Both the position numbers and the translations under genes were made by a program. Below, one piece after another: positions 1 to 64,000 of a DNA stretch of 64,000 nt. Source of the DNA: an uncultured Atopobiaceae bacterium (GTDB lineage: Bacteria > Actinomycetota > Coriobacteriia > Coriobacteriales > Atopobiaceae); contig CALUNW010000005.1 in assembly GCA_944322145.1 (NCBI GenBank), positions 157,334 to 221,333 of the forward strand, given 5' to 3'. The number at the start of each line of letters is the position of its first letter. The first letter of the stretch is position 1. The notes under the pieces are model-generated. The model saw only the letters and a list, made by a program, of their open reading frames with translations, was not told where the DNA came from and made no database searches.

Positions 1-878
1 ACGTTCGCGCGCTGCCCAACGCGCGCATCCTCGAGAACACCTGCATGACCGACCTCATAGAGGGCTTTGACCGCGAGGGCCGGCGCGTCTGCCGCGGCGT
101 GGTTGCCACGGGCGAGAAGAACGAGAGGCTGGAGATCCGCGCCGACGCGACGGTCCTTGCCACGGGCGGCGTGGGCGGGCTCTACGAGCACTCCACCAAC
201 TTCGGCTGTCTGACCGGCGACGGCTGCCGCGTGGCCGCCGAGCACGGGGTTCTTCTCGAGCACATGGACTACGTGCAGATTCACCCCACGACGCTGTGGA
301 CCGAGCGGCCCGGGCGCTCCTTCCTGATCTCGGAGTCCGCCCGCGGCGAGGGCGCGGTCCTGCTCAACGACGCAGGCGAGCGCTTCGTGGACGAGCTGCA
401 GCCGCGCGACGTGGTCTCCGCGGCGATCCTGGCTGAGATGGCGCGCACGGGCGCCGCGCACGTGTGGCTGTCCTTCGCCCGCGTGCCGAGGGAGGAGATC
501 GAGGGCCACTTCACGCACATCCTGGAGCGGTGCCTCGAGGAGGGCTACGATATCCGGGAGGAGCCGATCCCGGTGGTGCCGGCCCAGCACTACTTCATGG
601 GCGGGATCTACGTGGACTCCGACTCCCAGACCGCGCTGCCGCACCTCTTCGCCTGCGGGGAGACCTGCTGCAACGGGGTGCACGGGCGCAACCGGCTGGC
701 CTCCAACAGCCTGCTGGAGTCGCTCGTGTTCGCGCAGCGGGCGGCCGACAAGATCATGCGCGACCGCTTTGCCGACGACACGGCGGCGCAGCTGGCTGCC
801 GCAGCCCGGGCGCGCTCCCGCTTCATCGCGGGCTCGCGCGACGTGACCGACGTGGCGCTGCTCACCGGCGCCGAGTGA
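1..878 (+). CDS. nadB: L-aspartate oxidase, C-terminal part (5' end outside window)
   Basis: Flavoprotein that oxidises L-aspartate to iminoaspartate, the first step of de novo NAD synthesis, in the cytosol. The reading frame is open from base 3 and lacks its start, so about 290 C-terminal residues of a usual 520-540 are visible. Family signatures are present: HPTTL, then SESARGEGAVLLN, the active-site region PAQHYFMGGIYVD, and the FAD-binding CNGVHGRNRLASNSLLES segment. It ends after a short tail without the long helical C-terminus of some homologues. nadC follows 131 bases downstream across a large inverted repeat and niaR overlaps nadC, so this is the end of a nad operon; nadA is probably just upstream, which cannot be seen. 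Succinate dehydrogenase or fumarate reductase flavoproteins share the fold, but the nadC/niaR context favours NadB. Confidence 0.95.
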   Translation, partial: VRALPNARILENTCMTDLIEGFDREGRRVCRGVVATGEKNERLEIRADATVLATGGVGGLYEHSTNFGCLTGDGCRVAAEHGVLLEHMDYVQIHPTTLWTERPGRSFLISESARGEGAVLLNDAGERFVDELQPRDVVSAAILAEMARTGAAHVWLSFARVPREEIEGHFTHILERCLEEGYDIREEPIPVVPAQHYFMGGIYVDSDSQTALPHLFACGETCCNGVHGRNRLASNSLLESLVFAQRAADKIMRDRFADDTAAQLAAAARARSRFIAGSRDVTDVALLTGAE

Positions 879-881
879 CGC

Positions 882-991
882 GCCATTCAAAAGGGGACAG
901 GTACAGACCCGCAGGTGGGACCTGCCAAAAGTACCTGGCCACTTTTGGCAGGTCCCACCTGCGGGTCTGTACCTGTCCCCTTTTGAATGGC
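882..991. repeat. Perfect 51-bp inverted repeat, GGGGAC family
   Basis: Arms at 882-932 and 941-991 are exact reverse complements around an 8-base loop. The outer part reads TTCAAAAGGGGACAGGTACA on the left and its complement on the right. It fills almost the whole nadB-nadC gap, so the nad transcript would carry a very stable hairpin. Its GGGGAC/GTCCCC core recurs at 3683, 36645, 54604 and 61421. It has no T tract, so a simple intrinsic terminator is unlikely. Confidence 0.95.
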
Positions 992-1009
992 ACAAGAGAG
1001 GAGATTTCG

Positions 1010-1864
1010 ATGACCGACCCGATGGTTCAGTTTCAGATGGACGAGCACATTCGCGCCGCGCTCAAGGAGGACATGCCCTTCGGCGACGTCTCCACCGCCG
1101 CGGTCATGCCCGATGCGCGCCCCGGTCGCGTCCACCTGATCGCCAAGGCGCGCGGCGTGATCGCCGGCCTCTCGGTCTTCTCGCGCGTCTTCGAGCTGCT
1201 GGACCCCGCGGCCCGCGTGAGCGCCAGCGTGGTCGACGGCGAGCACGTGGAGCCCGGCGAGCACCTTGCCACCGTCGAGGCCGACGTGCGCGCCCTGCTG
1301 GAGGGGGAGCGCACCGCCCTCAACTACCTGCAGCGCATGAGCGGCATCGCCACCTACACCGCGAGCGTCGCGGCAGGGCTCGCCGGCACGGGCACGCGCC
1401 TGGTCTGCACGCGCAAGACCACGCCGGGCATGCGCCTGTTCGAGCGCGAGGCCGTGCGCCTGGGCGGCGGCTCGATGCACCGCTTTGGCCTCTCCGACGG
1501 CGTGCTGCTCAAGGACAACCACATCGACGCCGCGGGCGGCGTGGCGCGCGCCATCGAGTGCGCCCGCGCTTCGGCGCCCTTCGTCGACAAGGTGGAGGTC
1601 GAGTGCGAGACGCTCGACATGGTGCGCGAGGCCGTGGAGGCCGGGGCGGACATCATCATGCTCGACAACATGTCCCACGACGACATGGCGACCGCGATCG
1701 CGCTGATCGACGGCCGCGCGCAGACCGAGGCCTCGGGCAACGTGGATGCCGCCAATGTCTCCGCCTACGCCGACCTGGGCGTTGACTTCGTCTCCTGCGG
1801 CGCCCTCACGCACTCCGCGCCGATTCTCGACCTCTCGCTCAAGCACCTCGAGGTCCTGGCGTGA
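1010..1864 (+). CDS. nadC: Nicotinate-nucleotide pyrophosphorylase (carboxylating)
   Basis: Quinolinate phosphoribosyltransferase: quinolinate plus PRPP gives nicotinate mononucleotide, CO2 and pyrophosphate. The 284-residue protein has the usual family length. Visible motifs are ERTALNYLQRMSGIAT (from residue 100), the PRPP/quinolinate-binding TRKTTPGMR (134-142), GGG and HR near 152-158, KDNH (168-171) and DNMS near the end of the barrel. The ATG at 1010 follows GAGAGGAGATTT, a good ribosome binding site; the longer open frame upstream runs through nadB and the repeat and is rejected. The stop overlaps the GTG start of niaR by four bases, indicating translational coupling. Confidence 0.97.
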   Translation: MTDPMVQFQMDEHIRAALKEDMPFGDVSTAAVMPDARPGRVHLIAKARGVIAGLSVFSRVFELLDPAARVSASVVDGEHVEPGEHLATVEADVRALLEGERTALNYLQRMSGIATYTASVAAGLAGTGTRLVCTRKTTPGMRLFEREAVRLGGGSMHRFGLSDGVLLKDNHIDAAGGVARAIECARASAPFVDKVEVECETLDMVREAVEAGADIIMLDNMSHDDMATAIALIDGRAQTEASGNVDAANVSAYADLGVDFVSCGALTHSAPILDLSLKHLEVLA

Positions 1865-2412
1865 CGGCGGGGTCCGGGGACGCGCGGCGGTCGCGGATCG
1901 TCGAGGCGCTGGCCGCGGCGTCGGGCCCGCTCTCGGGGACGGCGCTTGCCGAGGCGTGCGGCGTGAGCCGCCAGGTGGTGGTCCAGGACGTGGCGCTGCT
2001 GCGCGAACGGGGCGAGAAGATCGTCTCGACCAACCGCGGCTACGTGCTTCTCGCCGACGACCCCGCACGGCCGACGCGCCTGTTCAAGTGCCGCCACACC
2101 GCCGAGCAGACCGCCGACGAGCTCACCTGCGTCGTGGACCTGGGCGGACGCGTGGAGGACGTCTTCGTGAACCACCGCGTCTACGGCGTGGTCTCCTCCG
2201 CGCTGGGCGTGGGGAGCCGCCGCGACGTCGAGCGCTTCATGGCCGAGCTCGCCTCCGGCGTGTCGTCTCCGCTGCTCGAGGTCACGAGCGGCTACCACTT
2301 CCATCACGTGAGCGCCGCGAGCGAGGAGGTCCTCGACGAGGTCGGGCGAGCCCTCGCCGCCCGCGGCTACCTGGCCGAGCTCAGCGACTACGAGGCCGCG
2401 ACCTTCGCGTAG
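1861..2412 (+). CDS. niaR: NiaR-type repressor of NAD synthesis (HTH + 3H domain)
   Basis: Cytosolic niacin-responsive repressor of NAD biosynthesis and salvage genes. The 183-residue protein has an N-terminal winged helix (residues 10-62) with recognition segment ACGVSRQVVVQDVALLRERG, followed by a 3H domain that binds metal and nicotinate through conserved histidines. These are visible as KCRHT (His79), VNHRVYG (His105) and SGYHFHH (His146-149). It starts at a GTG that overlaps the nadC stop, so it is the last gene of the nad operon and probably represses its own operon; the operator would lie upstream of the window. The family is usually encoded beside nad or niacin transport genes, as here. 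Confidence 0.93.
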   Translation: MTAGSGDARRSRIVEALAAASGPLSGTALAEACGVSRQVVVQDVALLRERGEKIVSTNRGYVLLADDPARPTRLFKCRHTAEQTADELTCVVDLGGRVEDVFVNHRVYGVVSSALGVGSRRDVERFMAELASGVSSPLLEVTSGYHFHHVSAASEEVLDEVGRALAARGYLAELSDYEAATFA

Positions 2413-2455
2413 GCGGTCCTTCTCGCTGTCGCCCCTTTGCTCGCCCCCTTCTGCT

Positions 2456-2614
2456 CCCCCCCTCTGAGGGTATGTACACTGCGCATATCAGGTGTGTACA
2501 CCATCCGAAATCGGACAACTCTCGTTTGCGCATGTAGACGAGCTGTCGAGAAGAACGGGCGGCTCGGGAACGTGTACATACCCGGTGTGCGCAGTGTACA
2601 TACCCTCAGGGGGC
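2456..2614. repeat. Imperfect inverted repeat, arms about 45 bp
   Basis: The left arm (about 2456-2502) holds CTGAGGGTATGTACACTGCG and the right arm (about 2571-2614) its reverse complement, with a few mismatches and a loop of about 68 bases. The loop contains one copy of the CGAGAAGAAC motif (2547-2556). It lies in the 309-base gap between niaR and a membrane protein gene, where no open frame looks real. Confidence 0.85.
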
Positions 2615-2683
2615 GGGTGAGGGGTGGCGGCGAGGAGCGCGCCCGGCGCGTGGTCCCGCAGCGGGCCCTGGCCGGCTTTTGGG

Positions 2684-2689
2684 TATACT
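2684..2689 (+). promoter_or_regulatory. Putative -10 box (TATACT)
   Basis: TATACT lies 33 bases before the ATG at 2722 and matches TATAAT at five of six positions. The hexamer 17 bases upstream does not resemble TTGACA, so the promoter assignment rests on the -10 and its position. Confidence 0.45.
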
Positions 2690-2721
2690 CCCAACGTCAG
2701 CTGAGAAGGGAGGACCGCCGC

Positions 2722-3678
2722 ATGGACGAAGAGAGCGTCATCAGCGACCTCGAGCCCTCGATTCCGCGCACGCCCGCCCAGGCGGTGCTGCGCATGGTCT
2801 CAATACTGATGGGGCTCCTGGGAGCCATCGTTCTTCTCGGCGGCGTCGCGCTGCTCGCGGGCAACGTCATGGGGCTTCTGCCCGGCGGAGACCTCTGGAC
2901 CACCGTGACCTTTGGCGTGATGATCGTCGTGGCGGCGGGGCTGCTCCTGCTCACGGCGGGGCTCGGCATCGTCGCGTCCAACAACTCCGCGCGCGTGGGG
3001 CCGTACCGGTTCCTGTGCTACCTCGTGGGGCTCGCCGTGCTCGTGGCCATCGTGTGGGGCTGGGGCGTGGGCTCGTTCATCCTGTTCAATCCCATCGTGC
3101 TCGCCGCGACGATCGTCTACGTGCTCATCTGCTCGCGCCTGGCCGACAAGGTCAAGGAGGAGCACGACGAGGGCGTTCGCGGCGAGACGTTCCTGCGCTC
3201 GCGTCACCAGCGGGTGCTGCACCTGCTCTCCGAGATCATCATCCTCAAGGGCGTGGTCACCATCGTGGCCGTGCTCGTGCTCGGCGCCGCGCTCGTGGTC
3301 TACGGGGAGGGGGAGCGCGCGATCATCTCCGGCGTGCCCGTCACGGTGAGCAGCATGCTCTACGCGGTCCTCGCCGTCGGCGGCGTGGCGTCGGGCGTCT
3401 CCGTCCTGGCGGGCGCCCTCGGTATCCGGGGCTCAAACCGTCCGCAGAAGATCATGCCGTTTCTGGTGGTGGCCGCGCTGTCGTGTGCCTTCGACCTCGT
3501 GCAGGTCGTGGGGATGTTCCTGGAGCGCGGCCTTCTCGGCGTCACCTTTGACGTCCTCTTTGACCTGCTGTTCATGGGCGTGTGCCTCTACCTGGCCATC
3601 CGCGTGATGCGTCAGCCCACGCCCGAGGAGCTCGCCGCCGCAGCGGGCGTCGCGCTCGTGTCCGGCCCCGACGAGTGA
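2722..3678 (+). CDS. Multi-pass membrane protein, function unknown
   Basis: A 318-residue protein with a short acidic N-terminus (MDEESVISDLEPS) and about eight predicted membrane segments arranged as two groups of four. The groups are separated by a charged cytoplasmic-looking stretch (SRLADKVKEEHDEGVRGETFLRSRHQR, near residues 140-165). Each half begins with a long hydrophobic hairpin followed by a small polar loop with GLGIVASNN or GALGIRGSN, which suggests an internal duplication. The ATG follows AGAAGGGAGG at good spacing. No enzyme motif is visible and I do not recognise the family. It stands alone between two inverted repeats. Confidence 0.85.
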   Translation: MDEESVISDLEPSIPRTPAQAVLRMVSILMGLLGAIVLLGGVALLAGNVMGLLPGGDLWTTVTFGVMIVVAAGLLLLTAGLGIVASNNSARVGPYRFLCYLVGLAVLVAIVWGWGVGSFILFNPIVLAATIVYVLICSRLADKVKEEHDEGVRGETFLRSRHQRVLHLLSEIIILKGVVTIVAVLVLGAALVVYGEGERAIISGVPVTVSSMLYAVLAVGGVASGVSVLAGALGIRGSNRPQKIMPFLVVAALSCAFDLVQVVGMFLERGLLGVTFDVLFDLLFMGVCLYLAIRVMRQPTPEELAAAAGVALVSGPDE

Positions 3679-3682
3679 TGCG

Positions 3683-3756
3683 TCAAAGGGGACGTGTTTT
3701 TTCGTGCAGACGTTTTGGGACGGGTTATGTGCACGAAAAAACACGTCCCCTTTTGA
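3683..3756. repeat. Inverted repeat, GGGGAC family
   Basis: Arms at 3683-3708 and 3730-3756 match over 26 bases apart from one extra A in the right arm. The left arm begins TCAAAGGGGACGTGTTTTTT. It sits between a membrane protein gene and the amylase gene and ends 15 bases before the amylase ATG, so it would form a hairpin just upstream of that gene's ribosome binding site. Confidence 0.92.
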
Positions 3757-3771
3757 CAGAAAGGAAATGAT

Positions 3772-5295
3772 ATGACCAATGGGACCATGCTCCAGGGCTT
3801 CTCCTGGTACCTGCCCGCGGACGGCTCGCACTGGCGTCGCATCGCCGAGCAGGCCCCCGACTTTGCCTACCAGGGCATCACCGCCGTCTGGCTGCCGCCC
3901 GCCTACAAGGCCGAGAGGGGCAGCGAGGACGTGGGCTACGGCGTCTACGACACCTACGACCTCGGCGAGTTCGACCAGAAGGGCACGGTGGCCACCAAGT
4001 ACGGCACCCGGGCCGAGTACGAGGCCGCCATCGCCGCGCTGCAGGGAAGCGGCATCCAGGCGCTCGCCGACATCGTGCTCAACCAGCGGCTCGGCGCGGA
4101 CGGCTGCGAGGACGTCGTCGCGCGCGAGGTCAACGGCTCCAACCGCGACCAGGTGACGGGCGCCCCGCAGACCATCTCGGCGTGGACGCGCTTCACCTTC
4201 CCCGGCCGCGCCGGCGTCTACTCGGACTTCACCTGGGACTGGACCTGCTTCCACGGCGTGGACTGGGACGACCGCGCCAAGCGAAAGGCCATCTTCCTCT
4301 TTGACGGCAAGCACTGGGACGGCGCCGTGGACCGCTCCGAGAACGCCAACTACGACTACCTCATGGGCGCCGACGTGGACGTCAACGACCCGCGCGTCTT
4401 TGACGAGCTCGTGCGCTGGGGACGGTGGTACGTGGACGCGTGCGGGCTGGACGGCTTTCGCCTGGACGCGCTCAAGCACATCGACCGCGGCTTCTACCTG
4501 CGCTGGCTCGACGCCGTGCGCAAGCACGCCGGCCGCGAGCTCTTCTGCGTGGGCGAGTACTGGGGCCGCACGGTGGGCGAGCTCCAGGCCTACCTGGGCG
4601 CCGAGAAGTGCATGTCGCTCTTCGACGTGCCGCTGCACTACAACCTCTACCGCGCGAGCTGCTCGAACGGCAACGAGGACCTCTCCAAGATCTTCTCGGG
4701 CACGCTCGTGGAGGCCGACCCCGTGCACGCCGTGACCTTCGCCGAGAACCACGACACCCAGCCCGGCCAGGCGCTGCAGTCCTTCGTCCAGACGTGGTTC
4801 AAGCCCTCCGCCTACGCGCTCATCCTGCTGCGCGAGGCCGGCTACCCCTGCGTCTTCTACGGCGACCTCTACGGGATGCCCAACGACGGCAACATCCCGG
4901 CGGTGCGCGAGCTTCCGCTGCTGATGGAGATCCGCCGCCGCTTTGCCTACGGCGCGCAGCACGACTTCCTGGACGCCCCGGACGTGATCGGCTGGACGCG
5001 CGAGGGCGACGACGAGCACGAGGGCAGCGGCGTGGCCGTGGTCCTCACCGACCGCGACGGCGGCGAGAAGCGCATGTTCGTGGGCGAGGGGCACGCGGGC
5101 GAGCGCTGGGCCTGCGTCGTGGGCGAGCAGGACGACGTCGAGGTGGGCGCCGACGGCTGGGCCACGTTCCGCACGCTGGGCGGGCGCCTCTCGGTCTATC
5201 TGCCGGAGAAGACCGCCGACGCGCTGGAGAACGACCGCCAGCTGCACCGCATCGCCCGCGAGATCGCGGAGGACACCGAGGAGATGCGCGCGTAG
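3772..5295 (+). CDS. Cytoplasmic alpha-amylase, GH13
   Basis: Predicted intracellular alpha-1,4-glucan hydrolase acting on maltodextrin or glycogen-like substrates. It has 507 residues, no signal peptide and the layout of the bacterial cytoplasmic AmyA group. The start is MTNGTMLQGFSWYLPADG. The nucleophile is in GFRLDALKH (Asp near 230), the acid/base in FCVGEYWG (Glu near 261) and the transition-state Asp in FAENHDTQPGQ (near 328). Conserved region I reads DIVLNQR where the family normally has DxVxNH, so the substrate-binding histidine is replaced by glutamine; the other catalytic positions are intact. The ATG follows AGAAAGGAAATGAT. It is monocistronic between two inverted repeats. Confidence 0.93.
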   Translation: MTNGTMLQGFSWYLPADGSHWRRIAEQAPDFAYQGITAVWLPPAYKAERGSEDVGYGVYDTYDLGEFDQKGTVATKYGTRAEYEAAIAALQGSGIQALADIVLNQRLGADGCEDVVAREVNGSNRDQVTGAPQTISAWTRFTFPGRAGVYSDFTWDWTCFHGVDWDDRAKRKAIFLFDGKHWDGAVDRSENANYDYLMGADVDVNDPRVFDELVRWGRWYVDACGLDGFRLDALKHIDRGFYLRWLDAVRKHAGRELFCVGEYWGRTVGELQAYLGAEKCMSLFDVPLHYNLYRASCSNGNEDLSKIFSGTLVEADPVHAVTFAENHDTQPGQALQSFVQTWFKPSAYALILLREAGYPCVFYGDLYGMPNDGNIPAVRELPLLMEIRRRFAYGAQHDFLDAPDVIGWTREGDDEHEGSGVAVVLTDRDGGEKRMFVGEGHAGERWACVVGEQDDVEVGADGWATFRTLGGRLSVYLPEKTADALENDRQLHRIAREIAEDTEEMRA

Positions 5296-5344
5296 ACGGC
5301 AGCGGCGACTCGTCCTTCTTGATCGCCGACTCTTTGCTCGATAT

Positions 5345-5395
5345 CGGGCCGGTTGTGGACGTTTCCATGATGGAAAACCGTCCACAGCCGGCCCG
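5345..5395. repeat. Inverted repeat between convergent genes, GGGCCGG family
   Basis: Left arm CGGGCCGGTTGTGGACG and right arm CGTCCACAGCCGGCCCG pair around a TTTCCATGATGGAAAA core. It lies between the convergent amylase and dipeptidase genes and could end transcription from both sides, though there is no clear T tract. The GGGCCGGTTG(T/C)GG half recurs at 45176-45320. Confidence 0.85.
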
Positions 5396-5418
5396 TAATC
5401 CGCGGGGTGGGGGAGGGC

Positions 5419-6837
5419 TTACAGGTCGAGCTCCATCAGGCGCGCGATGGCCACGATGTAGATCTTGAGCGCCTGGCGCAGGCTCTTCTCGGAGATGGCC
5501 TCATCGGGGCCGTGCTCGGTGCCAGCCCAGGCGGGGCGCTCCTCGCCGGGGTCGTTGGGGCCGAAGGCGCAGGCGCGGGCGAAGTGGCGCGCGTAGGTGC
5601 CGCCGCCGATGGTGAAGGCCTCGGCCTTCTGGCCGGTGTACTCGCCGTAGGTGGCGAGAAGAGCCTGGATCTCCGGGCTGTCGGGGCTGATGTAGAACGG
5701 GGCGTCGCCGGAGGTCTGCTCGTAGGTGCAGCCGTGCGCGGTGGCGAGCTCGCTCAGGCGCGCGGTGATGGCCTCGCCGGTCGTGGTGGTGGGGTAGCGC
5801 GAGTCCACGGTCTGGACGAAGCGGCCGTCGACGGTGCGGATGGTGCCGGCGACGCAGGTGAGCTCGCCGAACTTGTCATCCGCGGCGGCGATGCCGGAGG
5901 CGCGGCCGTAGGCGTCCTCGGTGAGGGTGACCAGCAGCTCGAGGAAGTCGCGCTCGCCCGCGCCCGCGAGGCCCTGCTCCAGCAGGTAGCGCGCGAGCAC
6001 GCCGATGGCGTTGACGGTGCCGGCGGGCATCGAGGCGTGGCCGCCGATGCCGGTTGCCGTGATGCGCGCGAGGCCCTCGCCGGCCGGCTCCACGGCGATG
6101 CGCTCAGCCGCGGGCAGCGACGCCGCCTCGGCGCGGACGACGGCCGTGGCCTGGCCGCAGATGGCATTGGGGACCGTGCCGCCGTCGAGCTCCACGATCT
6201 TCTCGCCCGCAATCCGGCCGGAGGTGAAGCGCCCCTGGTAGAGGCCCTTCTCGCCGCAGATCAGCGGGAAGTCGGCGTCGGGGGAGAAGCAGAAGAGCGG
6301 CTCTGGGTAGCGCTCGAGGTAGTACGGCACGTCGCCCATGCCGGTCTCCTCGTTGTTGCCGATGATGCAGCGCAGCGTGTAGGGGAGGGCCTCGCCGGCT
6401 GCGGCGCGGCGCGCGAAGAAGTGGGCGGCGTAGAGGGAGAGCACGAAGGGGCCCTTGTCGTCCTGGACGCCGCGGCCGACGAGCCAGCCGTCCCTGCGCG
6501 TGACCTCGAGGGCGGGGAAGGTCCAGCCCAGGCCAAGCGGCACGATGTCGGTGTGAGCGATCGTGGCGAGGTAGCGCTCGGGGCCGGAGGTGCCGGGCAC
6601 ATCGGCAAATCCCAAGTAGCCGTCGACGTCGGTCACGGCGAGGCCCAGACGCTCAGCCATCCGTTCGGCCTCGTCGAGGGCGTCCCAGGACGCCGGGCCC
6701 CAGGGCTTGCCGGGCTCCGCCGCGGAGAGGTCCTCCACGGACTCGTGGCGCACCAGGCGCGCGATGTCGGCGACGACGTCCTCCCAGACCTCGTCGACGT
6801 AGGCGTCCACCTGCTGCTTGAACTGCTCGTCTACCAT
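5419..6837 (-). CDS. pepV: M20 dipeptidase, PepV/Sapep type
   Basis: Zinc metallopeptidase of the M20 family, expected to hydrolyse dipeptides in the cytosol. The 472-residue length fits PepV. Metal and catalytic motifs are visible: AHTDIVPLGLGW (His95, Asp97), GRGVQDDKGP (bridging Asp near 126), NNEETGMGD (Glu163-Glu164, the general base and a ligand) and PDADFPLICGEKG. The start at 6837 is chosen because AGGGAGGGCAC precedes the ATG; the frame extends 17 more codons upstream, but that stretch is arginine-rich and lacks a binding site. It is convergent with the amylase gene. A minus-strand -10 box lies at 6961-6966. Confidence 0.93.
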   Translation of the reverse strand: MVDEQFKQQVDAYVDEVWEDVVADIARLVRHESVEDLSAAEPGKPWGPASWDALDEAERMAERLGLAVTDVDGYLGFADVPGTSGPERYLATIAHTDIVPLGLGWTFPALEVTRRDGWLVGRGVQDDKGPFVLSLYAAHFFARRAAAGEALPYTLRCIIGNNEETGMGDVPYYLERYPEPLFCFSPDADFPLICGEKGLYQGRFTSGRIAGEKIVELDGGTVPNAICGQATAVVRAEAASLPAAERIAVEPAGEGLARITATGIGGHASMPAGTVNAIGVLARYLLEQGLAGAGERDFLELLVTLTEDAYGRASGIAAADDKFGELTCVAGTIRTVDGRFVQTVDSRYPTTTTGEAITARLSELATAHGCTYEQTSGDAPFYISPDSPEIQALLATYGEYTGQKAEAFTIGGGTYARHFARACAFGPNDPGEERPAWAGTEHGPDEAISEKSLRQALKIYIVAIARLMELDL

Positions 6838-6960
6838 GTGCCCTCCCTGGGTCGGGCGCCGCCGGCGCCGGGTTCTTCTGCCGTCCATCTTAGCGCGCCG
6901 GCGTCCTTCGTGCCGGAACGGCGTCCGGCTTGATCGATAACATGCACAGTTCCGTTAAGT

Positions 6961-6966
6961 ATTATA
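6961..6966 (-). promoter_or_regulatory. Minus-strand TATAAT -10 box for the dipeptidase gene
   Basis: On the minus strand the sequence reads GGATATATAATACTTAACGG, giving a perfect TATAAT about 124 bases before the pepV start. It lies in an A/T-rich patch (6930-7010) of otherwise G/C-rich DNA, which suits a promoter. No good -35 is seen 16-18 bases upstream. The remainder of the gap 6838-7128 holds no supported gene. Confidence 0.5.
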
Positions 6967-7065
6967 TATCCGCAGGTCGAAAAATGGCATTTCCAGAACT
7001 ATGCATGCTATTGCTGCCGGCGCGGGGGGCGAGAAGGGCGCGCGGACCGGCGCCGGGATCGTCGC

Positions 7066-7100
7066 AGAAAAAGGCGCCTCCCCCGTGCGGGGACGGCGCC
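7066..7100 (-). terminator. Intrinsic terminator of the ROK kinase gene
   Basis: Read on the minus strand, GGCGCCGTCCCC pairs with GGGGGAGGCGCC and is followed at once by TTTTT. It lies 28 bases after the stop of the ROK gene. This is one of the few hairpins in the window with a real T tract. Confidence 0.85.
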
Positions 7101-7128
7101 GGGACCAGCGCGATGTCGCGTCCTACGC

Positions 7129-8004
7129 CTATGCCTGCGCCAGCGCGCGGCGGCCGAGCTCGACGCAGCCAAGCACGCCCTGGTTGTCGTTCAGGCTCGG
7201 GGCGACGATATAGGAGTCGATGTCCTCGAGCTCCGGCGCGGTGATGTAGCCGCCCAGGTAGGCGAGGGTCTTCTCGCGCACGAGCGGGTAGAGCTGCTCC
7301 TGGTGCATGACGCCGCCGCCGAGGATGATGCGGCGCGGCGAGTAGCAGAGCACCAGGTTGTAGCACATCTGCGCGAGATAGCTCGCCTCGAGCTCCCAGA
7401 CCTCGGGGCGGTCCGCCAGTTCGAAGCCCTTGGCGCCCCAGCGGCGCTCGATCGAGGGGCCGGCGGCCAGGCCCTCGAGGCAGGAGTCGTGCGTGGGGCA
7501 CACGCATGGGCCCTCGTCGCCGGGCACGCGGTTGAGCAGCATGTGGCCGGCCTCGGGGTGCATCATGCCGTGCAGCAGGTGCCCGCCGCACATGACGCCG
7601 GCGCCCACACCGGTGCCGATGGTCACGTAGACCAGGTCGTCGATGCCGCGGGAGTCGCCGAACGTGGCCTCGCCGAGGCACGCCACGTTGACGTCGGTGT
7701 CGTAGCCCACGGGCACGTCAAGCGCGTCGACGAAGGCGGCGCGCAGCGCGTAGCCGCGCCAGGGGAGCTTGGGAGTCTTGAGGATGGTGCCGAAGTCGGG
7801 GCTCTCGGGGTCCACGCAGGTGGGGCCGAAGGCGCCGATGCCCAGCGCGTCCACGTTGCGCTCGGCGAACCAGCCGGTGAGGGAGGGGATGGACTCCTCC
7901 GGCGTGGTGGTGGGGAAGGACTCCCGCTCCAGAATCTCGCCCTGCTCCGTGGCGACGGCGCAGACCATCTTGGTGCCGCCCGCCTCAAGTGCTCCGATGC
8001 GCAT
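7129..8004 (-). CDS. ROK-family sugar kinase, fructokinase type
   Basis: ATP-dependent hexose kinase, most like the zinc-containing bacterial fructokinases (ScrK/GmuE group). The 291-residue protein starts IGALEAGGTKMVCA (phosphate-binding loop). It has the substrate motif GYDTDVNVACLGE with catalytic Asp near 104, YVTIGTGVGAG, and the ROK zinc module HPEAGH plus CVCPTHDSCLEG (His154, Cys167, Cys169, His172, Cys175). Start is an ATG after TAGGAGAGAGC. It is a single-gene unit ending in a good terminator; no sugar transporter is adjacent, so the substrate (fructose or mannose most likely) is inferred from the family only. Confidence 0.88.
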   Translation of the reverse strand: MRIGALEAGGTKMVCAVATEQGEILERESFPTTTPEESIPSLTGWFAERNVDALGIGAFGPTCVDPESPDFGTILKTPKLPWRGYALRAAFVDALDVPVGYDTDVNVACLGEATFGDSRGIDDLVYVTIGTGVGAGVMCGGHLLHGMMHPEAGHMLLNRVPGDEGPCVCPTHDSCLEGLAAGPSIERRWGAKGFELADRPEVWELEASYLAQMCYNLVLCYSPRRIILGGGVMHQEQLYPLVREKTLAYLGGYITAPELEDIDSYIVAPSLNDNQGVLGCVELGRRALAQA

Positions 8005-8118
8005 GCTCTCTCCTATCTCCGGATGTCGATGCAGACAATATACTCCAGTTGAGGCAATGTGGCATCGGTCTCACATCGAGCGGCGCCGGCGGCTCGGCGA
8101 CCGCCGCCCGCCGCGCCG

Positions 8119-8820
8119 TCACACCACGAACAGCAGTGCGGAGAGCGTGATGCACACGCTTCCCGCCAGCGTGAACAGGTGGAACACGAAGTGCAGATAC
8201 GGCACCTTTTTGATGGCGTAGAAGACCGCGCCCACGGTGTAGCTCAGGCCGCCGGCCAGAAGCAGCCAGAACGCGGGCGGCGCCAGCAGCTCCCAGAGGT
8301 CGCCGATGTGGAAGACCACGAGCCAGCCCATGAGGACGTAGACGGCGGCAGTGAGCCAGGCGGGTTGGCGCTCGCGCAGCAGGCACTCGGCGACGATGCC
8401 CACCACGGCGACGCCCCACACCGCGCAGCACAGCAAAAGGCCGCCGCGATCGGCCAGCGTGACCAGCGAGAAGGGCGCGTAGCTCCCGGCGATGAGCAGA
8501 TAGATGCCGCAATGGTCGAGCACGCGGAAGACCGCCTTGGCCTTCTCGGGCGCGAGCGCGTGGTAGAGCGTGGAGAAGAGGTACTCGATGATCAGCGAGA
8601 TTCCCATGAGCAGCGCCGCCGCCAGGCGCACGCCGCCGCCGTGGCTCACGGCCATCACGATCAGCAGCACGAGCGCGGCGATGGAGAGCAGCACGCCCAC
8701 GCCGTGGCTCACCGAGTTGGCGATCTCCTCTCCGAGCGAGTAGAGCTTCCTGCGGATGGGCCCCTTGGGCTTCTGGTCGTTCTGAGACGCCGGGGCGGCG
8801 TCGGTGCCGTGGTCTGCCAT
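8119..8820 (-). CDS. trhA: Hemolysin III / PAQR-type membrane protein (TrhA-like)
   Basis: Seven-helix membrane protein of the hemolysin III family, distantly related to eukaryotic PAQR receptors; bacterial members have been linked to membrane energetics and fluidity rather than to true haemolysis. The 233-residue protein has a 25-residue polar N-terminus, then EEIANSVSHGVG (helix 1), STLYHAL, DHCGIYLLIAGSYAPF and HFVFHLF. These carry the conserved Ser/His/Asp/His set proposed to bind metal. It is divergent from the next membrane-protein gene and has no co-transcribed partner. Confidence 0.92.
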   Translation of the reverse strand: MADHGTDAAPASQNDQKPKGPIRRKLYSLGEEIANSVSHGVGVLLSIAALVLLIVMAVSHGGGVRLAAALLMGISLIIEYLFSTLYHALAPEKAKAVFRVLDHCGIYLLIAGSYAPFSLVTLADRGGLLLCCAVWGVAVVGIVAECLLRERQPAWLTAAVYVLMGWLVVFHIGDLWELLAPPAFWLLLAGGLSYTVGAVFYAIKKVPYLHFVFHLFTLAGSVCITLSALLFVV

Positions 8821-8928
8821 GAGCGCTCCCTAAGGTCGTGAGGGGTCGTCTCGGGGGTTATAATGACCCACGCCGTTTATCGAGAAAGCGAGAACAGCAT
8901 ACCCCTACCACCTGTCAGGGAGGCATCC

Positions 8929-9444
8929 TTGAAGAAATCGACGTTCATCGGAAACGTTGTCGCGTGGGCGGCGGTCGCCGCCGCCTGCATCGCGTTTCTC
9001 GCCTGGTATCACATGACCGACGCCGCGGTCGTGGAGGAGGCGCTCGCGTCCTCCGCCCTCGTGCAGCTGGGCGTGGTGCTTGCCTCGCCGGTGCTGCTCT
9101 ATGCGATGGGCGTCGAGATCGGCGTGCTGCTGCTCTGGTTCAAGAACATCCTCATGGGCCGCACCGCCAAGCGCGCCTGCCGCGCCGCCGGCATCGTGGC
9201 GCTCGCGCTGCTCGCCCTCGTGGCGGTGCCCGTCTTTGCGCCGAGCGCGCAGGGAGCGTTTCTCGGCATCAGCATCGTCGTGGTCTACGTCACCATGGCG
9301 GCGCCCATCCTGATCATGATGCTCGGCTTCCTCTACGCTCTGGGCTGCGCCGGAGTGGACGCGACCAAGCGCGGCCCCTTCGCCAAGTACCTGCCCGAGG
9401 ACGAGAGGGACGAGAAGGCCGAGAAGGACGGGGCGTCCGCGTAG
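8929..9444 (+). CDS. Four-helix membrane protein, function unknown (first of three)
   Basis: A 171-residue protein with four hydrophobic segments (about residues 8-25, 42-72, 82-100 and 108-132) and a charged C-terminal tail (EDERDEKAEKDG). The start is chosen at TTG 8929 because TCAGGGAGGCATCC precedes it. An ATG at 8863 in the same frame overlaps a TATAAT box (8858-8863) and has no binding site, so the TATAAT is more likely the promoter. The next gene also has four segments and a charged tail and may be a paralogue. No known family is recognised. Confidence 0.75.
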   Translation: MKKSTFIGNVVAWAAVAAACIAFLAWYHMTDAAVVEEALASSALVQLGVVLASPVLLYAMGVEIGVLLLWFKNILMGRTAKRACRAAGIVALALLALVAVPVFAPSAQGAFLGISIVVVYVTMAAPILIMMLGFLYALGCAGVDATKRGPFAKYLPEDERDEKAEKDGASA

Positions 9445-9472
9445 CGCGCCCGCGACGAGAGGGGAGACCCAT

Positions 9473-10111
9473 ATGCTGCAGATGCCGTTCTCGCGGAAGG
9501 GCGTCACCTACCCCATGAGGGGCTCGGTGTACTATCCCAACCTCATCGCCATCTCGGCTCTGCTCGTGGGCGCCTTCATCCTCTATGCCGTGGGGCAGGG
9601 CTCCGCGGACGCCCCGGCCCAGCTGCGGGCGGCGGGCGCCTTTGCGCTGCCCGTCACGATCTACCTCTTCGGTGCGCTCATCGGGATGATCTTCGTGCGG
9701 CGCTCGAGCATGACGCTGCCCGGCGGCGCGATCGTCGCCTGCCGCGCGCTCTCCGCGGTCGCTCTCGTGACCCTGCTCGTCGCCGCGGTGCCGTACCTGC
9801 TGCCGGAGCCGCCGCAGGGCATGACGCTGCCGGCAACGCTCTTCTGGAGCGTGCTCGGCACCCCGCTCGTGGCCCTCGTGCTCGGCTTTGCCTATGCGCT
9901 GGCCTGGGCCCCGGTCACGGGCAGCGCCGCCGACCTCGACGCCCGCGAGGCCGAGGAGCGCCGTCGCGAGCGCGAGGCCGAGGAGGAGCGCGCCGCCATG
10001 AAGGCCAGCTCCGAGGCGCGTGCCAAGCGTCGTGCCGAGCGCGCCCGTCGCGCTGAGGCCAAGCGTGCCGCCAAGTCCGGCAAGGGCGGCAAGGGCTCAA
10101 GCAAGCATTAA
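9473..10111 (+). CDS. Membrane protein with highly charged C-terminal helix
   Basis: A 212-residue protein with four membrane segments in the first 145 residues, followed by a long Arg/Glu/Ala/Lys-rich stretch (from about 150: EAEERRREREAEEERAAM, then repeated AKR/AER units ending KGGKGSSKH). That stretch is probably a continuous cytoplasmic helix or coiled coil, possibly binding nucleic acid or the membrane surface. ATG follows GAGGGGAGACCCAT. It starts 28 bases after the previous gene and shares its architecture, so the two are probably co-transcribed paralogues. Function unknown. Confidence 0.8.
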   Translation: MLQMPFSRKGVTYPMRGSVYYPNLIAISALLVGAFILYAVGQGSADAPAQLRAAGAFALPVTIYLFGALIGMIFVRRSSMTLPGGAIVACRALSAVALVTLLVAAVPYLLPEPPQGMTLPATLFWSVLGTPLVALVLGFAYALAWAPVTGSAADLDAREAEERRREREAEEERAAMKASSEARAKRRAERARRAEAKRAAKSGKGGKGSSKH

Positions 10112-10182
10112 CCTGGCTCGACGCGCAGAGTGCGGGTATCATTGACGGGTTCTGCCCCGCACCTCTCGCTGAAAGGCCTCAG

Positions 10183-10794
10183 ATGGAATTCGTCATCGTC
10201 TACCTGCTCGTGAACATCCTCGCGGGCGCCGCCGCGTGCTTTTTCGGCAAGCGGCTCTTCTTCGTGATGCTCGGCGCGCTCGTCTTCCTCGGCGTGTTCA
10301 ACGTCGCGCTCGGCGCCACGGACGCCTCGCCGGTCTCGCTCGTCGTCGCGGCCGTACTCGGCGTTGTCGCAGCCCTGCTCTCCAAGTACGCCTACAAGGC
10401 CGCGGTCTTCCTCGCCGGCTTTGTCACGGGCGCGGCGCTCGGCTTTATCGTTACGATGCTGCTGGCCGACCAGCTCGGCGACTTCCTCGGCCTGGTGATG
10501 GTGATCGCGGGCGTGCTGCTCGGCCTGGCCGGCGTGCGCTGGTCCGACACGATCGTGCGCTGGGGCACCGCCTGGACCGGCGCGACCTTCGTGGTGCCTA
10601 ACGTCCTCGCGGCTGCGCTGGCCTTCGGCTCGCTCGCGGAGCGCGCGGTGCCCGGCGACGCCATGGCGACCTTCGACGCGCTCTCCGGCTTCATCGGCGG
10701 CGAGTTCGCTGCCGCGTACGGCACGCCGATCCTGGTGGGGACGGTCGTGCTCGCCGTGGCGGGCGCCATCGTCCAGACTAAGGTCCACGACTAG
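10183..10794 (+). CDS. Polytopic membrane protein resembling DUF4203/TMEM198
   Basis: A 203-residue, very hydrophobic protein with about seven membrane segments and almost no soluble part. Glycine- and alanine-rich helices (FLAGFVTGAALGFIVTMLL, GVLLGLAGVRW) resemble the DUF4203/TMEM198-like group, a tentative match made by eye. A possible promoter lies upstream (TGGCTC, 17 bases, TATCAT at 10137-10142). It follows two other small membrane proteins on the same strand. Function unknown. Confidence 0.75.
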   Translation: MEFVIVYLLVNILAGAAACFFGKRLFFVMLGALVFLGVFNVALGATDASPVSLVVAAVLGVVAALLSKYAYKAAVFLAGFVTGAALGFIVTMLLADQLGDFLGLVMVIAGVLLGLAGVRWSDTIVRWGTAWTGATFVVPNVLAAALAFGSLAERAVPGDAMATFDALSGFIGGEFAAAYGTPILVGTVVLAVAGAIVQTKVHD

Positions 10795-10836
10795 GGGTTC
10801 TTCTCGCCTGGCATCCGACGGGGGCCTTTGCTCAAG

Positions 10837-10869
10837 AATCGCGCTTCGTCCAGAGGGCGGGGCGCGATT
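10837..10869. terminator. Hairpin between convergent genes
   Basis: AATCGCGC (10837-10844) pairs with GCGCGATT (10862-10869) between the membrane-protein gene and the convergent GntR gene. The T run is weak on both strands, so a bidirectional terminator is plausible but not certain. Confidence 0.45.
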
Positions 10870-10886
10870 TGCATAGAGATCGCGCG

Positions 10887-11657
10887 CTAGACGACGTTGA
10901 CCTCGCGAATCTCGCCGCGCGTGCCCTCGTAGCGGGAGACGGAGTACTCGAACGGCGTGCCGTCGTCGAGGAAGCCCACCTGGGCGATCTCGAGCATGGG
11001 GACGCCGGGCTTGGTGTTCAGCCGCTCGGCCTCCTCCTCGGTCGCGGGCACGGCGCGCAGGATGCGGTGGAAGCTCGAGATCTTGAGCCCCAGCGTGTTC
11101 TGGAGGTAGTCGTAGACGGAGACGTAGAGCTGCGAGCGCTTGAGCCCGGGGATGAGCTCGAGCGGCATATAGGTGTACTCGATGACCATGGGCTCGCCGT
11201 CGAGGCAGCGCGCGCGGCAGTGGTAGTAGGCGAAGTCGTCCGGCTGGATGTTGAGGTGCCGGGCGATGTTGGCCGGCGGGTTCACGATCGAGAAGTCGTA
11301 GACCACGGAGCTGACCTTCTTGCCCTCGCCCTCGTGCTCCTTGGTGAAGCCCGCGGCGCGGTCGGAGTGCGAGAACGCGAAGGAGTCGTCGTCGACGTCC
11401 GCCGCGGTGCCGTCGATGCGCTCGATGCCGGTCTGCTCGAAGAGCTCGGTGGTGTTCTTGACGTAGGTGCCCGAGCCGCGCCTGCTGGAGATGAGGCCCT
11501 TGTCGGTGAGAAGGTCGATGGCGCGCTTGATGGTGATCTTGCTCACGCCGTAGGCCGCGCAGAGCTCCACCACGGTGGGGAGCTTCGAGTTTGGCCGCAG
11601 GGCGCCCGCCTCGATGCTGCGCTGGATGTCCGCTGCGATGGCCTGGTACTTCAGCAT
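10887..11657 (-). CDS. GntR-family regulator, HutC/UTRA subfamily
   Basis: DNA-binding repressor with a sugar-phosphate-sensing domain. The 256-residue protein has an N-terminal winged helix (about 1-68: LPTVVELCAAYGVSKITIKR, then LISSRRGSGTYV) and a C-terminal UTRA effector domain (about 95-250, with FAYYHCRARCLDG, VIEYTYMP and a C-terminal FEYSVSRYEG). The start at 11657 follows a perfect AAAGGAGG; the longer frame upstream is arginine-rich and discarded. It is divergent from the beta-glucoside PTS operon and most likely senses a phosphorylated beta-glucoside and represses that operon. Confidence 0.9.
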   Translation of the reverse strand: MLKYQAIAADIQRSIEAGALRPNSKLPTVVELCAAYGVSKITIKRAIDLLTDKGLISSRRGSGTYVKNTTELFEQTGIERIDGTAADVDDDSFAFSHSDRAAGFTKEHEGEGKKVSSVVYDFSIVNPPANIARHLNIQPDDFAYYHCRARCLDGEPMVIEYTYMPLELIPGLKRSQLYVSVYDYLQNTLGLKISSFHRILRAVPATEEEAERLNTKPGVPMLEIAQVGFLDDGTPFEYSVSRYEGTRGEIREVNVV

Positions 11658-11981
11658 GGCGAACCTCCTTTGTGGCCTGGGACGGCGTTGTGAGCGCTGC
11701 CCGCGAACGGTAGTAAATCGGCCGCCAGTGGTTCTTCTCGGCATTTGAATCCGCGAGAAAAGGAGAATCTCAGCCCCTTTTGTGCTCGTTTGGTGACAAA
11801 TGAACCGCAGGTAGAGACCTTTCAGTGACCTTGTAGTTTGTATTATCTCCCAACTGTCGCGCTTTGATACGTAAAAACTACGCTCCCCTCAAAAGAATTA
11901 GAGCGCTATAATCATGCCAACGAAGCGTGATAGCCGAACAGGCATCACGCGCGACTGGAAGACCGATTGAACGGAGGGCGT
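11658..11981. promoter_or_regulatory. Divergent control region of the beta-glucoside locus
   Basis: This 324-base gap is A/T-rich compared with its flanks. A perfect TATAAT lies at 11907-11912, 70 bases before the GH1 gene, without a good -35, as expected for an activated or repressed promoter. Upstream, GTAGTTTGTA (11833-11842) and its inverted relative TACGTAAAAACTAC (11868-11881) form two similar half-sites facing each other. They are candidate operators for the adjacent GntR protein, by inference. A CGAGAAGAAC-type motif occurs at 11731-11740. Confidence 0.55.
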
Positions 11982-13388
11982 ATGTCAGTGCTTACCCTAC
12001 CGAAGAGCTTCTTCTTCGGTGCGGCCATGTCTGGTCCGCAGGCGGAGGGCGGATGGAACGTGGGCGGCAAGCTGGAGAACCTCTGGGACACCTGGTCCAT
12101 GGAGGACATCAGCTCGTTCTACAACCAGGTCGGCTCCTACGTGGGCAACGACTTCATGCACCACTACAAGGAGGACCTCGCCCTCCTCAAGAGCATGGGG
12201 ATGGACAACTACCGCACCTCGATCCAGTGGAGCCGCCTGCTCGACCAGGACGGCAACATCAACCCCGAGGGCGCGGCGTGGTACCACGAGCTGTTCGCCG
12301 CCTCCAAGGAGGCCGGGCTCGAGGTCTTTGTGAACCTCTACCACTTTGACCTGCCCACCTACCTCTACCGCCGCGGCGGCTGGCTCAACCGCGAGGTCTG
12401 CGAGGCCTACGCCAACTACGCCTACAAGGCGTTCTGCGAGTTCGGCCAGGAGGTCCGCTGCTGGTTCACGTTCAACGAGCCCATCGTCGAGCCCGAGAAC
12501 CGCTACTGGCACCCCATCTGGTACCCGCAGCACCACAGCTTCCAGGAGGCCTGCACCGCCCAGTACAACATCTCGGTTGCCCACGCGCTGGCAGTTGCCC
12601 GCTACCACCAGGCCGTCTCCGAGGGCCGCATGCTCCCGGACGCGCGCATCGGCATGATCTGCAACTTCAGCCCCTCCTACACCAAGGACGACCCCACGCC
12701 GGCCGACCTCGAGGCCCTGCGGATGAACGACGGCCTCACCAACCGCTGGTGGCTCGACCTCGTGACCAAGGGGGCGCTGCCCGAGGACGTCATCAAGACC
12801 CTGACCGAGGACCTCGGCATCGTGCTGCCCATCCGCCCCTATGACGACCAGGTCCTCGCCAGCGGCGTGGTGGACTGGCTCGGCTGCAACTACTACCAGC
12901 CGAGCCGCGTCCAGGCTCCCTCCAAGAGCCACGACGAGTGGGGCAACCCGCTCTTCGCCGAGCCCTACATCTGGCCCGAGCGCGTGATGAACGAGTCCCG
13001 CGGCTGGGAGATCTACCCCAAGGGCATCTACGACTTCGGCATGAAGTGCAAGAACGAGTACCCCGAGCTCGAGTGGTACGTCTCCGAGAACGGCATCGGC
13101 ATCGAGCGCGAGTACCTCAACAAGGACCCGAAGACCCAGCAGGTCATCGACGACTACCGCGTGGACTTCGTCCGCCAGCACCTCGAGTGGATCGCCCGTG
13201 CGATCAACGACGGCGCCAAGTGCGTGGGCTACCACTACTGGGGCATGATCGACAACTGGTCCTGGGCCAACGCCTACAAGAACCGCTACGGCTTCGTCGA
13301 GGTCGACCTCATGGAGAACTACGAGCGCAGGCCCAAGAAGTCGGCCGCCTGGCTCACCGAGGTCGCGACGTCGCACGTCGTCAAGTAA
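11982..13388 (+). CDS. 6-phospho-beta-glucosidase, GH1
   Basis: Retaining glycosidase that splits PTS-imported phospho-beta-glucosides (phospho-cellobiose or aryl glucosides) to glucose 6-phosphate and an aglycone or glucose, in the cytosol. The 468-residue protein starts PKSFFFGAAMSGPQAEGGW. It has the acid/base in WFTFNEP (Glu166) and the nucleophile in YVSENGIG (Glu near 369). The ATG at 11982 follows ACGGAGGGCGT; an earlier in-frame TTG would include this binding site and is rejected. It is first in a set with PTS IIC, IIB, IIA and a GH4 enzyme. GH1 and GH4 enzymes together suggest a range of phospho-beta-glucosides. Confidence 0.93.
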   Translation: MSVLTLPKSFFFGAAMSGPQAEGGWNVGGKLENLWDTWSMEDISSFYNQVGSYVGNDFMHHYKEDLALLKSMGMDNYRTSIQWSRLLDQDGNINPEGAAWYHELFAASKEAGLEVFVNLYHFDLPTYLYRRGGWLNREVCEAYANYAYKAFCEFGQEVRCWFTFNEPIVEPENRYWHPIWYPQHHSFQEACTAQYNISVAHALAVARYHQAVSEGRMLPDARIGMICNFSPSYTKDDPTPADLEALRMNDGLTNRWWLDLVTKGALPEDVIKTLTEDLGIVLPIRPYDDQVLASGVVDWLGCNYYQPSRVQAPSKSHDEWGNPLFAEPYIWPERVMNESRGWEIYPKGIYDFGMKCKNEYPELEWYVSENGIGIEREYLNKDPKTQQVIDDYRVDFVRQHLEWIARAINDGAKCVGYHYWGMIDNWSWANAYKNRYGFVEVDLMENYERRPKKSAAWLTEVATSHVVK

Positions 13389-13405
13389 GTCCTCCTTCTT
13401 GCGCG

Positions 13406-13445
13406 GGCGAGAAGGACGGTGAAGCCAGCCTCCGTCCTTCTCGCC
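13406..13445. other. Strong hairpin between bglA-type gene and PTS IIC
   Basis: GGCGAGAAGGACGG (13406-13419) and its exact complement (13432-13445) form a 14-bp stem with a 12-base loop. Both arms contain the recurring CGAGAAGGAC motif. No T tract follows, so it may limit read-through or protect the mRNA 3' end rather than terminate fully. Confidence 0.7.
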
Positions 13446-13561
13446 GGCGTATCCCTCGCGCCGCCCGGCGGCGCACGACCAATCTTGTTGCAAGGGACGC
13501 GCTCTTCAGGGAGAGGGAGCGTCTGAAGAAGGCACTGTTCTAAAGGTAAGGAGTGAAAACA

Positions 13562-14938
13562 ATGGCCAACGGTCAGAGCTTCCTTGACAAGTTCTCGGAG
13601 GTTTCCGCAAGGATCGGCAACCAGGTGCACCTCCGCTCGCTGCGCGACGGCTTCGCCACCATCATGCCGGTCTTCATCCTCGCCGGTCTTGCGGCACTGT
13701 TCAATAACGTCCTCTTCACGTTCCTGTGGAGCGTCAACCCCGCGAGCCCGGGCATCTTCCCCAACGCCGACATCCTGGCGACCGCCCAGTACTGGGGCGC
13801 CGCGCTCTCCCAGGGCGCGCTCTCGATCTCGGCGATCCTGCTCTGCGGCATGGTCGGCTACAGCCTGGCCACCAACAAGCGCTTTGACAACCCGATCTCC
13901 TGCGTTGTCGTCTCGCTCGCCGTGTTCTTCATCATGATGCCGCAGACCGTGACGGCCAACCTCGCCGCCACCTCTCCGCTCGTCACCGATGAGGTCACCT
14001 CCGCTGCGGTCACCGGTGCCTTCATCACCAACTACACCGGCACCAACGGCATGTTCACGGCCATCATCATCGGCCTGTTCGCGCCGACGCTGTTCATCAA
14101 GGTGTCCGGCGTCGAGAAGCTGCGCATCAAGATGCCCGAGGGCGTGCCCCCCGCGGTCGAGAAGTCCTTCAACGTCCTGATCCCGATGCTGCTCACCCTG
14201 GGCGCCTTCGGCCTGATCGCGATGATCCTCTTCGCCGGCTTCCAGACCGACGTCACCGCCCTCATCAACACCTGGATCCAGACTCCGCTGCGCGCCCTGA
14301 CCACCAACCCCGCCGGCCTCGTGTTCATCTACTCGCTCGGCGTGTTCCTGTTCACCCTCGGCATCCACCAGTCCACGATCAACGGCGTGCTCGTCGAGCC
14401 CGTTCTCACCATCGTGCTCGTGGAGGCCATGGACCTCTACGCCACCGGCGGCATCGACGCGGTCATCGCCCGCCCGGACCTCTACCTCAACATGAACGTC
14501 ATCAACGTGTACGCGCTCATGGGCGGCTCCGGCTGCACCCTGGCCCTGCTCATCGCGACGTTCATCTGCGGCAAGTGGAAGCCCTCCAAGGAGATCGCCA
14601 AGCTCGGCATCGCTCCGGCCATCTTCAACATCAACGAGCCGGTCATCTACGGTTACCCCATCGTCTTCAACATCCCGCTGATGGTCCCGTTCGTGCTCAA
14701 CACCGCCCTCGGCATCGTGATCGGCTACTTCGCGACCGTCGCCGGCCTGGTCAACCCGACCTGCATCCAGGTCCCCTGGACCACGCCGATCATCGCCTCC
14801 GGCCTGCTCTCCACGGGCATGGACTGGCGTGCGGCCGTCCTGCAGGTGCTCCTCCTCGCCCTCTACGTGGTGATCTACATCCCGTTCATGAAGGCTTCCG
14901 AGGCTGCCCAGCGCAAGCAGTTTGAGATGGCGGAGTAG
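13562..14938 (+). CDS. celB: PTS system cellobiose-type IIC permease
   Basis: Membrane channel component of a lactose/cellobiose-family phosphotransferase system, moving the beta-glucoside into the cell while IIB phosphorylates it. The 458-residue protein has about ten membrane segments. Family hallmarks are ATIMPVFILAGLAALFNN near the N-terminus, the substrate-site loop GIHQSTINGVLVEP, and the conserved APAIFNINEPVIYG-like segment (here IAPAIFNINEPVIYGYP) near 360. The ATG at 13562 lies eight bases after AAGGAG; an upstream in-frame GTG overlaps that site. IIB and IIA are separate downstream genes. Confidence 0.94.
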   Translation: MANGQSFLDKFSEVSARIGNQVHLRSLRDGFATIMPVFILAGLAALFNNVLFTFLWSVNPASPGIFPNADILATAQYWGAALSQGALSISAILLCGMVGYSLATNKRFDNPISCVVVSLAVFFIMMPQTVTANLAATSPLVTDEVTSAAVTGAFITNYTGTNGMFTAIIIGLFAPTLFIKVSGVEKLRIKMPEGVPPAVEKSFNVLIPMLLTLGAFGLIAMILFAGFQTDVTALINTWIQTPLRALTTNPAGLVFIYSLGVFLFTLGIHQSTINGVLVEPVLTIVLVEAMDLYATGGIDAVIARPDLYLNMNVINVYALMGGSGCTLALLIATFICGKWKPSKEIAKLGIAPAIFNINEPVIYGYPIVFNIPLMVPFVLNTALGIVIGYFATVAGLVNPTCIQVPWTTPIIASGLLSTGMDWRAAVLQVLLLALYVVIYIPFMKASEAAQRKQFEMAE

Positions 14939-14962
14939 CGCGCGCCGCTCGACACCATCCCG

Positions 14963-15002
14963 GGGCCGCAGGCGAATCCACATCTCCCTGCGCCTGCGGC
15001 CC
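14963..15002. other. Stable intercistronic hairpin
   Basis: GGGCCGCAGGCG (14963-14974) pairs with CGCCTGCGGCCC (14991-15002), a 12-bp G/C stem in the celB-celA gap, without a T tract. It may separate IIC transcript levels from those of the soluble IIB and IIA subunits. Confidence 0.6.
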
Positions 15003-15088
15003 ACCCTTTGAGTTAGCATTACCTTTGAACTGCACGTTTGCCCGCAAGGGCTGAGTCGGGGCGCAAGCCCCAGAGAAAGGAGCGTCCC

Positions 15089-15388
15089 ATGAAGATCATG
15101 CTTTGCTGCAACGCTGGTATGTCGACGAGCCTGCTCGTGCAGAAGATGCAGAAGGAGGCGGCGTCCCGCGGCCAGGACGTGACCATCGAGGCCCGTCCCA
15201 TGAACGAGGCCATGGATCACCTCAACGAGGCTGACATCCTTCTCCTCGGGCCCCAGATCGGCTACGCCAAGGGCGACTTCGAGAAGGCCGTCGAGGGCCG
15301 CATCCCCGTCGCCGTCATCCCGATGGTCGACTACGGCCGCATGAACGCCGCCAAGATCCTTGACGACGTCGCCGCCCTTCTCGGCTAG
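15089..15388 (+). CDS. celA: PTS system cellobiose-type IIB
   Basis: Small cytosolic phosphocarrier (99 residues) that passes phosphate from IIA to the incoming sugar. It starts MKIMLCCNAGMSTSLLV, with the phosphorylated cysteine in the CxAGMSTS loop (Cys7). The length and the C-terminal VDYGRMNAAKILDDVAALL fit the family. The ATG at 15089 follows AGAAAGGAGCG; 17 upstream codons in the same frame are ignored. IIA follows 39 bases later. Confidence 0.95.
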   Translation: MKIMLCCNAGMSTSLLVQKMQKEAASRGQDVTIEARPMNEAMDHLNEADILLLGPQIGYAKGDFEKAVEGRIPVAVIPMVDYGRMNAAKILDDVAALLG

Positions 15389-15427
15389 TTCCGCGAGACC
15401 GATACCAAGACAGGGGGAGGGACTCCA

Positions 15428-15763
15428 ATGGACGAAGAGATGGAGATGATCTGCTTCCAGATCATCAGTTGCGTGGGCACCGCCAAGTCCTGCTACATCA
15501 ACTCGATCGCCAAGGCCCAGGAGGGCGACTTCGAGGCGGCGGCCGAGCTCGTCAAGCAGGGCGACGAGGCCTACGCCGGCGGCCACGACGTTCACATGCA
15601 GCTTCTCACGGCCGAGGCCAACGGCGAGCGCAAGAGCACCCCGCTGCTGCTCCTGCACGCCGAGGACCAGATGGCCGGCGCCGAGACCTGCAAGCTCATG
15701 GCGCAGAACTTCGCCAACGTCTATCGCGAGCTTCTCGAGCTCCGCGCCAAGGTGGCCGAGTAG
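15428..15763 (+). CDS. celC: PTS system cellobiose-type IIA
   Basis: Trimeric helical phosphocarrier of 111 residues that takes phosphate from HPr. The phosphorylated histidine is in LLLLHAEDQMAGAE (His near 77) and the metal-binding Asp of the trimer follows at EDQ. The helical hairpin pattern is ISCVGTAKSCYINSIAKAQEGDFEAA at the N-terminus (in segments, residues 13-40). A GGGGAGGGACTCCA binding site precedes the ATG. A good terminator ends the unit. Confidence 0.95.
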   Translation: MDEEMEMICFQIISCVGTAKSCYINSIAKAQEGDFEAAAELVKQGDEAYAGGHDVHMQLLTAEANGERKSTPLLLLHAEDQMAGAETCKLMAQNFANVYRELLELRAKVAE

Positions 15764-15818
15764 CCTGAGCGACGTCGGCGCCGCCGCGCCGCGACAACCG
15801 CATGCACATCGCACTTTG

Positions 15819-15850
15819 AAGGGCGCTGCCGGAGACGGTAGCGCCCTTTT
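15819..15850 (+). terminator. Intrinsic terminator after the PTS IIA gene
   Basis: GGGCGCTGCCG, GAGA loop, CGGTAGCGCCC then TTTT: a compact stem with one G-T pair and a short T tract. It lies 55 bases after the IIA stop and 41 bases before the GH4 start, so the GH4 gene is either expressed by read-through or has its own promoter. Confidence 0.85.
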
Positions 15851-15890
15851 GAGAAATCTGACAGCTTGTTTTGACAGAAGGGAGCCAGTC

Positions 15891-17237
15891 ATGGCCGAGA
15901 AGAACGTGGGCGCCCCGGAGCGCCGCCCGATCAAGATCGCCACCATCGGCGGCGGGTCGAGCTACACCCCGGAGCTGGTGGAGGGCTTCATCAAGCGCTA
16001 CGACTCGTGCCCGGTGCGCGAGCTCTGGCTGGTCGACGTCCCCGAGGGCGAGGAGAAGCTCAAGATCGTGGGCGGCCTCGCGCAGCGCATGGTCGAGGCC
16101 GCGGGCCTGCCCATGGAGGTGCACCTCACGCTCGACCGCCGCGAGGCGCTTGCCGGTGCCGACTTCGTGACCACGCAGTTCCGCGTGGGCCAGCTCGACG
16201 CCCGCATCAAGGACGAGCGCATCGCCCTCAAGCACGGACTCATCGGCCAGGAGACCAACGGAGCCGCGGGCATGTTCAAGGCCCTGCGCACCATTCCGGT
16301 GATCTTCGACATCATCCGCGACATGGAGGAGCTCTGCCCGGACGCGTGGCTGGTCAACTTCACCAACCCGGTGGGCATCGTGACCGAGGCGGTGCTGCGC
16401 TACACCAACTGGAAGAAGATCATCGGTCTGTGCAACTGCCCGATCTCGATGCGCTTTGGCATCGCCAAGTGGATGGACGTGGACCCCGACCGCGTGCGCA
16501 TGGAGCTCTCCGGCCTCAACCACCACTTCTTCGTGACCGACGTCTTCATCGACGGCAAGAGCCGCTTCGACGAGGTGCTCGAGCGCTACTGCACGCTGCC
16601 TGTCGACGAGCTGGGCACCATGAAGAACATCATGGCGATCCCCTGGTCCAACCGCCTGGTCCGCGGCCTGCACGCCATCCCCGTTTCCTACCTCAACTAC
16701 TACTTCTCCACGCGGGAGGAGCTCGAGCAGCTCGAGAAGGACTATCAGGCCCACGGCGTGCGCGCCGAGGTGGTCAAGCAGGTGGAGGCCGAGCTCTTCG
16801 AGCTCTACAAGGACGCCGAGCTGCACGTCAAGCCCAAGCAGCTCGAGGAGCGCGGCGGCGCCCACTACTCCGACGCGGCCTGCTCCGTGATCGACTCCAT
16901 CGTGAACGATCGCGGCGACGTCCAGTACGTCGACGTCCAGAACCGCGGCACGGTCACGAGCCTGCCCTATGAGTCCGCCGTGGAGTGCGCCTGCGTGATC
17001 ACCGGCGACGGCCCCAAGCCCATCGTGGTGGGCGAGCTCTCGCCGTCGATCAACGGCACCATCCAGATGATCAAGAGCTTCGAGCGCATGGTGGCCGAGG
17101 CCGCCGTGACCGGCAACAAGGACGTGGCCGTGGCGGCGCTGGTGGCCAACAAGCTCTGCGACTCCGACGCCGTGGCCAACGCGGTCTTCGACGAGCTCTG
17201 CGAGGCCCACAGGGACTACCTTCCCGAGTTCGCGTAG
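15891..17237 (+). CDS. celF: 6-phospho-beta-glucosidase, GH4 (NAD- and metal-dependent)
   Basis: GH4 enzymes cleave phospho-glycosides by an NAD+/Mn2+-dependent oxidation-elimination route. The 448-residue protein has a Rossmann start KIATIGGGSSYTPEL (residues 16-30), NFTNPVGI, the metal-ligand segment GLCNCPIS and GLNHHFF. It is closest in pattern to the CelF/LicH phospho-beta-glucosidases, consistent with the cellobiose-type PTS beside it; an alpha-specific GH4 would be less consistent with that context. The ATG at 15891 follows AGAAGGGAGCC. It is followed by a strong hairpin at 17277. Confidence 0.93.
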   Translation: MAEKNVGAPERRPIKIATIGGGSSYTPELVEGFIKRYDSCPVRELWLVDVPEGEEKLKIVGGLAQRMVEAAGLPMEVHLTLDRREALAGADFVTTQFRVGQLDARIKDERIALKHGLIGQETNGAAGMFKALRTIPVIFDIIRDMEELCPDAWLVNFTNPVGIVTEAVLRYTNWKKIIGLCNCPISMRFGIAKWMDVDPDRVRMELSGLNHHFFVTDVFIDGKSRFDEVLERYCTLPVDELGTMKNIMAIPWSNRLVRGLHAIPVSYLNYYFSTREELEQLEKDYQAHGVRAEVVKQVEAELFELYKDAELHVKPKQLEERGGAHYSDAACSVIDSIVNDRGDVQYVDVQNRGTVTSLPYESAVECACVITGDGPKPIVVGELSPSINGTIQMIKSFERMVAEAAVTGNKDVAVAALVANKLCDSDAVANAVFDELCEAHRDYLPEFA

Positions 17238-17276
17238 GCGCGACGCTCGGAGCCTGCCAGGCCCCTGCTGTGCCCA

Positions 17277-17307
17277 GCGCCCCGCGCGGAGAGGCCGCGC
17301 GGGGCGC
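17277..17307. terminator. Strong G/C hairpin after the GH4 gene
   Basis: GCGCCCCGCGCGG (17277-17289) and CCGCGCGGGGCGC (17295-17307) form a perfect 13-bp stem with a five-base loop, 39 bases after the GH4 stop. There is no T tract, so its role as the end of the beta-glucoside operon is inferred. Confidence 0.6.
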
Positions 17308-17419
17308 CGCTACGCGCGAAGGGGCTCGGGCTGCCTGCGGGGGCGATCCGGGCGGGGAGGTGCGGCAAGACGCGCGCGAACGCTTGCCGTGGTGACGAAC
17401 GTGACAGGTGCTTCTGCGG

Positions 17420-17695
17420 CTAGGCGGTGGCGTGTGAGTGACGTGCGGTTGGGCCGTCCTCCTCGTCCATGCGCTCCGTAAGCCAGACACGGATGAGGTT
17501 CTGTCGGGTCGTTCCGTAGCGTGCGGCAAAGTCGTCAAGGCGCGCCACCGTGCTGTCGCTCAAGTTGAGGGAGATGTGCTGCGATGTCGTGCGGTTGGGC
17601 TTGTTGATCGTCGACATGTCAGCGTAGTCGAGGATGCTCTCCTCCCCGAGGTCAAACACGCGCTCCAGCTCCTCTTCGCTGTTAAACGTTTTCAT
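17420..17695 (-). CDS. brnA: BrnA-type antitoxin (ribbon-helix-helix)
   Basis: A 91-residue protein whose C-terminal half carries a ribbon-helix-helix fold: TSQHISLNLSDSTVARLDDFAARYG then TTRQNLIRVWLTERMDEED (given here in parts, residues 36-80). BrnA dimers bind and neutralise the BrnT RNase and repress the operon. The N-terminus (EEELERVFDLGEESILDYAD) is the acidic toxin-contacting part. The start overlaps the end of brnT by 14 bases, the typical brnT-brnA order. A second, similar pair lies at 28567-29113. Confidence 0.85.
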   Translation of the reverse strand: MKTFNSEEELERVFDLGEESILDYADMSTINKPNRTTSQHISLNLSDSTVARLDDFAARYGTTRQNLIRVWLTERMDEEDGPTARHSHATA

Positions 17696-17948
17696 CGTAG
17701 GCTCTCTCCTCGTTTGGGTGCGAACGACGAACTGAGATGATTCTCGTGCGACCTCCTCGGTAGGTGACTATCGCCGTCCAATGTTTGCCGCGCATCATGC
17801 CAACCACTGCCCATCTGGGCTCATCGGGGTAGGCGAGCCGAACCTCGATGCACTCCGGATCAGCGAACAGGGTGCGTGACTCTTCGAAACTGATTCCGTG
17901 CTTCCTGGCGTTCGACAGGCTCTTTGCCGGGTCCCATTCGAACTCCAT
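17682..17948 (-). CDS. brnT: BrnT-type toxin (RNase)
   Basis: An 88-residue protein of the BrnT/DUF497 family, ribonuclease toxins of type II toxin-antitoxin systems. Hallmarks are FEWDPAKSLSNARKHGISFEES at the N-terminus (residues 3-24, where family residues Lys and His in NxRKHG are retained), RWAVVGMMRG, and RIISVRRSHPNEER at the C-terminus. The ATG at 17948 follows GCGAGGAGCACGC; six upstream in-frame codons are discarded. It is translationally coupled to brnA and sits at the left edge of the surface-protein island. Confidence 0.87.
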   Translation of the reverse strand: MEFEWDPAKSLSNARKHGISFEESRTLFADPECIEVRLAYPDEPRWAVVGMMRGKHWTAIVTYRGGRTRIISVRRSHPNEERAYDENV

Positions 17949-18017
17949 GCGTGCTCCTCGCTTCATAGTATAGGTTTTCAGTACGTCCCTGTGGCTTGGC
18001 TCTATCGGGCAACATCG

Positions 18018-18761
18018 TCAGGCAACAAAGAGCGCGACGGTGCGGGTGTCAGGGTAGAAGGCTCGCCCGTTGCAGGTGACGAGCACGAGTACGCGCTCGG
18101 CGTCGGCGATAAGCTCGGTCGCGTCCGGCCGGGCGGCGCTTGCCTCGCTGCGGGCCCATCCGAGCCACGAGCGCAGCGACTCGGCGTCAGGGAACGAGAA
18201 GCGCTGCCAGCGGGCGTCGTCCTTGTCGATGCTGGCGGCGCAGAGCGGACGAAATCTCGCCTCTTCCTCGGGCGTGACCCAGACGGCGTTTCCGATGGCG
18301 TCGAGCGCCCGCTGCTCGAAGAGCGGGGAAACGTCATGGAAGAGGTAGCTCTCGTACGCGGTGCGATGGCCGTAGACGACCACAACGTTGCCTGCGGGGC
18401 TGCAGCGATAATCGAGATAGGGCGTTCCGGTCTCGGAGGGCTGTCCCCAGAGGTCCGTGTAGAGCCAGGCGTCGGGGTCGTTTGCTCCCGCTGCAACGAC
18501 GGGCGCGTCCACGGTGGTGCCGTCGACCCGCAGCCAGGCGCAGGCGCTGTCGTTCTGAGCGAGAAGGGCGCTCCAGTCCACGGCTGAGGCGCGCTCGCCC
18601 GCCGGGGTTCGCACGGCATCCGAGACGGGAGCCACCTGACGCGCAAGCTCCCGGTAGCTGGCGGCAACGGTGCCGTCCCGCGCTATCGCGGCCGTGCCGA
18701 GGGCTGCGGTCGAGAGACCCACAGTGATGAGGAAGGTGCTCACGGCGCGCGCGAGCCTCAT
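18018..18761 (-). CDS. Sortase, class B-like
   Basis: Membrane-anchored transpeptidase that links surface proteins to the cell wall or to each other. The 247-residue protein has an N-terminal membrane segment (residues 5-27). The catalytic triad is visible: VVVVYGHRTAYES (His132), VLVLVTCNGRAFYPDTRTV (Cys230, Arg240). The spacing and the YGHR and LVTC motifs resemble class B enzymes. It starts after GAGAGGAGCTGACC. It lies directly downstream of the large adhesin on the same strand, so that protein, with a C-terminal FPNTG motif, is its probable substrate. Class B enzymes usually prefer NP-type motifs, so this pairing is somewhat unexpected. Confidence 0.9.
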   Translation of the reverse strand: MRLARAVSTFLITVGLSTAALGTAAIARDGTVAASYRELARQVAPVSDAVRTPAGERASAVDWSALLAQNDSACAWLRVDGTTVDAPVVAAGANDPDAWLYTDLWGQPSETGTPYLDYRCSPAGNVVVVYGHRTAYESYLFHDVSPLFEQRALDAIGNAVWVTPEEEARFRPLCAASIDKDDARWQRFSFPDAESLRSWLGWARSEASAARPDATELIADAERVLVLVTCNGRAFYPDTRTVALFVA

Positions 18762-18781
18762 GGTCAGCTCCTCTCTTCGAG

Positions 18782-18812
18782 GCCCCGGCCCGCCCTGCGG
18801 GCGGACCGGGGC
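18782..18812. other. Hairpin between adhesin and sortase genes
   Basis: GCCCCGG-CCGCCC pairs with GGGCGG-CCGGGGC around a four-base loop, in the 69-base gap between the adhesin stop and the sortase start. No T tract follows on the minus strand, so partial termination or mRNA protection upstream of the sortase is the likeliest effect. Confidence 0.6.
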
Positions 18813-18830
18813 AAGGCTTGTTCGCAGTGG

Positions 18831-21800
18831 TCAGCGCCTGGGCCGTCGCTGCGGCCTCTGGCGGATGCGCACGATGGTTGCCGCTACGGCGACACCCGCG
18901 CCAAAGACGATGAGCAGCGTCGCCGAGGCACTCTGCCCGGTGTTGGGGAAGGATCCGCCGCCCCCGGGAGACGTGACGAGACCCTGCGGCTCGCCGTTCT
19001 TGCCTCCGGGTGTCTCCTCGTCCGTCACCTCGACGGTCTCGGTGGCCTCGAGCGGCTCGGGCAGGCTCACGCTCTCGAGGAGCGCCAGGTTGACGAGGGC
19101 CTCTCCCGCGAGCCCCTCATCCTCTACGAGTACCTGATAGGTGACCTCGACCACGTCCCCTGCGGCCAGGCTGCCCAGCTCGAGCGAGAAGCCCGTGCCG
19201 TCCATGGCGGGGGCGAGGTCCTCGCGCTCTGCGCCGTTCACGCTCACGACGATGGTCTGCTCGTCGATGCCCGCGCCCTCAGACAGGCCGGAGTCGCTGA
19301 GCACGGCGTCGGCAAGGTCGGTCTCGGCGATGGCGGTCACCGTGTAGGAGACGGTCTCTCCCACGGACGCGACGTCCTTGTCGGCCGCCTTCTCGAGAGG
19401 TGTGCTCGGGTCCTCGGGGTTGTTGGGGTCATCCGGGTCTTGGAGCTCTCCCGGGTCGTCTGGGTTACCCGGATCGCCGGGGGTGCCGGGGTCATCCGGG
19501 CCATCGGGGTCGTCGGGTGGCGAGACGTCGGGATCGTCGACAATCTGGACCGTCTCGTCGTCCTCGACCGGCCCGGGGAGGTTGGGGGAGGAGAGACGCG
19601 CCACGTTCACGGCCTCGTCGGCTTCCACGCCCTCCCGCACCACGGCCTCGTAGGAGACCTCGACCACGTCCCCGACCTTCAGCGTCCCCAGCTGCAGCGA
19701 GAAGCCCTCGTCCTCCATGGTCGCCACGGTGTCCAGGGCGTTGCCGTTGATGGCGGAGCGCACGGTCACCGGGTCGATCTCCACGCTCTCGGGCAGACCC
19801 TCGTCGGTTATGACGGCCTCGGTGAGGTCCGCGCCCGCGACGGCACGCACGGAGTAGGAGATTACCTCGCCTACCTTGGCGCGCTCCAGGCTGGCCCGCT
19901 TGTCGAGGACGGTCTCCCCGGGGGCAGCCACGCTTACGGTTGCCGTGGCCTCAAGAGGATCGTCGAGTGAGCTCGAGGCGAGCGTCGCCACATTGGTCAC
20001 GCTGGTGCCCGCAAGCCCGACGTCTGTTGCCGTGGCGTCGTAGGTGATGCGCACGGTCTCCCCGGGGCGCAGGTCACCGAAGGGAATCGAGAAGGCGTTG
20101 CCTTCGATGTCGGCCGTCACGGGGGTGATCTCGCAGTCGTTCAGCCAGGCGCGGATGCTCGCCATGTCGATTGCCATGCCCTCGGGGAGGCTGGCGTCGC
20201 CGATGACGACACCCTGGGCGCCGTCGGAGTCCTGCGCGATGGTGGCCTCCACGGTATAGGAGACGGTCTCTCCCACCCAGATCTTCTCGCGGTCGACGCT
20301 CTTCTCGAGCGTGACCTCAGGCTCGTCCGGGGGAATGATGACGCTTGCATCGTCGCGCAGCGGTTCGTCGAGCGTGTCGGCGGTGAGCGTGGCGGTGTTC
20401 ACGACGGAGGTTCCGAGCAGCCCCTCGTCGCGTGCCTGGGCGCGGTAGGTGATCTTGGCGACGTCTCCGGGATTGAGGTCGCCGAGGTGCGCTGCGAAGC
20501 CGTTGCCCTCGACGTCGAGCTGGAAGTCGCCGACGCCGATGCCGTTGACTTGAAGCGTGATGCCGCGCAGGTCGACGGGCATGGTCTCGGGGAGGCTCTT
20601 GTCGGTGATGACCACGTTCTTGGCGGGGTTGTCCGCCACAGTGGCGGTGACGGTGTAGGTGGCCCACTCGCCCACGCGCACGGTCTCGCGGTCGACCGCC
20701 TTGTCCAGCTGGACCGTGGCGCGCGGCTCGACGACCTCGACCGTGTTATCGTCCGTGCCGCCGACGGCGTTGGTGGCGTTGTCCTGGGCCACGTTGTGAA
20801 GGGTCGATCCCGCCTTCTCGAAGACGACGTCGTAGGTCACGGTGACGGACTGCTCGTCGGCGAGGTCCGCGCCCGTCTCGAGGGTGAAACCCACGATCTT
20901 GCCGCTCTCGTCGGAGACGTAGGCGGGCTCGGTCTGGATGGCCTGGCCGTCGGGGCCGGTCGCGCGCACAGAGCCGTGGACGATCGATGCCACGTCGCGC
21001 TCGTCCATGAGGTCGGAGATGACGACGCCCTGTGCCACGTTGTCCTCGCGGGTCTGCGTGGCCACGAGTGTGTAGTGCCCGGTCTCGCCGGCCTGGTAGA
21101 CGTCCTTATCGGAGGTCTTGTCGATGACGAGCCGCGGGCCCTTCACGTCGACGACCTCGTCGTCGGTCGTCTCGGTGTTGGGCTCGTCGGAGACCACGAG
21201 CGCCGTGTTGTCGACCGTCTGGCCGGCAAGCTCCGCGTCGCTGATCTTGACGCGGTAGCAGACCACGAGCTCGGTCTCGCAGGAGAGCGAGCCGGGGCGT
21301 GGGCTCTGTTGGTCGACGTCGAGTGGGTTGGAGCCGCCGAGCCAGACGATGCTGCCGTCGCGCCAGACCGGGCGCCCCGGGATGGCGACGGTAATCTCAT
21401 CGTGGTTGGCCCCCTTGCCATCGGCAATCGCCTGCTTGATCTGGGAGAGCACCTCGTTGAAGTCGGCCTCGGTGGTTGTCGCCATGAGCCGCTCGTAGAG
21501 CTCGCGCATCTCGTCGGTCATGCCGGCGATGAGGTCGCGGTTAGTCTCGACGATAAAGGTCTCGCCGTCGTAGGGGTTGTGCTTGTAGTTGATCGTGCAG
21601 GAGCCGGTGATGTCCTTGCCCTCGGAGTCGTAGACCTTGATCGTGTCGTGCAGGAGCTCGACGCCCTGCGTGTGCGCAAGGTCGGAGATGACGACGTTGC
21701 GCGCGAGCGTGCCGGGCGTGGAGTTGGTGACCTTGACCTCGTAGAGGATCTCGTCGTTGACCGTGAAGGTGTCGTTGGATGCCTGCTTGTCGATCGCGAA

Positions 21801-24305
21801 GTGGGGCTGGTTCACCCATACGATCGCGGTGTCCTCGTCGGGCTGGCTGTTGTCGGCCGTGATGCCGGCCTGGTTCTCGATCTCCCAGCCGGAAACGGTG
21901 TCCTCGGGGTAGGCGCGGTAGGTGAGCGCGACGTCGGTCCCGTGGGCGAGGCGGTCGAGGTGCATCTCCCAGCCGGTGCCCCTGGGGGAGATCTCCCAGG
22001 TCGGCGTCATGGTGACGACCTGATCGTGCTCGAAGTCGCCGTCGAAGGGATCCTGCCCCTCGGCCTCGCCGACGCGGTACGGGATGTCCTTCAGGGTGCC
22101 GCTGTACTGGTCCTGGTCGCGGTTCATCGTGACCTTGGCGCCGTCCTGCGTGACGGACATGATCATGAGCGAGCCGTCGTCGTTGCGGCCGAGCCTCATG
22201 CCCTCGGGGAGGCTGTCGTCGGTGACGGCCACGTTGTTGGCGACGGTGCCCTCCTGGGTGTTGCGGAAGGTGACCGTGTACTCGAAGAAGCCGGGGTCCT
22301 GGTCGGAGGCCTCCACGTAGCCCTCGTAGCGGTCCACGTCCTTCTCGACCTCGACGTTGGCGGTGTTGGCCCAGATCTCCTCCGGGTCGTCCTCGTCGGG
22401 GGTGTTGATCGCGTGGATGGCGGCCTGGTTGACGATCTCCTTGCCATTGCCGGACTGCCGGACGACCGCGTCGTACTCCACGACCAGCTCGTCGCCGTAG
22501 TTGAACTTGTCGAAGTTGATGGACCACTCGTTGGCGTTGACCTCGACGGGCGGCAGGTCCTTGACGCCGGAGGCCTTCACGGTCTCGACCTTGAGCTCGA
22601 GGTACTCGGGCAGGTTGTCGGAGATCACGGTGGAGCGGGACTGCGCGTTCTCGACCGTCTGCTCGTACCTGACGATGAAGTGCACGGTGTCGCCGACCTC
22701 CCACTCGTACTTGTCGGCGCTCTTGTCGACCGAGAACTTGGGCTCGAGGAGCTCCACGTCGACGGGCGGCGCCTCGTTGTCGTCCCCGCCGTTCACGCGG
22801 ACGTAGGAGTTGTTGGTGACCTTGAGCAGGTTGGAGTTGGGGTACTCGGTGAGCTCGGCCTCAAAGACAAAGCGGTAGTGCTGGCCGGTGAGCTCGAGGG
22901 TCTCGAGCTGCTCGCGGTCAAACTCAAAGCGCACGGTGTTCTCGTTCGGGCTCGAGTCGTCGCCGTCGTAGGCGATGGTGCCCAGACTCGTCACGTCTGA
23001 GCCGGATTCGTCGAGCAGCTTGCCCGACCCCTCCACGTAGCGCATCTCGGGGGGCAGCACGTCCACGATCTCGCAACTCGTGTAGCGGTAGCCCCAGCGG
23101 CAGTTGACGCCCTGCTCGTGCATCGGCGCGTCAACGGTGAACGTGACGTGGTCGCCCACGGAGACCCCCGTCGCGGGATCGGCGGTCTTGACCGGGTGCT
23201 CGATCTTCTCGTCAGGGTAGGTGGGAGGGGCGGTTATGTACTCCGTGCACAGGAAGAAGATCGACTCGGGGGTGCCGCCGGCGCCATAGGAGCTGCCGAA
23301 GTAGAACTTCAGGGGCTCGCCGAGGTTGCCGACGCTCTCGCTGGTGTCGAAGTACGCCTCGACCATGCCGTCGCGCCAGTCCTCGGGAATCTTGTCGTCG
23401 AGGCCCGCTCCGGGCACGCCATTCCTCGAGTCCGGGGACATGATGAGGTTGTCGACCTCGTTGAGGTAGAGGTAGTCGTTGAGGGCTGACATGCGCGCCT
23501 TGGTGCAGGCGCCCCCGAAGGAGAAGGACTGCTGGAGGTCGAGGTCCGTCGTGGTGAGGTGCCCCCTGAGCTCCACGGGGGTGTTGGTGTTGGCGAGCAC
23601 GAACCGAATCTCGACCTCGATGTCCGCCATACCGACCGTGTAGAAGCTGAGGGTCTGCATGCCCTCTCCGTCCTTGGCGTCGGTGACGGAGCGGTACCCC
23701 CGCATCATGAAGACGCCGGTGCGGAAGTCGCTCCAGTACTCGGTCGGGGTGCCGACGTTCCAGTTGCCGTCGAGGGGCTCCTTGTAGGTCCAGTCGGATA
23801 TGGTCACGAGCGCGTCTATGGCCTTGTCCTCGAACATGCCTCCGGTGAAGCGCAGCGTGAAGTCGGTGTCGTCGCGCGTGTCGCCGTCTATGTAGGCCGC
23901 CCAGCCTCCCGCGCGCTTTGCGATGCTCCAGTGGCTGTTGGGGTCGTTGGCGTTGTCATAGCGCGGGTCGCAGGCAAAGTGTCCCGAGAGGTCGTCCTTC
24001 CAGACGAAGCTCGACCCGGGCTCGATGACGGCGTCCTCGAAGTCGATCGACCACGAGAAGCCGGGCTCCTCGAACTCGTCCTCCGAGACCCGCTCGACCG
24101 TGATGGGTTCGAAGCTGATGGCATAGGCGGCGACGGGGCATACCGCCGCGAGCACGTTGCTCAGCAGCAGCGCCAGCGCCGTCGCAAGGGCGCGGGCTCG
24201 CCGCGACGTCATCCGCCGCCCCAGCCCCTCGAACGCCTCTCTCAGGTAAGACGCCACGCGGGCGATTGCCCGTCTCGGCCCTCCTCCTCTGTCTCTGACC
24301 TTCAT
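18831..24305 (-). CDS. Giant cell-wall-anchored adhesin with repeated isopeptide-type domains
   Basis: A 1,824-residue secreted surface protein. The N-terminus has a long arginine-rich n-region, then a hydrophobic segment ending VCPVAAYA (about residues 40-65), a signal peptide. A unique head (about 66-400) contains beta-rich sequence and may be the ligand-binding part. It is followed by about nine or ten repeats resembling fimbrial isopeptide D2/DUF11 domains, each with VDKxxD or LEKxxD, xVGxxxxYTV, VxISDxxLPE, a GDLxPGD-like turn and V(V)NxAxL. The last four are closely similar (DNA about 20700-19040). Between the third and fourth of these is a Pro/Asp/Gly-rich spacer (PDDPGTPGDPGNPDDPG). 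The C-terminus has SFPNTGQ, a hydrophobic helix and an arginine-rich tail, a sorting signal. AAGGGAG precedes the ATG. Confidence 0.92.
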   Translation of the reverse strand: MKVRDRGGGPRRAIARVASYLREAFEGLGRRMTSRRARALATALALLLSNVLAAVCPVAAYAISFEPITVERVSEDEFEEPGFSWSIDFEDAVIEPGSSFVWKDDLSGHFACDPRYDNANDPNSHWSIAKRAGGWAAYIDGDTRDDTDFTLRFTGGMFEDKAIDALVTISDWTYKEPLDGNWNVGTPTEYWSDFRTGVFMMRGYRSVTDAKDGEGMQTLSFYTVGMADIEVEIRFVLANTNTPVELRGHLTTTDLDLQQSFSFGGACTKARMSALNDYLYLNEVDNLIMSPDSRNGVPGAGLDDKIPEDWRDGMVEAYFDTSESVGNLGEPLKFYFGSSYGAGGTPESIFFLCTEYITAPPTYPDEKIEHPVKTADPATGVSVGDHVTFTVDAPMHEQGVNCRWGYRYTSCEIVDVLPPEMRYVEGSGKLLDESGSDVTSLGTIAYDGDDSSPNENTVRFEFDREQLETLELTGQHYRFVFEAELTEYPNSNLLKVTNNSYVRVNGGDDNEAPPVDVELLEPKFSVDKSADKYEWEVGDTVHFIVRYEQTVENAQSRSTVISDNLPEYLELKVETVKASGVKDLPPVEVNANEWSINFDKFNYGDELVVEYDAVVRQSGNGKEIVNQAAIHAINTPDEDDPEEIWANTANVEVEKDVDRYEGYVEASDQDPGFFEYTVTFRNTQEGTVANNVAVTDDSLPEGMRLGRNDDGSLMIMSVTQDGAKVTMNRDQDQYSGTLKDIPYRVGEAEGQDPFDGDFEHDQVVTMTPTWEISPRGTGWEMHLDRLAHGTDVALTYRAYPEDTVSGWEIENQAGITADNSQPDEDTAIVWVNQPHFAIDKQASNDTFTVNDEILYEVKVTNSTPGTLARNVVISDLAHTQGVELLHDTIKVYDSEGKDITGSCTINYKHNPYDGETFIVETNRDLIAGMTDEMRELYERLMATTTEADFNEVLSQIKQAIADGKGANHDEITVAIPGRPVWRDGSIVWLGGSNPLDVDQQSPRPGSLSCETELVVCYRVKISDAELAGQTVDNTALVVSDEPNTETTDDEVVDVKGPRLVIDKTSDKDVYQAGETGHYTLVATQTREDNVAQGVVISDLMDERDVASIVHGSVRATGPDGQAIQTEPAYVSDESGKIVGFTLETGADLADEQSVTVTYDVVFEKAGSTLHNVAQDNATNAVGGTDDNTVEVVEPRATVQLDKAVDRETVRVGEWATYTVTATVADNPAKNVVITDKSLPETMPVDLRGITLQVNGIGVGDFQLDVEGNGFAAHLGDLNPGDVAKITYRAQARDEGLLGTSVVNTATLTADTLDEPLRDDASVIIPPDEPEVTLEKSVDREKIWVGETVSYTVEATIAQDSDGAQGVVIGDASLPEGMAIDMASIRAWLNDCEITPVTADIEGNAFSIPFGDLRPGETVRITYDATATDVGLAGTSVTNVATLASSSLDDPLEATATVSVAAPGETVLDKRASLERAKVGEVISYSVRAVAGADLTEAVITDEGLPESVEIDPVTVRSAINGNALDTVATMEDEGFSLQLGTLKVGDVVEVSYEAVVREGVEADEAVNVARLSSPNLPGPVEDDETVQIVDDPDVSPPDDPDGPDDPGTPGDPGNPDDPGELQDPDDPNNPEDPSTPLEKAADKDVASVGETVSYTVTAIAETDLADAVLSDSGLSEGAGIDEQTIVVSVNGAEREDLAPAMDGTGFSLELGSLAAGDVVEVTYQVLVEDEGLAGEALVNLALLESVSLPEPLEATETVEVTDEETPGGKNGEPQGLVTSPGGGGSFPNTGQSASATLLIVFGAGVAVAATIVRIRQRPQRRPRR

Positions 24306-25028
24306 GTCACTCCCTTCCCTTTGCGCACGGCCTCTGCCGCGCGTGCCTGCGTGTCGAGTTCTGAGCTCTCCTTTCTCCTCGGTCGTCGCTTATGTCCGTC
24401 GCGGGGACGGGGTTGCCCGATTGGCAGCGGGAATGGTGTGACGTCTGAGCTGCGTGGATGCGGCGTTTGCCTATGGGGCAGGTGGGAGGGGAGGCTATCA
24501 CGGGATGGCCCAGCCGCGTCTTTGTCGCGGCTATGCCGCAGCTGAACGCGCAGGTGGGTGGGGTGGGGAGGCACCCATCGGCGGGGAGAATGTCGGTGGG
24601 CGGCAGTGTCTGGCCCGCAGACGCGGGGTCGCGCCCAGAGGCGGCGTTCAAGGGGTCACGAAGACGCATCAGCTTGAATCGTCTGAGCGGGGAAGTCACG
24701 ACGTGCTTGGGAAGTTCGTGCCGTTCGGACTACGGAAGGGTTGCCGCTTAGCAATTCCGCCCCGTCCGAGAGGTTCTTCTCGACGCTTTCTAGATGAAGG
24801 GGCTGTCTTAAGCAGGGGAGTGCGCGAGCTCTGGATAGGGCGGGATTGTTAAGCGCGACAGACCGCAATTCTCGGACGAAGCGAGAGTCTTAAGTGCGGC
24901 CAAGCCCCATCGCCGGACGCGGCGCAATTCTTAAGCTCAGTCCCGCCCCGTTCCCGGATGGCCACGAGAAACCAAGCATGCTCTATCCCCAGCCGCCAGC
25001 CGAGGACGTCCGCTTCGCATGACGTGCC
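24306..25028. other. Long non-coding gap upstream of the adhesin
   Basis: No reading frame in these 723 bases looks like a real gene. The left end holds the adhesin ribosome binding site. A GTTCTTCTCG motif occurs at 24773-24782. Between 24838 and 24948 an imperfect dyad begins GGGCGGGA, ends TCCCGCCC and contains several CTTAAG or TTAAG sites; it may be a decayed mobile element end. The right end runs into the YccF fragment. A regulated adhesin promoter must lie somewhere here, but I cannot place it. Confidence 0.5.
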
Positions 25029-25184
25029 GTGGGGCGGCGTATCTCGCAGGCCTATGGGGCGATCGGCTACGCGCTCGAAGATGTGCTCTTCTGCGCCTCC
25101 ATCGTCGGCATCCCGTTTGGCTTGCAGCTCTTCAAGATGTCCGCCAAGCTCGCGCTCTGTCCCTTCGACGCCACAGTGCGGTAG
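25029..25184 (+). pseudogene. YccF-domain fragment (C-terminal part)
   Basis: A 51-codon frame from GTG 25029 reads a hydrophobic stretch ending FCASIVGIPFGLQLFKMS and then AKLALCPFD. This matches the end of the YccF inner-membrane domain, whose signature is GIPxGLQxFKxAxxxLxPFG. The upstream half of the domain is missing; the 5' sequence has stops in this frame and no matching protein. The invariant glycine after PF is replaced by aspartate. It is probably the remnant of a larger gene lost at the island edge, though a tiny membrane protein cannot be excluded. Confidence 0.5.
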
Positions 25185-25244
25185 CGCCACCGCGCCGTCG
25201 GCGTAGAATGACCTCGCAGCTGTCGGGCGCGGGAGCGAGAGGCG

Positions 25245-25958
25245 ATGGTCGGGCTGGGCACACTCATCGACGTTGCACTCATCATTGCGGGCGGAGCGGT
25301 CGGCCTCGTGGCGGGGCGCCTGGTCAAGCCGTGCGTGCAGGAGGGACTGCTCAAGACTACGGGTGTGGCGGTGTTGTTCATCGGGCTGTCCGGCGCGCTC
25401 GAGGGCATGCTCTCCGTGAGCGATGGCGCGCTTGTCTCCGGCGGCACGGTCGTGGTGGTGGCGTCTCTTGCGCTGGGGACGCTCGCGGGCGAGCTGCTGG
25501 ACATCGCTTCCTGGTTCGAGCGCCTGGGCGCCTGGCTGCGCCGCGTCTCGGGCAACGAGAAGAACGAGCGCTTCCTGGACGCGTTTCTCACCGCCACGTT
25601 CACGGTGTGCATCGGCGCGATGGCCGTGGTGGGCTCGATTCAGGACGGCATCCTCGGCGATTGGTCGACCCTTGCGCTCAAGGGCGTGCTCGATGCGCTC
25701 ATCATCTGCGCGATGGCCGCCTCGATGGGCGTGGGCTGCCTCTTCTCGGCCCTTCCCGTTGGCGTGCTCCAAGGTGCGATTACCCTGCTCGCCCGCGCGC
25801 TGCAGCCCCTCATGACCGAGGCGGCGCTGGCCAACCTCTCCACGGTGGGCTCGATTCTCATCTTCTGCGTGGGCGTGAACCTCATTCGAGGGCGCACGTT
25901 CAACACGGCCAACATGCTGCCGGCAGTGGTGGTTGCGGTGTTGATGGCGCTGGCGTAA
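25245..25958 (+). CDS. DUF554 family membrane protein
   Basis: A 237-residue membrane protein of the YqgA/DUF554 family, function not established. It starts GLGTLIDVALIIAGGAVG and has about seven membrane segments. Characteristic features are EGLLKTTGVAVLFIGLSGAL near residue 33, the conserved NEKNERFLDAFLTATFTVCIGAM (residues about 103-125) and a glycine-rich C-terminal half. ATG follows GCGAGAGGCG and a TAGAAT box lies at 25203-25208. It is a single gene inside the surface island. Confidence 0.9.
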   Translation: MVGLGTLIDVALIIAGGAVGLVAGRLVKPCVQEGLLKTTGVAVLFIGLSGALEGMLSVSDGALVSGGTVVVVASLALGTLAGELLDIASWFERLGAWLRRVSGNEKNERFLDAFLTATFTVCIGAMAVVGSIQDGILGDWSTLALKGVLDALIICAMAASMGVGCLFSALPVGVLQGAITLLARALQPLMTEAALANLSTVGSILIFCVGVNLIRGRTFNTANMLPAVVVAVLMALA

Positions 25959-26029
25959 GCGACGGGCTGCGGGCAGGTGCTATGCCTGGCTGCGTCACGC
26001 AAGCTCTCGGCTATCGGCTGGATAACAGA

Positions 26030-26063
26030 GGGGCCCAAACGCGCGGCGATGCGTTTGGGCCCC
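26030..26063. terminator. Hairpin between convergent genes
   Basis: GGGGCCCAAACGC (26030-26042) pairs perfectly with GCGTTTGGGCCCC (26051-26063) over eight loop bases, between the DUF554 gene and the convergent SLH gene. Long and symmetric, it is suited to end transcription from both sides, although T tracts are absent. Confidence 0.65.
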
Positions 26064-26084
26064 AAGGAGACGCGTGCGGCGTTT

Positions 26085-28468
26085 CTACAGAACGCCCGCG
26101 TCGATGGCGTTGAGGATCATCGCGGCCATCTGGGCGCGGCTCATCGTCTCGGTGGCGCGCAGCTCGAGCGTGCCGTCGCGCAGCTCCACGCCGTTGATGA
26201 TGCCGTTCTCGACTGCCCAGGCGACGGAGTCTACGGCCCAGTCGGTTATCTCGTCTCCGTCGGGATAGCGCTCGAGCACGCTGCGATCTGCCTTGGAGAC
26301 GTCCGCCCCGGCGGCGTTGGCGATGATGGCGGCGAACTGCTCGCGGGTGAGCGCGTCGCCGATGCCAAAGAGGTTCGTCCCGCCGTAGCCTCCCATGACG
26401 CCGTTCTCGACGGCCCAGTTGACGGCGGGGGAGTACCACTGGCCCTGCGCGACGTCCGCGTGGGGTGCCGAAGGCGCAGATGCGTCCTTCTCGCCCAGGT
26501 GGTTGTACAGGACGCCGGCCGCCTGCTCTCGTGCGAGCGGGTCGTCGGGCCCGAAGGTCCCGTCATCGTAGCCGTTCATGATGCCGAGGTCGCTGACGCG
26601 GCAGATGGCGTCGTAGTACCAGGTGCCGCTCGCCACGTCGACGAAGGGCCTGTCGAGAGCAGGGTAGTCGGGCTGGGGCTCATCCTCGTCGGGGTCGTCC
26701 GGCGTGTCCGGGTCCGTCGACCCGCCTGACCCGCCGGGGTCGGAGGGTGTCGTGCTCGTCATGATCTTGAAGGGGACGCGCAGCTCGCCGGTGTAGTTGC
26801 CCATGCCGGTGATGATGACCATTGCGGTGCCTGCGTCGATGTTGTTCTCATAGGTGAGCTCGTAATCGGCTCCCTCGACGAGTGTCGTGCCTTCGACGGT
26901 TATATTTGGTTTAGGAGTGATGGGACTGCCGGTCCAAGTCTGTTCGGGGATGGACGCGACGACGGCCTTCTCGGACAGGTTGATGGTGACAGGCTCTTCA
27001 AGTACGATGCCGAGTCCTGCAAAGTACTCTTCAACTCCGCCGCCTTGGCTGGCATCTTGGTAGGTTACGTTAATTCGATCCATTACGAGAAAAGTACCGT
27101 CATCGCCAACGGTGCAAATCTTGGCGTCATATACGGACGCGTCGAAATCCGGGCCAAATTCGTAGCGATAGATTTTGACAACGGCGGTAGTTCCAGCGTA
27201 CTGCCTGCCCACATTGATGCGGTACCAGATGTGTCCAACGGAATCCGACGCGAATTCATCCGTATAGGGATAGATTCTATAGGAGATGTCATAGTATGGA
27301 CTGACGCTGTCTATGGTTGAGATATCGAGATTGACGCTGCTTGACTCGATGGCCACAGTGGCTCCGTTGGCGAGCTGCTTCACTTTGTCCTCGCCGTTGT
27401 AGTCCACGACCGTGCCGCTCGGAAGAGTTTCCTTGGGTTCGATATTGATGGTCAAGACGCCATAAACGGGTGTGTTTCTCGTAGAGAAATCGGGAAACAT
27501 CACTATGGAATCCGACCCGGAGGCATAGCCAGCAGAGCCAAAGGGGACCACAAAGGTGCCGTCCTCTTGGACCGTCATCTCGTGGACAGTCGCCCTTTTG
27601 TTGTACCCTCCGTAGTCGCTGAGCTGGTCATAGCTCAGGTACGACACGGCCTTCATACCGGCGTACTTTGGATCAACCTTAATCTTGAACCCGGTGGTCG
27701 GCTCATAAGAGGATTGCCCTGACGACTCGGCCTTGGCGTACAGAAACTCGAAGCTACCTAGGCAGAGCCCGCCCTCGGAGGGAGGGCAATACCCCTCTGC
27801 GTACCTCTTGAGCACCCCGTCAGCGTCTCCAGGCGTTTCGAGTGTCGGCACGGCATCAAGGCGAACTTCCGAGGTGATATCACTCTGCGACTTGGCAGAA
27901 ACAGTGACGGAGCAGCTGCTGTTCTCAGCTGTCTTCGCATCATGGGAGAGAGCGTCTTTGAAGGATGCGTAGCAGCTCTCGAGATAGGACACGCTTGCTC
28001 CTGTGGGTTGCATGCCCGAGCCAGGAGTGCCCTGGCTGCTCCCCATGTCAACCACACCGGTTACCAGGGCCCATCCATCAATGGGGAAGTTGATGGTGAC
28101 AGTGGAGAGGTAGTCATCGGCTCCCGGCGTACCCGTTTGCCCGGGGAGGTAGCGACGAATCATCTCGGTCGTGCCATCTTGGTGCTGAATGTAGAAGGTG
28201 ACATGATTTCCCGCGAGATAGCCCCACACCTGGGCGGTGTGACTGTAGTCGCTGTCGGTCCCCTCAAGCCTCAGCGACTCAAAGACGTAGTCGCCTTCCT
28301 TCCAGCTATAGCCGCTCGCGATTTCATCGGTCTCAGTGACCGTACCGATGACTCCGTCTGCCCTGTTCCACTTGTCGGCTGTGTGCCAACCGCATACGCC
28401 CCAGATGGCAGCGCGACTGCACAGGCGCAAAGGACGGCTGCGATAGCTTTCCCTGCCCGCACGATCAC
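26085..28468 (-). pseudogene. Secreted SLH-domain surface protein, frameshifted after its signal peptide
   Basis: Two frames together make one secreted protein. The 5' frame (GTG at 28468) encodes a clear signal peptide ending ALPSGAYA. The main frame, open from about 28430, encodes some 770 residues. The switch between frames lies near 28370-28410, so one base is missing or two are extra relative to an intact gene. The main part has beta-rich domains, one of the type with PEQTWTGSPITPKPNITVEG (residues about 505-580 of the main frame), a Pro/Asp linker, and three C-terminal SLH repeats beginning FVDVASGTWYYDAI, ADVAQGQWYSPAVNW and EITDWAVDSVAWAVENG, which would bind cell-wall polymer. GC content is visibly lower around 27000-28400 than in neighbours, suggesting acquisition. 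A sequencing error would restore it. Confidence 0.75.
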
Positions 28469-28499
28469 CCCAATCTGTTGAGTATCTCCAACAAGTTAG

Positions 28500-28505
28500 T
28501 TTATA
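28500..28505 (-). promoter_or_regulatory. Minus-strand -10 box (TATAAA) for the SLH gene
   Basis: On the minus strand TATAAA lies 32 bases before the GTG at 28468, with TTGGAG as a loosely spaced binding site between them. The -35 is not convincing. It supports 28468 as the true 5' end and hence the frameshift interpretation. Confidence 0.4.
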
Positions 28506-28566
28506 GGGTGTACCTGCTGCGGATGGCGTCTCTCAGAGGGTGACTAGTTCGGGCTGTCGGCGAGCG

Positions 28567-28836
28567 CTATCCCGTGGCTGCGGCGCGGCGTGCGCGGCGG
28601 TCGTCCTCGTCGTTGAGTCGCTCTGCGAGCCAGATCTTAACGAGCGACTGTCGTGTGACGCCGTATTCTTCGGCATATCCGTCGAGCCGGGAGATCATGG
28701 GAGCCGTCATGTCCACGCTCATGCGACGTTGGGCCTGGCGCGGCCTCTCGAACGTTGACTCGTCGGCGTAGGGAAGAACTTCTCCACCGCTATCGAAGAG
28801 CTCGTCAATCTGTTGGGATGTTGCCTGTTCAGCCAT
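28567..28836 (-). CDS. brnA: BrnA-type antitoxin (second pair)
   Basis: An 89-residue ribbon-helix-helix antitoxin: acidic N-terminus (QQIDELFDSGGEVLPYADE), then RRMSVDMTAPMISRLDGYAE and GVTRQSLVKIWLAERLNDED, the same layout as the copy at 17420. It ends in an arginine- and alanine-rich tail. ATG follows AGTGAGGCGATACC. The start overlaps brnT by eight bases. Sequence similarity to the first copy is limited to the fold, so this looks like an independent acquisition rather than a recent duplication. Confidence 0.85.
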   Translation of the reverse strand: MAEQATSQQIDELFDSGGEVLPYADESTFERPRQAQRRMSVDMTAPMISRLDGYAEEYGVTRQSLVKIWLAERLNDEDDRRARRAAATG

Positions 28837-29113
28837 GGTATCGCCTCACTTCTGCCTTGCTCGATGCACGTGCTGAGATGATGCGAACGCGCTCTGCCTG
28901 ATCGCCTCGATAGGTGATGATGGCGGAGAGGTATCGCGCGCGGGAGACTCGTCCGACGACCAGCCAACGGTCCTCGGGGCTGTCTGCAACCTTGACGCGA
29001 TAGTGCAACGGGTCAGCCCAAATCCGACGCGCCTCCCAAAAGGACACTCCGTGCTTTCTGAGATTGTCCTCACTCTTCTTCTGGTCCCATTCAAACGCTA
29101 CGTCACTTTCCAT
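28829..29113 (-). CDS. brnT: BrnT-type toxin (second pair)
   Basis: A 94-residue BrnT/DUF497 RNase toxin: VAFEWDQKKSEDNLRKHGVS (residues 5-24), WEARRIWADPLHYRV, RWLVVGRVSRARYLSAIITYRG and RIISARASSKAEVRRY. The NLRKHGVSF motif and the C-terminal RIISAR segment match the toxin at 17682. Upstream (29120-29170) is A/T-rich and probably holds the autoregulated promoter. It closes the right edge of the surface island. Confidence 0.87.
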   Translation of the reverse strand: MESDVAFEWDQKKSEDNLRKHGVSFWEARRIWADPLHYRVKVADSPEDRWLVVGRVSRARYLSAIITYRGDQAERVRIISARASSKAEVRRYHG

Positions 29114-29334
29114 TATGTCTCATTTCTCATTAACTATTACTCTTTAATTGAGCTGTTTCGTTTCATTCAAAGGGAAGGCAAGACTAGCGCGGATACTTGA
29201 GACTCGTCTGCCACGCAGCTGGCATGCAGCTATGTCCGCAGGTCATGCGGCGGAGTGGAGCAATTGTTCTGCAAAGACGTCGGTGGGCGGTGGAGAATGA
29301 GCCGCGAGTGTCGGCACCGTAGCATCGCTACACT

Positions 29335-29358
29335 TGAAGGCGGAAGAAACCGCCTTCA
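29335..29358. other. Hairpin just upstream of the acetyltransferase gene
   Basis: TGAAGGCGG, AAGAAA loop, CCGCCTTCA: a perfect 9-bp stem ending five bases before ACGGAG, the likely binding site of the next gene. It may be a leader hairpin that affects translation. The 230 bases upstream hold no supported gene. Confidence 0.55.
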
Positions 29359-29373
29359 TGCGAACGGAGCCCC

Positions 29374-29970
29374 ATGACCGCCCTTGACCTCATGCGCTCG
29401 GACGAGCCCTATGCCGTGAGCTATCTCGACATGCCCAATCACCTGCAGACACGTGCGCAGGGGCTCTGCTGGCGCTTCAATCAGCTCGACCCGACGGACG
29501 CCGAGGGCAAGACGGCTATCCTGTCCAAGCTCTTTGGCACCTGGCACCCGCGCGTGACGGTCAAGCCCGTCTTCCGCTGCGATTACGGCTTCAACATCCA
29601 CTTCCGCGGGTTCGCGCTCGTGAACTACAACTGCGTCTTTCTCGACACCTCGCCCATCCGCATCGGCGAGGGCACGTTCATCGCCCCGGGCTGCGTGCTG
29701 GGCTGCGCGGGACATGCGGTGGACCCGGCCCAGCGCGCGGAGGGCATACAGACCTCGGCGCCCATCACCATCGGCGACAACGTGTGGCTGGGCGCCAACG
29801 TCACCGTGTGCGGCGGCGTGACCATCGGCGACGGAGCCGTCATCGGCGCCGGCAGCGTGGTCACGCGCGACGTGCCCGCGGGCGTGCTCGCGGCTGGCGT
29901 CCCGTGTCGCGTCATCCGCGAGGTGGGCCCGGACGACCGCGTGACGCCGCTCGCGCCGGACGCTGAGTAG
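29374..29970 (+). CDS. Maltose/galactoside-type O-acetyltransferase
   Basis: Trimeric left-handed beta-helix enzyme that transfers acetyl from acetyl-CoA to a sugar hydroxyl. The 198-residue protein has the N-terminal helical cap typical of Maa/LacA (AVSYLDMPNHLQTRAQGLCW, then LFGTWHPRVTVKPVFRCDYG). Hexapeptide turns follow (IRIGEGTFIAPGCVLGCAGH, with the catalytic histidine in GHAVDP), then ITIGDNVWLGANVTVCGGVTIGDGAVIGAGSVVTRDVP in sequence (residues 128-168). It ends GVPCRVIRE. A DUF1294 gene starts nine bases downstream, so the two form an operon. The actual acceptor sugar is unknown. Confidence 0.9.
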   Translation: MTALDLMRSDEPYAVSYLDMPNHLQTRAQGLCWRFNQLDPTDAEGKTAILSKLFGTWHPRVTVKPVFRCDYGFNIHFRGFALVNYNCVFLDTSPIRIGEGTFIAPGCVLGCAGHAVDPAQRAEGIQTSAPITIGDNVWLGANVTVCGGVTIGDGAVIGAGSVVTRDVPAGVLAAGVPCRVIREVGPDDRVTPLAPDAE

Positions 29971-29979
29971 GGGGGAGAC

Positions 29980-30603
29980 GTGCCCGACGTCGCGCCTTGG
30001 CCCGAGCCTCTCGCCCTCTATCTCGCTGTGATCAACGTGGCAACCTTTTCCCTGTTGGCGCTCGACCGCTGGCTGTGTGCCCGTCGCGGTACCGACGAAG
30101 CCCTTTCACGCACTGCGCTCACGCTGCTCATGTTCGCAGGCGGCGCGGTGGGCGGCACGCTCGCTTTTCTGCTGCTCGACCGCCACACCAACAAGAGAAA
30201 CTCCGCGTGGCACATCTTCTCGCTGATAGCGCTTCTCGGCTGGGCGCTCGTGCTCGTGGCGCTCTACGTGGCGCCGCTCGACCCGACGGCGCTCAGGGCG
30301 GCGCTTGGCCGGGATCACACGGTTCTTCTCGCCTGCCTGGGCGCAGCGAGCGGCGTGACGTTTCTGGCCTTTGTAGTCGACAAGCTGATCGCCCTCTGGA
30401 ACGGTCGCGGACACGACGTCCCGCGCATTCCGGAGATCGTGCTTCTGCTGCTCGCGCTCGTGGGAGGCGCGCCGGGCGGCCTGCTGGCAATGCTTGTGGC
30501 GCGGCATAAGATCCGCACGACCGCCTTTGCCGCGGGTCTGCCGATGATGCTGGTGCTGCAGGCGGTCGTCGTGGCGTACCTGCTTCAGCTCGGTCTGGCA
30601 TAG
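29980..30603 (+). CDS. Membrane protein with two tandem DUF1294 domains
   Basis: A 207-residue membrane protein in which the short DUF1294 domain appears twice. The first copy is near residues 12-85 (INVATFSLLALDRWLCARRG ... FAGGAVGGTLAFLLLDRHTN) and the second near 112-190 (SGVTFLAFVVDKLIALWNG ... RIPEIVLLLLALVGGAPGG ... ARHKI). The second keeps the family DK, RIPE, GG and RHK signatures; the first has lost several. Typical DUF1294 proteins are about 85-140 residues. GTG start after GGGGGGAGAC. Function unknown. Confidence 0.85.
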   Translation: MPDVAPWPEPLALYLAVINVATFSLLALDRWLCARRGTDEALSRTALTLLMFAGGAVGGTLAFLLLDRHTNKRNSAWHIFSLIALLGWALVLVALYVAPLDPTALRAALGRDHTVLLACLGAASGVTFLAFVVDKLIALWNGRGHDVPRIPEIVLLLLALVGGAPGGLLAMLVARHKIRTTAFAAGLPMMLVLQAVVVAYLLQLGLA

Positions 30604-30625
30604 CGCCTTGTGTGTGAGCGACGCC

Positions 30626-30695
30626 GCCGAGTAAGAGCAATCTGCGAAAACGACCTCCTTTTGGTGCCGTTTTTCGCAGATTTCTCTTACTCGGT
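30626..30695. repeat. Inverted repeat, CCGAGTAAGAG family
   Basis: The left arm begins CCGAGTAAGAGCAATCTGCG and the right arm is its complement with one or two mismatches (arms about 27 bp, loop about 14). It lies between two convergent genes. The same CGAGTAAGAG...CTCTTACTCG ends occur in the repeat at 57306-57433. Confidence 0.88.
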
Positions 30696-30752
30696 GTTTG
30701 GCGGGTGGCCGGCGGAGGCGCTCGGGTGCCGACCTCTCGCTCTTCTCGCCTG

Positions 30753-32210
30753 CTAGTTGTCGCTGCGGGAGAAGCCGTTTCTCATGTGCATGCTGGCCTC
30801 GTAGAGCACCTTGTCGAGAAGGTCCTCGGTCTGGCGGCGGCACTCGTCGGCGATGGCGGCGTTGCAGGCCGCGAGGTCGCCTCCCTCGGCGTCGCATGCG
30901 CGCACCATCGCGGCACAGCGGGCCGTGAGCGACTCCTGGTAGCGCTCCACGTGCGGCAGGCACGCGCCGTAGGCCGCGTCGGCGAGCGCGCCCACGAGGC
31001 GGTTTGCCCAGTAGAAGTTCTCGCTGGTCACGCGCGTGGTCGTGGCCTCGAAGTAGGCGGGCGTCTCGCTCACGTTGGCGTAGAGCGGCACGAGCGCGTT
31101 GAAGGCGTTGGAGCCGTACGCCACCCACTGCAGCGCAGCTCGCTCCGCCGGCACGTAGGGGCGCAGCTGCAGCACGGCGAGCTGGCTGTTGCGGTTGATG
31201 CCGATCGGGCGATAGCGCCCGCGCGAGGCCTCGGTGCCCGCGCTGCCGTAGGGGTCGTACGGGGTGCCCTGGTAGTGGAGCGAGAGCACGTACTTGACGT
31301 CCTCGATCGTGATCTTGCGCTCGGGTTCGCGGCACCACGGAAGGAAGTCGCTCTCGGGACCAAAGTCCTCGGCGGGGGCGGCGGTGTCCCAGGGGCCGGC
31401 GTGCGGGTTGAGGAAGCGCTGCATGGCCCAGGCGCGCGGCGTGTTGTAGACGTGATCGGAGTCAGAGCGGCTGCCGAAGGCCTCGCGCGGGTTGAAGTGC
31501 GCCCCGCGCATGCCAACGGTGAGGTCGAGGTGGTTCTCGGCCATCCACTCGCGCAGGTCGGCGGAGCAGAGGCTCTCCTCCTGCGCGCCGAAGGCGTCAT
31601 CGAGGTCGAAGTCGTCGATGCCGAGCTGGTTGGGCATGGTGACGTAGGAGTCGTCGGGCACGCGGCGGGCAATCCAGTGGTGCCCACCCACGGTCTCGAG
31701 CCACCAGATATCGTCGGCGTCGGAGAAGGCGATGCCGTTCATCTCGTAGGTTCCGTAGCGCTCGAGCAGCGCGCCCAGGCGCATGACGCCGTCGCGGGCG
31801 CTCGTTGCGTAGGGGAGCACGAGCGTGACCATGTCCTCCTCGCCGATGCCGCCGGGCGTGCCCGAGGCGGCGTCGTAGCGCACGAGCGGGTCGGCGGCGA
31901 GCACGCGCTCGTTGGAGGTGATGGTCTCCGTGGCGCTCATCCCGACGTTGCGCTCGTTGAAGCCGGCCTCCTCCCAGAGGCCTTCCTTGAGGTCGGCATT
32001 GGGCAGGGCGGTGTAGCGCATGCCGGGCTCGCCGAGCTCGATCTCCAGGTGCGAGAGGACGCTCCTGTAGACGGTGCCGGCAGCCGGGGCCTCGCGGGCG
32101 ACGAGGCGCTTGGGACAGAACTCGCCGTTGGACGAGTCCTCGTTGCGCGCGACGATCGTGGAGCCGTCGTAGCTGGCCTTCTTGCCAACGAGAATTGTGG
32201 TGCAGGGCAT
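30753..32210 (-). CDS. pepD: C69-family dipeptidase
   Basis: N-terminal-nucleophile peptidase that hydrolyses dipeptides. The 485-residue protein begins MPCTTILVGKKASYDGSTIV, so Cys3 becomes the catalytic N-terminal residue after processing; this is the family hallmark together with ARNEDS. Other features are the GIGEEDMVTLVLPYATSARDGV and WWLETVGGHHWIARRVPDD segments, and a helical C-terminus. ATG at 32210 follows GCGAAGGAGGACCC; the much longer open frame upstream would bury the nucleophile and is discarded. There is no signal peptide, so it is cytosolic. Confidence 0.93.
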   Translation of the reverse strand: MPCTTILVGKKASYDGSTIVARNEDSSNGEFCPKRLVAREAPAAGTVYRSVLSHLEIELGEPGMRYTALPNADLKEGLWEEAGFNERNVGMSATETITSNERVLAADPLVRYDAASGTPGGIGEEDMVTLVLPYATSARDGVMRLGALLERYGTYEMNGIAFSDADDIWWLETVGGHHWIARRVPDDSYVTMPNQLGIDDFDLDDAFGAQEESLCSADLREWMAENHLDLTVGMRGAHFNPREAFGSRSDSDHVYNTPRAWAMQRFLNPHAGPWDTAAPAEDFGPESDFLPWCREPERKITIEDVKYVLSLHYQGTPYDPYGSAGTEASRGRYRPIGINRNSQLAVLQLRPYVPAERAALQWVAYGSNAFNALVPLYANVSETPAYFEATTTRVTSENFYWANRLVGALADAAYGACLPHVERYQESLTARCAAMVRACDAEGGDLAACNAAIADECRRQTEDLLDKVLYEASMHMRNGFSRSDN

Positions 32211-32328
32211 GGGTCCTCCTTCGCGTGCGCGCCGGCGCCGCTCGCCGACGCGCCGTCGTCTGCGTCGCCACCATCTTAGCCGTATGCCAGACTGAGGTTG
32301 CCCCCGTTTGACGAGGAGGGGAGGACCC

Positions 32329-32661
32329 GTGATCAGCATGAGCGCAAAGATCGGCGTCTCCACGGCGGCGAGCATGGCGTCGCAGGCCATAGGACGCCTG
32401 GGCACGACCGTGGAGCAGGCGGGCGAGATGGGTCGCACGTGGGAAGACTGCTCCGTGCGCGTGATCGTTGCGGAAAAGTACTTCATGCGCATCGGGAGCT
32501 TTGCGAGCCTCACGGTCATGGTCTCGGGTGACGCCGAGTCCTCGCGCGTGGAGGCCGTGGCGTCGGGCGCGGGAGACGGCTTGCTCAACTTCAACTGGGG
32601 CGCGCGGCAGGACTTCGAGGAGGACTTCCGCCGCCAGATGCGCGACCTGGGGTACGCATAG
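32329..32661 (+). CDS. Small conserved protein, DUF6054-like
   Basis: A 110-residue protein without membrane segments. The N-terminal half is polar (STAASMASQAIGRLGTTVEQ) and the second half has alternating hydrophobic residues (VRVIVAEKYFMRIGSFASLTVMVSGD) suggesting a beta sheet, then LNFNWGARQDFEEDFRRQM. The pattern of a strand pair followed by SGxGxxxxxNxxxGxEEDF resembles DUF6054, a match by eye only. GTG 32329 lies just after GAGGAGGGGAGGA and is chosen over ATG 32338. No functional partner is adjacent. Confidence 0.65.
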   Translation: MISMSAKIGVSTAASMASQAIGRLGTTVEQAGEMGRTWEDCSVRVIVAEKYFMRIGSFASLTVMVSGDAESSRVEAVASGAGDGLLNFNWGARQDFEEDFRRQMRDLGYA

Positions 32662-32693
32662 ACCGCCTTGCGTGCCTCGGGCTGAACGCTCAT

Positions 32694-32924
32694 CTGCAGA
32701 ATCGGCCTTCAGTCCATTTTTTCCGTCCTCCGAATGCAAAATCGAGCTTCAGTCCATAAGTTTTCGCGCCGTTTGGACATGTGGAGCCGAAGGCGTGCGA
32801 GCGAATCCTGCAAAAACGCCGCCGGCTGTGCTCGGGGAAGGTCTGAAGACCCGAATACGCATGGACTGAAGCTCGATTTTGCTTTTTGCTTCGGCCAAAT
32901 ATGGACTGAAGGCCGGTTTTGCAT
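32694..32924. repeat. Large inverted repeat with four CTTCAGTCCAT units
   Basis: The left arm (about 32696-32758) and right arm (32861-32924) are near-complements. Each arm itself contains two direct copies of a unit (A)AATCGrsCTTCAGTCCAT about 40 bases apart, so there are four units in all. The 100-base centre has no gene. It occupies the gap before the DAHP synthase promoter. Confidence 0.85.
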
Positions 32925-32980
32925 GTTGCCTCTCTCGTGGCATGCTCGCTGACAAGACATTGCCCGCGTATGACCGTGCG

Positions 32981-33009
32981 TTGCGGCGCGCCCGTCCGCG
33001 CGATACTAT
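32981..33009 (+). promoter_or_regulatory. Promoter of DAHP synthase
   Basis: TTGCGG (32981-32986), a 17-base spacer, and TACTAT (33004-33009). The start codon is 33 bases further on, with GGAGG between. No attenuator or leader peptide is evident. Confidence 0.6.
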
Positions 33010-33041
33010 ACGGGCACGTTTCACACGCCCGGAGGTACCCC

Positions 33042-34070
33042 ATGTCCATGAAGTTCAAGCGTCTCCTGCCCATCCCCAAGGACATCCGCGCCGAGATGCC
33101 CCTCTCGGCCGAGATGACGGCCCGCAAGGCATCCTTTGACAGGGGCGTCTCCGACGTGCTCTCCGGGCGCGATGATCGTCTGCTGCTCATCATCGGCCCG
33201 TGCTCCGCGGACCGAGAGGACTCGGTGCTGGACTACGCCACGCGCCTGGCCAAGCTCGCCGAGACCGTCAAGGACCGCCTGCTCGTGATTCCGCGCGTCT
33301 ACACCAACAAGCCGCGCACCAAGGGCACCGGCTACAAGGGCCTGCTCCACAACCCCAACCCGGAGGCGGCCGATGACCTGCTCGAGGGCGTCAAGGCCAT
33401 CCGCCGCATGCACCTGCGCGTGGTGGAGGAGACGGGCATGTTCACCGCCGACGAGATGCTTTACCCCACTAACTACCAGTATCTCATCGACCTTCTGGCC
33501 TACATCGCGGTGGGCGCGCGCTCCGTCGAGAACCAGGAGCACCGCCTGGTCGCGTCCGGCGTTCCCATGCCGGTGGGCATGAAGAACCCCACGGGTGGCT
33601 CCACCGACGTCATGCTCAACTCCATCTACGCCGCCCAGCAGCCGCAGACCTTCATCTTCCGCAACTGGGAGGTTTCGACCACGGGCAACCCGCTCGCGCA
33701 CGCCGTGCTGCGCGGCTACGTGGGCCTCGATGGGATCAACTACCCCAACTACCACTACGAGTACCTCGAGCGCCTGGCCGAGAAGTATACGGCGGCCAGC
33801 TTCGAGAATCCCGCGGCCGTCATCGACTGCAACCACGACAACTCCGGCAAGCGCCCGTTCCAGCAGATCCGCATCTGCCACGAGGTGCTCGACTCGATGA
33901 GCCGCTCGGACACGATCCGCCGCCTCGTGCGCGGCTTCATGGTCGAGTCCTATCTTGTGGACGGCAACCAGCCGGTGACCGGCTCCACCTACGGCCAGTC
34001 GATCACGGACGCGTGCCTGGGCTGGGACAAGACCGAGCGCCTGGTCAAGGAAATTGCCGAGCGCGCGTAG
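33042..34070 (+). CDS. aroF: 3-deoxy-7-phosphoheptulonate synthase, class I
   Basis: First enzyme of the shikimate pathway: phosphoenolpyruvate plus erythrose 4-phosphate gives DAHP. The 342-residue protein has the class I signatures LLIIGPCSADRED (phosphoenolpyruvate site), IPRVYTNKPRTKGTGYKGL, the lysine and metal regions GARSVENQEHR, VGMKNPTGGSTDV, and the metal-binding CNHDNSGK and VESYLVDGNQP. ATG at 33042 lies six bases after GGAGG; the longer open frame upstream crosses the promoter. It is a single gene ending at a strong terminator. The isozyme symbol (aroF, aroG or aroH) and feedback specificity cannot be read from the sequence. Confidence 0.94.
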   Translation: MSMKFKRLLPIPKDIRAEMPLSAEMTARKASFDRGVSDVLSGRDDRLLLIIGPCSADREDSVLDYATRLAKLAETVKDRLLVIPRVYTNKPRTKGTGYKGLLHNPNPEAADDLLEGVKAIRRMHLRVVEETGMFTADEMLYPTNYQYLIDLLAYIAVGARSVENQEHRLVASGVPMPVGMKNPTGGSTDVMLNSIYAAQQPQTFIFRNWEVSTTGNPLAHAVLRGYVGLDGINYPNYHYEYLERLAEKYTAASFENPAAVIDCNHDNSGKRPFQQIRICHEVLDSMSRSDTIRRLVRGFMVESYLVDGNQPVTGSTYGQSITDACLGWDKTERLVKEIAERA

Positions 34071-34095
34071 GTGAGCGCCTGCCCAGCCGGGAACT

Positions 34096-34124
34096 CAGGG
34101 GGTCTATCTGACCCCCTGTTTTTT
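34096..34124 (+). terminator. Intrinsic terminator of DAHP synthase
   Basis: CAGGGGGTC, TATCT loop, GACCCCCTG then TTTTTT: a 9-bp stem and uninterrupted T tract 25 bases after the stop. It insulates the following RNA/rhuM locus from upstream transcription. Confidence 0.93.
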
Positions 34125-34134
34125 GAAATTCACT

Positions 34135-34162
34135 AGAACAAATGTTTGTGTTGTGGTAGACT
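34135..34162 (+). promoter_or_regulatory. Possible SOS (LexA) box with extended -10
   Basis: AGAACAAATGTTTG (34135-34148) matches the Gram-positive LexA box CGAACRNRYGTTYC at 12 of 14 positions, including both GAAC and GTT cores. Nine bases later TGGTAGACT gives an extended -10 (TAGACT at 34157-34162); no good -35 is visible, so the box would sit over the polymerase site. This suggests DNA-damage control of the following RNA and rhuM, as an inference. Confidence 0.45.
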
Positions 34163-34179
34163 CGTATCACGGTATGACC

Positions 34180-34360
34180 GCGGGCGAGAGCCGCACGGAG
34201 GCCCCCAATGGTACGTGCGCGCGGGATGGTCAGGGGTAACAGGGACTGACCACGCTGGCCCGCCTTCAGGCAGGTGGTACCCCTGCTTGCCGGCACCTGA
34301 ATCAAAGCCGGCACTCACATGTCAGTGGACGTTGCGTTCCGTGAGTGAAGCGGGGGCCTG
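34180..34360 (+). ncRNA. Structured RNA leader or small RNA of unknown class upstream of rhuM
   Basis: Several helices can be read directly. A closing helix pairs AGGCCCCC (34199-34206) with GGGGGCCT (34352-34359). Within it lie TGGTCAG/CTGACCA (near 34227-34253), GCAGG/CCTGC around GTGGTACC (near 34270-34286), GCCGGC/GCCGGC (near 34289-34312) and CACTCAC/GTGAGTG (34312-34347). A GCGG/CCGC hairpin precedes the closing helix. The 3' strand of the closing helix is GCGGGGGCC, the only possible ribosome binding site for the rhuM ATG at 34364, so folding would hide it. I do not recognise the RNA class. A T-box-like GGTGGTACC occurs but the rest of a T-box is absent. It could be a regulatory leader or an independent small RNA. 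Confidence 0.6.
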
Positions 34361-34363
34361 ATC

Positions 34364-35323
34364 ATGGCTGAGTTTGTTGGCATACATGCCGATAAGAACA
34401 TTGAGCCCGTGGGCGAGATCGTCCTCTTCGAGTCATCTGATGCGGAGGTGCGCCTTCCCGTCAATCTGGAGGATGACACCGTATGGCTGTCTCAGGCACA
34501 GATGGCGGAGCTGTTTGGGCGCAGCGTCGCCGTTGTATCGCGTCACATCGCCAATGTGTTTGCGGAAAAAGAGCTGGTAAAGGCAGGCAATTTGCATTTT
34601 TTGCATATTGCTGGGGCATCTAAGCCGGTCGCCTTCTACAGCCTCGATGTGATCATCTCGGTGGGGTATCGCGTGAAGTCCCAGAGGGGCGTTGAGTTCA
34701 GGCGCTGGGCAACGGACGTGCTGAGGCGCTACGTGCTCAAGGGGCATGTCGAGAGCGAGCGCAGGCTCCGGCAGCTGGGCATGGTGGCGAGGGTCATCGA
34801 GCGCATCCCCGATGACGTGGGAGCGCGAGAGATCCTTGACATCGTGGAGAGCTATACGAACGCGTTCGACCTGCTCGACCAGTATGACCGAGCAACGGTG
34901 ATGCGGCCCCGAGGGACCGGCGCGACCTTCAGGCTTGACTATGAGGAATGCGTCACCCTCATCGGAAAGATGCGCGGACGCTTTTCGAGCGACCTGTTCG
35001 GCGTGCCGAGAGACGAGTCGTTCAAGAGCAGCGTTGCGGTCGTCTATCAGTCATTTGAGGGGAAGGAGCTCTATCCGACGGCAGAGGAGAAGGCTGCCAA
35101 CCTCCTCTATCTCGTCATCAAGAACCACAGTTTTCTCGACGGCAATTAGCGCATCGCGTGCGCCCTGTTTCTCTACTTCCTCGAGAGAAACGGGCTGCTC
35201 TTCCGCGGGCTCGACAAGCGGATATCGGATACCACGCTCGTAGCGGTTGCCCTCATGATCGCAGAGTCCCGACCGGAGGAGAAGGAATCTATGGTGGCGC
35301 TCGTGATGAACTTCCTGGCGTAG
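34364..35323 (+). pseudogene. rhuM: RhuM family protein with Fic domain, interrupted by an amber codon
   Basis: The first 261 codons encode a RhuM protein: DNA-binding-like N-terminal half with VWLSQAQMAELFGRSVAVVSRHI (residues 43-65, in parts) and the signature VAFYSLDVIISVGYRVKSQRGVEFRRWA, then a Fic-fold C-terminal domain. The frame stops at TAG 35147-35149, then continues open for 57 codons to TAG 35321: ...NHSFLDGN-stop-RIACALFLYFLERNG.... Intact homologues have HPFxDGNKRxxxxLF, so the stop replaces exactly the motif lysine (AAG to TAG is one change). The full product would be 319 residues, normal for the family. It could be a nonsense pseudogene or an amber read-through case; Fic enzymes usually transfer nucleotide groups, but RhuM activity is unproven. 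Confidence 0.85.
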
Positions 35324-35345
35324 GTGGTGACGGTGCGCAATTCGG

Positions 35346-36158
35346 CTACCTGCCGCGCTCGGCGCGGCGCGCGGCGCGCGCCGCGAGGGCCACCTGGCGC
35401 AGCTCCTTGGCGCGCGCCGGCTTCATCGCGGGCACGCCCTTGAGCGGGTACTCAAGGCCCAGCTTCTCGTACTTGGGCTTTCCCATGGTGTGGTAGGGGA
35501 GCAGGTCGAGCCCAACGACGTTGTCCCAGTTCCCGATGATGCGACCGACTGCGGCGACCTCCTCCTCGGAGTCGGTGATGCCGGGGACCACGACGTGGCG
35601 GATCAGCGTGGGGATGCGCCGGCGCGCGAGCTCGTCGCCTAGCTCGAGGGCGTGGCTCGCGGGCAGCCCGCAGAGCTCCTCGTGGCGCGCGGCGTCGGAG
35701 GTCTTGATGTCCAGGAGCACCATGTCGGTGGCGTCGAGAAGCGCGGAGAAGCGTGCGGCCCCCGCCGCGGAATAGGTGGCGCCAGAGGTGTCCAGGCAGG
35801 TATGGATGCGTCCGGCGGGGGCTGCGTGGGCGGCGCGGAACAGGGCGGCCACGAAGTCGGGCTGCGCCATGGGCTCGCCGCCGGTGACCGTGATGCCGCC
35901 GGTGCGGTAGAAGGGGCGGTTGCGCTCGTAGCGCTCGAGGAGCTCCCCCACGGTCACGCTGGTGCCGGGGCCCGTGCCGTCGGCGCGGGCGAACTCCCAG
36001 GTGTCGGGGTTGTGGCAGTACTGGCAGCGCATCGGGCAGCCTTGGCAGAACACCACGAACCGCGTGCCGGGCCCGTCCACCGTCCCAAAGCTCTCGGTGG
36101 AGTGAACCCTCCCGATCACGTCGACGTCCCGCACGTTCTTCTCGGTACCCACAGTCAC
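35346..36158 (-). CDS. pflA: Pyruvate formate-lyase activating enzyme
   Basis: Radical SAM enzyme that places the glycyl radical on pyruvate formate-lyase. The protein (about 270 residues) has FCQGCPMRCQYCHNPDTW, containing CxxxCxxC for the 4Fe-4S cluster, then ITVTGGEPMAQPDF (SAM-binding GGEP), CLDTSGATY, LLDIKTSD and HVVVPGITDSEEEV. Two GTG starts are possible; 36158 is preferred because GGAAGG lies seven bases upstream, while 36173 has no binding site. Genes on this strand run pflB, glycyl-radical domain, pflA, with a hairpin before pflA that may lower its expression. Confidence 0.92.
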   Translation of the reverse strand: MTVGTEKNVRDVDVIGRVHSTESFGTVDGPGTRFVVFCQGCPMRCQYCHNPDTWEFARADGTGPGTSVTVGELLERYERNRPFYRTGGITVTGGEPMAQPDFVAALFRAAHAAPAGRIHTCLDTSGATYSAAGAARFSALLDATDMVLLDIKTSDAARHEELCGLPASHALELGDELARRRIPTLIRHVVVPGITDSEEEVAAVGRIIGNWDNVVGLDLLPYHTMGKPKYEKLGLEYPLKGVPAMKPARAKELRQVALAARAARRAERGR

Positions 36159-36206
36159 ATCCGCACCTTCCACCCAGACATGTCATACAACCATGATAGA
36201 CAGAAC

Positions 36207-36280
36207 GGCCCGGGCATTTGCGCAGCAAAGTTTCTGAGCGCTGTAAGCGCGAAGCACTTTGCGGAGCAATTGCCCGGGCC
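36207..36280. repeat. Inverted repeat between glycyl-radical gene and pflA
   Basis: The outer arms GGCCCGGGCATTTGC and GCAATTGCCCGGGCC pair, followed inward by GCAAAGT/ACTTTGC and GCGCT/AGCGC. The result is an interrupted hairpin with a few mismatches spanning the whole intercistronic gap. No T tract on the minus strand. Confidence 0.8.
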
Positions 36281-36302
36281 GCCTTACGAGCGAGGGTTGA
36301 CC

Positions 36303-36545
36303 TTACATCGCCTCGTGGAAGGTACGGGAGATGACGTCGTCCTGCTGCTTCTTGGTGAGGGAGTTGAACTTCACCGCGTAGCCGGAGACGCGAATGGTGA
36401 GCTGCGGGTACTTCTCGGGGTGGGCCTGGGCGTCAAGCAGGGTCTCCTTGGTGAAGACGTTGACGTTGAGGTGGTGGCCGCCCTCCTCGACATAGCCGTC
36501 GATCATGCTGACGAGGTTATCGACCTGCTCGGCAGAAGTGCTCAT
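36303..36545 (-). CDS. Stand-alone glycyl-radical domain of pyruvate formate-lyase
   Basis: An 80-residue protein equal to the C-terminal domain of ordinary [21 protein letters not shown], then [20 protein letters not shown] with the radical glycine at Gly55, then [18 protein letters not shown]. It resembles GrcA/YfiD, which in E. coli replaces the damaged domain of full-length PFL. Here, however, the neighbouring pflB lacks this domain altogether, so this gene must supply it in trans. It lies 132 bases downstream of pflB on the same strand, with its own leader hairpin and a clean GAAAGGAACTCAC binding site, allowing separate dosage. Confidence 0.93.
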
Positions 36546-36564
36546 GTGAGTTCCTTTCTCGTAT

Positions 36565-36588
36565 GGGTCGCCCCAGGCGGGGCGACCC
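36565..36588. other. Leader hairpin of the glycyl-radical gene
   Basis: GGGTCGCCCC (36565-36574) pairs perfectly with GGGGCGACCC (36579-36588), ending about 20 bases before the start codon at 36545. The gap from the pflB stop also contains TACACT-like and A/T-rich sequence (36600-36640) that could serve as an internal promoter. Confidence 0.6.
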
Positions 36589-36644
36589 CCTGTTTCTCAC
36601 AGTGTACCCGATAATTGCCACTATGACAGTAACAATTACCGAAT

Positions 36645-36675
36645 CTGTGAATTGGGGACTGTCCCCAATTCACAG
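36645..36675. repeat. Perfect 15-bp palindrome, GGGGAC family
   Basis: CTGTGAATTGGGGAC and its exact complement flank a single T, immediately after the pflB stop codon. It is almost identical to the element at 61421-61451 (CTGTCAATTGGGGAC). Confidence 0.95.
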
Positions 36676-36677
36676 GA

Positions 36678-38765
36678 CTAGCAGCAGCCGCAGTCCGGGG
36701 CGGGGTTCTCGATCTGGATGTCCACGCCGAGAGCGTCGAGGTCGAGCTCGTCAAACATGACGGCGGCGTCCTTGCCGAGGGCGTTGGGCACGATGGAGAA
36801 CGTGTTGGAGATGCCGTCCTGCGCGTCCTTGAACGGGAGCTTGGCGACGGAGGCCAGCGAGGCGACGGCGCCGTGGGTGTCACGACGGTGCATCGGGTTG
36901 GCGCCCGGGGCGAACGGCTCGCCGGCGCGACGGCCGTCGGGCGTGTTGCCGGTGGCGTTGCCGTAGACCACGTTCGAGGTGATCGTGAGGATCGAGGTCG
37001 TGGGCACGGAGTTGCGGTAGGTGTCGGTCTCGCGGACGTACTTCATGAAGACCTCGACGACGTCGTGGGCGATCTGGTCCACGCGGTCATCGTCGTTGCC
37101 GTACTTGGGGAAGTCGCCCTCGACCTGGTAGTCGGTCACGAGGCCGGTCTCGTCGCGGACGACCTTGACCTTCGCGTACTTGATTGCGGAGAGGGAGTCG
37201 GCCACGACGGAGAGGCCCGCGATGCCCGTGGCGAACCAGCGGTGGACATGCTCGTCGTGCAGGGCCATCTGCAGGCGCTCGTAGCAGTACTTGTCGTGCA
37301 TGTAGTGGATGATGTTGAGGGAGTTGACGTAGACCTCGGCCAGCCACTGCATCATGTCGCGGTACTTGGACACGACGTCGTCGTAGTCGAGGTAGTCGCC
37401 CTCGACCGGACGGAACTTCGGGCCGACCTGCTCGCCGGTCTTCTCGTCGCGGCCGCCGTTGATGGCGTAGAGGAGGCACTTGGCGAGGTTGGCGCGGGCG
37501 CCGAAGAACTGCATCTCCTTGCCGATGCGCATGGAGGACACGCAGCACGCGATCGCGTAGTCGTCGCCGTGGTAGACGCGCATGAGGTCGTCGTTCTCGT
37601 ACTGGATGGAGCTGGTGGTGATGGAGATCTTGGCGCAGTAGCGCTTGAAGGCCTCGGGCAGGCGCGTGGACCAGAGCACCGTGAGGTTGGGCTCGGGGCT
37701 GGTGCCCATGTTCTCGAGGGTGTGGAGGTAGCGGAAGGCGGTCTTGGTGACCATGGAGCGGCCGTCGACGCCCATGCCGCCGATGGACTCGGTGACCCAC
37801 TGCGGGTCGCCGGAGAACAGCTCGTTGTACTCGGGGGTGCGGGCGAACTTGACCATGCGGAGCTTCATGACGAGGTGGTCGATGATCTCCTGCGCCTCGG
37901 CCTCGGTGATGACGCCGTTCTTGAGGTCGCGCTCGGCGTAGATGTCCAGGAACGTGGAGTTGCGGCCAATGGACATGGCAGCACCGTTCTGCTCCTTGAC
38001 CGCGGCGAGGTAGCCGAAGTACATCCACTGCACGGCCTCCTGGAACGAGGCGGCCGGGCGGGAGATGTCGAAGCCGTAGATCTTGCCAAGCTGCGCGAGC
38101 TCCTGGAGGGCGCGGATCTGCTCAGCGAGCTCCTCGCGGTGGCGGATGGTGGCCTCGTTCATGGTCTTCTGGGTGCCGGCGTGCTCGGCCTTCTTCTCCT
38201 CGATGAGGCGGTCGACGCCGTAGAGCGCGACGCGGCGGTAGTCGCCGATGATGCGGCCGCGGCCGTAGGCGTCGGGGAGGCCGGTGATGATGTGGCTGTG
38301 ACGGCACGCGCGCATCTCGGGCGTGTAGCAGTCAAAGACGCCGGCGTTGTGGGTCTTGCGGTAGTTCGTGTAGATGTTCACGATCTCCGGGTCGACCTCG
38401 TAGCCGTTCTGCTTGCACGCGGCAACGGCCATGCGGATACCGCCGTTGACCATGAGGGCGCGCTTGAGCGGCTTCTCGGTCTGAAGGCCCACGATCTTCT
38501 CGAGCGGCTGATCGATGTAGCCCGCGGGGTGGGAGATGATCGTGGAGACGAGGTCGGTGTCCATGTCGAGGACGCCGCCGGCGTCGCGCTCCTGCTGGAA
38601 GAGGTCCATGACCTCATCCCAGAGCTTGGTCGTGTTCTCGGTGGGACCGGCGAGGAAGGACTCGTCGCCGTCGTACGGGGTGTAGTTCTTCTGGATGAAG
38701 TCACGAACGTCGATCTCGTGCTCCCAGTTGCCACCCACAAAGCCCTGCCATGCTTCCTGACTCAC
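36678..38765 (-). CDS. pflB: Formate C-acetyltransferase (pyruvate formate-lyase) lacking its glycyl-radical domain
   Basis: Converts pyruvate and CoA to acetyl-CoA and formate, the main anaerobic pyruvate route. The 695-residue protein keeps the barrel and the catalytic pair in [20 protein letters not shown] (Cys407-Cys408). It ends shortly after [17 protein letters not shown], where usual 740-760-residue enzymes continue into the radical domain with RVSGYAV. Instead there is a short acidic stretch and the tail [11 protein letters not shown], rich in cysteine. The missing domain is the next gene. GTG start after AAAGGAGCGTGAGCA. The intact active site and the conserved partner indicate a working split enzyme, not a pseudogene. 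Confidence 0.95.
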
Positions 38766-38966
38766 TGCTCACGCTCCTTTGACGTGGTCGTTGCGTAGCC
38801 GCTTGGGTAACGGCACCCTCCAAACTAGCAGAAATGTCAAGGAATTGTGATGAGAATAAGTTAGACTTGGTTGTCACCTTGCAAATTACACAGTGAGACA
38901 CAGCATCTTGTGCCGATAAGAACATCATGACTCAACTTGTAGTGGTATATGGCTATACCGTGCGTC

Positions 38967-39347
38967 GGACCCAAATCCAGATTTGTGTTGCGCGTGCACC
39001 CAAATCCGGATTTGGGTCCGGAGCGGAGGGCACTTCTCGATCCAGGAGGCACGTCCGGGCGTGGCGTTAAACTTCGACCACAAGGTCTTTATCGATAAGG
39101 ACTGATGGATCCGACGGCCTCCTTGGCAGCGGACCCAAATCCGGATTTGTGTTGCGAGCGGACCCAAATCCGGATTTGGGTCCATGTGGAAGGAAACGTT
39201 CGAGACAAACGAAATTGAACAGTTAAGAAATTATCTTCGTGGATTATCGCACGGTCCGGAGAGGCCCCGCCTGCCGAGAAGCATCCGCCGGAACGGACCC
39301 AAATCCTCATTTGTGTCCGCCCACGACCCAAATCCGGATTTGGGTCC
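38967..39347. repeat. Six copies of a 24-bp palindrome in three pairs
   Basis: The unit is a self-complementary dyad whose half is GGACCCAAATCC. Copies lie at about 38967-38988, 38997-39019, 39131-39151, 39160-39183, 39295-39318 and 39325-39347. In each pair the first copy is imperfect (its right half reads ATTTGTG) and the second is perfect or nearly so, with about 30 bases between centres. The pairs are about 165 bases apart. This array fills most of the 605-base gap upstream of pflB; no gene is supported there. Confidence 0.92.
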
Positions 39348-39370
39348 TTGGCAGGGGGCCGTCGCCGCGC

Positions 39371-39862
39371 CTACTTGCCCGGAGCGATCCAGAACTTGAG
39401 GACCGGGAAGCTCACCACCACGGCGAGCAACGTGTTGACCACGGAGGCGATGGTGCCGGCGAGCGTGGCGTCGATGCCGAGGCTCTGCTGGCAGAAGCTC
39501 ATGACGTAGTTGGGCAGCAGCAAGTTCACGACTACGATCAGCACGGCAAGCACGGCGTACTTCCAGGCGGTGTCTCGGAAGGAGGCGTCTGACTTGAAGA
39601 CCCACTTCATCTGCACGAAGAAGTTCACCACTTGCGCCATCACCTCGGCAATGAGAAACGTCACGAAGGCGCCCACGCCCGTGTCGCGGTAGTCGAAGAT
39701 CAGGAACTGGAACGGCTCGGTCATCCTCAGCGCGTCGACGAAGATCGCGGTGCCCACGGCGGTCAGCACGATGCGCGCGATGGTGGATATGTTGGAGAGG
39801 ACCATGAACTTGATGAACTCCCAGGCGCCCTGGTTCTTCTCGATCCAGCTCTTGAAACTCAT
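39371..39862 (-). CDS. GtrA-like four-helix membrane protein
   Basis: A 163-residue membrane protein with four segments and the GtrA-like layout: an N-terminal WEFIKFMVLSNISTIARIVL, a second segment, FLIAEVMAQVVNFFVQMKWVF, and a C-terminal helix. GtrA proteins are thought to help move lipid-linked sugars across the membrane. ATG follows AGAAAGGGCCACACC. It follows the GH3 gene by 21 bases on the same strand, so the two are co-transcribed, perhaps in glycan modification or turnover. Family assignment is by pattern. Confidence 0.75.
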   Translation of the reverse strand: MSFKSWIEKNQGAWEFIKFMVLSNISTIARIVLTAVGTAIFVDALRMTEPFQFLIFDYRDTGVGAFVTFLIAEVMAQVVNFFVQMKWVFKSDASFRDTAWKYAVLAVLIVVVNLLLPNYVMSFCQQSLGIDATLAGTIASVVNTLLAVVVSFPVLKFWIAPGK

Positions 39863-39883
39863 GGTGTGGCCCTTTCTGAGTGG

Positions 39884-42382
39884 CTAGCGCCTGCCTGCGA
39901 GCTTGCGGGCAAGGGCGGCGTTGCGAACGAGGTTGGCGACAAGTGCCCCGAGGATTGGCGCGACGACCCACGCAAGCCAGAGCAGACAGCCGGCCAGAGG
40001 CCCCCAGCCCAGGGCGAGCGCCAGGGCGAGAAGGACGATGCCGCCCCAGCCCCATCCGCGCACCTCGCGCAGAACGGCGTCCACGACGCCCATGTCAGTG
40101 ATGCCGCCGGTCATGATGCCCATGGCGCGCAGGGGCATGTTCCAGATGAACAGGACGTTGATGTCCGAGACCCCGCTCTTCTCCATGGCGCGCACGCGGG
40201 ACCGCAGGACCAGCCACACGAGCCAGAGGATGCCCGAGCGCCCGTGGTTGAGGTCGCGGAAGCACATGTTCCGGTTGATGCGTTGGTCGCTGCCAGGGAG
40301 CTGCCTGCCGAGGAGGGACGAGAAGTGCCCGTCGCTGACCTGGGTGACCTTTCCCGTTTCATACGGCGCGAGGTCGATCCCCGCGTAGGGGTTCGGGGCG
40401 GCGGTGCCGGCGAGCCTGACTTCGCCGGTCAGACGGACGTCCTCGCTCGAGGCCCCAACGCGGACCTCGTAGGTGCCGCCCTCGATCTCCCAGCGCCCGG
40501 TCGCCACGTTGAAGTAGGAGAAGGCGCGGTCGTCGAGGGCGATCGTCACGCGGCGAGACTCCCCGGGGGCAAGCTCCACGCGAGCGAAGCCGCGCAGCTC
40601 CTGCTCGGGGCGAAAGACCTTGTGGTCGGGCTTTGCCACGTAGAGCTGCGCCACCTCGGCGCCGGCGCGCGTTCCGGTGTTGGTGACGATGAAGCTGGCG
40701 CCGTGCTCGGTGGCCTTGAGGTCGGAGTAAGAGAAGGAAGTGTAGGAGAGGCCGAAGCCAAAGGGATAGGCCACCGGCACGTGCGCCGTCTGGAAGTAGC
40801 GGTACCCAACGTAGATGCCCTCGCGGTACTCGGCATGCAGGTCCTCGGCGGGGTAGCTGGCGGAGGAGGGGACGTCCTCGAGGCGGGCGGGCCAGGTCTC
40901 CGTGAGCTTGCCCGAGGGGCAGACGGCGCCCGTCACGACGTCGAGCGCCCCGCCCGCGCCGGCCTGGCCGCCGAGCGTGCAGTAGAGGACCGCGGGGGCG
41001 TCGGACGCCCAGTCGCTCTCGACGCAGGAGCCTGCGGAGAGCAGCACCACGATGCGCGAGTTGACCCGGGCGACGGCATGGAGCAGCTCGACCTGGTTGG
41101 CGTTGAGCGCCATGGTGCGACGCTCCGCCCCCTCTGTCTCGGCGACCTCGTCGAGGCCGAGGGCGAGAAGCGCCACCTCGGCGCGCGCGGCGAGGTCCAG
41201 CGCGGCCTCGAGCTTGGCGCGGTTCTCGCCGCCGTGCCGCTCGAAGCCGGGCTCGTACCCCACCAGCTCGAGGTCCGTCTCGCCCATGAGGCAAAGCAGG
41301 CTGTCCACCTTGGTGCTGTTGACCGCAGAGGAGCCCGCGCCCTGATAGCGCGGGGTCTCGGCGAAGTCGCCGATAAGTGCCACGCGGGTGCGCGGCGCGA
41401 GCGGCAGGAGGTCGCCCTCGTTCTTGAGCAGGACGCAGCCCTCTGCGGCGGCCTTGCGGGCGAGCGCGTGGTGGGCGGCGGCGTCGAAGGCGGCCGGCGC
41501 CGCATCGAGGCCTGCGCGTGTGGAGAGCGCGAGCTCGATGGCCTCGTCGACGCGCTCGTCCACGTCCTTCTCGGACAGCCGTCCGGAGCGCACGGCGTCG
41601 ATGAGCTCGCGGGCCTCGCCCAGGCCAGGCGCCGGCATCTCAAAGGTGGAGCCCGCCGCCACGCCCGCTACGTGGTCGTTGGAGCCGCCCCAGTCGGTGA
41701 CCACGGCGCCGTCGAAGCCCCACTCGTTGCGCAGGATGTCCTTGAGCAGGTGCTCGTTCTCGTTGGCATAGGTGCCGTTCACGAGGTTGTAGGAGGTCAT
41801 GATCGTCTTGGGCGCGGACTCGCGCACCACGGTCTCAAATCCGGCGAGGTAGATCTCGCGCAGGGTACGCTCGTCGATGACGGAGTCCGACGCCTGGCGG
41901 CGCGTCTCCTGGCTGTTGACGGCAAAGTGCTTGGGGCAGGCCGCGATGCCGTTTGACTGCACGCCGCGCACGAAGGCGGCGGCCATCTTGCCGGACAGGA
42001 GCGGGTCCTCCGAGAAGTACTCGAAGTTGCGGCCGCAGAGCGGGTTGCGCTTGATGCAGAGGCCGGGCGCGAGCAGCGTGCCCACCTTCTGGACGGCCGC
42101 CTCCTGGCCCATGGCCGCGCCCACGCGCTCCTCGAGCTCCTCGTCCCAGGTGTTGGCCATGGTGACGGCGGTGGGGAAGCACGTCGCGGGCTCCGAGCCG
42201 GAGAGTCCGAGGTGGTCGGCGTGCTCGCCGGCCTGGTGGCGCACGCCGGACGGGCCGTCGGAGAACTCCATCTGCGGGATGCCCGCCTTCTCGAGCGGCC
42301 AGGTGCCGAAGGGCGTGGCGCCCTGCAGCAGGACGCACTTCTCCTCGAGCGTGAGCTTGGCGATGATGTCTGCGTGCCTCAT
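39884..42382 (-). CDS. GH3 beta-glucosidase with C-terminal membrane region
   Basis: An 832-residue family 3 glycosidase. The N-terminal barrel (about 1-290) has GLCIKRNPLCGRNFEYFSED, CPKHFAVNSQE, IMTSYNLVNG and GFDGAVVTDWGG, whose Asp is the nucleophile. The second domain (about 300-540) has EGCVLLKNEGDLLPL and AETEGAERR, with the candidate acid/base Glu. A fibronectin III-like domain follows (YPFGFGLSYTSF, AQLYVAKPDHKVFRPEQELRGF, GESRRVTI). After about residue 690 there is an unusual tail with an amphipathic region and three hydrophobic segments (FIWNMPLRAMGIMTGG, GIVLLALALALGWGPLAG, LAWVVAPILGALVANLV), which should bind the enzyme to the membrane. There is no signal peptide, so the active site faces the cytosol or export is non-classical. 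ATG follows GGAGGAGGACCC. Confidence 0.9.
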   Translation of the reverse strand: MRHADIIAKLTLEEKCVLLQGATPFGTWPLEKAGIPQMEFSDGPSGVRHQAGEHADHLGLSGSEPATCFPTAVTMANTWDEELEERVGAAMGQEAAVQKVGTLLAPGLCIKRNPLCGRNFEYFSEDPLLSGKMAAAFVRGVQSNGIAACPKHFAVNSQETRRQASDSVIDERTLREIYLAGFETVVRESAPKTIMTSYNLVNGTYANENEHLLKDILRNEWGFDGAVVTDWGGSNDHVAGVAAGSTFEMPAPGLGEARELIDAVRSGRLSEKDVDERVDEAIELALSTRAGLDAAPAAFDAAAHHALARKAAAEGCVLLKNEGDLLPLAPRTRVALIGDFAETPRYQGAGSSAVNSTKVDSLLCLMGETDLELVGYEPGFERHGGENRAKLEAALDLAARAEVALLALGLDEVAETEGAERRTMALNANQVELLHAVARVNSRIVVLLSAGSCVESDWASDAPAVLYCTLGGQAGAGGALDVVTGAVCPSGKLTETWPARLEDVPSSASYPAEDLHAEYREGIYVGYRYFQTAHVPVAYPFGFGLSYTSFSYSDLKATEHGASFIVTNTGTRAGAEVAQLYVAKPDHKVFRPEQELRGFARVELAPGESRRVTIALDDRAFSYFNVATGRWEIEGGTYEVRVGASSEDVRLTGEVRLAGTAAPNPYAGIDLAPYETGKVTQVSDGHFSSLLGRQLPGSDQRINRNMCFRDLNHGRSGILWLVWLVLRSRVRAMEKSGVSDINVLFIWNMPLRAMGIMTGGITDMGVVDAVLREVRGWGWGGIVLLALALALGWGPLAGCLLWLAWVVAPILGALVANLVRNAALARKLAGRR

Positions 42383-42416
42383 GGGTCCTCCTCCGGGCGG
42401 TAGATCTGCTGAGTCG

Positions 42417-42491
42417 ACTATAGGCCGAGCGTCGGGCCGGGGGGCAAGGCTGACACAATCGGTCCCGCAACCGACACGATTTGCGTGTCGG
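42417..42491 (-). promoter_or_regulatory. Putative GH3 promoter and operator-like dyad
   Basis: On the minus strand TATAGT (complement of 42417-42422) lies about 35 bases before the GH3 start, with TTGCCC 19 bases further upstream. Next to it CCGACAC (42471-42477) and GTGTCGG (42485-42491) form a dyad, and a related TGACACAATCGG lies between. A LacI- or similar repressor site is possible. Confidence 0.4.
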
Positions 42492-42563
42492 CACCGGCGA
42501 GGGGGGGCGGGTCTTCTCAATCTTTTCCTCGCCAGTGCCCCGATGCGATTGTTTCCAGTCGCA

Positions 42564-42649
42564 AAACTCCACACGTGGTTTTTGTATTTGTTGAAAAGTA
42601 AAGCAAGACGATAAACAATCTTGAAAGAGAAATACCACGTGTGGAGTTT
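42564..42649. repeat. Inverted repeat with 16-bp perfect arms
   Basis: AAACTCCACACGTGGT (42564-42579) and ACCACGTGTGGAGTTT (42634-42649) enclose an A/T-rich 54-base loop. It lies between the GH3 promoter and the truncated sensor-kinase gene, and no gene is supported in it. Confidence 0.85.
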
Positions 42650-42667
42650 GACGACACAAAGATGGCA

Positions 42668-42925
42668 CTACGGCGTCGGGATGATGGCGTTCACGTGGAA
42701 GCGGCCGTCCTCGGCGAGCGTGGCGAGCGTGGCGAGCGTGCCGCCGTAGCGCTCCACGGTGAGCTGCATGGAGCGCACGCCGAAGCCGTGGTTCGCGCTG
42801 TCGCCCTTGGACGTCACGGGCAGGCCGTCGCGCATTGTGACCTCGCCGGCAAAGGGGTTCTCCACGTGAATCGAGACCACGCCCGCCACCTGGCGCACCA
42901 CGAGCGAGAGACCGGCGCGCCGATC
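42668..42925 (-). pseudogene. C-terminal remnant of a GHKL sensor histidine kinase
   Basis: On the minus strand about 85 codons read RQVAGVVSIHVENPFAG, then MRDGLPVTSKGDSANHGFGV and RSMQLTVERYGGTL, ending at the stop 42668. This is the last part of a GHKL ATPase domain of the type found in LytTR-linked sensor kinases (ENP for the N-box side, GHGFGVRS for the G-box). Everything upstream of residue ~85 from the end is missing: at about 42920 the homology stops and the opposite strand becomes a GH3 gene. The remnant contains a short GERGERG-type slippage (three GGCGAGCGT repeats at 42713-42739). Confidence 0.8.
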
Positions 42926-44335
42926 GCCAACCAGTTCGACGATGCCGCAGGGGAGCTCACCTACCTCACGCGCGCCGACTGGGAGGGCACCTTCCCCACG
43001 CATGACGGAACGCCGCTCGAGGGCGTCGTCTCCACCTGGGGCAACGAGATCAACGGTGAGATTGACGGCGCGCCTGCGTCGCTGCTCTACGTGAAGGAGG
43101 CCTCGCCTGAGCTGCTCGAGCAGCTCGCCGCCTATGACTCCGGCAACCCCGTGGATCCCTCCACGATCACCGACGAGCCCGTCTACGGTGCGGACAACGG
43201 CCTCGAGCTCATCGACCTGCGCGGCAAGGACTATGACGACCCGATGTGGGACGACCTGCTCGACCAGCTCACCGAGGAGGACTACTACATCAGCATTGGC
43301 ATGGGCGGCTACGGCACCGCTGCGCTCGAGAGCGTGAACAAGCCGTTCAACCTCGACGCCGACACGGCGCAGGGCCTCATCTACGGCGGCACGGGCATGA
43401 TGTTCTGCACGCCCGTCACCGTGACGCAGACCTGGAACAAGGAGATCTACGAGGACTACGGCGAGATAATCGGCAACGAGGCCCTTCTCGGTGGCGCCAA
43501 CGGCTGGTACGCCCCCTCGATGAACATCCACCGCACGCCCTTCACCGGCCGCAACGGCGAGTACTACTCCGAGGACGGATTCCTCTCCGGCACGATCGGG
43601 TCTCTCGAGGTGCGCGGCGCTGCCTCCAAGGGCGTCTACTGCACGATCAAGCACTTCGCCATTAACGACCAGGAAGACCACCGTGGCGACACCACCGGCC
43701 AGATGAGTCTTGCCACCCGGGCAAACGAGCAGTCGATCCGCGAGATCTACCTCGAGCCCTTTGAGACGTGCATGAAGGTCGACGACGTGGAGATCAGCTA
43801 TCTCGAGGGCGACGGCGACGGCACCTACGCCAACGCCACGACCGAGGTTCCGGCGAGCCTGGGCCTCATGACCGCGTTCAATCGCGTTGGTGCCACGTGG
43901 ACGGGCGGCAGCTATGCGCTACTCACCGGCGTCGCCCGCAACGAGTGGGGCTTTGACGGCTGGGTCGTCACCGACAGCGCCGGCAGCGCGGGAGAGTGGA
44001 TGGACTGCTATCAGATGATCGAGGCCGGTGGCGTGTCCAAGCTGGCTCAGGCCGAGAACCTCGTGAAGTGGGATGACTACGACCCCTATGACCCGGCCAC
44101 CTACCACTACGGCCGTGAGGCGATGCACCGCCTGCTCTACGCCACGGCAAACTCCAACGCCATGCAGGGCGTCATGCACGGCAGCGTCTACAAGCCGGGC
44201 ATTCAGAAGATCGACCAGATCAGGATTGCCCTGGGCGTCGTGAGCGTGGTCGGCCTTGGCCTCATCGGCTTCACCGGCTGGCGCAACCACGTCAAGCGCA
44301 AGGCCGAGCGCGCGGAGGCAGCTGCCGAAGAGTAG
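42926..44335 (+). pseudogene. 5'-truncated GH3 glycosidase of permuted type with membrane anchor
   Basis: From about 42930 the plus strand reads IANQFDDAAGELTYLTRADW, then a GH3 barrel: YYISIGMGGYGTAALESVN, NIHRTPFTGRNGEYYSEDGF, TIKHFAINDQEDHR, LMTAFNRVG and GFDGWVVTDSAG with the nucleophile Asp. It ends in one membrane helix (IALGVVSVVGLGLIGFTGW) and a charged tail. The barrel lies at the C-terminus, which indicates a permuted GH3 whose other domain should come first; that part, the signal sequence and promoter are gone. The open frame continues upstream only through the antisense of the kinase remnant, so no proper start exists. A good terminator follows. Confidence 0.82.
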
Positions 44336-44361
44336 ACCTTGAGGCACCCTTCCTAACCTGG

Positions 44362-44397
44362 AGCGCCGGCCCGCAGTTGCGGACCGGCGCTTTCTTT
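44362..44397 (+). terminator. Intrinsic terminator of the truncated GH3 gene
   Basis: AGCGCCGG-CCGCA pairs with TGCGG-CCGGCGC over a short loop and is followed by TTTCTTT. It is 27 bases after the GH3 stop and precedes the convergent DedA gene. Confidence 0.85.
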
Positions 44398-44433
44398 CCG
44401 GGCCTGAGGTTGTGGGGCGGCTTAGAGCTGGCC

Positions 44434-45078
44434 TTACGCGTCCTTCTCGCCCTTGCCCTCGCGCAGGGCCGGAATGATGCGCTTGACCACCCAGAAGATG
44501 ACCGCGACCACGACAACGGCGATGATAACGTACTTGACCACGTCGGAGACCCATTCGGCCTGCTCGGTGACCGTCTCCCACGCGCTGCCGGCGGCGGCGC
44601 CGAGCGAGCAGAGGATGGAGTTCCACACCGCGGAGCCCAGAAGCGTGTAGAGCGAGAACTTGAGGACGTTCATCTTGGCGGTGCCGGCGGGGATGGAGAT
44701 GAGGCTGCGCACCACGGGGATGCAGCGGCAGATGAGCACCGTGACCTGGCCCTTGCGGTCGAACCAGTCCACCGCGCTCGAGATGTCCTCGGGCTTGAAG
44801 CCCAGCAGGCGCATCGGGCGCGTGCCAAAGAAGGTCATGAGGCGCTCGCGCGAGAGGATGCGGCCGATGCCGTAGAGGATGTAGGCGCCGGTGATCGAGC
44901 CCACGGTGGCGGCGATGATCACGCCGGGGAGCGTGAGGTCGGTCGTGGTGGTGAAGAAGCCCGAGAGCGGCAGGATGAGCTCGCTCGGGATGGGCGGGAA
45001 GATGTTCTCGAAGAAGATGAGGAACCACACGCCGAAGTAGCCGAACTGGCTGATGAGGTTGGTGAACAGGTCCTCCAT
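44434..45078 (-). CDS. DedA family membrane protein
   Basis: A 214-residue member of the DedA/VTT superfamily, some of whose members flip undecaprenyl phosphate or phospholipids. Features: EDLFTNLISQFGYFGVWFL at the N-terminus, the re-entrant FFENIFPPIPSELILPLSGF, GxxxGxxxxYxxGRxxS-like AATVGSITGAYILYGIGRIL, and the conserved CRCIPVVRSLISIPAGTAKM, with essential arginines. It has about five membrane segments and ends KRIIPALREGKGEKDA. ATG at 45078 follows AGGAAAAGGAGTCCC; eight upstream in-frame codons are discarded. Confidence 0.93.
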   Translation of the reverse strand: MEDLFTNLISQFGYFGVWFLIFFENIFPPIPSELILPLSGFFTTTTDLTLPGVIIAATVGSITGAYILYGIGRILSRERLMTFFGTRPMRLLGFKPEDISSAVDWFDRKGQVTVLICRCIPVVRSLISIPAGTAKMNVLKFSLYTLLGSAVWNSILCSLGAAAGSAWETVTEQAEWVSDVVKYVIIAVVVVAVIFWVVKRIIPALREGKGEKDA

Positions 45079-45175
45079 GGGACTCCTTTTCCTGGGCGAC
45101 ACAGCGTTCCCATTATCGCAGGGCGCGCGCAGGGAGGGGGAAAATCAAGGTATGCACAGAAGTGCGGGTTGCTGC

Positions 45176-45320
45176 GCGGGCCGGTTGCGGGTTACGGGCT
45201 TGTTCCGGACGGTTTGGGCCCTTGAAAGTGACCACAGCCTGCCCGCAATACGTCGGGCGAGAATAACGGGCCGGCTCCGGACGGTTTGGCCCCGTGAAAG
45301 TGACCGCAACCGGCCCGCTA
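45176..45320. repeat. Compound repeat, GGGCCGG family
   Basis: GCGGGCCGGTTGCGG at the left is complemented by CCGCAACCGGCCCGC at the right end. Inside are two direct copies of a unit of about 48 bases containing CCGGACGGTTTGG and TGAAAGTGACC (about 45208-45247 and 45279-45320). It lies between the DedA gene's 5' end and the 3' end of the dehydrogenase gene. The same half-element occurs at 5345-5395. Confidence 0.85.
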
Positions 45321-45331
45321 TAGGTAACGTG

Positions 45332-46567
45332 CTACAGGCAGGACTCGTAGATCGCGCGGGCGTCATCCATCGTGAGGGGCTGGAGGTCGCCGAACCGGGT
45401 GCCCTTGTTCTGCGCGAGCGTGTCCAGCAGCGCGGGGATGTCCTCGGTCGTGACGCCAAGCTCGCCGAGGGTGCGCGGCATCCCCATCGAGACGAAGAAG
45501 TCCTGCAGCTCGTCGATCGTGGCGGTCACGGCGTCGGCGACGGCCTCCTCGGGAGTGATGTCCACGCCGTCGGCCTCGGCATCCACCGGCTCGATGCCAA
45601 AGACGGAGCGCCCGAAGGAGAGGAAGCGCTCGGGGGCGGAGCGCCACACGTAGCGCATCCAGGCGGGGAAGATCACGGCGAGCCCGGCGCCGTGCGTGAT
45701 CTGGGTGTGGTGCGCGGAGAGCTCGTGCTCGAGCCCGTGGCACTCCCAGCCGCCCGCGCGCCCGCCCGGCGCGGCGTTGCGCCCGAGGCCGGCGATGTCG
45801 TTGTGCGCGAGGGTGCTCGCCCACATGATGTTTGCCTGGGCGTCGTAGTCCGTGGGGTCGGCGAGCGCGCGCGGGGCCTCGTCGACGAGCGCACGGATGA
45901 TGCCGCAGGCGATGTTGTCGGTCACAGGGACCGGGCCCACGCTCGAGAAGTAGCGCTCCATGATGTGGGCGATCATGTCCGTGACGCCGGCGGCGATCTG
46001 GTACGCCGGGAGGGTGAAGGCGAGCTCGGGGTCCATGAAGGCGATGACCGGGCGGTGCAGCTCGCTCGAGAGGCCGCGCTTGAGGAGCAGCTCGTCGTTG
46101 GAGATGACGCAGCTCGCCGAGGACTCCGAGCCCGCAGCGGGAATGGTGAGCACGCATGCCACCGGCAGCTTGCCCTCGGCGACGGGCTGTGCCTTCTTGG
46201 CGAAGAGGTCCCACACGTCGCCCGCGTAGGGGACGCCCACGGCGATGGCCTTTGCGGTGTCGATGACCGACCCGCCGCCAACGGCGAGCACGAGGTCGGC
46301 GCCGCAGCCGCGCGCGAGCTCGACGCCCTCTCGCACGAGCCCGACCTCGGGGTTGGGGCGCACGCCGGAGAGCTCGGTGTGGGCGATGCCCGCGGCGTCG
46401 AGGGCGGAGAGCACGCGGCCGAGCGTGCCGGTGCGGACGGCAGACCCCTGGCCGTAGACCACGAGCGCGTGGCGGTATCCCGCGGCCGCGAGCTCGGCGC
46501 CCACGCGGTCGGTCACGCCGCGCCCGAAGACGAAGCGGGTGGGAAGGTGGAAGGTGAAGTCGTTCAT
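45332..46567 (-). CDS. Iron-containing alcohol dehydrogenase, BDH/YqhD-type
   Basis: A 411-residue group III alcohol dehydrogenase, probably reducing aldehydes with NAD(P)H at the end of fermentation. It starts MNDFTFHLPTRFVFGRG. The nucleotide-binding domain has VGGGSVIDTAKAIA (about 97-110). Metal ligands are in GVTDMIAHIMERYF (Asp and His near 203-207), GLEHELSAHHTQITHG (two His near 280-290). The IPAAGSESSASCVIS segment is typical of the butanol dehydrogenase/YqhD branch. ATG follows GAAAGGACCCGC. It stands alone. Confidence 0.92.
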   Translation of the reverse strand: MNDFTFHLPTRFVFGRGVTDRVGAELAAAGYRHALVVYGQGSAVRTGTLGRVLSALDAAGIAHTELSGVRPNPEVGLVREGVELARGCGADLVLAVGGGSVIDTAKAIAVGVPYAGDVWDLFAKKAQPVAEGKLPVACVLTIPAAGSESSASCVISNDELLLKRGLSSELHRPVIAFMDPELAFTLPAYQIAAGVTDMIAHIMERYFSSVGPVPVTDNIACGIIRALVDEAPRALADPTDYDAQANIMWASTLAHNDIAGLGRNAAPGGRAGGWECHGLEHELSAHHTQITHGAGLAVIFPAWMRYVWRSAPERFLSFGRSVFGIEPVDAEADGVDITPEEAVADAVTATIDELQDFFVSMGMPRTLGELGVTTEDIPALLDTLAQNKGTRFGDLQPLTMDDARAIYESCL

Positions 46568-46670
46568 GCGGGTCCTTTCGACGGATGCCGAGAAGAGCTT
46601 ACCGCGTCGGAGACCCGCGGGCGCCCCTCTTTCCTTAGCGCGCGGCCGAGCTGCTCGCGCCAAACGGAGG

Positions 46671-46702
46671 CGGCCCCGGCATCGGGGGGATGCCGGGGCC
46701 GC
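46671..46702. terminator. G/C hairpin at the 3' end of the amino-sugar operon
   Basis: CGGCCCCGGCAT pairs with ATGCCGGGGCCG around a G-rich loop, 27 bases beyond the murQ stop on the minus strand. There is no T tract. Confidence 0.55.
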
Positions 46703-46728
46703 GGGTCGCCGCGCGCGGGGGAGACGCG

Positions 46729-47640
46729 CTAACGGCCGTGGGATCGCCTGACGGCGGAGATGCTTCCGTTGCACGCGGAGAGCGCGGCACGGCATTCGTC
46801 CGGCCCCTCATCGAGAAGGACCATGCAGATCGCCACCTTCACGTCGCGCCCGCTCTTCTCGAGCACTTCCGCCGCCTGCTCAGGCGTGCAGCCGCTCGCC
46901 TGAGCGACGATGCGGCGGGCGCGGGCGACGAGCTTCTCGTTGGTAGGGCGCACGTCCACCATGAGGTTTCCGTAGACCTTTCCGAGCTTGACCATGGTCT
47001 CGGTCGAGACCATGTTGAGGATCATCTTCTGGGCGGTCCCGGCCTTCATGCGGGTCGAGCCGCAGATCGCCTCGGGCCCTGTGACGCACTCGATCGGCAG
47101 ATCCACATGTGCGGAGAGCTCCGCGGGTGCCACACAGGATATCGACCCGGTGAGGGCGCCGAGTGCGCGGGCTCGGTCCAGGGCGCCGATTACGTAGGGC
47201 GTGCGCCCGCTCGCGGCGATGCCCACGACCGCGTCCTTCTCGCCGATCGCAAGATCGTCCATCGCCTGGGAGCCCAGCTCGGTGCGGTCTTCGGTCCCCT
47301 CGTCGGCTTTCCAGAAGGCGTCGATGCCTCCGGCGAGGACGCCCTGGACCGTCTCGTGGTCCACGCCGTAGGTGGGCGGGCACTCGCTCGCATCGAGGAT
47401 GCCCAGGCGGCCCGACGTCCCGGCGCCCACGTAGACGAGCCTTCCCCCGCGGCGCAGCCGCTCGGTCACGGCATCGACGAGCGCGGCGACCTGGGGCAAT
47501 GCTCGGGAGACCGCCTCGGCGACCCCGCGGTCCTGCTCGTTGATGGCGCGCAGGGCCTCGAGGGTGCCCATCTCGTCGATGTGGGCGCATGCGGGGTTCA
47601 CCTGCTCGGTAGGGAGCGCGGAGAGGTCGACCGTGCTCAT
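46729..47640 (-). CDS. murQ: N-acetylmuramic acid 6-phosphate etherase
   Basis: Splits MurNAc 6-phosphate into GlcNAc 6-phosphate and D-lactate, a step in reuse of cell-wall sugars. The 303-residue protein has a SIS fold with VYVGAGTSGRLGILDASECP (residues about 69-88), PPTYGVDHE, GIAASGRTPYVIGAL, and the helical region MKAGTAQKMILNMVSTETM, with the C-terminal KVAICMVLLDEGPDECRAAL. ATG follows AGAAAGGAGCGGGCG and overlaps the nanE stop by four bases. It is the last gene of an operon with nanE and a mannose-type PTS. Confidence 0.96.
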   Translation of the reverse strand: MSTVDLSALPTEQVNPACAHIDEMGTLEALRAINEQDRGVAEAVSRALPQVAALVDAVTERLRRGGRLVYVGAGTSGRLGILDASECPPTYGVDHETVQGVLAGGIDAFWKADEGTEDRTELGSQAMDDLAIGEKDAVVGIAASGRTPYVIGALDRARALGALTGSISCVAPAELSAHVDLPIECVTGPEAICGSTRMKAGTAQKMILNMVSTETMVKLGKVYGNLMVDVRPTNEKLVARARRIVAQASGCTPEQAAEVLEKSGRDVKVAICMVLLDEGPDECRAALSACNGSISAVRRSHGR

Positions 47641-48344
47641 CGCCCGCTCCTTTCTGACAGCGCCTCGACGTAGCGGCTCGTGATGACCTCGGGTCGGGTG
47701 ATGGAGGTCCCCACCACGACTGCGAGCGCTCCCGCGTCGAGCATGTCGACGGCGTCCTGCTCGCAGCGCACCTTGCCCTCCGCGATGACGGGCGTGTCCG
47801 TGATCTGGCATATCTGTCGAACCAGGCTCTTTGCCGCACCGGTCGTCCCGGCGCTCTGCTCAGTGTAGCCCGCGAGGGTGGTGGAGATCAGGTCAAAGCC
47901 CAGCGGGAGCACGGCGCGCGCCTCGTCGAGCGTGGAGATCTCTCCCATGACGAGGACGTCGGGATAGCTCTCCCTGATCTTGGCGAGGATGTCCTCCACC
48001 CGCTCGCCCCCGGGGCGCGGGCGCGGGGTGGCGTCAAGGGCGAGGATCTCGACGCCTACCTCCAGAATCTCTCGCGCAGACTCCCACGTGGGGGTGATGT
48101 AGACGTTGTAGTCGTCGGAGAACTGCTTGTTGATGCCGATGATGGGGAGGTCGACGCGCTCCTTGATGGCGGCGATGTTGTCCGCTCCCGTGGCGCGGAT
48201 CCCCGCTGCCCCGCCCTCGTATGCCGCTTGTGCGAACGCCGCCATGATCTGGGTGCCGTACATGGGCCATCCGACGCGCGCCTGGCAGGAGACGATGAGC
48301 TTGCCGCGAAGCTGATCGAGAAGTGCGCTGTTTCTGCTTTCCAT
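47637..48344 (-). CDS. nanE: N-acetylmannosamine-6-phosphate 2-epimerase
   Basis: Converts ManNAc 6-phosphate to GlcNAc 6-phosphate. A 235-residue TIM-barrel protein with LIVSCQARVGWPMYGTQIM at the start, GIRATGADNIAAIK, LPIIGINKQF, LALDATPRPRPGG, VMGEISTLDEA, ISTTLAGYTEQS and a C-terminal AVVVGTSITRPEVIT phosphate-binding loop. Its ATG shares one base with the stop of the PTS gene, and it overlaps murQ by four bases. With MurQ, both enzymes feed GlcNAc 6-phosphate; no nanA or nanK is in view, so the PTS substrate may be ManNAc or MurNAc. Confidence 0.95.
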   Translation of the reverse strand: MESRNSALLDQLRGKLIVSCQARVGWPMYGTQIMAAFAQAAYEGGAAGIRATGADNIAAIKERVDLPIIGINKQFSDDYNVYITPTWESAREILEVGVEILALDATPRPRPGGERVEDILAKIRESYPDVLVMGEISTLDEARAVLPLGFDLISTTLAGYTEQSAGTTGAAKSLVRQICQITDTPVIAEGKVRCEQDAVDMLDAGALAVVVGTSITRPEVITSRYVEALSERSGR

Positions 48345-49948
48345 CAGAAGAGTCCAATCGCCTTGCCGAGGATGCCGAGTGCGAAGCTGAGTATGATGCA
48401 GGCGTACATGCCCTTCTCGCTCTTGCGGAGGATGCCGTAGAAGCCGAGGACGAGCAGCAGCGGCAGCAGGCTTGGGACGAGGGAGTCGAGCACGCTCTGG
48501 AGGCCGATCTCGGCGCCGCCGATGTTCCAGACGGAGGCGATGCTCAGCTTGACGAAGCCGACGATCATGGCTCCCACGACCATCATGCCCACGATCGTGG
48601 CCGCCTCGACGAAGCGCCTGATGAGGTCGGAGCTCTGCATCCTCGCGACGAGCCTGGTGCCCCACTCGTAGCCGTACTTCACGAAGAGCCAACGGGAGAC
48701 GACGTTGAGAGCGACGTTGGGAACGATGAAGATGATGGGGGCGACGGGGTTGCCCTCGAGGGCGAGGGAGGCCGCGACGGCCGCGAAGATGGTCATGAAC
48801 GTCGCCTTGAAGACCGAGTCGCCGATGCTCGAGAGCGGTCCCATGAGGGCGGTCTTGGTGGAGGAGATAGCCTCCGCCGTGACGTCCTTTCCGAGGGCCT
48901 TCTGCTCCTCGAGGGCGAGCGTCACGCCAAGCACCGCGTTGCCGGTGTAGGGGTGGCAGTTGAAGAACTCGTTGGCGCGCTGCATGGCTGCCTTGAAGTC
49001 CTCGGGCTCGGGGTAGAGCTTGCGCAGGGCCGGAATCATCGCGTAGCAGAAGCCCAGGGAGCAGTACCGCTCGTAGTTGATGGTCGTCATGATGAAGAAG
49101 GAGCGCAGGAACGTCTTGACCAGCTCGGACTTGGAGAGGATATGCTCCGCCTGCGCGGCCTGTCCCGTCTCGAGGGCGAGGTCCTCGTCGTCGCCGAAGT
49201 CATCGTCAAACTCGTCCTGGGCTCGCTGCGACATCTTCTGCATCGCAAAGACGAGGGCGACGGCGACGATGGAGACGGCGAGCACGGATAGCCCCATGTA
49301 GACGGCTGCCACAAATCCGATGGCGAAGAACGGCCAGTAGGTCTTGAAGTCCATCATCTTGAGCAGCATCGCCATGCCGACGGCGGGCAGGATGCCGGAG
49401 GCGACGGAGAGGCCGTCGGTGAGCACGCCGGGCATTGCCTCGACGAGGTTGTTGACGAAGTCGCTGCCCAGGTAGATGGCAAGGAACGAGGAGATGAAGA
49501 AGATCGAGAAGAACACGAGGAGGCCGCAGAGGTGAATCCTCTCGACCGCTCGGTAGTTGCCGGACTGTACGTGCTTGTCGGCGGCGTGGATGAGGATGAT
49601 GTTGACGTTCCACGCGAGCATGATGAGCAGCTGGGCGAGGGCGCCGATGGGCAGGGCAAGCGCGATGCCGACCTCGGAGTTGCCGCCGCTCGTGATGGCG
49701 AAGACCGTCGAGATGATGCCCGCGATCTGGGCGTTGGGGGGCACCGAGCCGCCGATGGGCAGCACGCCCATGTACATGAGCTCGACGGTGCCGCCCACGA
49801 TGAGGCCCGTGTTGAGGTCGCCCATGATGAGGCCCACGAGCGGGCCGGCGAAGATGGGCCTTGAGATCATCCAGTATCCGTAGCCGTAGTTCTCGAGGAT
49901 GAGCAAGCCGATAAAGACGCTCAGCCCCAATGCCGGTAGCAGTTCCAT
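48344..49948 (-). CDS. PTS mannose-family IIC-IID fusion
   Basis: A 534-residue membrane protein combining two PTS components normally on separate genes. Residues about 1-240 are IIC (ISRPIFAGPLVGLIMGDLNT, LMYMGV, SVPPNAQIAGIISTVFAIT, several helices). An acidic linker (DEFDDDFGDDEDLALETG) leads to IID from about 270 (LSKSELVKTFLRSFFIMTTI, NYERYCSLGFCYAMIPALRK, FNCHPYTGNAVLGVTLALEE, SSIGDSVFKATFMTIFAAV) to the end. The frame is open through the linker with no stop or internal start signals, so this is a genuine fusion. ATG follows GAGGGAGAGTC. IIB is just upstream; IIA is not in the operon. Confidence 0.93.
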   Translation of the reverse strand: MELLPALGLSVFIGLLILENYGYGYWMISRPIFAGPLVGLIMGDLNTGLIVGGTVELMYMGVLPIGGSVPPNAQIAGIISTVFAITSGGNSEVGIALALPIGALAQLLIMLAWNVNIILIHAADKHVQSGNYRAVERIHLCGLLVFFSIFFISSFLAIYLGSDFVNNLVEAMPGVLTDGLSVASGILPAVGMAMLLKMMDFKTYWPFFAIGFVAAVYMGLSVLAVSIVAVALVFAMQKMSQRAQDEFDDDFGDDEDLALETGQAAQAEHILSKSELVKTFLRSFFIMTTINYERYCSLGFCYAMIPALRKLYPEPEDFKAAMQRANEFFNCHPYTGNAVLGVTLALEEQKALGKDVTAEAISSTKTALMGPLSSIGDSVFKATFMTIFAAVAASLALEGNPVAPIIFIVPNVALNVVSRWLFVKYGYEWGTRLVARMQSSDLIRRFVEAATIVGMMVVGAMIVGFVKLSIASVWNIGGAEIGLQSVLDSLVPSLLPLLLVLGFYGILRKSEKGMYACIILSFALGILGKAIGLF

Positions 49949-50003
49949 GACTCTCCCTCCAAATCGTTCGTGCGTGTCTTCCGGGGCGCGTGCCGCCTGC
50001 CGC

Positions 50004-50468
50004 CTACAAAAGGTCCATCAGGTTCTCCTCCGCGTCGCGCGGGTGGGTGCGAACCTCGAGCCTCACCCCCTTCTGTGCGAGGGCGCGGAAGGCCTGCTCC
50101 ATGTGCTCGTCCACGTAGACGGTGCGGGAGACCTGCCGACGGCCCTCCTGGAAGTAGAGGCCGCCTACGTTGATGCTGGGAATGTCCGCGCCAAGCTCGA
50201 TCAGGCGCAGGTAGGCGTCCGGGTGCTTGGCGACGACGAAGATCTTGCGGCGCGCATGCTTGGCGAGGAGCTCCGCGGCGCGCTTCTCGTCCGCGACAAA
50301 GCACTTGAGCCCTGCGGGGCAGGCCATCTTGAGCAGCGAGACCTGCATCGGGTCCTGCGCCGCCTGGGCGTCGACGGCCATGACCGCCTCGCTCTTGTAC
50401 GCCGTCGTCCACGCGTATGAGACCTGTCCGTGGATGAGTCGCTCGTCGATTCTGGCAATGGTGATCAT
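50004..50468 (-). CDS. PTS mannose-family IIB
   Basis: Cytosolic phosphocarrier of 154 residues. It starts MITIARIDERLIHGQVSYAW, with the phosphorylated His15 in the RIDxRLIHGQV signature. The rest (MACPAGLKCFVADEKRAAEL, IPSINVGGLYF, DEHMEQAFRALAQKGV) follows the family. ATG at 50468 follows TTGGGAGGATACCCG; 22 upstream in-frame codons are ignored. It is the first gene of the operon, 55 bases ahead of the IIC-IID gene, and lies behind the RpiR operator region. Confidence 0.93.
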   Translation of the reverse strand: MITIARIDERLIHGQVSYAWTTAYKSEAVMAVDAQAAQDPMQVSLLKMACPAGLKCFVADEKRAAELLAKHARRKIFVVAKHPDAYLRLIELGADIPSINVGGLYFQEGRRQVSRTVYVDEHMEQAFRALAQKGVRLEVRTHPRDAEENLMDLL

Positions 50469-50527
50469 CGGGTATCCTCCCAACGTCGCGGTCCGTCCCA
50501 ACGTCGTGCCCCTCACGATACGAAATA

Positions 50528-50657
50528 AAAACAACGTTTCTCAGTTCACGAGAAGAACAGAAACTTTGTTTCACATCCCGAGAGAAGCGATTCAGGGAAT
50601 CACGGAGTTTACCCTGTTAACAGGGACGAAAAGCAAGCTGAAAGAGGATAGTTTCAG
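50528..50657. promoter_or_regulatory. Operator-like dyads upstream of the amino-sugar PTS operon
   Basis: Three related dyads lie between the RpiR gene and the operon. GAAACTTTGTTTC (50560-50572) is a perfect dyad with a 3-base centre, AAAACAACGTTTC (50528-50540) is its near copy, and CTGAAA/TTTCAG (50638-50657) is a wider one. The region is A/T-rich. They are candidate binding sites for the adjacent RpiR-type protein. A GAGAAGAAC motif (50549-50558) lies between the first two. The -10 and -35 are not clear. Confidence 0.5.
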
Positions 50658-50660
50658 TTC

Positions 50661-51494
50661 CTAGCCGAGTGCCGTGCGGCTGATATTGTGGTGTGAGCGG
50701 TCGAAGTCTGACGTGATGTAGAGCGTGTAGAGAAGGTCGACCATGTAGAGCTGGGCGGTCCGCGACGCCATGGCGCCGGCACGCTGCAGGGACTCTCGCG
50801 CCGTGACGAAGAGACGGCAGGTCGCCATGCGGCTGACCGAGTTCTTGTCGGACTTGGTGATGCTGATGATGGGCGTGCCGTTGTCCTTGAGGATGCGCGC
50901 GATGACCTTCATCTCGGGGCTCTCCCCCGAGTAGGAGACGATGATTCCGACGTGGGTCGGGCCGGAGTTGATCGCCTGGACCTTCTGGCGGTCGTAGTGC
51001 TGGTGGATGATCGAGCACTTGCCGACACGCGTGAACTTTGACTCGGCGTCCATGGCCACGAGCAGCGAGGCGCCGATGCCGTAGAGGTCCACGATGGTCG
51101 CTGCGTGGAGCAGCGAGACCGCCTGGGCGAGAGCGTCCATGTCTACGAGCTCGTGCGTCTCCTGAATGGTCTTGACCGAGATGCTCGTGAGCTTCTCGAC
51201 TACTTCGGCGGGGGAGTCCGTCGGCTCGATGGTGGTGGTGTCGAGGTAGTCCAGGTCGATGGTCTCGAGATGATGGACTTCCTCCGCGAGAAGCAGCCTC
51301 AGGCTGGCGTATCCCGAGATGCCGACCCTCTTGCAGAGGCGCGACACCGTCGAGGGGGAGGTGTACGCGGCCTCCGCGAGCTCGTAGACCGTGGAATTGA
51401 GGACGGAGCGGGGGTCCTCGATGATGACGTCGCGCACCTGGGCCTCTGCGGGGGAGAGGCTCTCGCAGTCTCGCAGCTTGATGAGGACTCCCAT
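50661..51494 (-). CDS. RpiR/MurR-family regulator
   Basis: Phosphosugar-responsive transcription factor of 277 residues. The N-terminal helix-turn-helix (about 1-75) has STVYELAEAAYTSPSTVSRL and CKRVGISGYASLRLLL. The C-terminal SIS domain (about 110-270) has VDLYGIGASLLVAMDAESKF, IIVSYSGESPEM and ISITKSDKNSV. ATG at 51494 follows GGGCGGAGGCCGTC. It lies 192 bases upstream of the PTS-nanE-murQ operon on the same strand and probably controls it, with an amino-sugar 6-phosphate as the signal. Confidence 0.92.
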   Translation of the reverse strand: MGVLIKLRDCESLSPAEAQVRDVIIEDPRSVLNSTVYELAEAAYTSPSTVSRLCKRVGISGYASLRLLLAEEVHHLETIDLDYLDTTTIEPTDSPAEVVEKLTSISVKTIQETHELVDMDALAQAVSLLHAATIVDLYGIGASLLVAMDAESKFTRVGKCSIIHQHYDRQKVQAINSGPTHVGIIVSYSGESPEMKVIARILKDNGTPIISITKSDKNSVSRMATCRLFVTARESLQRAGAMASRTAQLYMVDLLYTLYITSDFDRSHHNISRTALG

Positions 51495-51558
51495 GACGGC
51501 CTCCGCCCTTCGACTCGGATGCGGACATGGTAGCAGGGAGCGGGGACGGCGCCGCTCG

Positions 51559-52017
51559 TCAGCCCAGAGCGGCGCCCTTCGCCGGCCTGCCGGCGGCACG
51601 GGGCGCGTTGAACCGCGCCATGACGTCGGAGGCGGATATCATCCGGGCGTTGCCGCTCTTGACGCTCCGGAGCTTCCCGGCGGCGACGAGCGCATGAATG
51701 CGGGCACGGGTCACGCCGAGGACGTCAGCCGCCTCGCGGACGGACATGGTCTCGTCGAAGATGGTACCCGGCTCTGCGAGCGTGAGGATGCCCACCGCCA
51801 TCCCTCCCTCGGGGCACGCTCCCCCAAAGCGCCCCCGCTCGGGCACGTCGCGCCCTTCCGCAAGAAGCCCCGAGATGCGCAGCGCCAGCGCGTCCTGTGC
51901 CATGTAGGCCGCATCTGCGACATCCTCGCCCTGCGTCACGATGTCGAGGTCCGCGATGCGCGCCTCCCAGCCCTCCTCGCGCGGCATGAGAATTGCCTCG
52001 TAGAAGTACCTCCCCAT
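51559..52017 (-). CDS. hicB: HicB-type antitoxin with C-terminal DNA-binding domain
   Basis: A 152-residue antitoxin. Residues 1-70 are the HicB partial RNase-H-like fold (YFYEAILMPREEGWEARIAD, VTQGEDVADAAYMAQDALAL). The C-terminal part has an excisionase/MerR-like helix-turn-helix (MSVREAADVLGVTRARIHAL, KLRSVKSGNARMISASDVMA) that should give operon autoregulation. The start lies one base after the hicA stop. The helix-turn-helix is of the SinR/excisionase style rather than the ribbon-helix-helix seen in many HicB proteins. Confidence 0.88.
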   Translation of the reverse strand: MGRYFYEAILMPREEGWEARIADLDIVTQGEDVADAAYMAQDALALRISGLLAEGRDVPERGRFGGACPEGGMAVGILTLAEPGTIFDETMSVREAADVLGVTRARIHALVAAGKLRSVKSGNARMISASDVMARFNAPRAAGRPAKGAALG

Positions 52018-52018
52018 C

Positions 52019-52219
52019 TCATCCCCTCCTCTGTCGCTCGCCGCCGACCTTTTTCCTGATGTCGCTCTCCACTCCGGGGGAGAGGTCCCCTCGATGTCGT
52101 GGGATCATGACCTTCTCTCCCCGCGGCATCGTGAACTCGTCATGCTCCCTCCCGTGGCCGGCGAAGACTCCTCCGTTCATTCGAACGAGCCTTACGGCAG
52201 TGCGATAGGTCAGGGACAT
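52019..52219 (-). CDS. hicA: HicA-type mRNA interferase toxin
   Basis: A 66-residue toxin with a double-stranded-RNA-binding-like fold that cleaves mRNA independently of the ribosome. It reads TAVRLVRMNGGVFAGHGREH, DEFTMPRGEKVMIPRHRGDL and SPGVESDIRKKVGG. The catalytic His is in GGVFAGHGREH. Families usually read GWxxxRxxGSH at this point, so the glycine-serine is changed to GHG. ATG at 52219 follows GCCGGAGCCCG. The toxin-first order with hicB downstream is typical. Upstream is an A/T-rich patch (52260-52320). Confidence 0.87.
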   Translation of the reverse strand: MSLTYRTAVRLVRMNGGVFAGHGREHDEFTMPRGEKVMIPRHRGDLSPGVESDIRKKVGGERQRRG

Positions 52220-52325
52220 CGGGCTCCGGCCCCCGTGCCGTCTTGTCCCATGGTACTCCAATCCACGAAAATGTGACTTATAGATACATTTATTAGCTGC
52301 TGCGCATTGAAATCCTTTTGGCACC

Positions 52326-53582
52326 CTATGCCGGGATCTCGTCGTAGACGTCGTAGTCGGCGTCGCGCATGTCGGGCTCCTCGCAGGCCTCGTAGTCGCC
52401 GAAACGGCTGAGGTCATCGTCGTCCGCGGGCGGCAGGTCCTTCTCGCCGCCGCCTCCGAGCAGCTCCTGCCACCGGGCGCGGTCGTCCTCGAAGCCCGCG
52501 AGCCGCTCCCGCGCGACGGCGAGGCTGAAGGGGAAGAAGCCCCGCTCTCCCGTCTCGGCGAGCGCTCGGATGACGTTGCGCCCGCTGCGGTACAGCTCGT
52601 CCTCAAAGGCGACGAAGCCGTCCACGTCGGCCACCCACTCGGGCGGCGCGTCCCCCACGCCGTCGATGAGCTGCGGCCCAAGGCCCGAGACCCCCTCGCG
52701 CGCCTCGAGGACCCTCAGGGAGACCTCCCAGGGCGCGCCGCCGCCATAGCAGTACGTGGCCTCGCACGTCCGCGGGAACACGTCGCCGAGGCGCAGCTCC
52801 GACGCGCGCTCCTCGACGAACTTCTTCTTGCGGGTCCTCGGGCGGGGAATGGCGCCGAGGACGTCCTTCTCGCCGACGAGCAGGTTGTCCCGGTTGCGCG
52901 CGAGAAGGAAGCCAAACGGGCGCCGGTCCGTCCAGCAGAGGCATCGCTGGATGATGAGGTGCAGGTCGAGGAACGTGAGCCCCGCGGGGACGACGATCTT
53001 TCGCCAGCACGGGCCGACCGCCCGACGGCCGTAGCTGTCGCCATAGAGCCCGCCGAAGTACCCGCCGAACGACCCGCGGTCGTTGAGGGCGACCTCGAGG
53101 TGGATGAGGAGGGAGCTGCCTTCCGCGGGGTCGCGGTGATAGGCGGCGGGCGGGTCCGCGAGGGCGGTGGGCGAGAAGTGCGCGCGCAGGCCGAGGGGGC
53201 TCTTCCCGCCCTCCGACACGGCGGCGACGAACTCCGTCATCGTGAGCGGGCCCGCGCCCGCTGCCGCCTGGTCGGCGAACAGGCGCGGCGTGGCGGCGCG
53301 GATCTCCTCGCGCGTGGCGCCGAGGGACGGCCCGAGCGCGAGCTGGAGGTACTTGAGCGCTCCGAGCGCCTCCAGGGCGCCCTCCTCGGTGAGGTAGAGG
53401 AGCTCGCCCCCGTCCGCAAACTCCACGAGGCCGTAGTCGCGCAGGGTCGAGAGCGTGGACACGCAAAACGAGCGTGTGCCCTGGTACGATCCGTGGCGCT
53501 CTGCCGCGGGGCTTCTGTTCAGATAGGCGAGGACGAGCGTGAAGAGGCAGCTGAGCGTCTGGTTGAGGCTTCTCTGGGGCAT
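52326..53582 (-). CDS. pRiA4b ORF-3-like protein with N-terminal DUF6429-like domain
   Basis: A 418-residue protein in two parts. The first 90 residues (QRSLNQTLSCLFTLVLAYLN, then VSTLSTLRDYGLVEF) look like a small winged-helix domain reported in phage or accessory contexts. The middle and C-terminal part (about 160-360) resembles the pRiA4b ORF-3/IS1096 TnpR domain: GLTFLDLHLIIQRCLCWTD, LGDVFPRTCEATYCYGGGAP and WEVSLRVLEA. An acidic C-terminus follows. No catalytic motif is known for the family. ATG at 53582 follows AAGGAGCCGACC. It neighbours the hicAB pair, consistent with accessory DNA. Confidence 0.78.
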   Translation of the reverse strand: MPQRSLNQTLSCLFTLVLAYLNRSPAAERHGSYQGTRSFCVSTLSTLRDYGLVEFADGGELLYLTEEGALEALGALKYLQLALGPSLGATREEIRAATPRLFADQAAAGAGPLTMTEFVAAVSEGGKSPLGLRAHFSPTALADPPAAYHRDPAEGSSLLIHLEVALNDRGSFGGYFGGLYGDSYGRRAVGPCWRKIVVPAGLTFLDLHLIIQRCLCWTDRRPFGFLLARNRDNLLVGEKDVLGAIPRPRTRKKKFVEERASELRLGDVFPRTCEATYCYGGGAPWEVSLRVLEAREGVSGLGPQLIDGVGDAPPEWVADVDGFVAFEDELYRSGRNVIRALAETGERGFFPFSLAVARERLAGFEDDRARWQELLGGGGEKDLPPADDDDLSRFGDYEACEEPDMRDADYDVYDEIPA

Positions 53583-53891
53583 GGTCGGCTCCTTCGCTTT
53601 CCGGGGGCGGGACGGGTGCATGGGAGCCTACGCCCGAGGCGGTTTCTCGCGTCTGCCACGGAGCTGACGCGAAGCTGCGTCCGCTGGTCGAGGCGCTGGG
53701 GGCGCCCGGGGCTTCGCGTTCTTCTCGGTGAGCGGCCGTTGGACGGGCCTGGGAGGCGTCTTTCGTCCCGCGTGCGAGAAAGCGGCGTCACGACGCGCAC
53801 TTTTGTGCGCGCTCCTGTCACGGCGCTTACGGGTCCCTTACGCACGGCGCCTATCGTAAGGACAAAGGCGATGCATACGCGGAGGTGCGCC
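53583..53891. other. Gap with hairpins, no supported gene
   Basis: A CGCGAAGC/GCTTCGCG pair (about 53680-53719), a tight CGCGCAC-TTTT-GTGCGCG hairpin (about 53796-53815), and a GTTCTTCTCG motif (53718-53727) occur here. TATCGT about 20 bases before 53871 may be a -10 for the small membrane protein that follows. Confidence 0.4.
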
Positions 53892-54086
53892 GTGATTGAG
53901 AACGTACTGGGGCCTGAGGCCTCCTATCTGCGACGACTTGGTGCGCTGTGCGCGCTGCTCTGCGGAGTGTGCGCCGTGCTCGGTCTGGCGCTCGTGGCGG
54001 TTCGGCCGAGCGTCGACCACCTCGTCGCCACCGTCTGCGCGCTCGCGATGGCCCTTGTGGGGATGGTGCTCGCCCGGCGGTCGTGA
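53892..54086 (+). CDS. Small two-helix membrane protein
   Basis: A 64-residue protein (GTG start) with two membrane helices, LGALCALLCGVCAVLGLALV and HLVATVCALAMALVGMVLAR, joined by a short polar turn. GCGGAGGTGCGCC precedes the GTG. An in-frame ATG at 53871 with its own AAAGG would add seven residues and cannot be excluded. No family is recognised. It lies just upstream of the copper module but is not obviously part of it. Confidence 0.6.
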   Translation: MIENVLGPEASYLRRLGALCALLCGVCAVLGLALVAVRPSVDHLVATVCALAMALVGMVLARRS

Positions 54087-54130
54087 GGCGCGTCGCGGCG
54101 TTGTGTACACAATTTCATTACTGATATGAG

Positions 54131-54175
54131 GTTCTTCTCGGCAAAGACGCTGGTAGAGGCGTTGCCGAGAAGAAC
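54131..54175. repeat. Inverted repeat built from two GTTCTTCTCG motifs
   Basis: GTTCTTCTCGGCAA (from 54131) and TTGCCGAGAAGAAC (to 54175) pair around a GACGC...GCG loop. It lies 45 bases after the small membrane-protein gene and upstream of the copper promoter. It may act as a terminator but lacks a T tract. Confidence 0.75.
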
Positions 54176-54215
54176 ATCAATTTCTGAATAGTGTGCGCAT
54201 CGCCTGACGTCACGT

Positions 54216-54273
54216 TTGACAGGTACCCCCATGGGGTATACACTCCTCAGTAACAGATACCCCCTACGGGTAT
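54216..54273 (+). promoter_or_regulatory. Copper-responsive promoter with two CsoR-type operators
   Basis: TTGACA (54216-54221), a 17-base spacer and TACACT (54239-54244) form a strong promoter. The spacer is itself a CsoR-type dyad, TACCCCCATGGGGTA (54224-54238), so a bound repressor would block polymerase. A second site, ATACCCCCTACGGGTAT (54257-54273), covers the start region. Both match the known TACCC...GGGTA CsoR consensus. The csoR ATG is 17 bases beyond the second site. Confidence 0.9.
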
Positions 54274-54290
54274 GACGAGAGAGGAGCCCC

Positions 54291-54602
54291 ATGGCCGAGA
54301 AGAGCGAATGCCCGCACTGCGGCGCCCTCAAGCACACGCCGCGCTCCGCCGCGCTCAAGGCCGATGTGGCACGTCGCATCAACCGCGCCGTCGGCCAGCT
54401 GAACGGCATTCGGGCGATGGTGGAGGGGGACCGCTACTGCGGCGACGTCCTCACGCAGCTCGCCGCCGTGGAGTCCGCCGTCAAGGCCATCTCGCGCGAG
54501 GTCATGCGCGACCACCTGGAGACCTGCGTGGTCGAGCGCATTCAGGCGGGCGACACTGAGGTGACGGACGAGGTCATGGACCTCTTCAAGAAGTTCATGT
54601 GA
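54291..54602 (+). CDS. csoR: CsoR-family copper-sensing repressor
   Basis: All-helical repressor that releases DNA when it binds Cu(I). The 103-residue protein has the core RRINRAVGQLNGIRAMVEGD and the metal ligands in RYCGDVLTQ (Cys50), DHLETCV (His75 and Cys79), the C-H-C set of copper sensors. The N-terminus has an additional CPHCG pair. ATG follows GAGAGGAGCCCC. It is first in an operon with copA, under a promoter with two matching operators, so it is autoregulated. Confidence 0.95.
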   Translation: MAEKSECPHCGALKHTPRSAALKADVARRINRAVGQLNGIRAMVEGDRYCGDVLTQLAAVESAVKAISREVMRDHLETCVVERIQAGDTEVTDEVMDLFKKFM

Positions 54603-54603
54603 T

Positions 54604-54678
54604 TGATCCAATTGGGGACAGACCCCTTTTGAATCATGAGATCGATGATTCAAAAGGGGTCTGTCCCCAATTGGATCA
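54604..54678. repeat. Perfect 34-bp inverted repeat, GGGGAC family
   Basis: Arms 54604-54637 and 54645-54678 are exact complements with a seven-base loop. The left arm begins TGATCCAATTGGGGACAGAC and contains CCCCTTTTGAAT. It occupies the whole csoR-copA gap and ends one or two bases before the copA ribosome binding site, so the hairpin could affect copA translation. Confidence 0.95.
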
Positions 54679-54691
54679 TTGGGAGGTGGCA

Positions 54692-57256
54692 ATGAGAGAG
54701 ACCTTTGACATCACGGGCATGACCTGCGCGGCATGCTCGTCGCGCGTGCAGAAGGCGGCGGGCGAGGTGCCGGGTGTGGCCTGCGCCAACGTGAACCTGC
54801 TCAAGAACTCGATGGAGCTCGACTACGACGGCTCCTCAGAGACGGCCGCGGCAGTCGTCGACGCCATCGAGCGCGCGGGCTACGGCGCCGCCCGGCGGTC
54901 CCGTGCGGGCGAGAGGGGCGCCGCTGCCCCCGAGCGCCCGGGTGCTGCCGCCGAGCGGGCCGTCAAGGAGAAGCGCGACCAGCTCGTGATCTCGGCGATC
55001 TTCTCGGTGCCGCTCTTCTATGTTGCCATGGGACCGATGTTCGGGTGGCCGCAGCCGCCCTTCCTCGCGGGCGACAAGAACCTCATGGCGCAGGGCCTGA
55101 CGCAGCTGCTGCTGTGCGCGCCGATCCTCTTTGCCAACCGCCACTACTTCATCACCGGCTTCAGGACGCTGGCGCACCGCGCGCCCAACATGGACTCGCT
55201 CATTGCGCTGGGGTCGGCGGCCTCCGCCGCGTGGTCCGTGGCGCAGCTCTACCGCATGGCGTGGGCGGTCGGCGCCGGTGACGCTGCCACCCTCCATGCT
55301 GCCGCGCACAGCCTCTACTTTGACTCCGCGGGCATGATCCTCACCCTCATCACGCTGGGCAAGTTCTTCGAGGCGCGCGCCAAGGGCCGCACCACCGACG
55401 CGATCGCCGCCCTCATGGACCTCGCTCCCAAGACGGCCGTCGTCGTGCGCGACGGCGAGGAGGTCGAGGTGCCCACCGAGGACGTGACGGTGGGGGAGCG
55501 CGTGGTCGTGCGCGCCGGCGGGTCCGTGCCGGTGGACGGCGTCGTGCTCGAGGGCTCGGCCGCCATCGACGAGTCCGCCATCACAGGCGAGCCCGTGCCG
55601 CGCGAGGTTGGCCCGGGCGACCGCGTGACCGGCGCCACCGTCTCCACACGCGGCTGGATCGCGCTGAAGGCGTGCGCGGTGGGTGACGACACAACCCTCG
55701 CCGGCATCATCCGCCTCGTCGACGAGGCCACCAGCTCCAAGGCCCCCATCGAGCGCATGGCCGACAAGATCGCGGGCGTCTTCGTCCCCGTGGTCATCGC
55801 CATCGCCGCCGTGACCTTCGTCGCGTGGCTCGGGCTCGCCGGCGACGTTGCAACGGCGCTCACGCACGCCATCTCCATCCTCGTCATCTCCTGCCCGTGC
55901 GCGCTCGGCCTGGCCACGCCCACCGCCATCATGGTGGGCACCGGGCGCGGCGCCGCCAACGGCATCCTCATCAAGTCGGCGGAGGCGCTCGAGACCGCCT
56001 GCAACGTGGATGCGGTCGTGCTGGACAAGACCGGCACCGTCACCGCCGGCGCGCCGCGCGTGACGGACGTCCGCCTCGCGGCCGGCGTCACCGAGGGACA
56101 GCTCCTGCGCGTGGCTGCGGCTCTCGAGCGCAAGAGCGAGCACCCGCTCGCGGGCGCCCTCTGCGACTACGCCGACGAGAAGGGCCCCGGCTCCGACGCT
56201 CGCGCGCGAGTCGAGAAGTTCGAGCAGGTCCCGGGCGGCGGCCTCTCCGCGCTCGTGGACGGCGTCCCCGCGCTCGCCGGCAACGCGCGCCTGATGGCGG
56301 CGCGCGGCGTCGCCCTCGGAGAGCTCGCCGGCGCCGCGGAGGCGCTCGCCGACGACGGCAAGACCCCGCTGTTCTTCTCGTCCGACGGGCGCGTCCTGGG
56401 CATGGTGGCCGTCGCCGACCCCGTCAAGCCCACGAGCGCCGCCGCGATCGCCCGCCTGCGCGCCATGGGCGCCCGCACGGTGCTTCTCACCGGCGACCAG
56501 GAGCGCACCGCCGCCGCGGTGGCGCGCCAGGTGGGCGTGGACGAGGTCGTTGCCGGCGTGCTGCCTGCGCAGAAGGAGGCCAAGGTCCGCGAGCTGCAGG
56601 CCGCCGGGCGCACCGTCGCCATGGTCGGCGACGGCATCAACGACGCCCCCGCGCTCGCTCGCGCCGACGTGGGCATCGCCATCGGGGCGGGCACAGACGT
56701 GGCGATCTCCTCGGCCGACGTGGTGCTCATGCACTCCGACCCGGCCGACGTCGCCACCGCGATGGAGCTCTCCCGCGCCACCATGCGCAACATCAAGCAG
56801 AACCTCTTCTGGGCGCTCTTCTACAACGCCATCTGCATTCCCGTGGCCGCGGGCGCGCTGTCGCCCTGGGGCGTCACGCTCAACCCGATGATCGGCGCGG
56901 CGGCCATGGGCTTCTCGTCCGTCTTCGTGGTGAGCAACGCGCTGCGCCTGCGCACCTGGCGGCCGAGCGAACAGGCAACGCCGGCGGAGCCCGCCGCCGT
57001 CGAGATCGAGAGCGTGTCCGTTGACACAGCCGAGAGAAAGGAACCCACCATGACCAAGACCCTGAACGTCACCGGAATGATGTGCCAGCACTGCGTCGCG
57101 CACGTGAAGAAGGCGCTCGAGGGCGTGGAGGGCGTGAGCTCCGTTGACGTGAACCTCGAGGCCGGCACCGCGACCGTCGAGGCTGCCGAGGGCGTGGCCG
57201 ACGAGGCGCTCGTGGCGGCCGTCGTCGACGCCGGGTACGAGGCCGCCGTGGCGTAG
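54692..57256 (+). CDS. copA: Copper-exporting P1B ATPase with fused C-terminal CopZ domain
   Basis: Exports Cu(I) from the cytosol using ATP. The 854-residue protein has an N-terminal metal-binding domain (GMTCAACSS, Cys12 and Cys15), eight membrane segments with the transport motif ISCPCALGLATP (Cys-Pro-Cys near 400), actuator TGEP, phosphorylation site DKTGT (Asp near 446), KSEHPLAG and GDGIND (near 647). After the last helix a linker of about 45 residues leads to a second heavy-metal domain with GMMCQHC (residues 787-854). That domain begins at an ATG with its own ribosome binding site, so free CopZ may also be made. ATG at 54692 follows TTGGGAGGTGGCA. Confidence 0.95.
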   Translation: MRETFDITGMTCAACSSRVQKAAGEVPGVACANVNLLKNSMELDYDGSSETAAAVVDAIERAGYGAARRSRAGERGAAAPERPGAAAERAVKEKRDQLVISAIFSVPLFYVAMGPMFGWPQPPFLAGDKNLMAQGLTQLLLCAPILFANRHYFITGFRTLAHRAPNMDSLIALGSAASAAWSVAQLYRMAWAVGAGDAATLHAAAHSLYFDSAGMILTLITLGKFFEARAKGRTTDAIAALMDLAPKTAVVVRDGEEVEVPTEDVTVGERVVVRAGGSVPVDGVVLEGSAAIDESAITGEPVPREVGPGDRVTGATVSTRGWIALKACAVGDDTTLAGIIRLVDEATSSKAPIERMADKIAGVFVPVVIAIAAVTFVAWLGLAGDVATALTHAISILVISCPCALGLATPTAIMVGTGRGAANGILIKSAEALETACNVDAVVLDKTGTVTAGAPRVTDVRLAAGVTEGQLLRVAAALERKSEHPLAGALCDYADEKGPGSDARARVEKFEQVPGGGLSALVDGVPALAGNARLMAARGVALGELAGAAEALADDGKTPLFFSSDGRVLGMVAVADPVKPTSAAAIARLRAMGARTVLLTGDQERTAAAVARQVGVDEVVAGVLPAQKEAKVRELQAAGRTVAMVGDGINDAPALARADVGIAIGAGTDVAISSADVVLMHSDPADVATAMELSRATMRNIKQNLFWALFYNAICIPVAAGALSPWGVTLNPMIGAAAMGFSSVFVVSNALRLRTWRPSEQATPAEPAAVEIESVSVDTAERKEPTMTKTLNVTGMMCQHCVAHVKKALEGVEGVSSVDVNLEAGTATVEAAEGVADEALVAAVVDAGYEAAVA
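57050..57256 (+). CDS. copZ: Possible internally initiated CopZ copper chaperone
   Basis: Within copA, AGAAAGGA lies seven bases before the ATG at 57050. From there 68 residues form a complete CopZ: MTKTLNVTGMMCQHCVAHVK, then LEGVEGVSSVDVNLEAGTAT and VAAVVDAGYEAAVA. It reads exactly like a separate chaperone gene joined to copA by loss of the copA stop. Internal initiation is an inference from the signal. Confidence 0.5.
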   Translation: MTKTLNVTGMMCQHCVAHVKKALEGVEGVSSVDVNLEAGTATVEAAEGVADEALVAAVVDAGYEAAVA

Positions 57257-57305
57257 TCCCGGCCCGTAGGTCTCGCTCTGCGCCGAGCAGCGTGGCTCGA
57301 CCCGT

Positions 57306-57433
57306 GCGCCGAGTAAGAGAAATGTGCGAGATAGCGCCGAACAGCTGGCTCGACCCGTGCGCCGAGTAAGAGTTATGTGCGAGAAGTGCCCCCATTTTGG
57401 GTCGATTCTTGCAAATTACTCTTACTCGGCGCC
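57306..57433. repeat. Direct and inverted repeats, CCGAGTAAGAG family
   Basis: A stretch of about 53 bases ending GCGCCGAGTAAGAG(A/T)(A/T)ATGTGCG is present twice in tandem (ending near 57329 and 57382). The second copy then pairs with CTCTTACTCGGCGC (57420-57433) in an inverted repeat. The end sequence is shared with the element at 30626-30695. Confidence 0.85.
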
Positions 57434-57434
57434 G

Positions 57435-57510
57435 CTGCCTCGGGCCGCTGCTGCCTCGGGCCGCTGCTGCCTCGGGCCGCCGTCTCGGCGCCGCTGCCTC
57501 GGGCCGCTGC
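57435..57510. repeat. 16-bp tandem repeat
   Basis: CTGCCTCGGGCCGCTG occurs twice exactly (57435-57450, 57451-57466), then a third copy lacks its last two bases, and after CGTCTCGGCGC a fourth copy follows. It lies in the leader region of the MFS gene, next to the inverted repeat. Confidence 0.85.
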
Positions 57511-57608
57511 GGTCCCAGGGCGCGCAGCGCCCCCGATGCGCCATAGGCTCTCGGCGGCAAAGTCCTACAATGGTCCGGCTCCAACCGTGCGTCACAAAGG
57601 ACCAACCC

Positions 57609-58817
57609 ATGGACCTCACCTCAGAGCAGAAGCGCGTCGTCTACACGCTGGGCTTCTGCGGCCTCGTCTCCGCCGCCGACAACTGGTTCGTCTCGCCGGC
57701 GCTGCCCGCCATCGCAAACGCGCTCGGCGTGGCGGCCTCGGCGGCGGCGATCGTGCTCACCGCCTACCTCGTGCCGTACGGCCTGCTGCAGCCGGTCTGC
57801 GGCACGCTCGGCGACCGCTTCGGACGGCTGCGCGTGCTCCACGTGATCGTGGCGGGACTTGCGCTCGGGACGTTCCTCTGCGCCGTGGCGCCCACGCTTC
57901 CGCTCCTGGTGGCGGCGCGCGTGGTCACGGGCTGCTTCGCCGCGGGGATCATCGCGGTCTCGCAGGCGCTCGTCGGCGACGTGGTGGGCCCGGAGCGCCG
58001 CGGCGCTGCCGTGGGCATCCTCATGGGCATCACCTTCACCGGCCAGGGGCTCTCCTCGGGCCTGGGCGGCATCATCACCGACCTCATGAGCTGGCGCGCG
58101 GCCTTCGCGTGCTTCGGCGTGCTCGCGGTCGTGGCGCTGGCGCTTCTGCTTCGGCTTCCCGAGACAGGCGAGAAGGACGCGCATGACGAGAAGGACGCGC
58201 CGCCCGCACCCGCCCCGACCGGCTCGTTCTTCTCGCGCGCCGCCCGCATCTTCTTTGGCGGCCACCGTGCCGTGTACCTCGTCGCGTGCTCCACGGGCCT
58301 CGTCTTCCTGGGGGTCTACGGCTTCATGGGGACGTTTCTTGCCGAGCGCTGCGGCCTCGGCTCCACGCAGGCGGGCCTCATCATGATGCTCTACGGAGTG
58401 ATGTGCCTCGTGGGCGGCACCGTCTCCGGGCGCATCGGCGCGGCGCGCGGGCCCCGCGGCGTCATCTACGTGGGCGAGGCGTCGGGGCTTGTGGCCATCG
58501 CCGCGTTGCTCGCGGTGAGCGTCACGGGCTCGTGGGCTCCGGCGCTGCTCGCCGCGGGCGCGCTGGGATTTGGCTACATCCTCACGCAGCCCACGCTCGT
58601 CTCGCTCTCCATGGACGCGGACCCCGCGCAGACCGGGCTCTGCACGGGCCTCATCGGCCTCGGCGTCTTCGCGGGCGGAGGCGTGGGCTCGGCGCTCGGC
58701 GGCCAGCTCGTGAGCGCCGGTGGCTACCCGCTGCTTTGGGGTGCGGCCGCTGTGCTGCTGACGGTGCAGCTCGTAGCGGGCGGCCGCGCGCTTGCCGCAC
58801 TGGAGCGCGCGCGATAG
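57609..58817 (+). CDS. MFS transporter, drug-efflux-like
   Basis: A 402-residue major facilitator with 12 membrane segments and a charged central loop (GEKDAHDEKDAPPAPAPTG, near 190-208). Motif A is visible between helices 2 and 3 (GTLGDRFGRLRVL), and the antiporter-type GAAVGILMGITFTGQGL region follows helix 4. The substrate cannot be deduced. ATG at 57609 follows CAAAGGACCAACCC; the frame is open much further upstream through repeats, which is discarded. A TACAAT at about 57565 may be its -10. Confidence 0.9.
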   Translation: MDLTSEQKRVVYTLGFCGLVSAADNWFVSPALPAIANALGVAASAAAIVLTAYLVPYGLLQPVCGTLGDRFGRLRVLHVIVAGLALGTFLCAVAPTLPLLVAARVVTGCFAAGIIAVSQALVGDVVGPERRGAAVGILMGITFTGQGLSSGLGGIITDLMSWRAAFACFGVLAVVALALLLRLPETGEKDAHDEKDAPPAPAPTGSFFSRAARIFFGGHRAVYLVACSTGLVFLGVYGFMGTFLAERCGLGSTQAGLIMMLYGVMCLVGGTVSGRIGAARGPRGVIYVGEASGLVAIAALLAVSVTGSWAPALLAAGALGFGYILTQPTLVSLSMDADPAQTGLCTGLIGLGVFAGGGVGSALGGQLVSAGGYPLLWGAAAVLLTVQLVAGGRALAALERAR

Positions 58818-58912
58818 CTGCGCCCGCTGCACGCGACAGGAGCACTCCGCGTCCTTCTCGGCAGCTTTATCCTGCCCGCCTCGCATGACATTCGGGCCCG
58901 TGGGTAGGTGCC

Positions 58913-58984
58913 GGTTGTGTGCAACAACTTTGATGTGAGGGCGCCGCGGGGCTCCGGCTCGCATCAAAGTTGTTGCGCACAACC
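58913..58984. repeat. Inverted repeat with 27-bp arms
   Basis: GGTTGTGTGCAACAACTTTG begins the left arm and CAAAGTTGTTGCGCACAACC ends the right arm, with few mismatches and an 18-base G/C loop. A short relative, TATGTTGCACACAACCGG, occurs at about 59053-59070. The gap 58818-59264 otherwise holds no supported gene; CGAGAAGAAC-type motifs occur at 58849-58858 and 59234-59243. Confidence 0.88.
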
Positions 58985-59102
58985 CCGCCTAAAGCGCTTT
59001 TCGACCGCCTTTGCGCGGGCGTGCCTCGTCTCCTTCGCAGCTCAACATAAACTATGTTGCACACAACCGGTCTGTCGCGTTGGATTTCAGGCCTTCGGAT
59101 GA

Positions 59103-61418
<2,316 letters not shown>

Positions 61419-61420
61419 AC

Positions 61421-61451
61421 CTGTCAATTGGGGACAGTCCCCAATTGACAG
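61421..61451. repeat. Perfect 15-bp palindrome, GGGGAC family
   Basis: CTGTCAATTGGGGAC and its exact complement flank a single A, two bases after the ligA stop. It differs by one base per arm from the element after pflB (36645-36675). Both lie directly after a stop codon, a position suited to transcript 3' ends. Confidence 0.95.
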
Positions 61452-61553
61452 GCCCCGGCGTAGCCACGGGCACGGCAAAGCGAACCTGCTCCGCGTTCGT
61501 TCCTGTCGCGCACGGGTACACTAGAGCCAAGCCCCTAAGAAAGGTCGACGCCC

Positions 61554-61826
61554 ATGATGTATCCGTATATGACGCTCGGCGATGGGACAGAGGTCGTCCA
61601 CTCTCAGATTATCGAGAGGGACGGCGTGCAGACCGTGATCGTTCATTTTGAGCGCCCCACTGAAGATGGCTTTGACTCGGCGAGATGCGAGCTTCCTGAG
61701 TACTCCTGGACATCCTGGGAGGGGCATTTCACGGATGAGGAGATGGCGTTCTTCAACGAGTATCTGCGAAACAACGCGCACCTTATCTACCGCTATGCCG
61801 CGAGTGGGGGAGTCAGGGTTGCCTAG
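61554..61826 (+). CDS. Small acidic protein paired with a DUF4160 gene
   Basis: A 90-residue protein reading MMYPYMTLGDGTEVVHSQII, a beta hairpin (VQTVIVHFERP), and a helical C-terminal half (FTDEEMAFFNEYLRNNAHLI). It overlaps the following DUF4160 gene by eight bases, so the two are translationally coupled. DUF4160 genes are usually paired with DUF2442, and this protein does not clearly match that family. A toxin-antitoxin-like pair is possible but unsupported. Confidence 0.7.
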   Translation: MMYPYMTLGDGTEVVHSQIIERDGVQTVIVHFERPTEDGFDSARCELPEYSWTSWEGHFTDEEMAFFNEYLRNNAHLIYRYAASGGVRVA

Positions 61827-62097
61827 CCTCTTTCTTATCGGCGGTTACCGAGTGTTCTTCTGGTCGAACGAGTCCGGTGAGCCCGTTCACGTTCACGTGT
61901 GCAAAGGGGTGCTCTCGCCTGATGCCACCAAGATCTGGCTTACCCGCAGGGGCGGATGTGTCCTTGCCCACAACCGTGGCAAGATACCTCGTCAGACGCT
62001 CAATGAGCTTCTCGAGGTGATTGCCGCGCAGCACGAGTTCATCTGCTCCAGGTGGCGCGAGTTCTTCGCAGTCGAGGACATCGACTTCTTCTGCTAG
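61819..62097 (+). CDS. DUF4160 family protein
   Basis: A 92-residue protein with the DUF4160 pattern: GGYRVFFWSNESGEPVHVHV (residues 8-27), KIWLTRRGGCVLAHNRGKIP, and a C-terminal helix with LLEVIAAQHEFICSRWREFF. The start is placed at TTG 61819, preceded by GGGGGAGTCAGGG, overlapping the upstream gene. Members are often found in two-gene units of toxin-antitoxin type, but no activity is known. Confidence 0.8.
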   Translation: MPSLFLIGGYRVFFWSNESGEPVHVHVCKGVLSPDATKIWLTRRGGCVLAHNRGKIPRQTLNELLEVIAAQHEFICSRWREFFAVEDIDFFC

Positions 62098-62145
62098 GCC
62101 CGCTTGTCTACGGCCGCGTCTTACGCGCGTATGATGCCGCGCGCG

Positions 62146-62151
62146 TATACT
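62146..62151 (+). promoter_or_regulatory. Putative -10 box (TATACT)
   Basis: TATACT lies 37 bases before the phosphatase ATG, with the binding site GAAAGG between. The -35 region is G/C-rich and unclear. Confidence 0.45.
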
Positions 62152-62188
62152 ACGTCGTCGGAACAAACACGCGCAACGAAAGGCTTGC

Positions 62189-62953
62189 ATGCAACTCACG
62201 GACGCCCGGCCCAACTACGGCCGCATCGACTTCGAGGGCCTGCCCAACACGCGTGACCTGGGCGGACTACCCGCCGTGGACGGGCGGCGCGTGCGCCGGG
62301 GGCGTCTGCTGCGCTCGGGCACGCTCTACTTTGCCGCCGCCGCAGACCGCCGGCGCCTGATGGGGGACTATCGCCTGCGCGCCGTGGTCGACCTGCGTGG
62401 CGACGACGAGCTCGCGGAGTACCCCGACGGCATGGAGCTCATGCCCGCCGTGCGCTACGTGCACGCGGACGCGCTCAAGGGCACCGTTGCCGGCATCTCG
62501 CAGAACGCCGAGGCCCGCGCCCGGCTGGAGGCCGCGCGCGTGGACGATGACGACCCGGCGCGCTTCATGGAGATGGTCTACCCGCACATCCTGCTGGGGG
62601 AGTCCGGCATCGCCGCCTACCGCGCGCTGCTGCGCTGCGTGCTCGAGACCACGGACGGCGCCGTCCTCTGGCACTGCCACTTCGGGCGGGATCGCTGCGG
62701 CATGGGGAGCATGCTCGTGGAGGCGGCCCTCGGCGTGCCGACGGAGGCCGTCGAGGAGGACTACCTCGCCACCAACCGCTTCAACCCAGACCCGGCCGAC
62801 GAGCGCACGGACGCCAACCTGCGCTTCATCCGCGCGGCGGTGGCGGCGGTGACGCGCGAGTTCGGCGGCGTCATGGGCTACGTGCGCGAGGCGCTGGGCG
62901 TCACGGACGCCGACGTCGCCGAGCTGCGCGGCCGCTATCTCGAGGACGCGTGA
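62189..62953 (+). CDS. Tyrosine-protein phosphatase, PTP/DSP-like (Y_phosphatase3)
   Basis: A 254-residue phosphatase related to bacterial LipA/PtpB-type enzymes. N-terminal GLPNTRDLGGLP is the family hallmark (NxRDxGG). The P-loop is VLWHCHFGRDRCGMGS, with the Cys-X5-Arg catalytic pair (Cys163, Arg169). Family members normally have HCxxGKDRTG; here Lys is Arg and Thr is Cys, the latter near the catalytic arginine. It is followed four bases later by an RpiR-type regulator and probably shares its transcript. The substrate may be a phosphoprotein or phosphoinositide. Confidence 0.88.
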   Translation: MQLTDARPNYGRIDFEGLPNTRDLGGLPAVDGRRVRRGRLLRSGTLYFAAAADRRRLMGDYRLRAVVDLRGDDELAEYPDGMELMPAVRYVHADALKGTVAGISQNAEARARLEAARVDDDDPARFMEMVYPHILLGESGIAAYRALLRCVLETTDGAVLWHCHFGRDRCGMGSMLVEAALGVPTEAVEEDYLATNRFNPDPADERTDANLRFIRAAVAAVTREFGGVMGYVREALGVTDADVAELRGRYLEDA

Positions 62954-62957
62954 CGCC

Positions 62958-63833
62958 ATGAACGTGCTCACGCGCCTGCGGATGGGGGAGGGGTTCTCGG
63001 ACGGCGAGCGGGCCCTGGCCGACGCGATCCTCGCCGACCCCGAGGCGTTTCTCGACGAGGGCTCCAAGCAGCTCGCCGCGCGGGTGCACGTGTCAAAGTC
63101 GACGGTCTATCGGCTCTGCGAGAAGCTCGACTGTCCCGGCCTGGCGGACCTGCGCGTGCGCGTGGCGGGCGCGCTCGCGGACTTCCGGCGCGAGAGCGCG
63201 GGCGTGGACGTCAACTTCCCGGTTCGGGCGGGCCAGAACGGCGCACAGGTCATCGAGGCGATCGAGAAGGACCTGGCGCAGACGCTCGCCGTCACCGCCC
63301 ACGTGCTCGACCCCGCGGCGCTGGACCGCGCGGCCGAGCTCGTGCGCGGCGCGGAGCGCGTGACGGTGCTCGCCACGGCGGGAAACGTCGCCTTCGCCCA
63401 GAACTTCCGCTTCCAGATGGCCGAGGTGGGGCGGGCGGTGAGCGTGCCGGTGGACGAGTACGAGCAGCGCCTCGCTGCCGCATCTGCGTGCGAGAAGGAC
63501 GTGGTGGTCCTCGTGTCGTTTGGCGGGCGCGGGTTCGTGTCGCGTCCGGCGGCGCGTGAGCTCGCGGGGCGCGGCGTGCCCGTCGTGCTGGTGGCGTCGG
63601 CCGCGCCCACGCCCCTCGACGAGTTCGCGACGGTCAAGCTCGCGCTCTCGCCGGCCGAGGACCATGCGCGCAAGGTCTCGCCCTTCGGCACGGGGCTCTC
63701 GCTGCTCTTCGTGCTGGACGCCCTCTTCGCCCGCTGCTTCGTGGAGGACTTCGACGCCAGCCTGGCGCGGCGCCTGGGCTACTACGACCGCATCGTCGCG
63801 ATGGGCGGCTGCTCCGGAGGCCCCGCCAGCTGA
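62958..63833 (+). CDS. RpiR-family regulator
   Basis: A 291-residue regulator with an N-terminal helix-turn-helix (LAARVHVSKSTVYRLCEKLD, residues about 39-58) and a C-terminal SIS domain (VLATAGNVAFAQNFRFQMAE, VVLVSFGGRGFVSRPAAREL, SPFGTGLSLLFVLDALFARC). It starts four bases after the phosphatase stop. The phosphate-binding loop reads TAGNVAF where many members have GxGxSxx, so its ligand may differ. Target genes are not evident in view. Confidence 0.9.
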   Translation: MNVLTRLRMGEGFSDGERALADAILADPEAFLDEGSKQLAARVHVSKSTVYRLCEKLDCPGLADLRVRVAGALADFRRESAGVDVNFPVRAGQNGAQVIEAIEKDLAQTLAVTAHVLDPAALDRAAELVRGAERVTVLATAGNVAFAQNFRFQMAEVGRAVSVPVDEYEQRLAAASACEKDVVVLVSFGGRGFVSRPAARELAGRGVPVVLVASAAPTPLDEFATVKLALSPAEDHARKVSPFGTGLSLLFVLDALFARCFVEDFDASLARRLGYYDRIVAMGGCSGGPAS

Positions 63834-63863
63834 GGTCCTTCTCGCCCGCGCGTCGTTTGTGCA

Positions 63864-64000
63864 CAGGTGCCCAACGTGCTGCATCGCCCCAGGTGCCAAC
63901 GTGCCACATTGCCCCAGGTGCCCAACGCGCCGCATCGCCCCAGGTGCCCAACGCGCCGCATCGCCCCAGGTGCCCAACGCGCCGCATCGCCCCAGGTGCC
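63864..64000. repeat. 26-bp tandem repeat running off the window end
   Basis: Units begin CAGGTGCCCAACGCGCCGCA and end TCGCCC. Unit 1 (63864-63889) has three changes, unit 2 (63890-63914) is one base shorter with several changes, and units 3-5 (63915-63992) are identical. A partial unit reaches base 64000, so the array continues beyond the window. The most similar units are at the right end, as expected for recent expansion. Confidence 0.95.

Follow-up and report, generated by a model that had tools for sequence, protein, structure and literature searches.

Within the window, that is, the whole stretch of 64,000 nucleotides analyzed here from an uncultured Atopobiaceae bacterium, a small unit lies between a DAHP synthase gene, which an intrinsic-terminator-like hairpin follows, and a radical-SAM gene (33042-36173). 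In order, the unit comprises a LexA-type box, a -10-like TAGACT, a structured RNA some 195 nt long, and a rhuM-Fic gene (Table 1). The radical-SAM gene owes its label, pflA, to its domains and to an adjoining pyruvate formate-lyase-like open reading frame. The rhuM frame stays open for 57 further codons, to 35322, past the TAG in its FIC motif; the window rhuM carries this stop codon and is probably inactive. Intact relatives exist, for example at locus L034. The unit is accessory in the genus: among the 29 DAHP synthase loci read there (a partial one, L253, was excluded), 27 lack the rhuM gene, the RNA core, and the box, rhuM is present in two, and pflA lies within 1.5 kb of the DAHP synthase gene in 24. 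At the orthologous locus of a near relative (genome G101, L031/L225), the LexA-type box and the -10 element are kept, whereas a pair of GGGCGAGA repeats encloses no leader and no gene start; what is left of the gene, close to the end of a contig, is a truncated remnant.

Table 1. Features of the box-RNA-rhuM unit and its neighbors (SD, Shine-Dalgarno sequence)
Feature	Position	Strand	Basis and remarks
DAHP synthase gene	33042-34070		upstream neighbor of the unit
Intrinsic-terminator-like hairpin and T run, downstream of the DAHP synthase gene	34096-34118	+	1 in 34000-34450, 0.4 expected in shuffles
LexA/SOS-type box GAACAAATGTTT	34136-34147	+	sequence; box type common to relatives
-10-like TAGACT	34157-34162	+	sequence and alignment with relatives; transcript start expected near 34168
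Structured leader RNA, start codon included	34168-34366	+	covariance-model match across all 197 model positions, 159.1 bits (the window leader is itself part of the model's alignment)
P1, 5' strand	34176-34188	+	pairs with 34255-34267; covariation on 30 and 42 sequences
P2 core hairpin (hp1)	34191-34221	+	covariation; loop 34198-34213 GAGGCCCCCAATGGTA near-invariant
P3 hairpin TGGTCAG/CTGACCA	34227-34252	+	covariation, window pairing
P1, 3' strand	34255-34267	+	pairs with 34176-34188; covariation on 30 and 42 sequences
P4 hairpin GGCAGG/CCTGCT, predicted "open" state	34269-34287	+	covariation; own versus swapped partners, 0/10,000
P7, anti-SD strand CCCCTGCTT	34280-34288	+	overlaps P4 3' strand; pairs with 34348-34356
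P5 hairpin GCCGG/CCGGC	34289-34312	+	covariation, window pairing
P6 hairpin CTCAC/GTGAG	34314-34345	+	covariation, window pairing
P7, SD strand AAGCGGGGG	34348-34356	+	SD 34352-34356; alternative partner hp1 loop CCCCC 34202-34206
rhuM-Fic ORF, 261 aa	34364-35149	+	TAG 35147-35149 ends the ORF inside the FIC motif
Radical-SAM gene, labeled pflA		opposite to rhuM	downstream neighbor of the unit

The family of structured leaders to which the RNA in the window belongs has 54 distinct members. The covariance model of this family matched 54 places, in 44 of the 395 genomes of the order and 13 of its 123 genera, and the core-loop pattern with at most one mismatch was found in 33/395 genomes, its reversed control in none. 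A core match was kept in the catalog if it showed at least three contiguous stem pairs or a box; the stem criterion alone retains 51 members, 50 with a box and 46 with a strict box, and L196, L200, and L202 were admitted through the box. Blastn with the window region gave matches in 21 of the 140 genomes of the family Atopobiaceae, its own genome counted, although part of these are short stretches only and one, L023, is not the RNA. Across a collection of 84,980 species, 32 stretches carried an exact match to the core pattern, 31 of them from Coriobacteriia (Collinsella, Olsenella, Thermophilibacter, Atopobium, and other Coriobacteriaceae/Atopobiaceae); the other, from Acidobacteria (L032), has neither the stem nor the box and was dropped as a chance match. 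By these searches, the leader was found only in Coriobacteriia. No match was obtained with the exact core pattern in viral contigs or with blastn of the window leader against plasmids and phages, where diverged copies could still occur. A second copy of the RNA is present in the genome of the window itself (L002/L176; G000:C1:226494-226689, minus strand).

The first-pass annotation had described the RNA as unclassified, and comparison with all Rfam 15 models, raiA and T-box included, agrees with this: nothing reached the gathering score for the window or for 10 related loci, and with E values up to 10 only pntA and adapt33_3 appeared, at chance level and far under their cut-offs. Among the matches listed in our literature search, none describes this leader. 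The excerpted texts of PMC8040213, a paper with thousands of candidate RNAs, and of PMC2864571 do not mention it; an unannotated entry in the supplements is possible.

The leader consists of a closing helix, P1, that encloses the hairpins P2 and P3 and is followed downstream by P4, P5, and P6. P1 is formed in the window mostly by GCGGGC (34180-34185) and GCCCGC (34258-34263), and P2 to P6 pair fully or nearly so. At least four internal hairpins had been drawn before; five are present, together with this enclosing helix. Folding energy proved uninformative as a test, with a z score of -0.52 for the window (63 of 200 shuffles fold equally well) and a mean of -0.28 over the 54 relatives, so that the lone sequence could not settle the structure.

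Covariation among homologs was informative. In a MAFFT alignment of 30 sequences, drawn from the 43 sites then cataloged, two-sided changes were seen in 25 of 51 pairs, which comprise P1 to P6 and the 8-bp helix of the first-pass annotation, compared to 10.6 +/- 2.1 after shuffling (0/500) and 7 to 11 when the pairs were slid. An alignment of 42 of the 54 members, fitted by the model to P1 to P6 and thus biased towards them, gave 36 of 46 pairs (a total that counts three empty pairs from the inner hp1 helix columns, off by one), compared to 18.9 +/- 2.4 shuffled (0/500) and 9 to 17 slid; permutation tests, here and below, remove relatedness only in part. Supplied with no structure, RNAalifold recovered parts of P1, P2, P4, and P5 as well as a helix inside the hp1 loop, left out P6, and paired the P3 region differently. 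In 99.2% of cells the inner hp1 helix (34201-34203 with 34210-34212) is paired, seven sequences have U-A in place of C-G, and the stem around the loop has been rewritten repeatedly (GCACG/CGTGC, TTTC/GAAA, CTTC/GAAG, ATGC/GCAT, GCGCC/GGCGC). Judged from these alignments, P1, the five hairpins, and the inner hp1 helix covary, and the structure stands far beyond chance. Visual inspection suggested another pseudoknot, joining the P5 loop to the bases ahead of P4, but as only L001 and L005 showed it, it was dropped.

The region upstream of the RNA adds two elements that the first-pass annotation had omitted, the LexA-type box and the -10-like site. Strict boxes (GAAC-N4-GTTY or RAAC-N4-GTTC) precede the core in 49 of the 54 leaders, at -53 to -64 and once at -85, the latter being the second box of L055; if one deviation is permitted, boxes are found in 53/54, at -50 to -65, against a background of 0.014 per 70 nt in all fetched DNA. 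In the genus, the same box type precedes lexA at all 30 loci read (-76 to -80 relative to the lexA match) and recA at all 28 (-105 to -111 relative to that of recA; the partial matches L152 and L153 were left out). On account of its position and this company, we regard the box as SOS-type, and binding of LexA and induction of the leader by DNA damage can be inferred from it. The loose pattern TANNNT occurs 24 to 45 nt upstream of the core in 52/54 leaders, while a scan with the sigma-70 consensus scored no promoter in the window region; no terminator-like site was found between the box and the ATG of the window.

As a control served 20 rhuM/DUF1016 genes of the same order that lack the RNA. 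None has the core, and the box is present in 4/20, in strict form in 3/20, compared to 49/54 for the leaders (Fisher, 1e-8). RNA and box thus tend to co-occur, and the box is also found without the RNA. Three of the four boxed control loci carry tandem boxes close to the start codon. The DUF1016/YhcG loci L218, L219, and L222, which lack the RNA, have two tandem LexA-type boxes, at about -30 and at -46 to -59 from the start, possibly a transcriptional alternative to an RNA lock. The SD also differs: GGGG is found in the SD region of 41/54 leaders (with the start codons of L041 and L197 mis-picked) and in none of the 15 control genes with a readable SD, all 15 of which contain GGAG (5 of the 20 loci were unusable because the start was not found or the wrong ORF was taken).

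What follows the leader varies. Of the 54 members, 23 precede DUF1016/YhcG genes (6 of these are short remnants only), 14 rhuM-Fic genes, 7 genes of a family here termed SYQES, 3 a family of 428 to 493 aa, and 1 a single other protein; 6 had no reference match. The leader is thus conserved before rhuM-Fic genes other than that of the window, but the unit of RNA and RhuM proposed in the first-pass annotation did not hold up as such, since the leader also precedes DUF1016/YhcG, SYQES, and other genes; what stands of the proposal that the RNA controls or works with a RhuM-Fic protein is that the leader precedes such genes and is predicted to occlude their ribosome binding site. Conversely, rhuM and YhcG_C matches occur in 125/395 and 138/395 genomes of the order, and the RNA is present at only a subset of these genes. 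PADLOC lists DUF1016/YhcG as PDC-S02 and RhuM-Fic as PDC-S23/S05, both candidate defense families and not tested systems. The intact downstream proteins read measure 171 to 493 aa. SYQES proteins (171 to 279 aa) are encoded behind compact leaders (L055, L064, L156, L158, L200-L202), which are described below; their representatives gave no Pfam hit above the cut-off and were matched in neither PADLOC nor NCBIfam, one member has 11 homologs among 5.8 billion proteins, and an AlphaFold model (mean pLDDT, 73.5) found no PDB match at an E value of at most 0.001. No Pfam family matched the 493-aa protein.

Further genes were noted near copies of the RNA. Behind the second copy in the window's own genome, a frame (LVAPDIDRLL...) is open for up to 471 aa. 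Frames related to it follow the RNA in L017, L025, L028/L060, and L029, and a similar protein of 458 aa, encoded behind the RNA in L057, was matched by neither Pfam nor PADLOC nor NCBIfam. In L026, L027, L030, and L054, the RNA adjoins AbiEi/AbiEii-like genes, and in L026 and L027 a short DUF1016 5' remnant is also present.

The first-pass annotation had pointed to a single purine-rich site before the ATG and had proposed that an 8-bp helix conceals it as the ribosome binding site. GGGGG at 34352-34356 is indeed the sole SD-like site within 20 nt of the ATG at 34364, and its occlusion is predicted: SD bases are 12% unpaired on average in a nested ensemble prediction over the 54 leaders, an average that includes two mis-picked start codons (L041 and L197). 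However, the helix that covaries and is predicted to be the main cover of the SD is not the one drawn but P7, which has 9 bp in the window. P7 strands pair better with their own partners than with swapped ones (mean, -18.8 versus -17.1 kcal/mol; 0/10,000 permutations; 37 distinct strand pairs). In a control for relatedness, the anti-SD segment was set against 15 windows along the leader, and the effect was confined to the two that contain the SD (differences of -1.99 and -2.06, 0/2,000 each; the other 13 range from -0.51 to +1.12). Alignment columns of P7 hold 26 cells with two-sided changes, compared to 14.2 +/- 4.1 shuffled (0/500); other measures are weaker, namely pairs with two-sided changes (45/500 shuffles) and further pair types (263/500), and P7 fits weakly (-8.8 to -13.1 kcal/mol) in 9/42 leaders, those of the L165 type and L061. 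Where the SD has another sequence, the anti-SD strand matches it, as in L192 (CAGGAGTGC with GCGCTCCTG), L195 (CAGGAGCGC with GCGCTCCTG), L199 (GGAAGCGGGT with ATCCGCTTCC), and L196 (GGGGCGC with GCGCCCC).

P4 passed the same swapping of partners (0/10,000; 29 distinct pairs). It has six columns in common with P7, and as both helices claim one strand they are mutually exclusive, a layout as in a translational switch. Thus, in leaders of the full type, two mutually exclusive helices are predicted, one of which covers the SD. Twelve compact leaders are without the P4/P5 module, and a switch between P7 and P4 is impossible there.

With some reserve, and at slightly less than even confidence, we favor the view that the leader behind the LexA-type box acts as a two-state translational gate, in which P7 holds the SD until a putative trans-acting factor would favor P4. 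At the sequence level, this is based on the order of the elements, on covarying P1 to P6, and on the complementarity of the P4 3' strand to the SD with joint changes. LexA would repress at the box, and leader and gene would be transcribed after DNA damage. P7 would be the default state, with the SD closed at rest, and translation would be the step under control. A trigger might act at the junction of P1, P2, and P3, which is conserved, and at the near-invariant hp1 loop, whereupon a shift of the fold from P7 to P4 would free the SD. Two locks would in this way keep potentially toxic nuclease or Fic genes silent, permitting translation only if a second signal arrives together with DNA damage. 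Against this view stand the measures that give P7 little support, the compact leaders without the P4/P5 module, the LexA-type boxes before relatives that lack the RNA, and the absence of a scored sigma-70 consensus promoter; moreover, a leader whose sole effect is to damp translation could do without a second state.

An alternative that we consider rather unlikely is a ligand-free damper, in which sequestration of the SD is permanent and the 30S subunit first lands on a distant standby site, here the hp1 loop, and then unwinds the structure up to the true start. It has a precedent in Escherichia coli tisB, a LexA-repressed toxin mRNA with a sequestered ribosome binding site that depends on 5' structure and on a standby site located about 100 nt upstream, according to excerpts of PMC7708055, and the hp1 loop offers GGAGG in 44/54 and AUG in 48/54 leaders. 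However, the tisB standby site is single-stranded, whereas the GGAGG of the leader is predicted to sit in the loop of a closed hairpin rather than in an open stretch. Moreover, hp1-loop bases that the ribosome does not read are no less conserved than GGAGG and AUG, the AUG is replaced by CUG, GUG, or ACG in 6/54, and P4 would be left without a role. A leader peptide starting in the hp1 loop (GGAGG, 6 nt, AUG) was likewise considered and rejected: given the six leaders without AUG and a frame that varies from 3 to 52 codons, with one case lacking a stop within 100, no leader peptide is conserved.

The 8-bp helix of the first-pass annotation is present in the window as drawn (34199-34206, AGGCCCCC, with 34352-34359, GGGGGCCT), and as a pseudoknot between hp1 loop and SD it might itself be the main lock, which we regard as improbable. 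Loop and SD can form at least four contiguous G-C pairs in 42/54 leaders, a count that again includes the mis-picked starts of L041 and L197, compared to 0/15 homologs without the RNA, and 8/12 compact leaders have the loop as the best partner of the SD. Although feasible in most leaders, the helix shows no covariation in the main class (own versus swapped, 1,905/10,000), it shrinks to about 3 bp in L192-L195, L198, and L199, which have other SDs and keep P7, and in the compact class the same comparison gives only 354/10,000 at n = 12, where statistics are weak. As the main lock it was rejected.

Highly structured, provided with its own promoter-like region, and located directly 5' of toxin-like genes, as ToxI is of toxN, the RNA might also function independently or as an RNA antitoxin acting on the encoded protein. 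This seems very improbable to us: the RNA is common to unrelated protein families, a distribution that fits a regulator better than the partner of one protein, it has no tandem repeats in the window (34100-34400) and no Rfam match, and the sole terminator-like site in 34000-34450 precedes it. Least probable of all is that the TAG-interrupted rhuM, the remnant between repeats in G101, and the 27 DAHP synthase loci without the unit reflect a decaying mobile cassette with a leader that is functionless in this genome, since the nearly complete pairing of P2 to P6 and the 9-bp P7 argue against a decayed leader and intact genes follow the same leader elsewhere.

Returning to the two-state gate, it is tempting to speculate that the leader represents a new class of regulatory RNA devoted to defense, in which box and leader together form a portable cassette of SOS promoter and switch that Coriobacteria place before unrelated nuclease, Fic, and other effector genes and that would yield defense protein only upon damage plus a signal sensed by the RNA; we put this forward as possible but on balance doubtful. 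If true, an RNA switch common to unrelated defense-like genes would define a regulon at the level of RNA, comparable to riboswitch-controlled metabolic genes. It would also provide a handle on the stimulus of the candidates PDC-S02 and PDC-S23/S05, as the factor opening P7 would be the trigger of defense. Furthermore, the leader may serve as a marker to locate effectors without known domains, such as the SYQES family.

Among known systems, orphan translational riboswitches share with the leader a covarying junction, a near-invariant loop, and exclusive helices, one hiding the SD; the structure of the 5' leader described here is conserved, covaries, and resembles an aptamer. They regulate metabolic genes, whereas our leader precedes in part defense- or toxin-like genes, follows an SOS-type box, and was found only in Coriobacteriia by these searches. 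In type III toxin-antitoxin systems (ToxIN), tandem RNA repeats lie upstream of a ToxN-type ribonuclease. ToxI, named in the excerpts of PMC8040213, likewise is a structured RNA directly 5' of a toxin-like gene, but the proteins encoded here are not ToxN-like and vary from locus to locus (RhuM-Fic, DUF1016/YhcG, and others). The closest studied case found is tisB-istR1 of E. coli. To judge from the same excerpts on tisB, the leader resembles it in LexA control (here a LexA-type box), a long structured leader, a sequestered ribosome binding site (here predicted), a toxin-like product, and a distant upstream SD-like site. It differs in sequence and fold, in that one leader serves several gene families, and in that these encode large nuclease, Fic, and other proteins (171 to 493 aa), whereas TisB is a small membrane peptide; the Coriobacteriia leader is thus partly like tisB without being a member of its kind.
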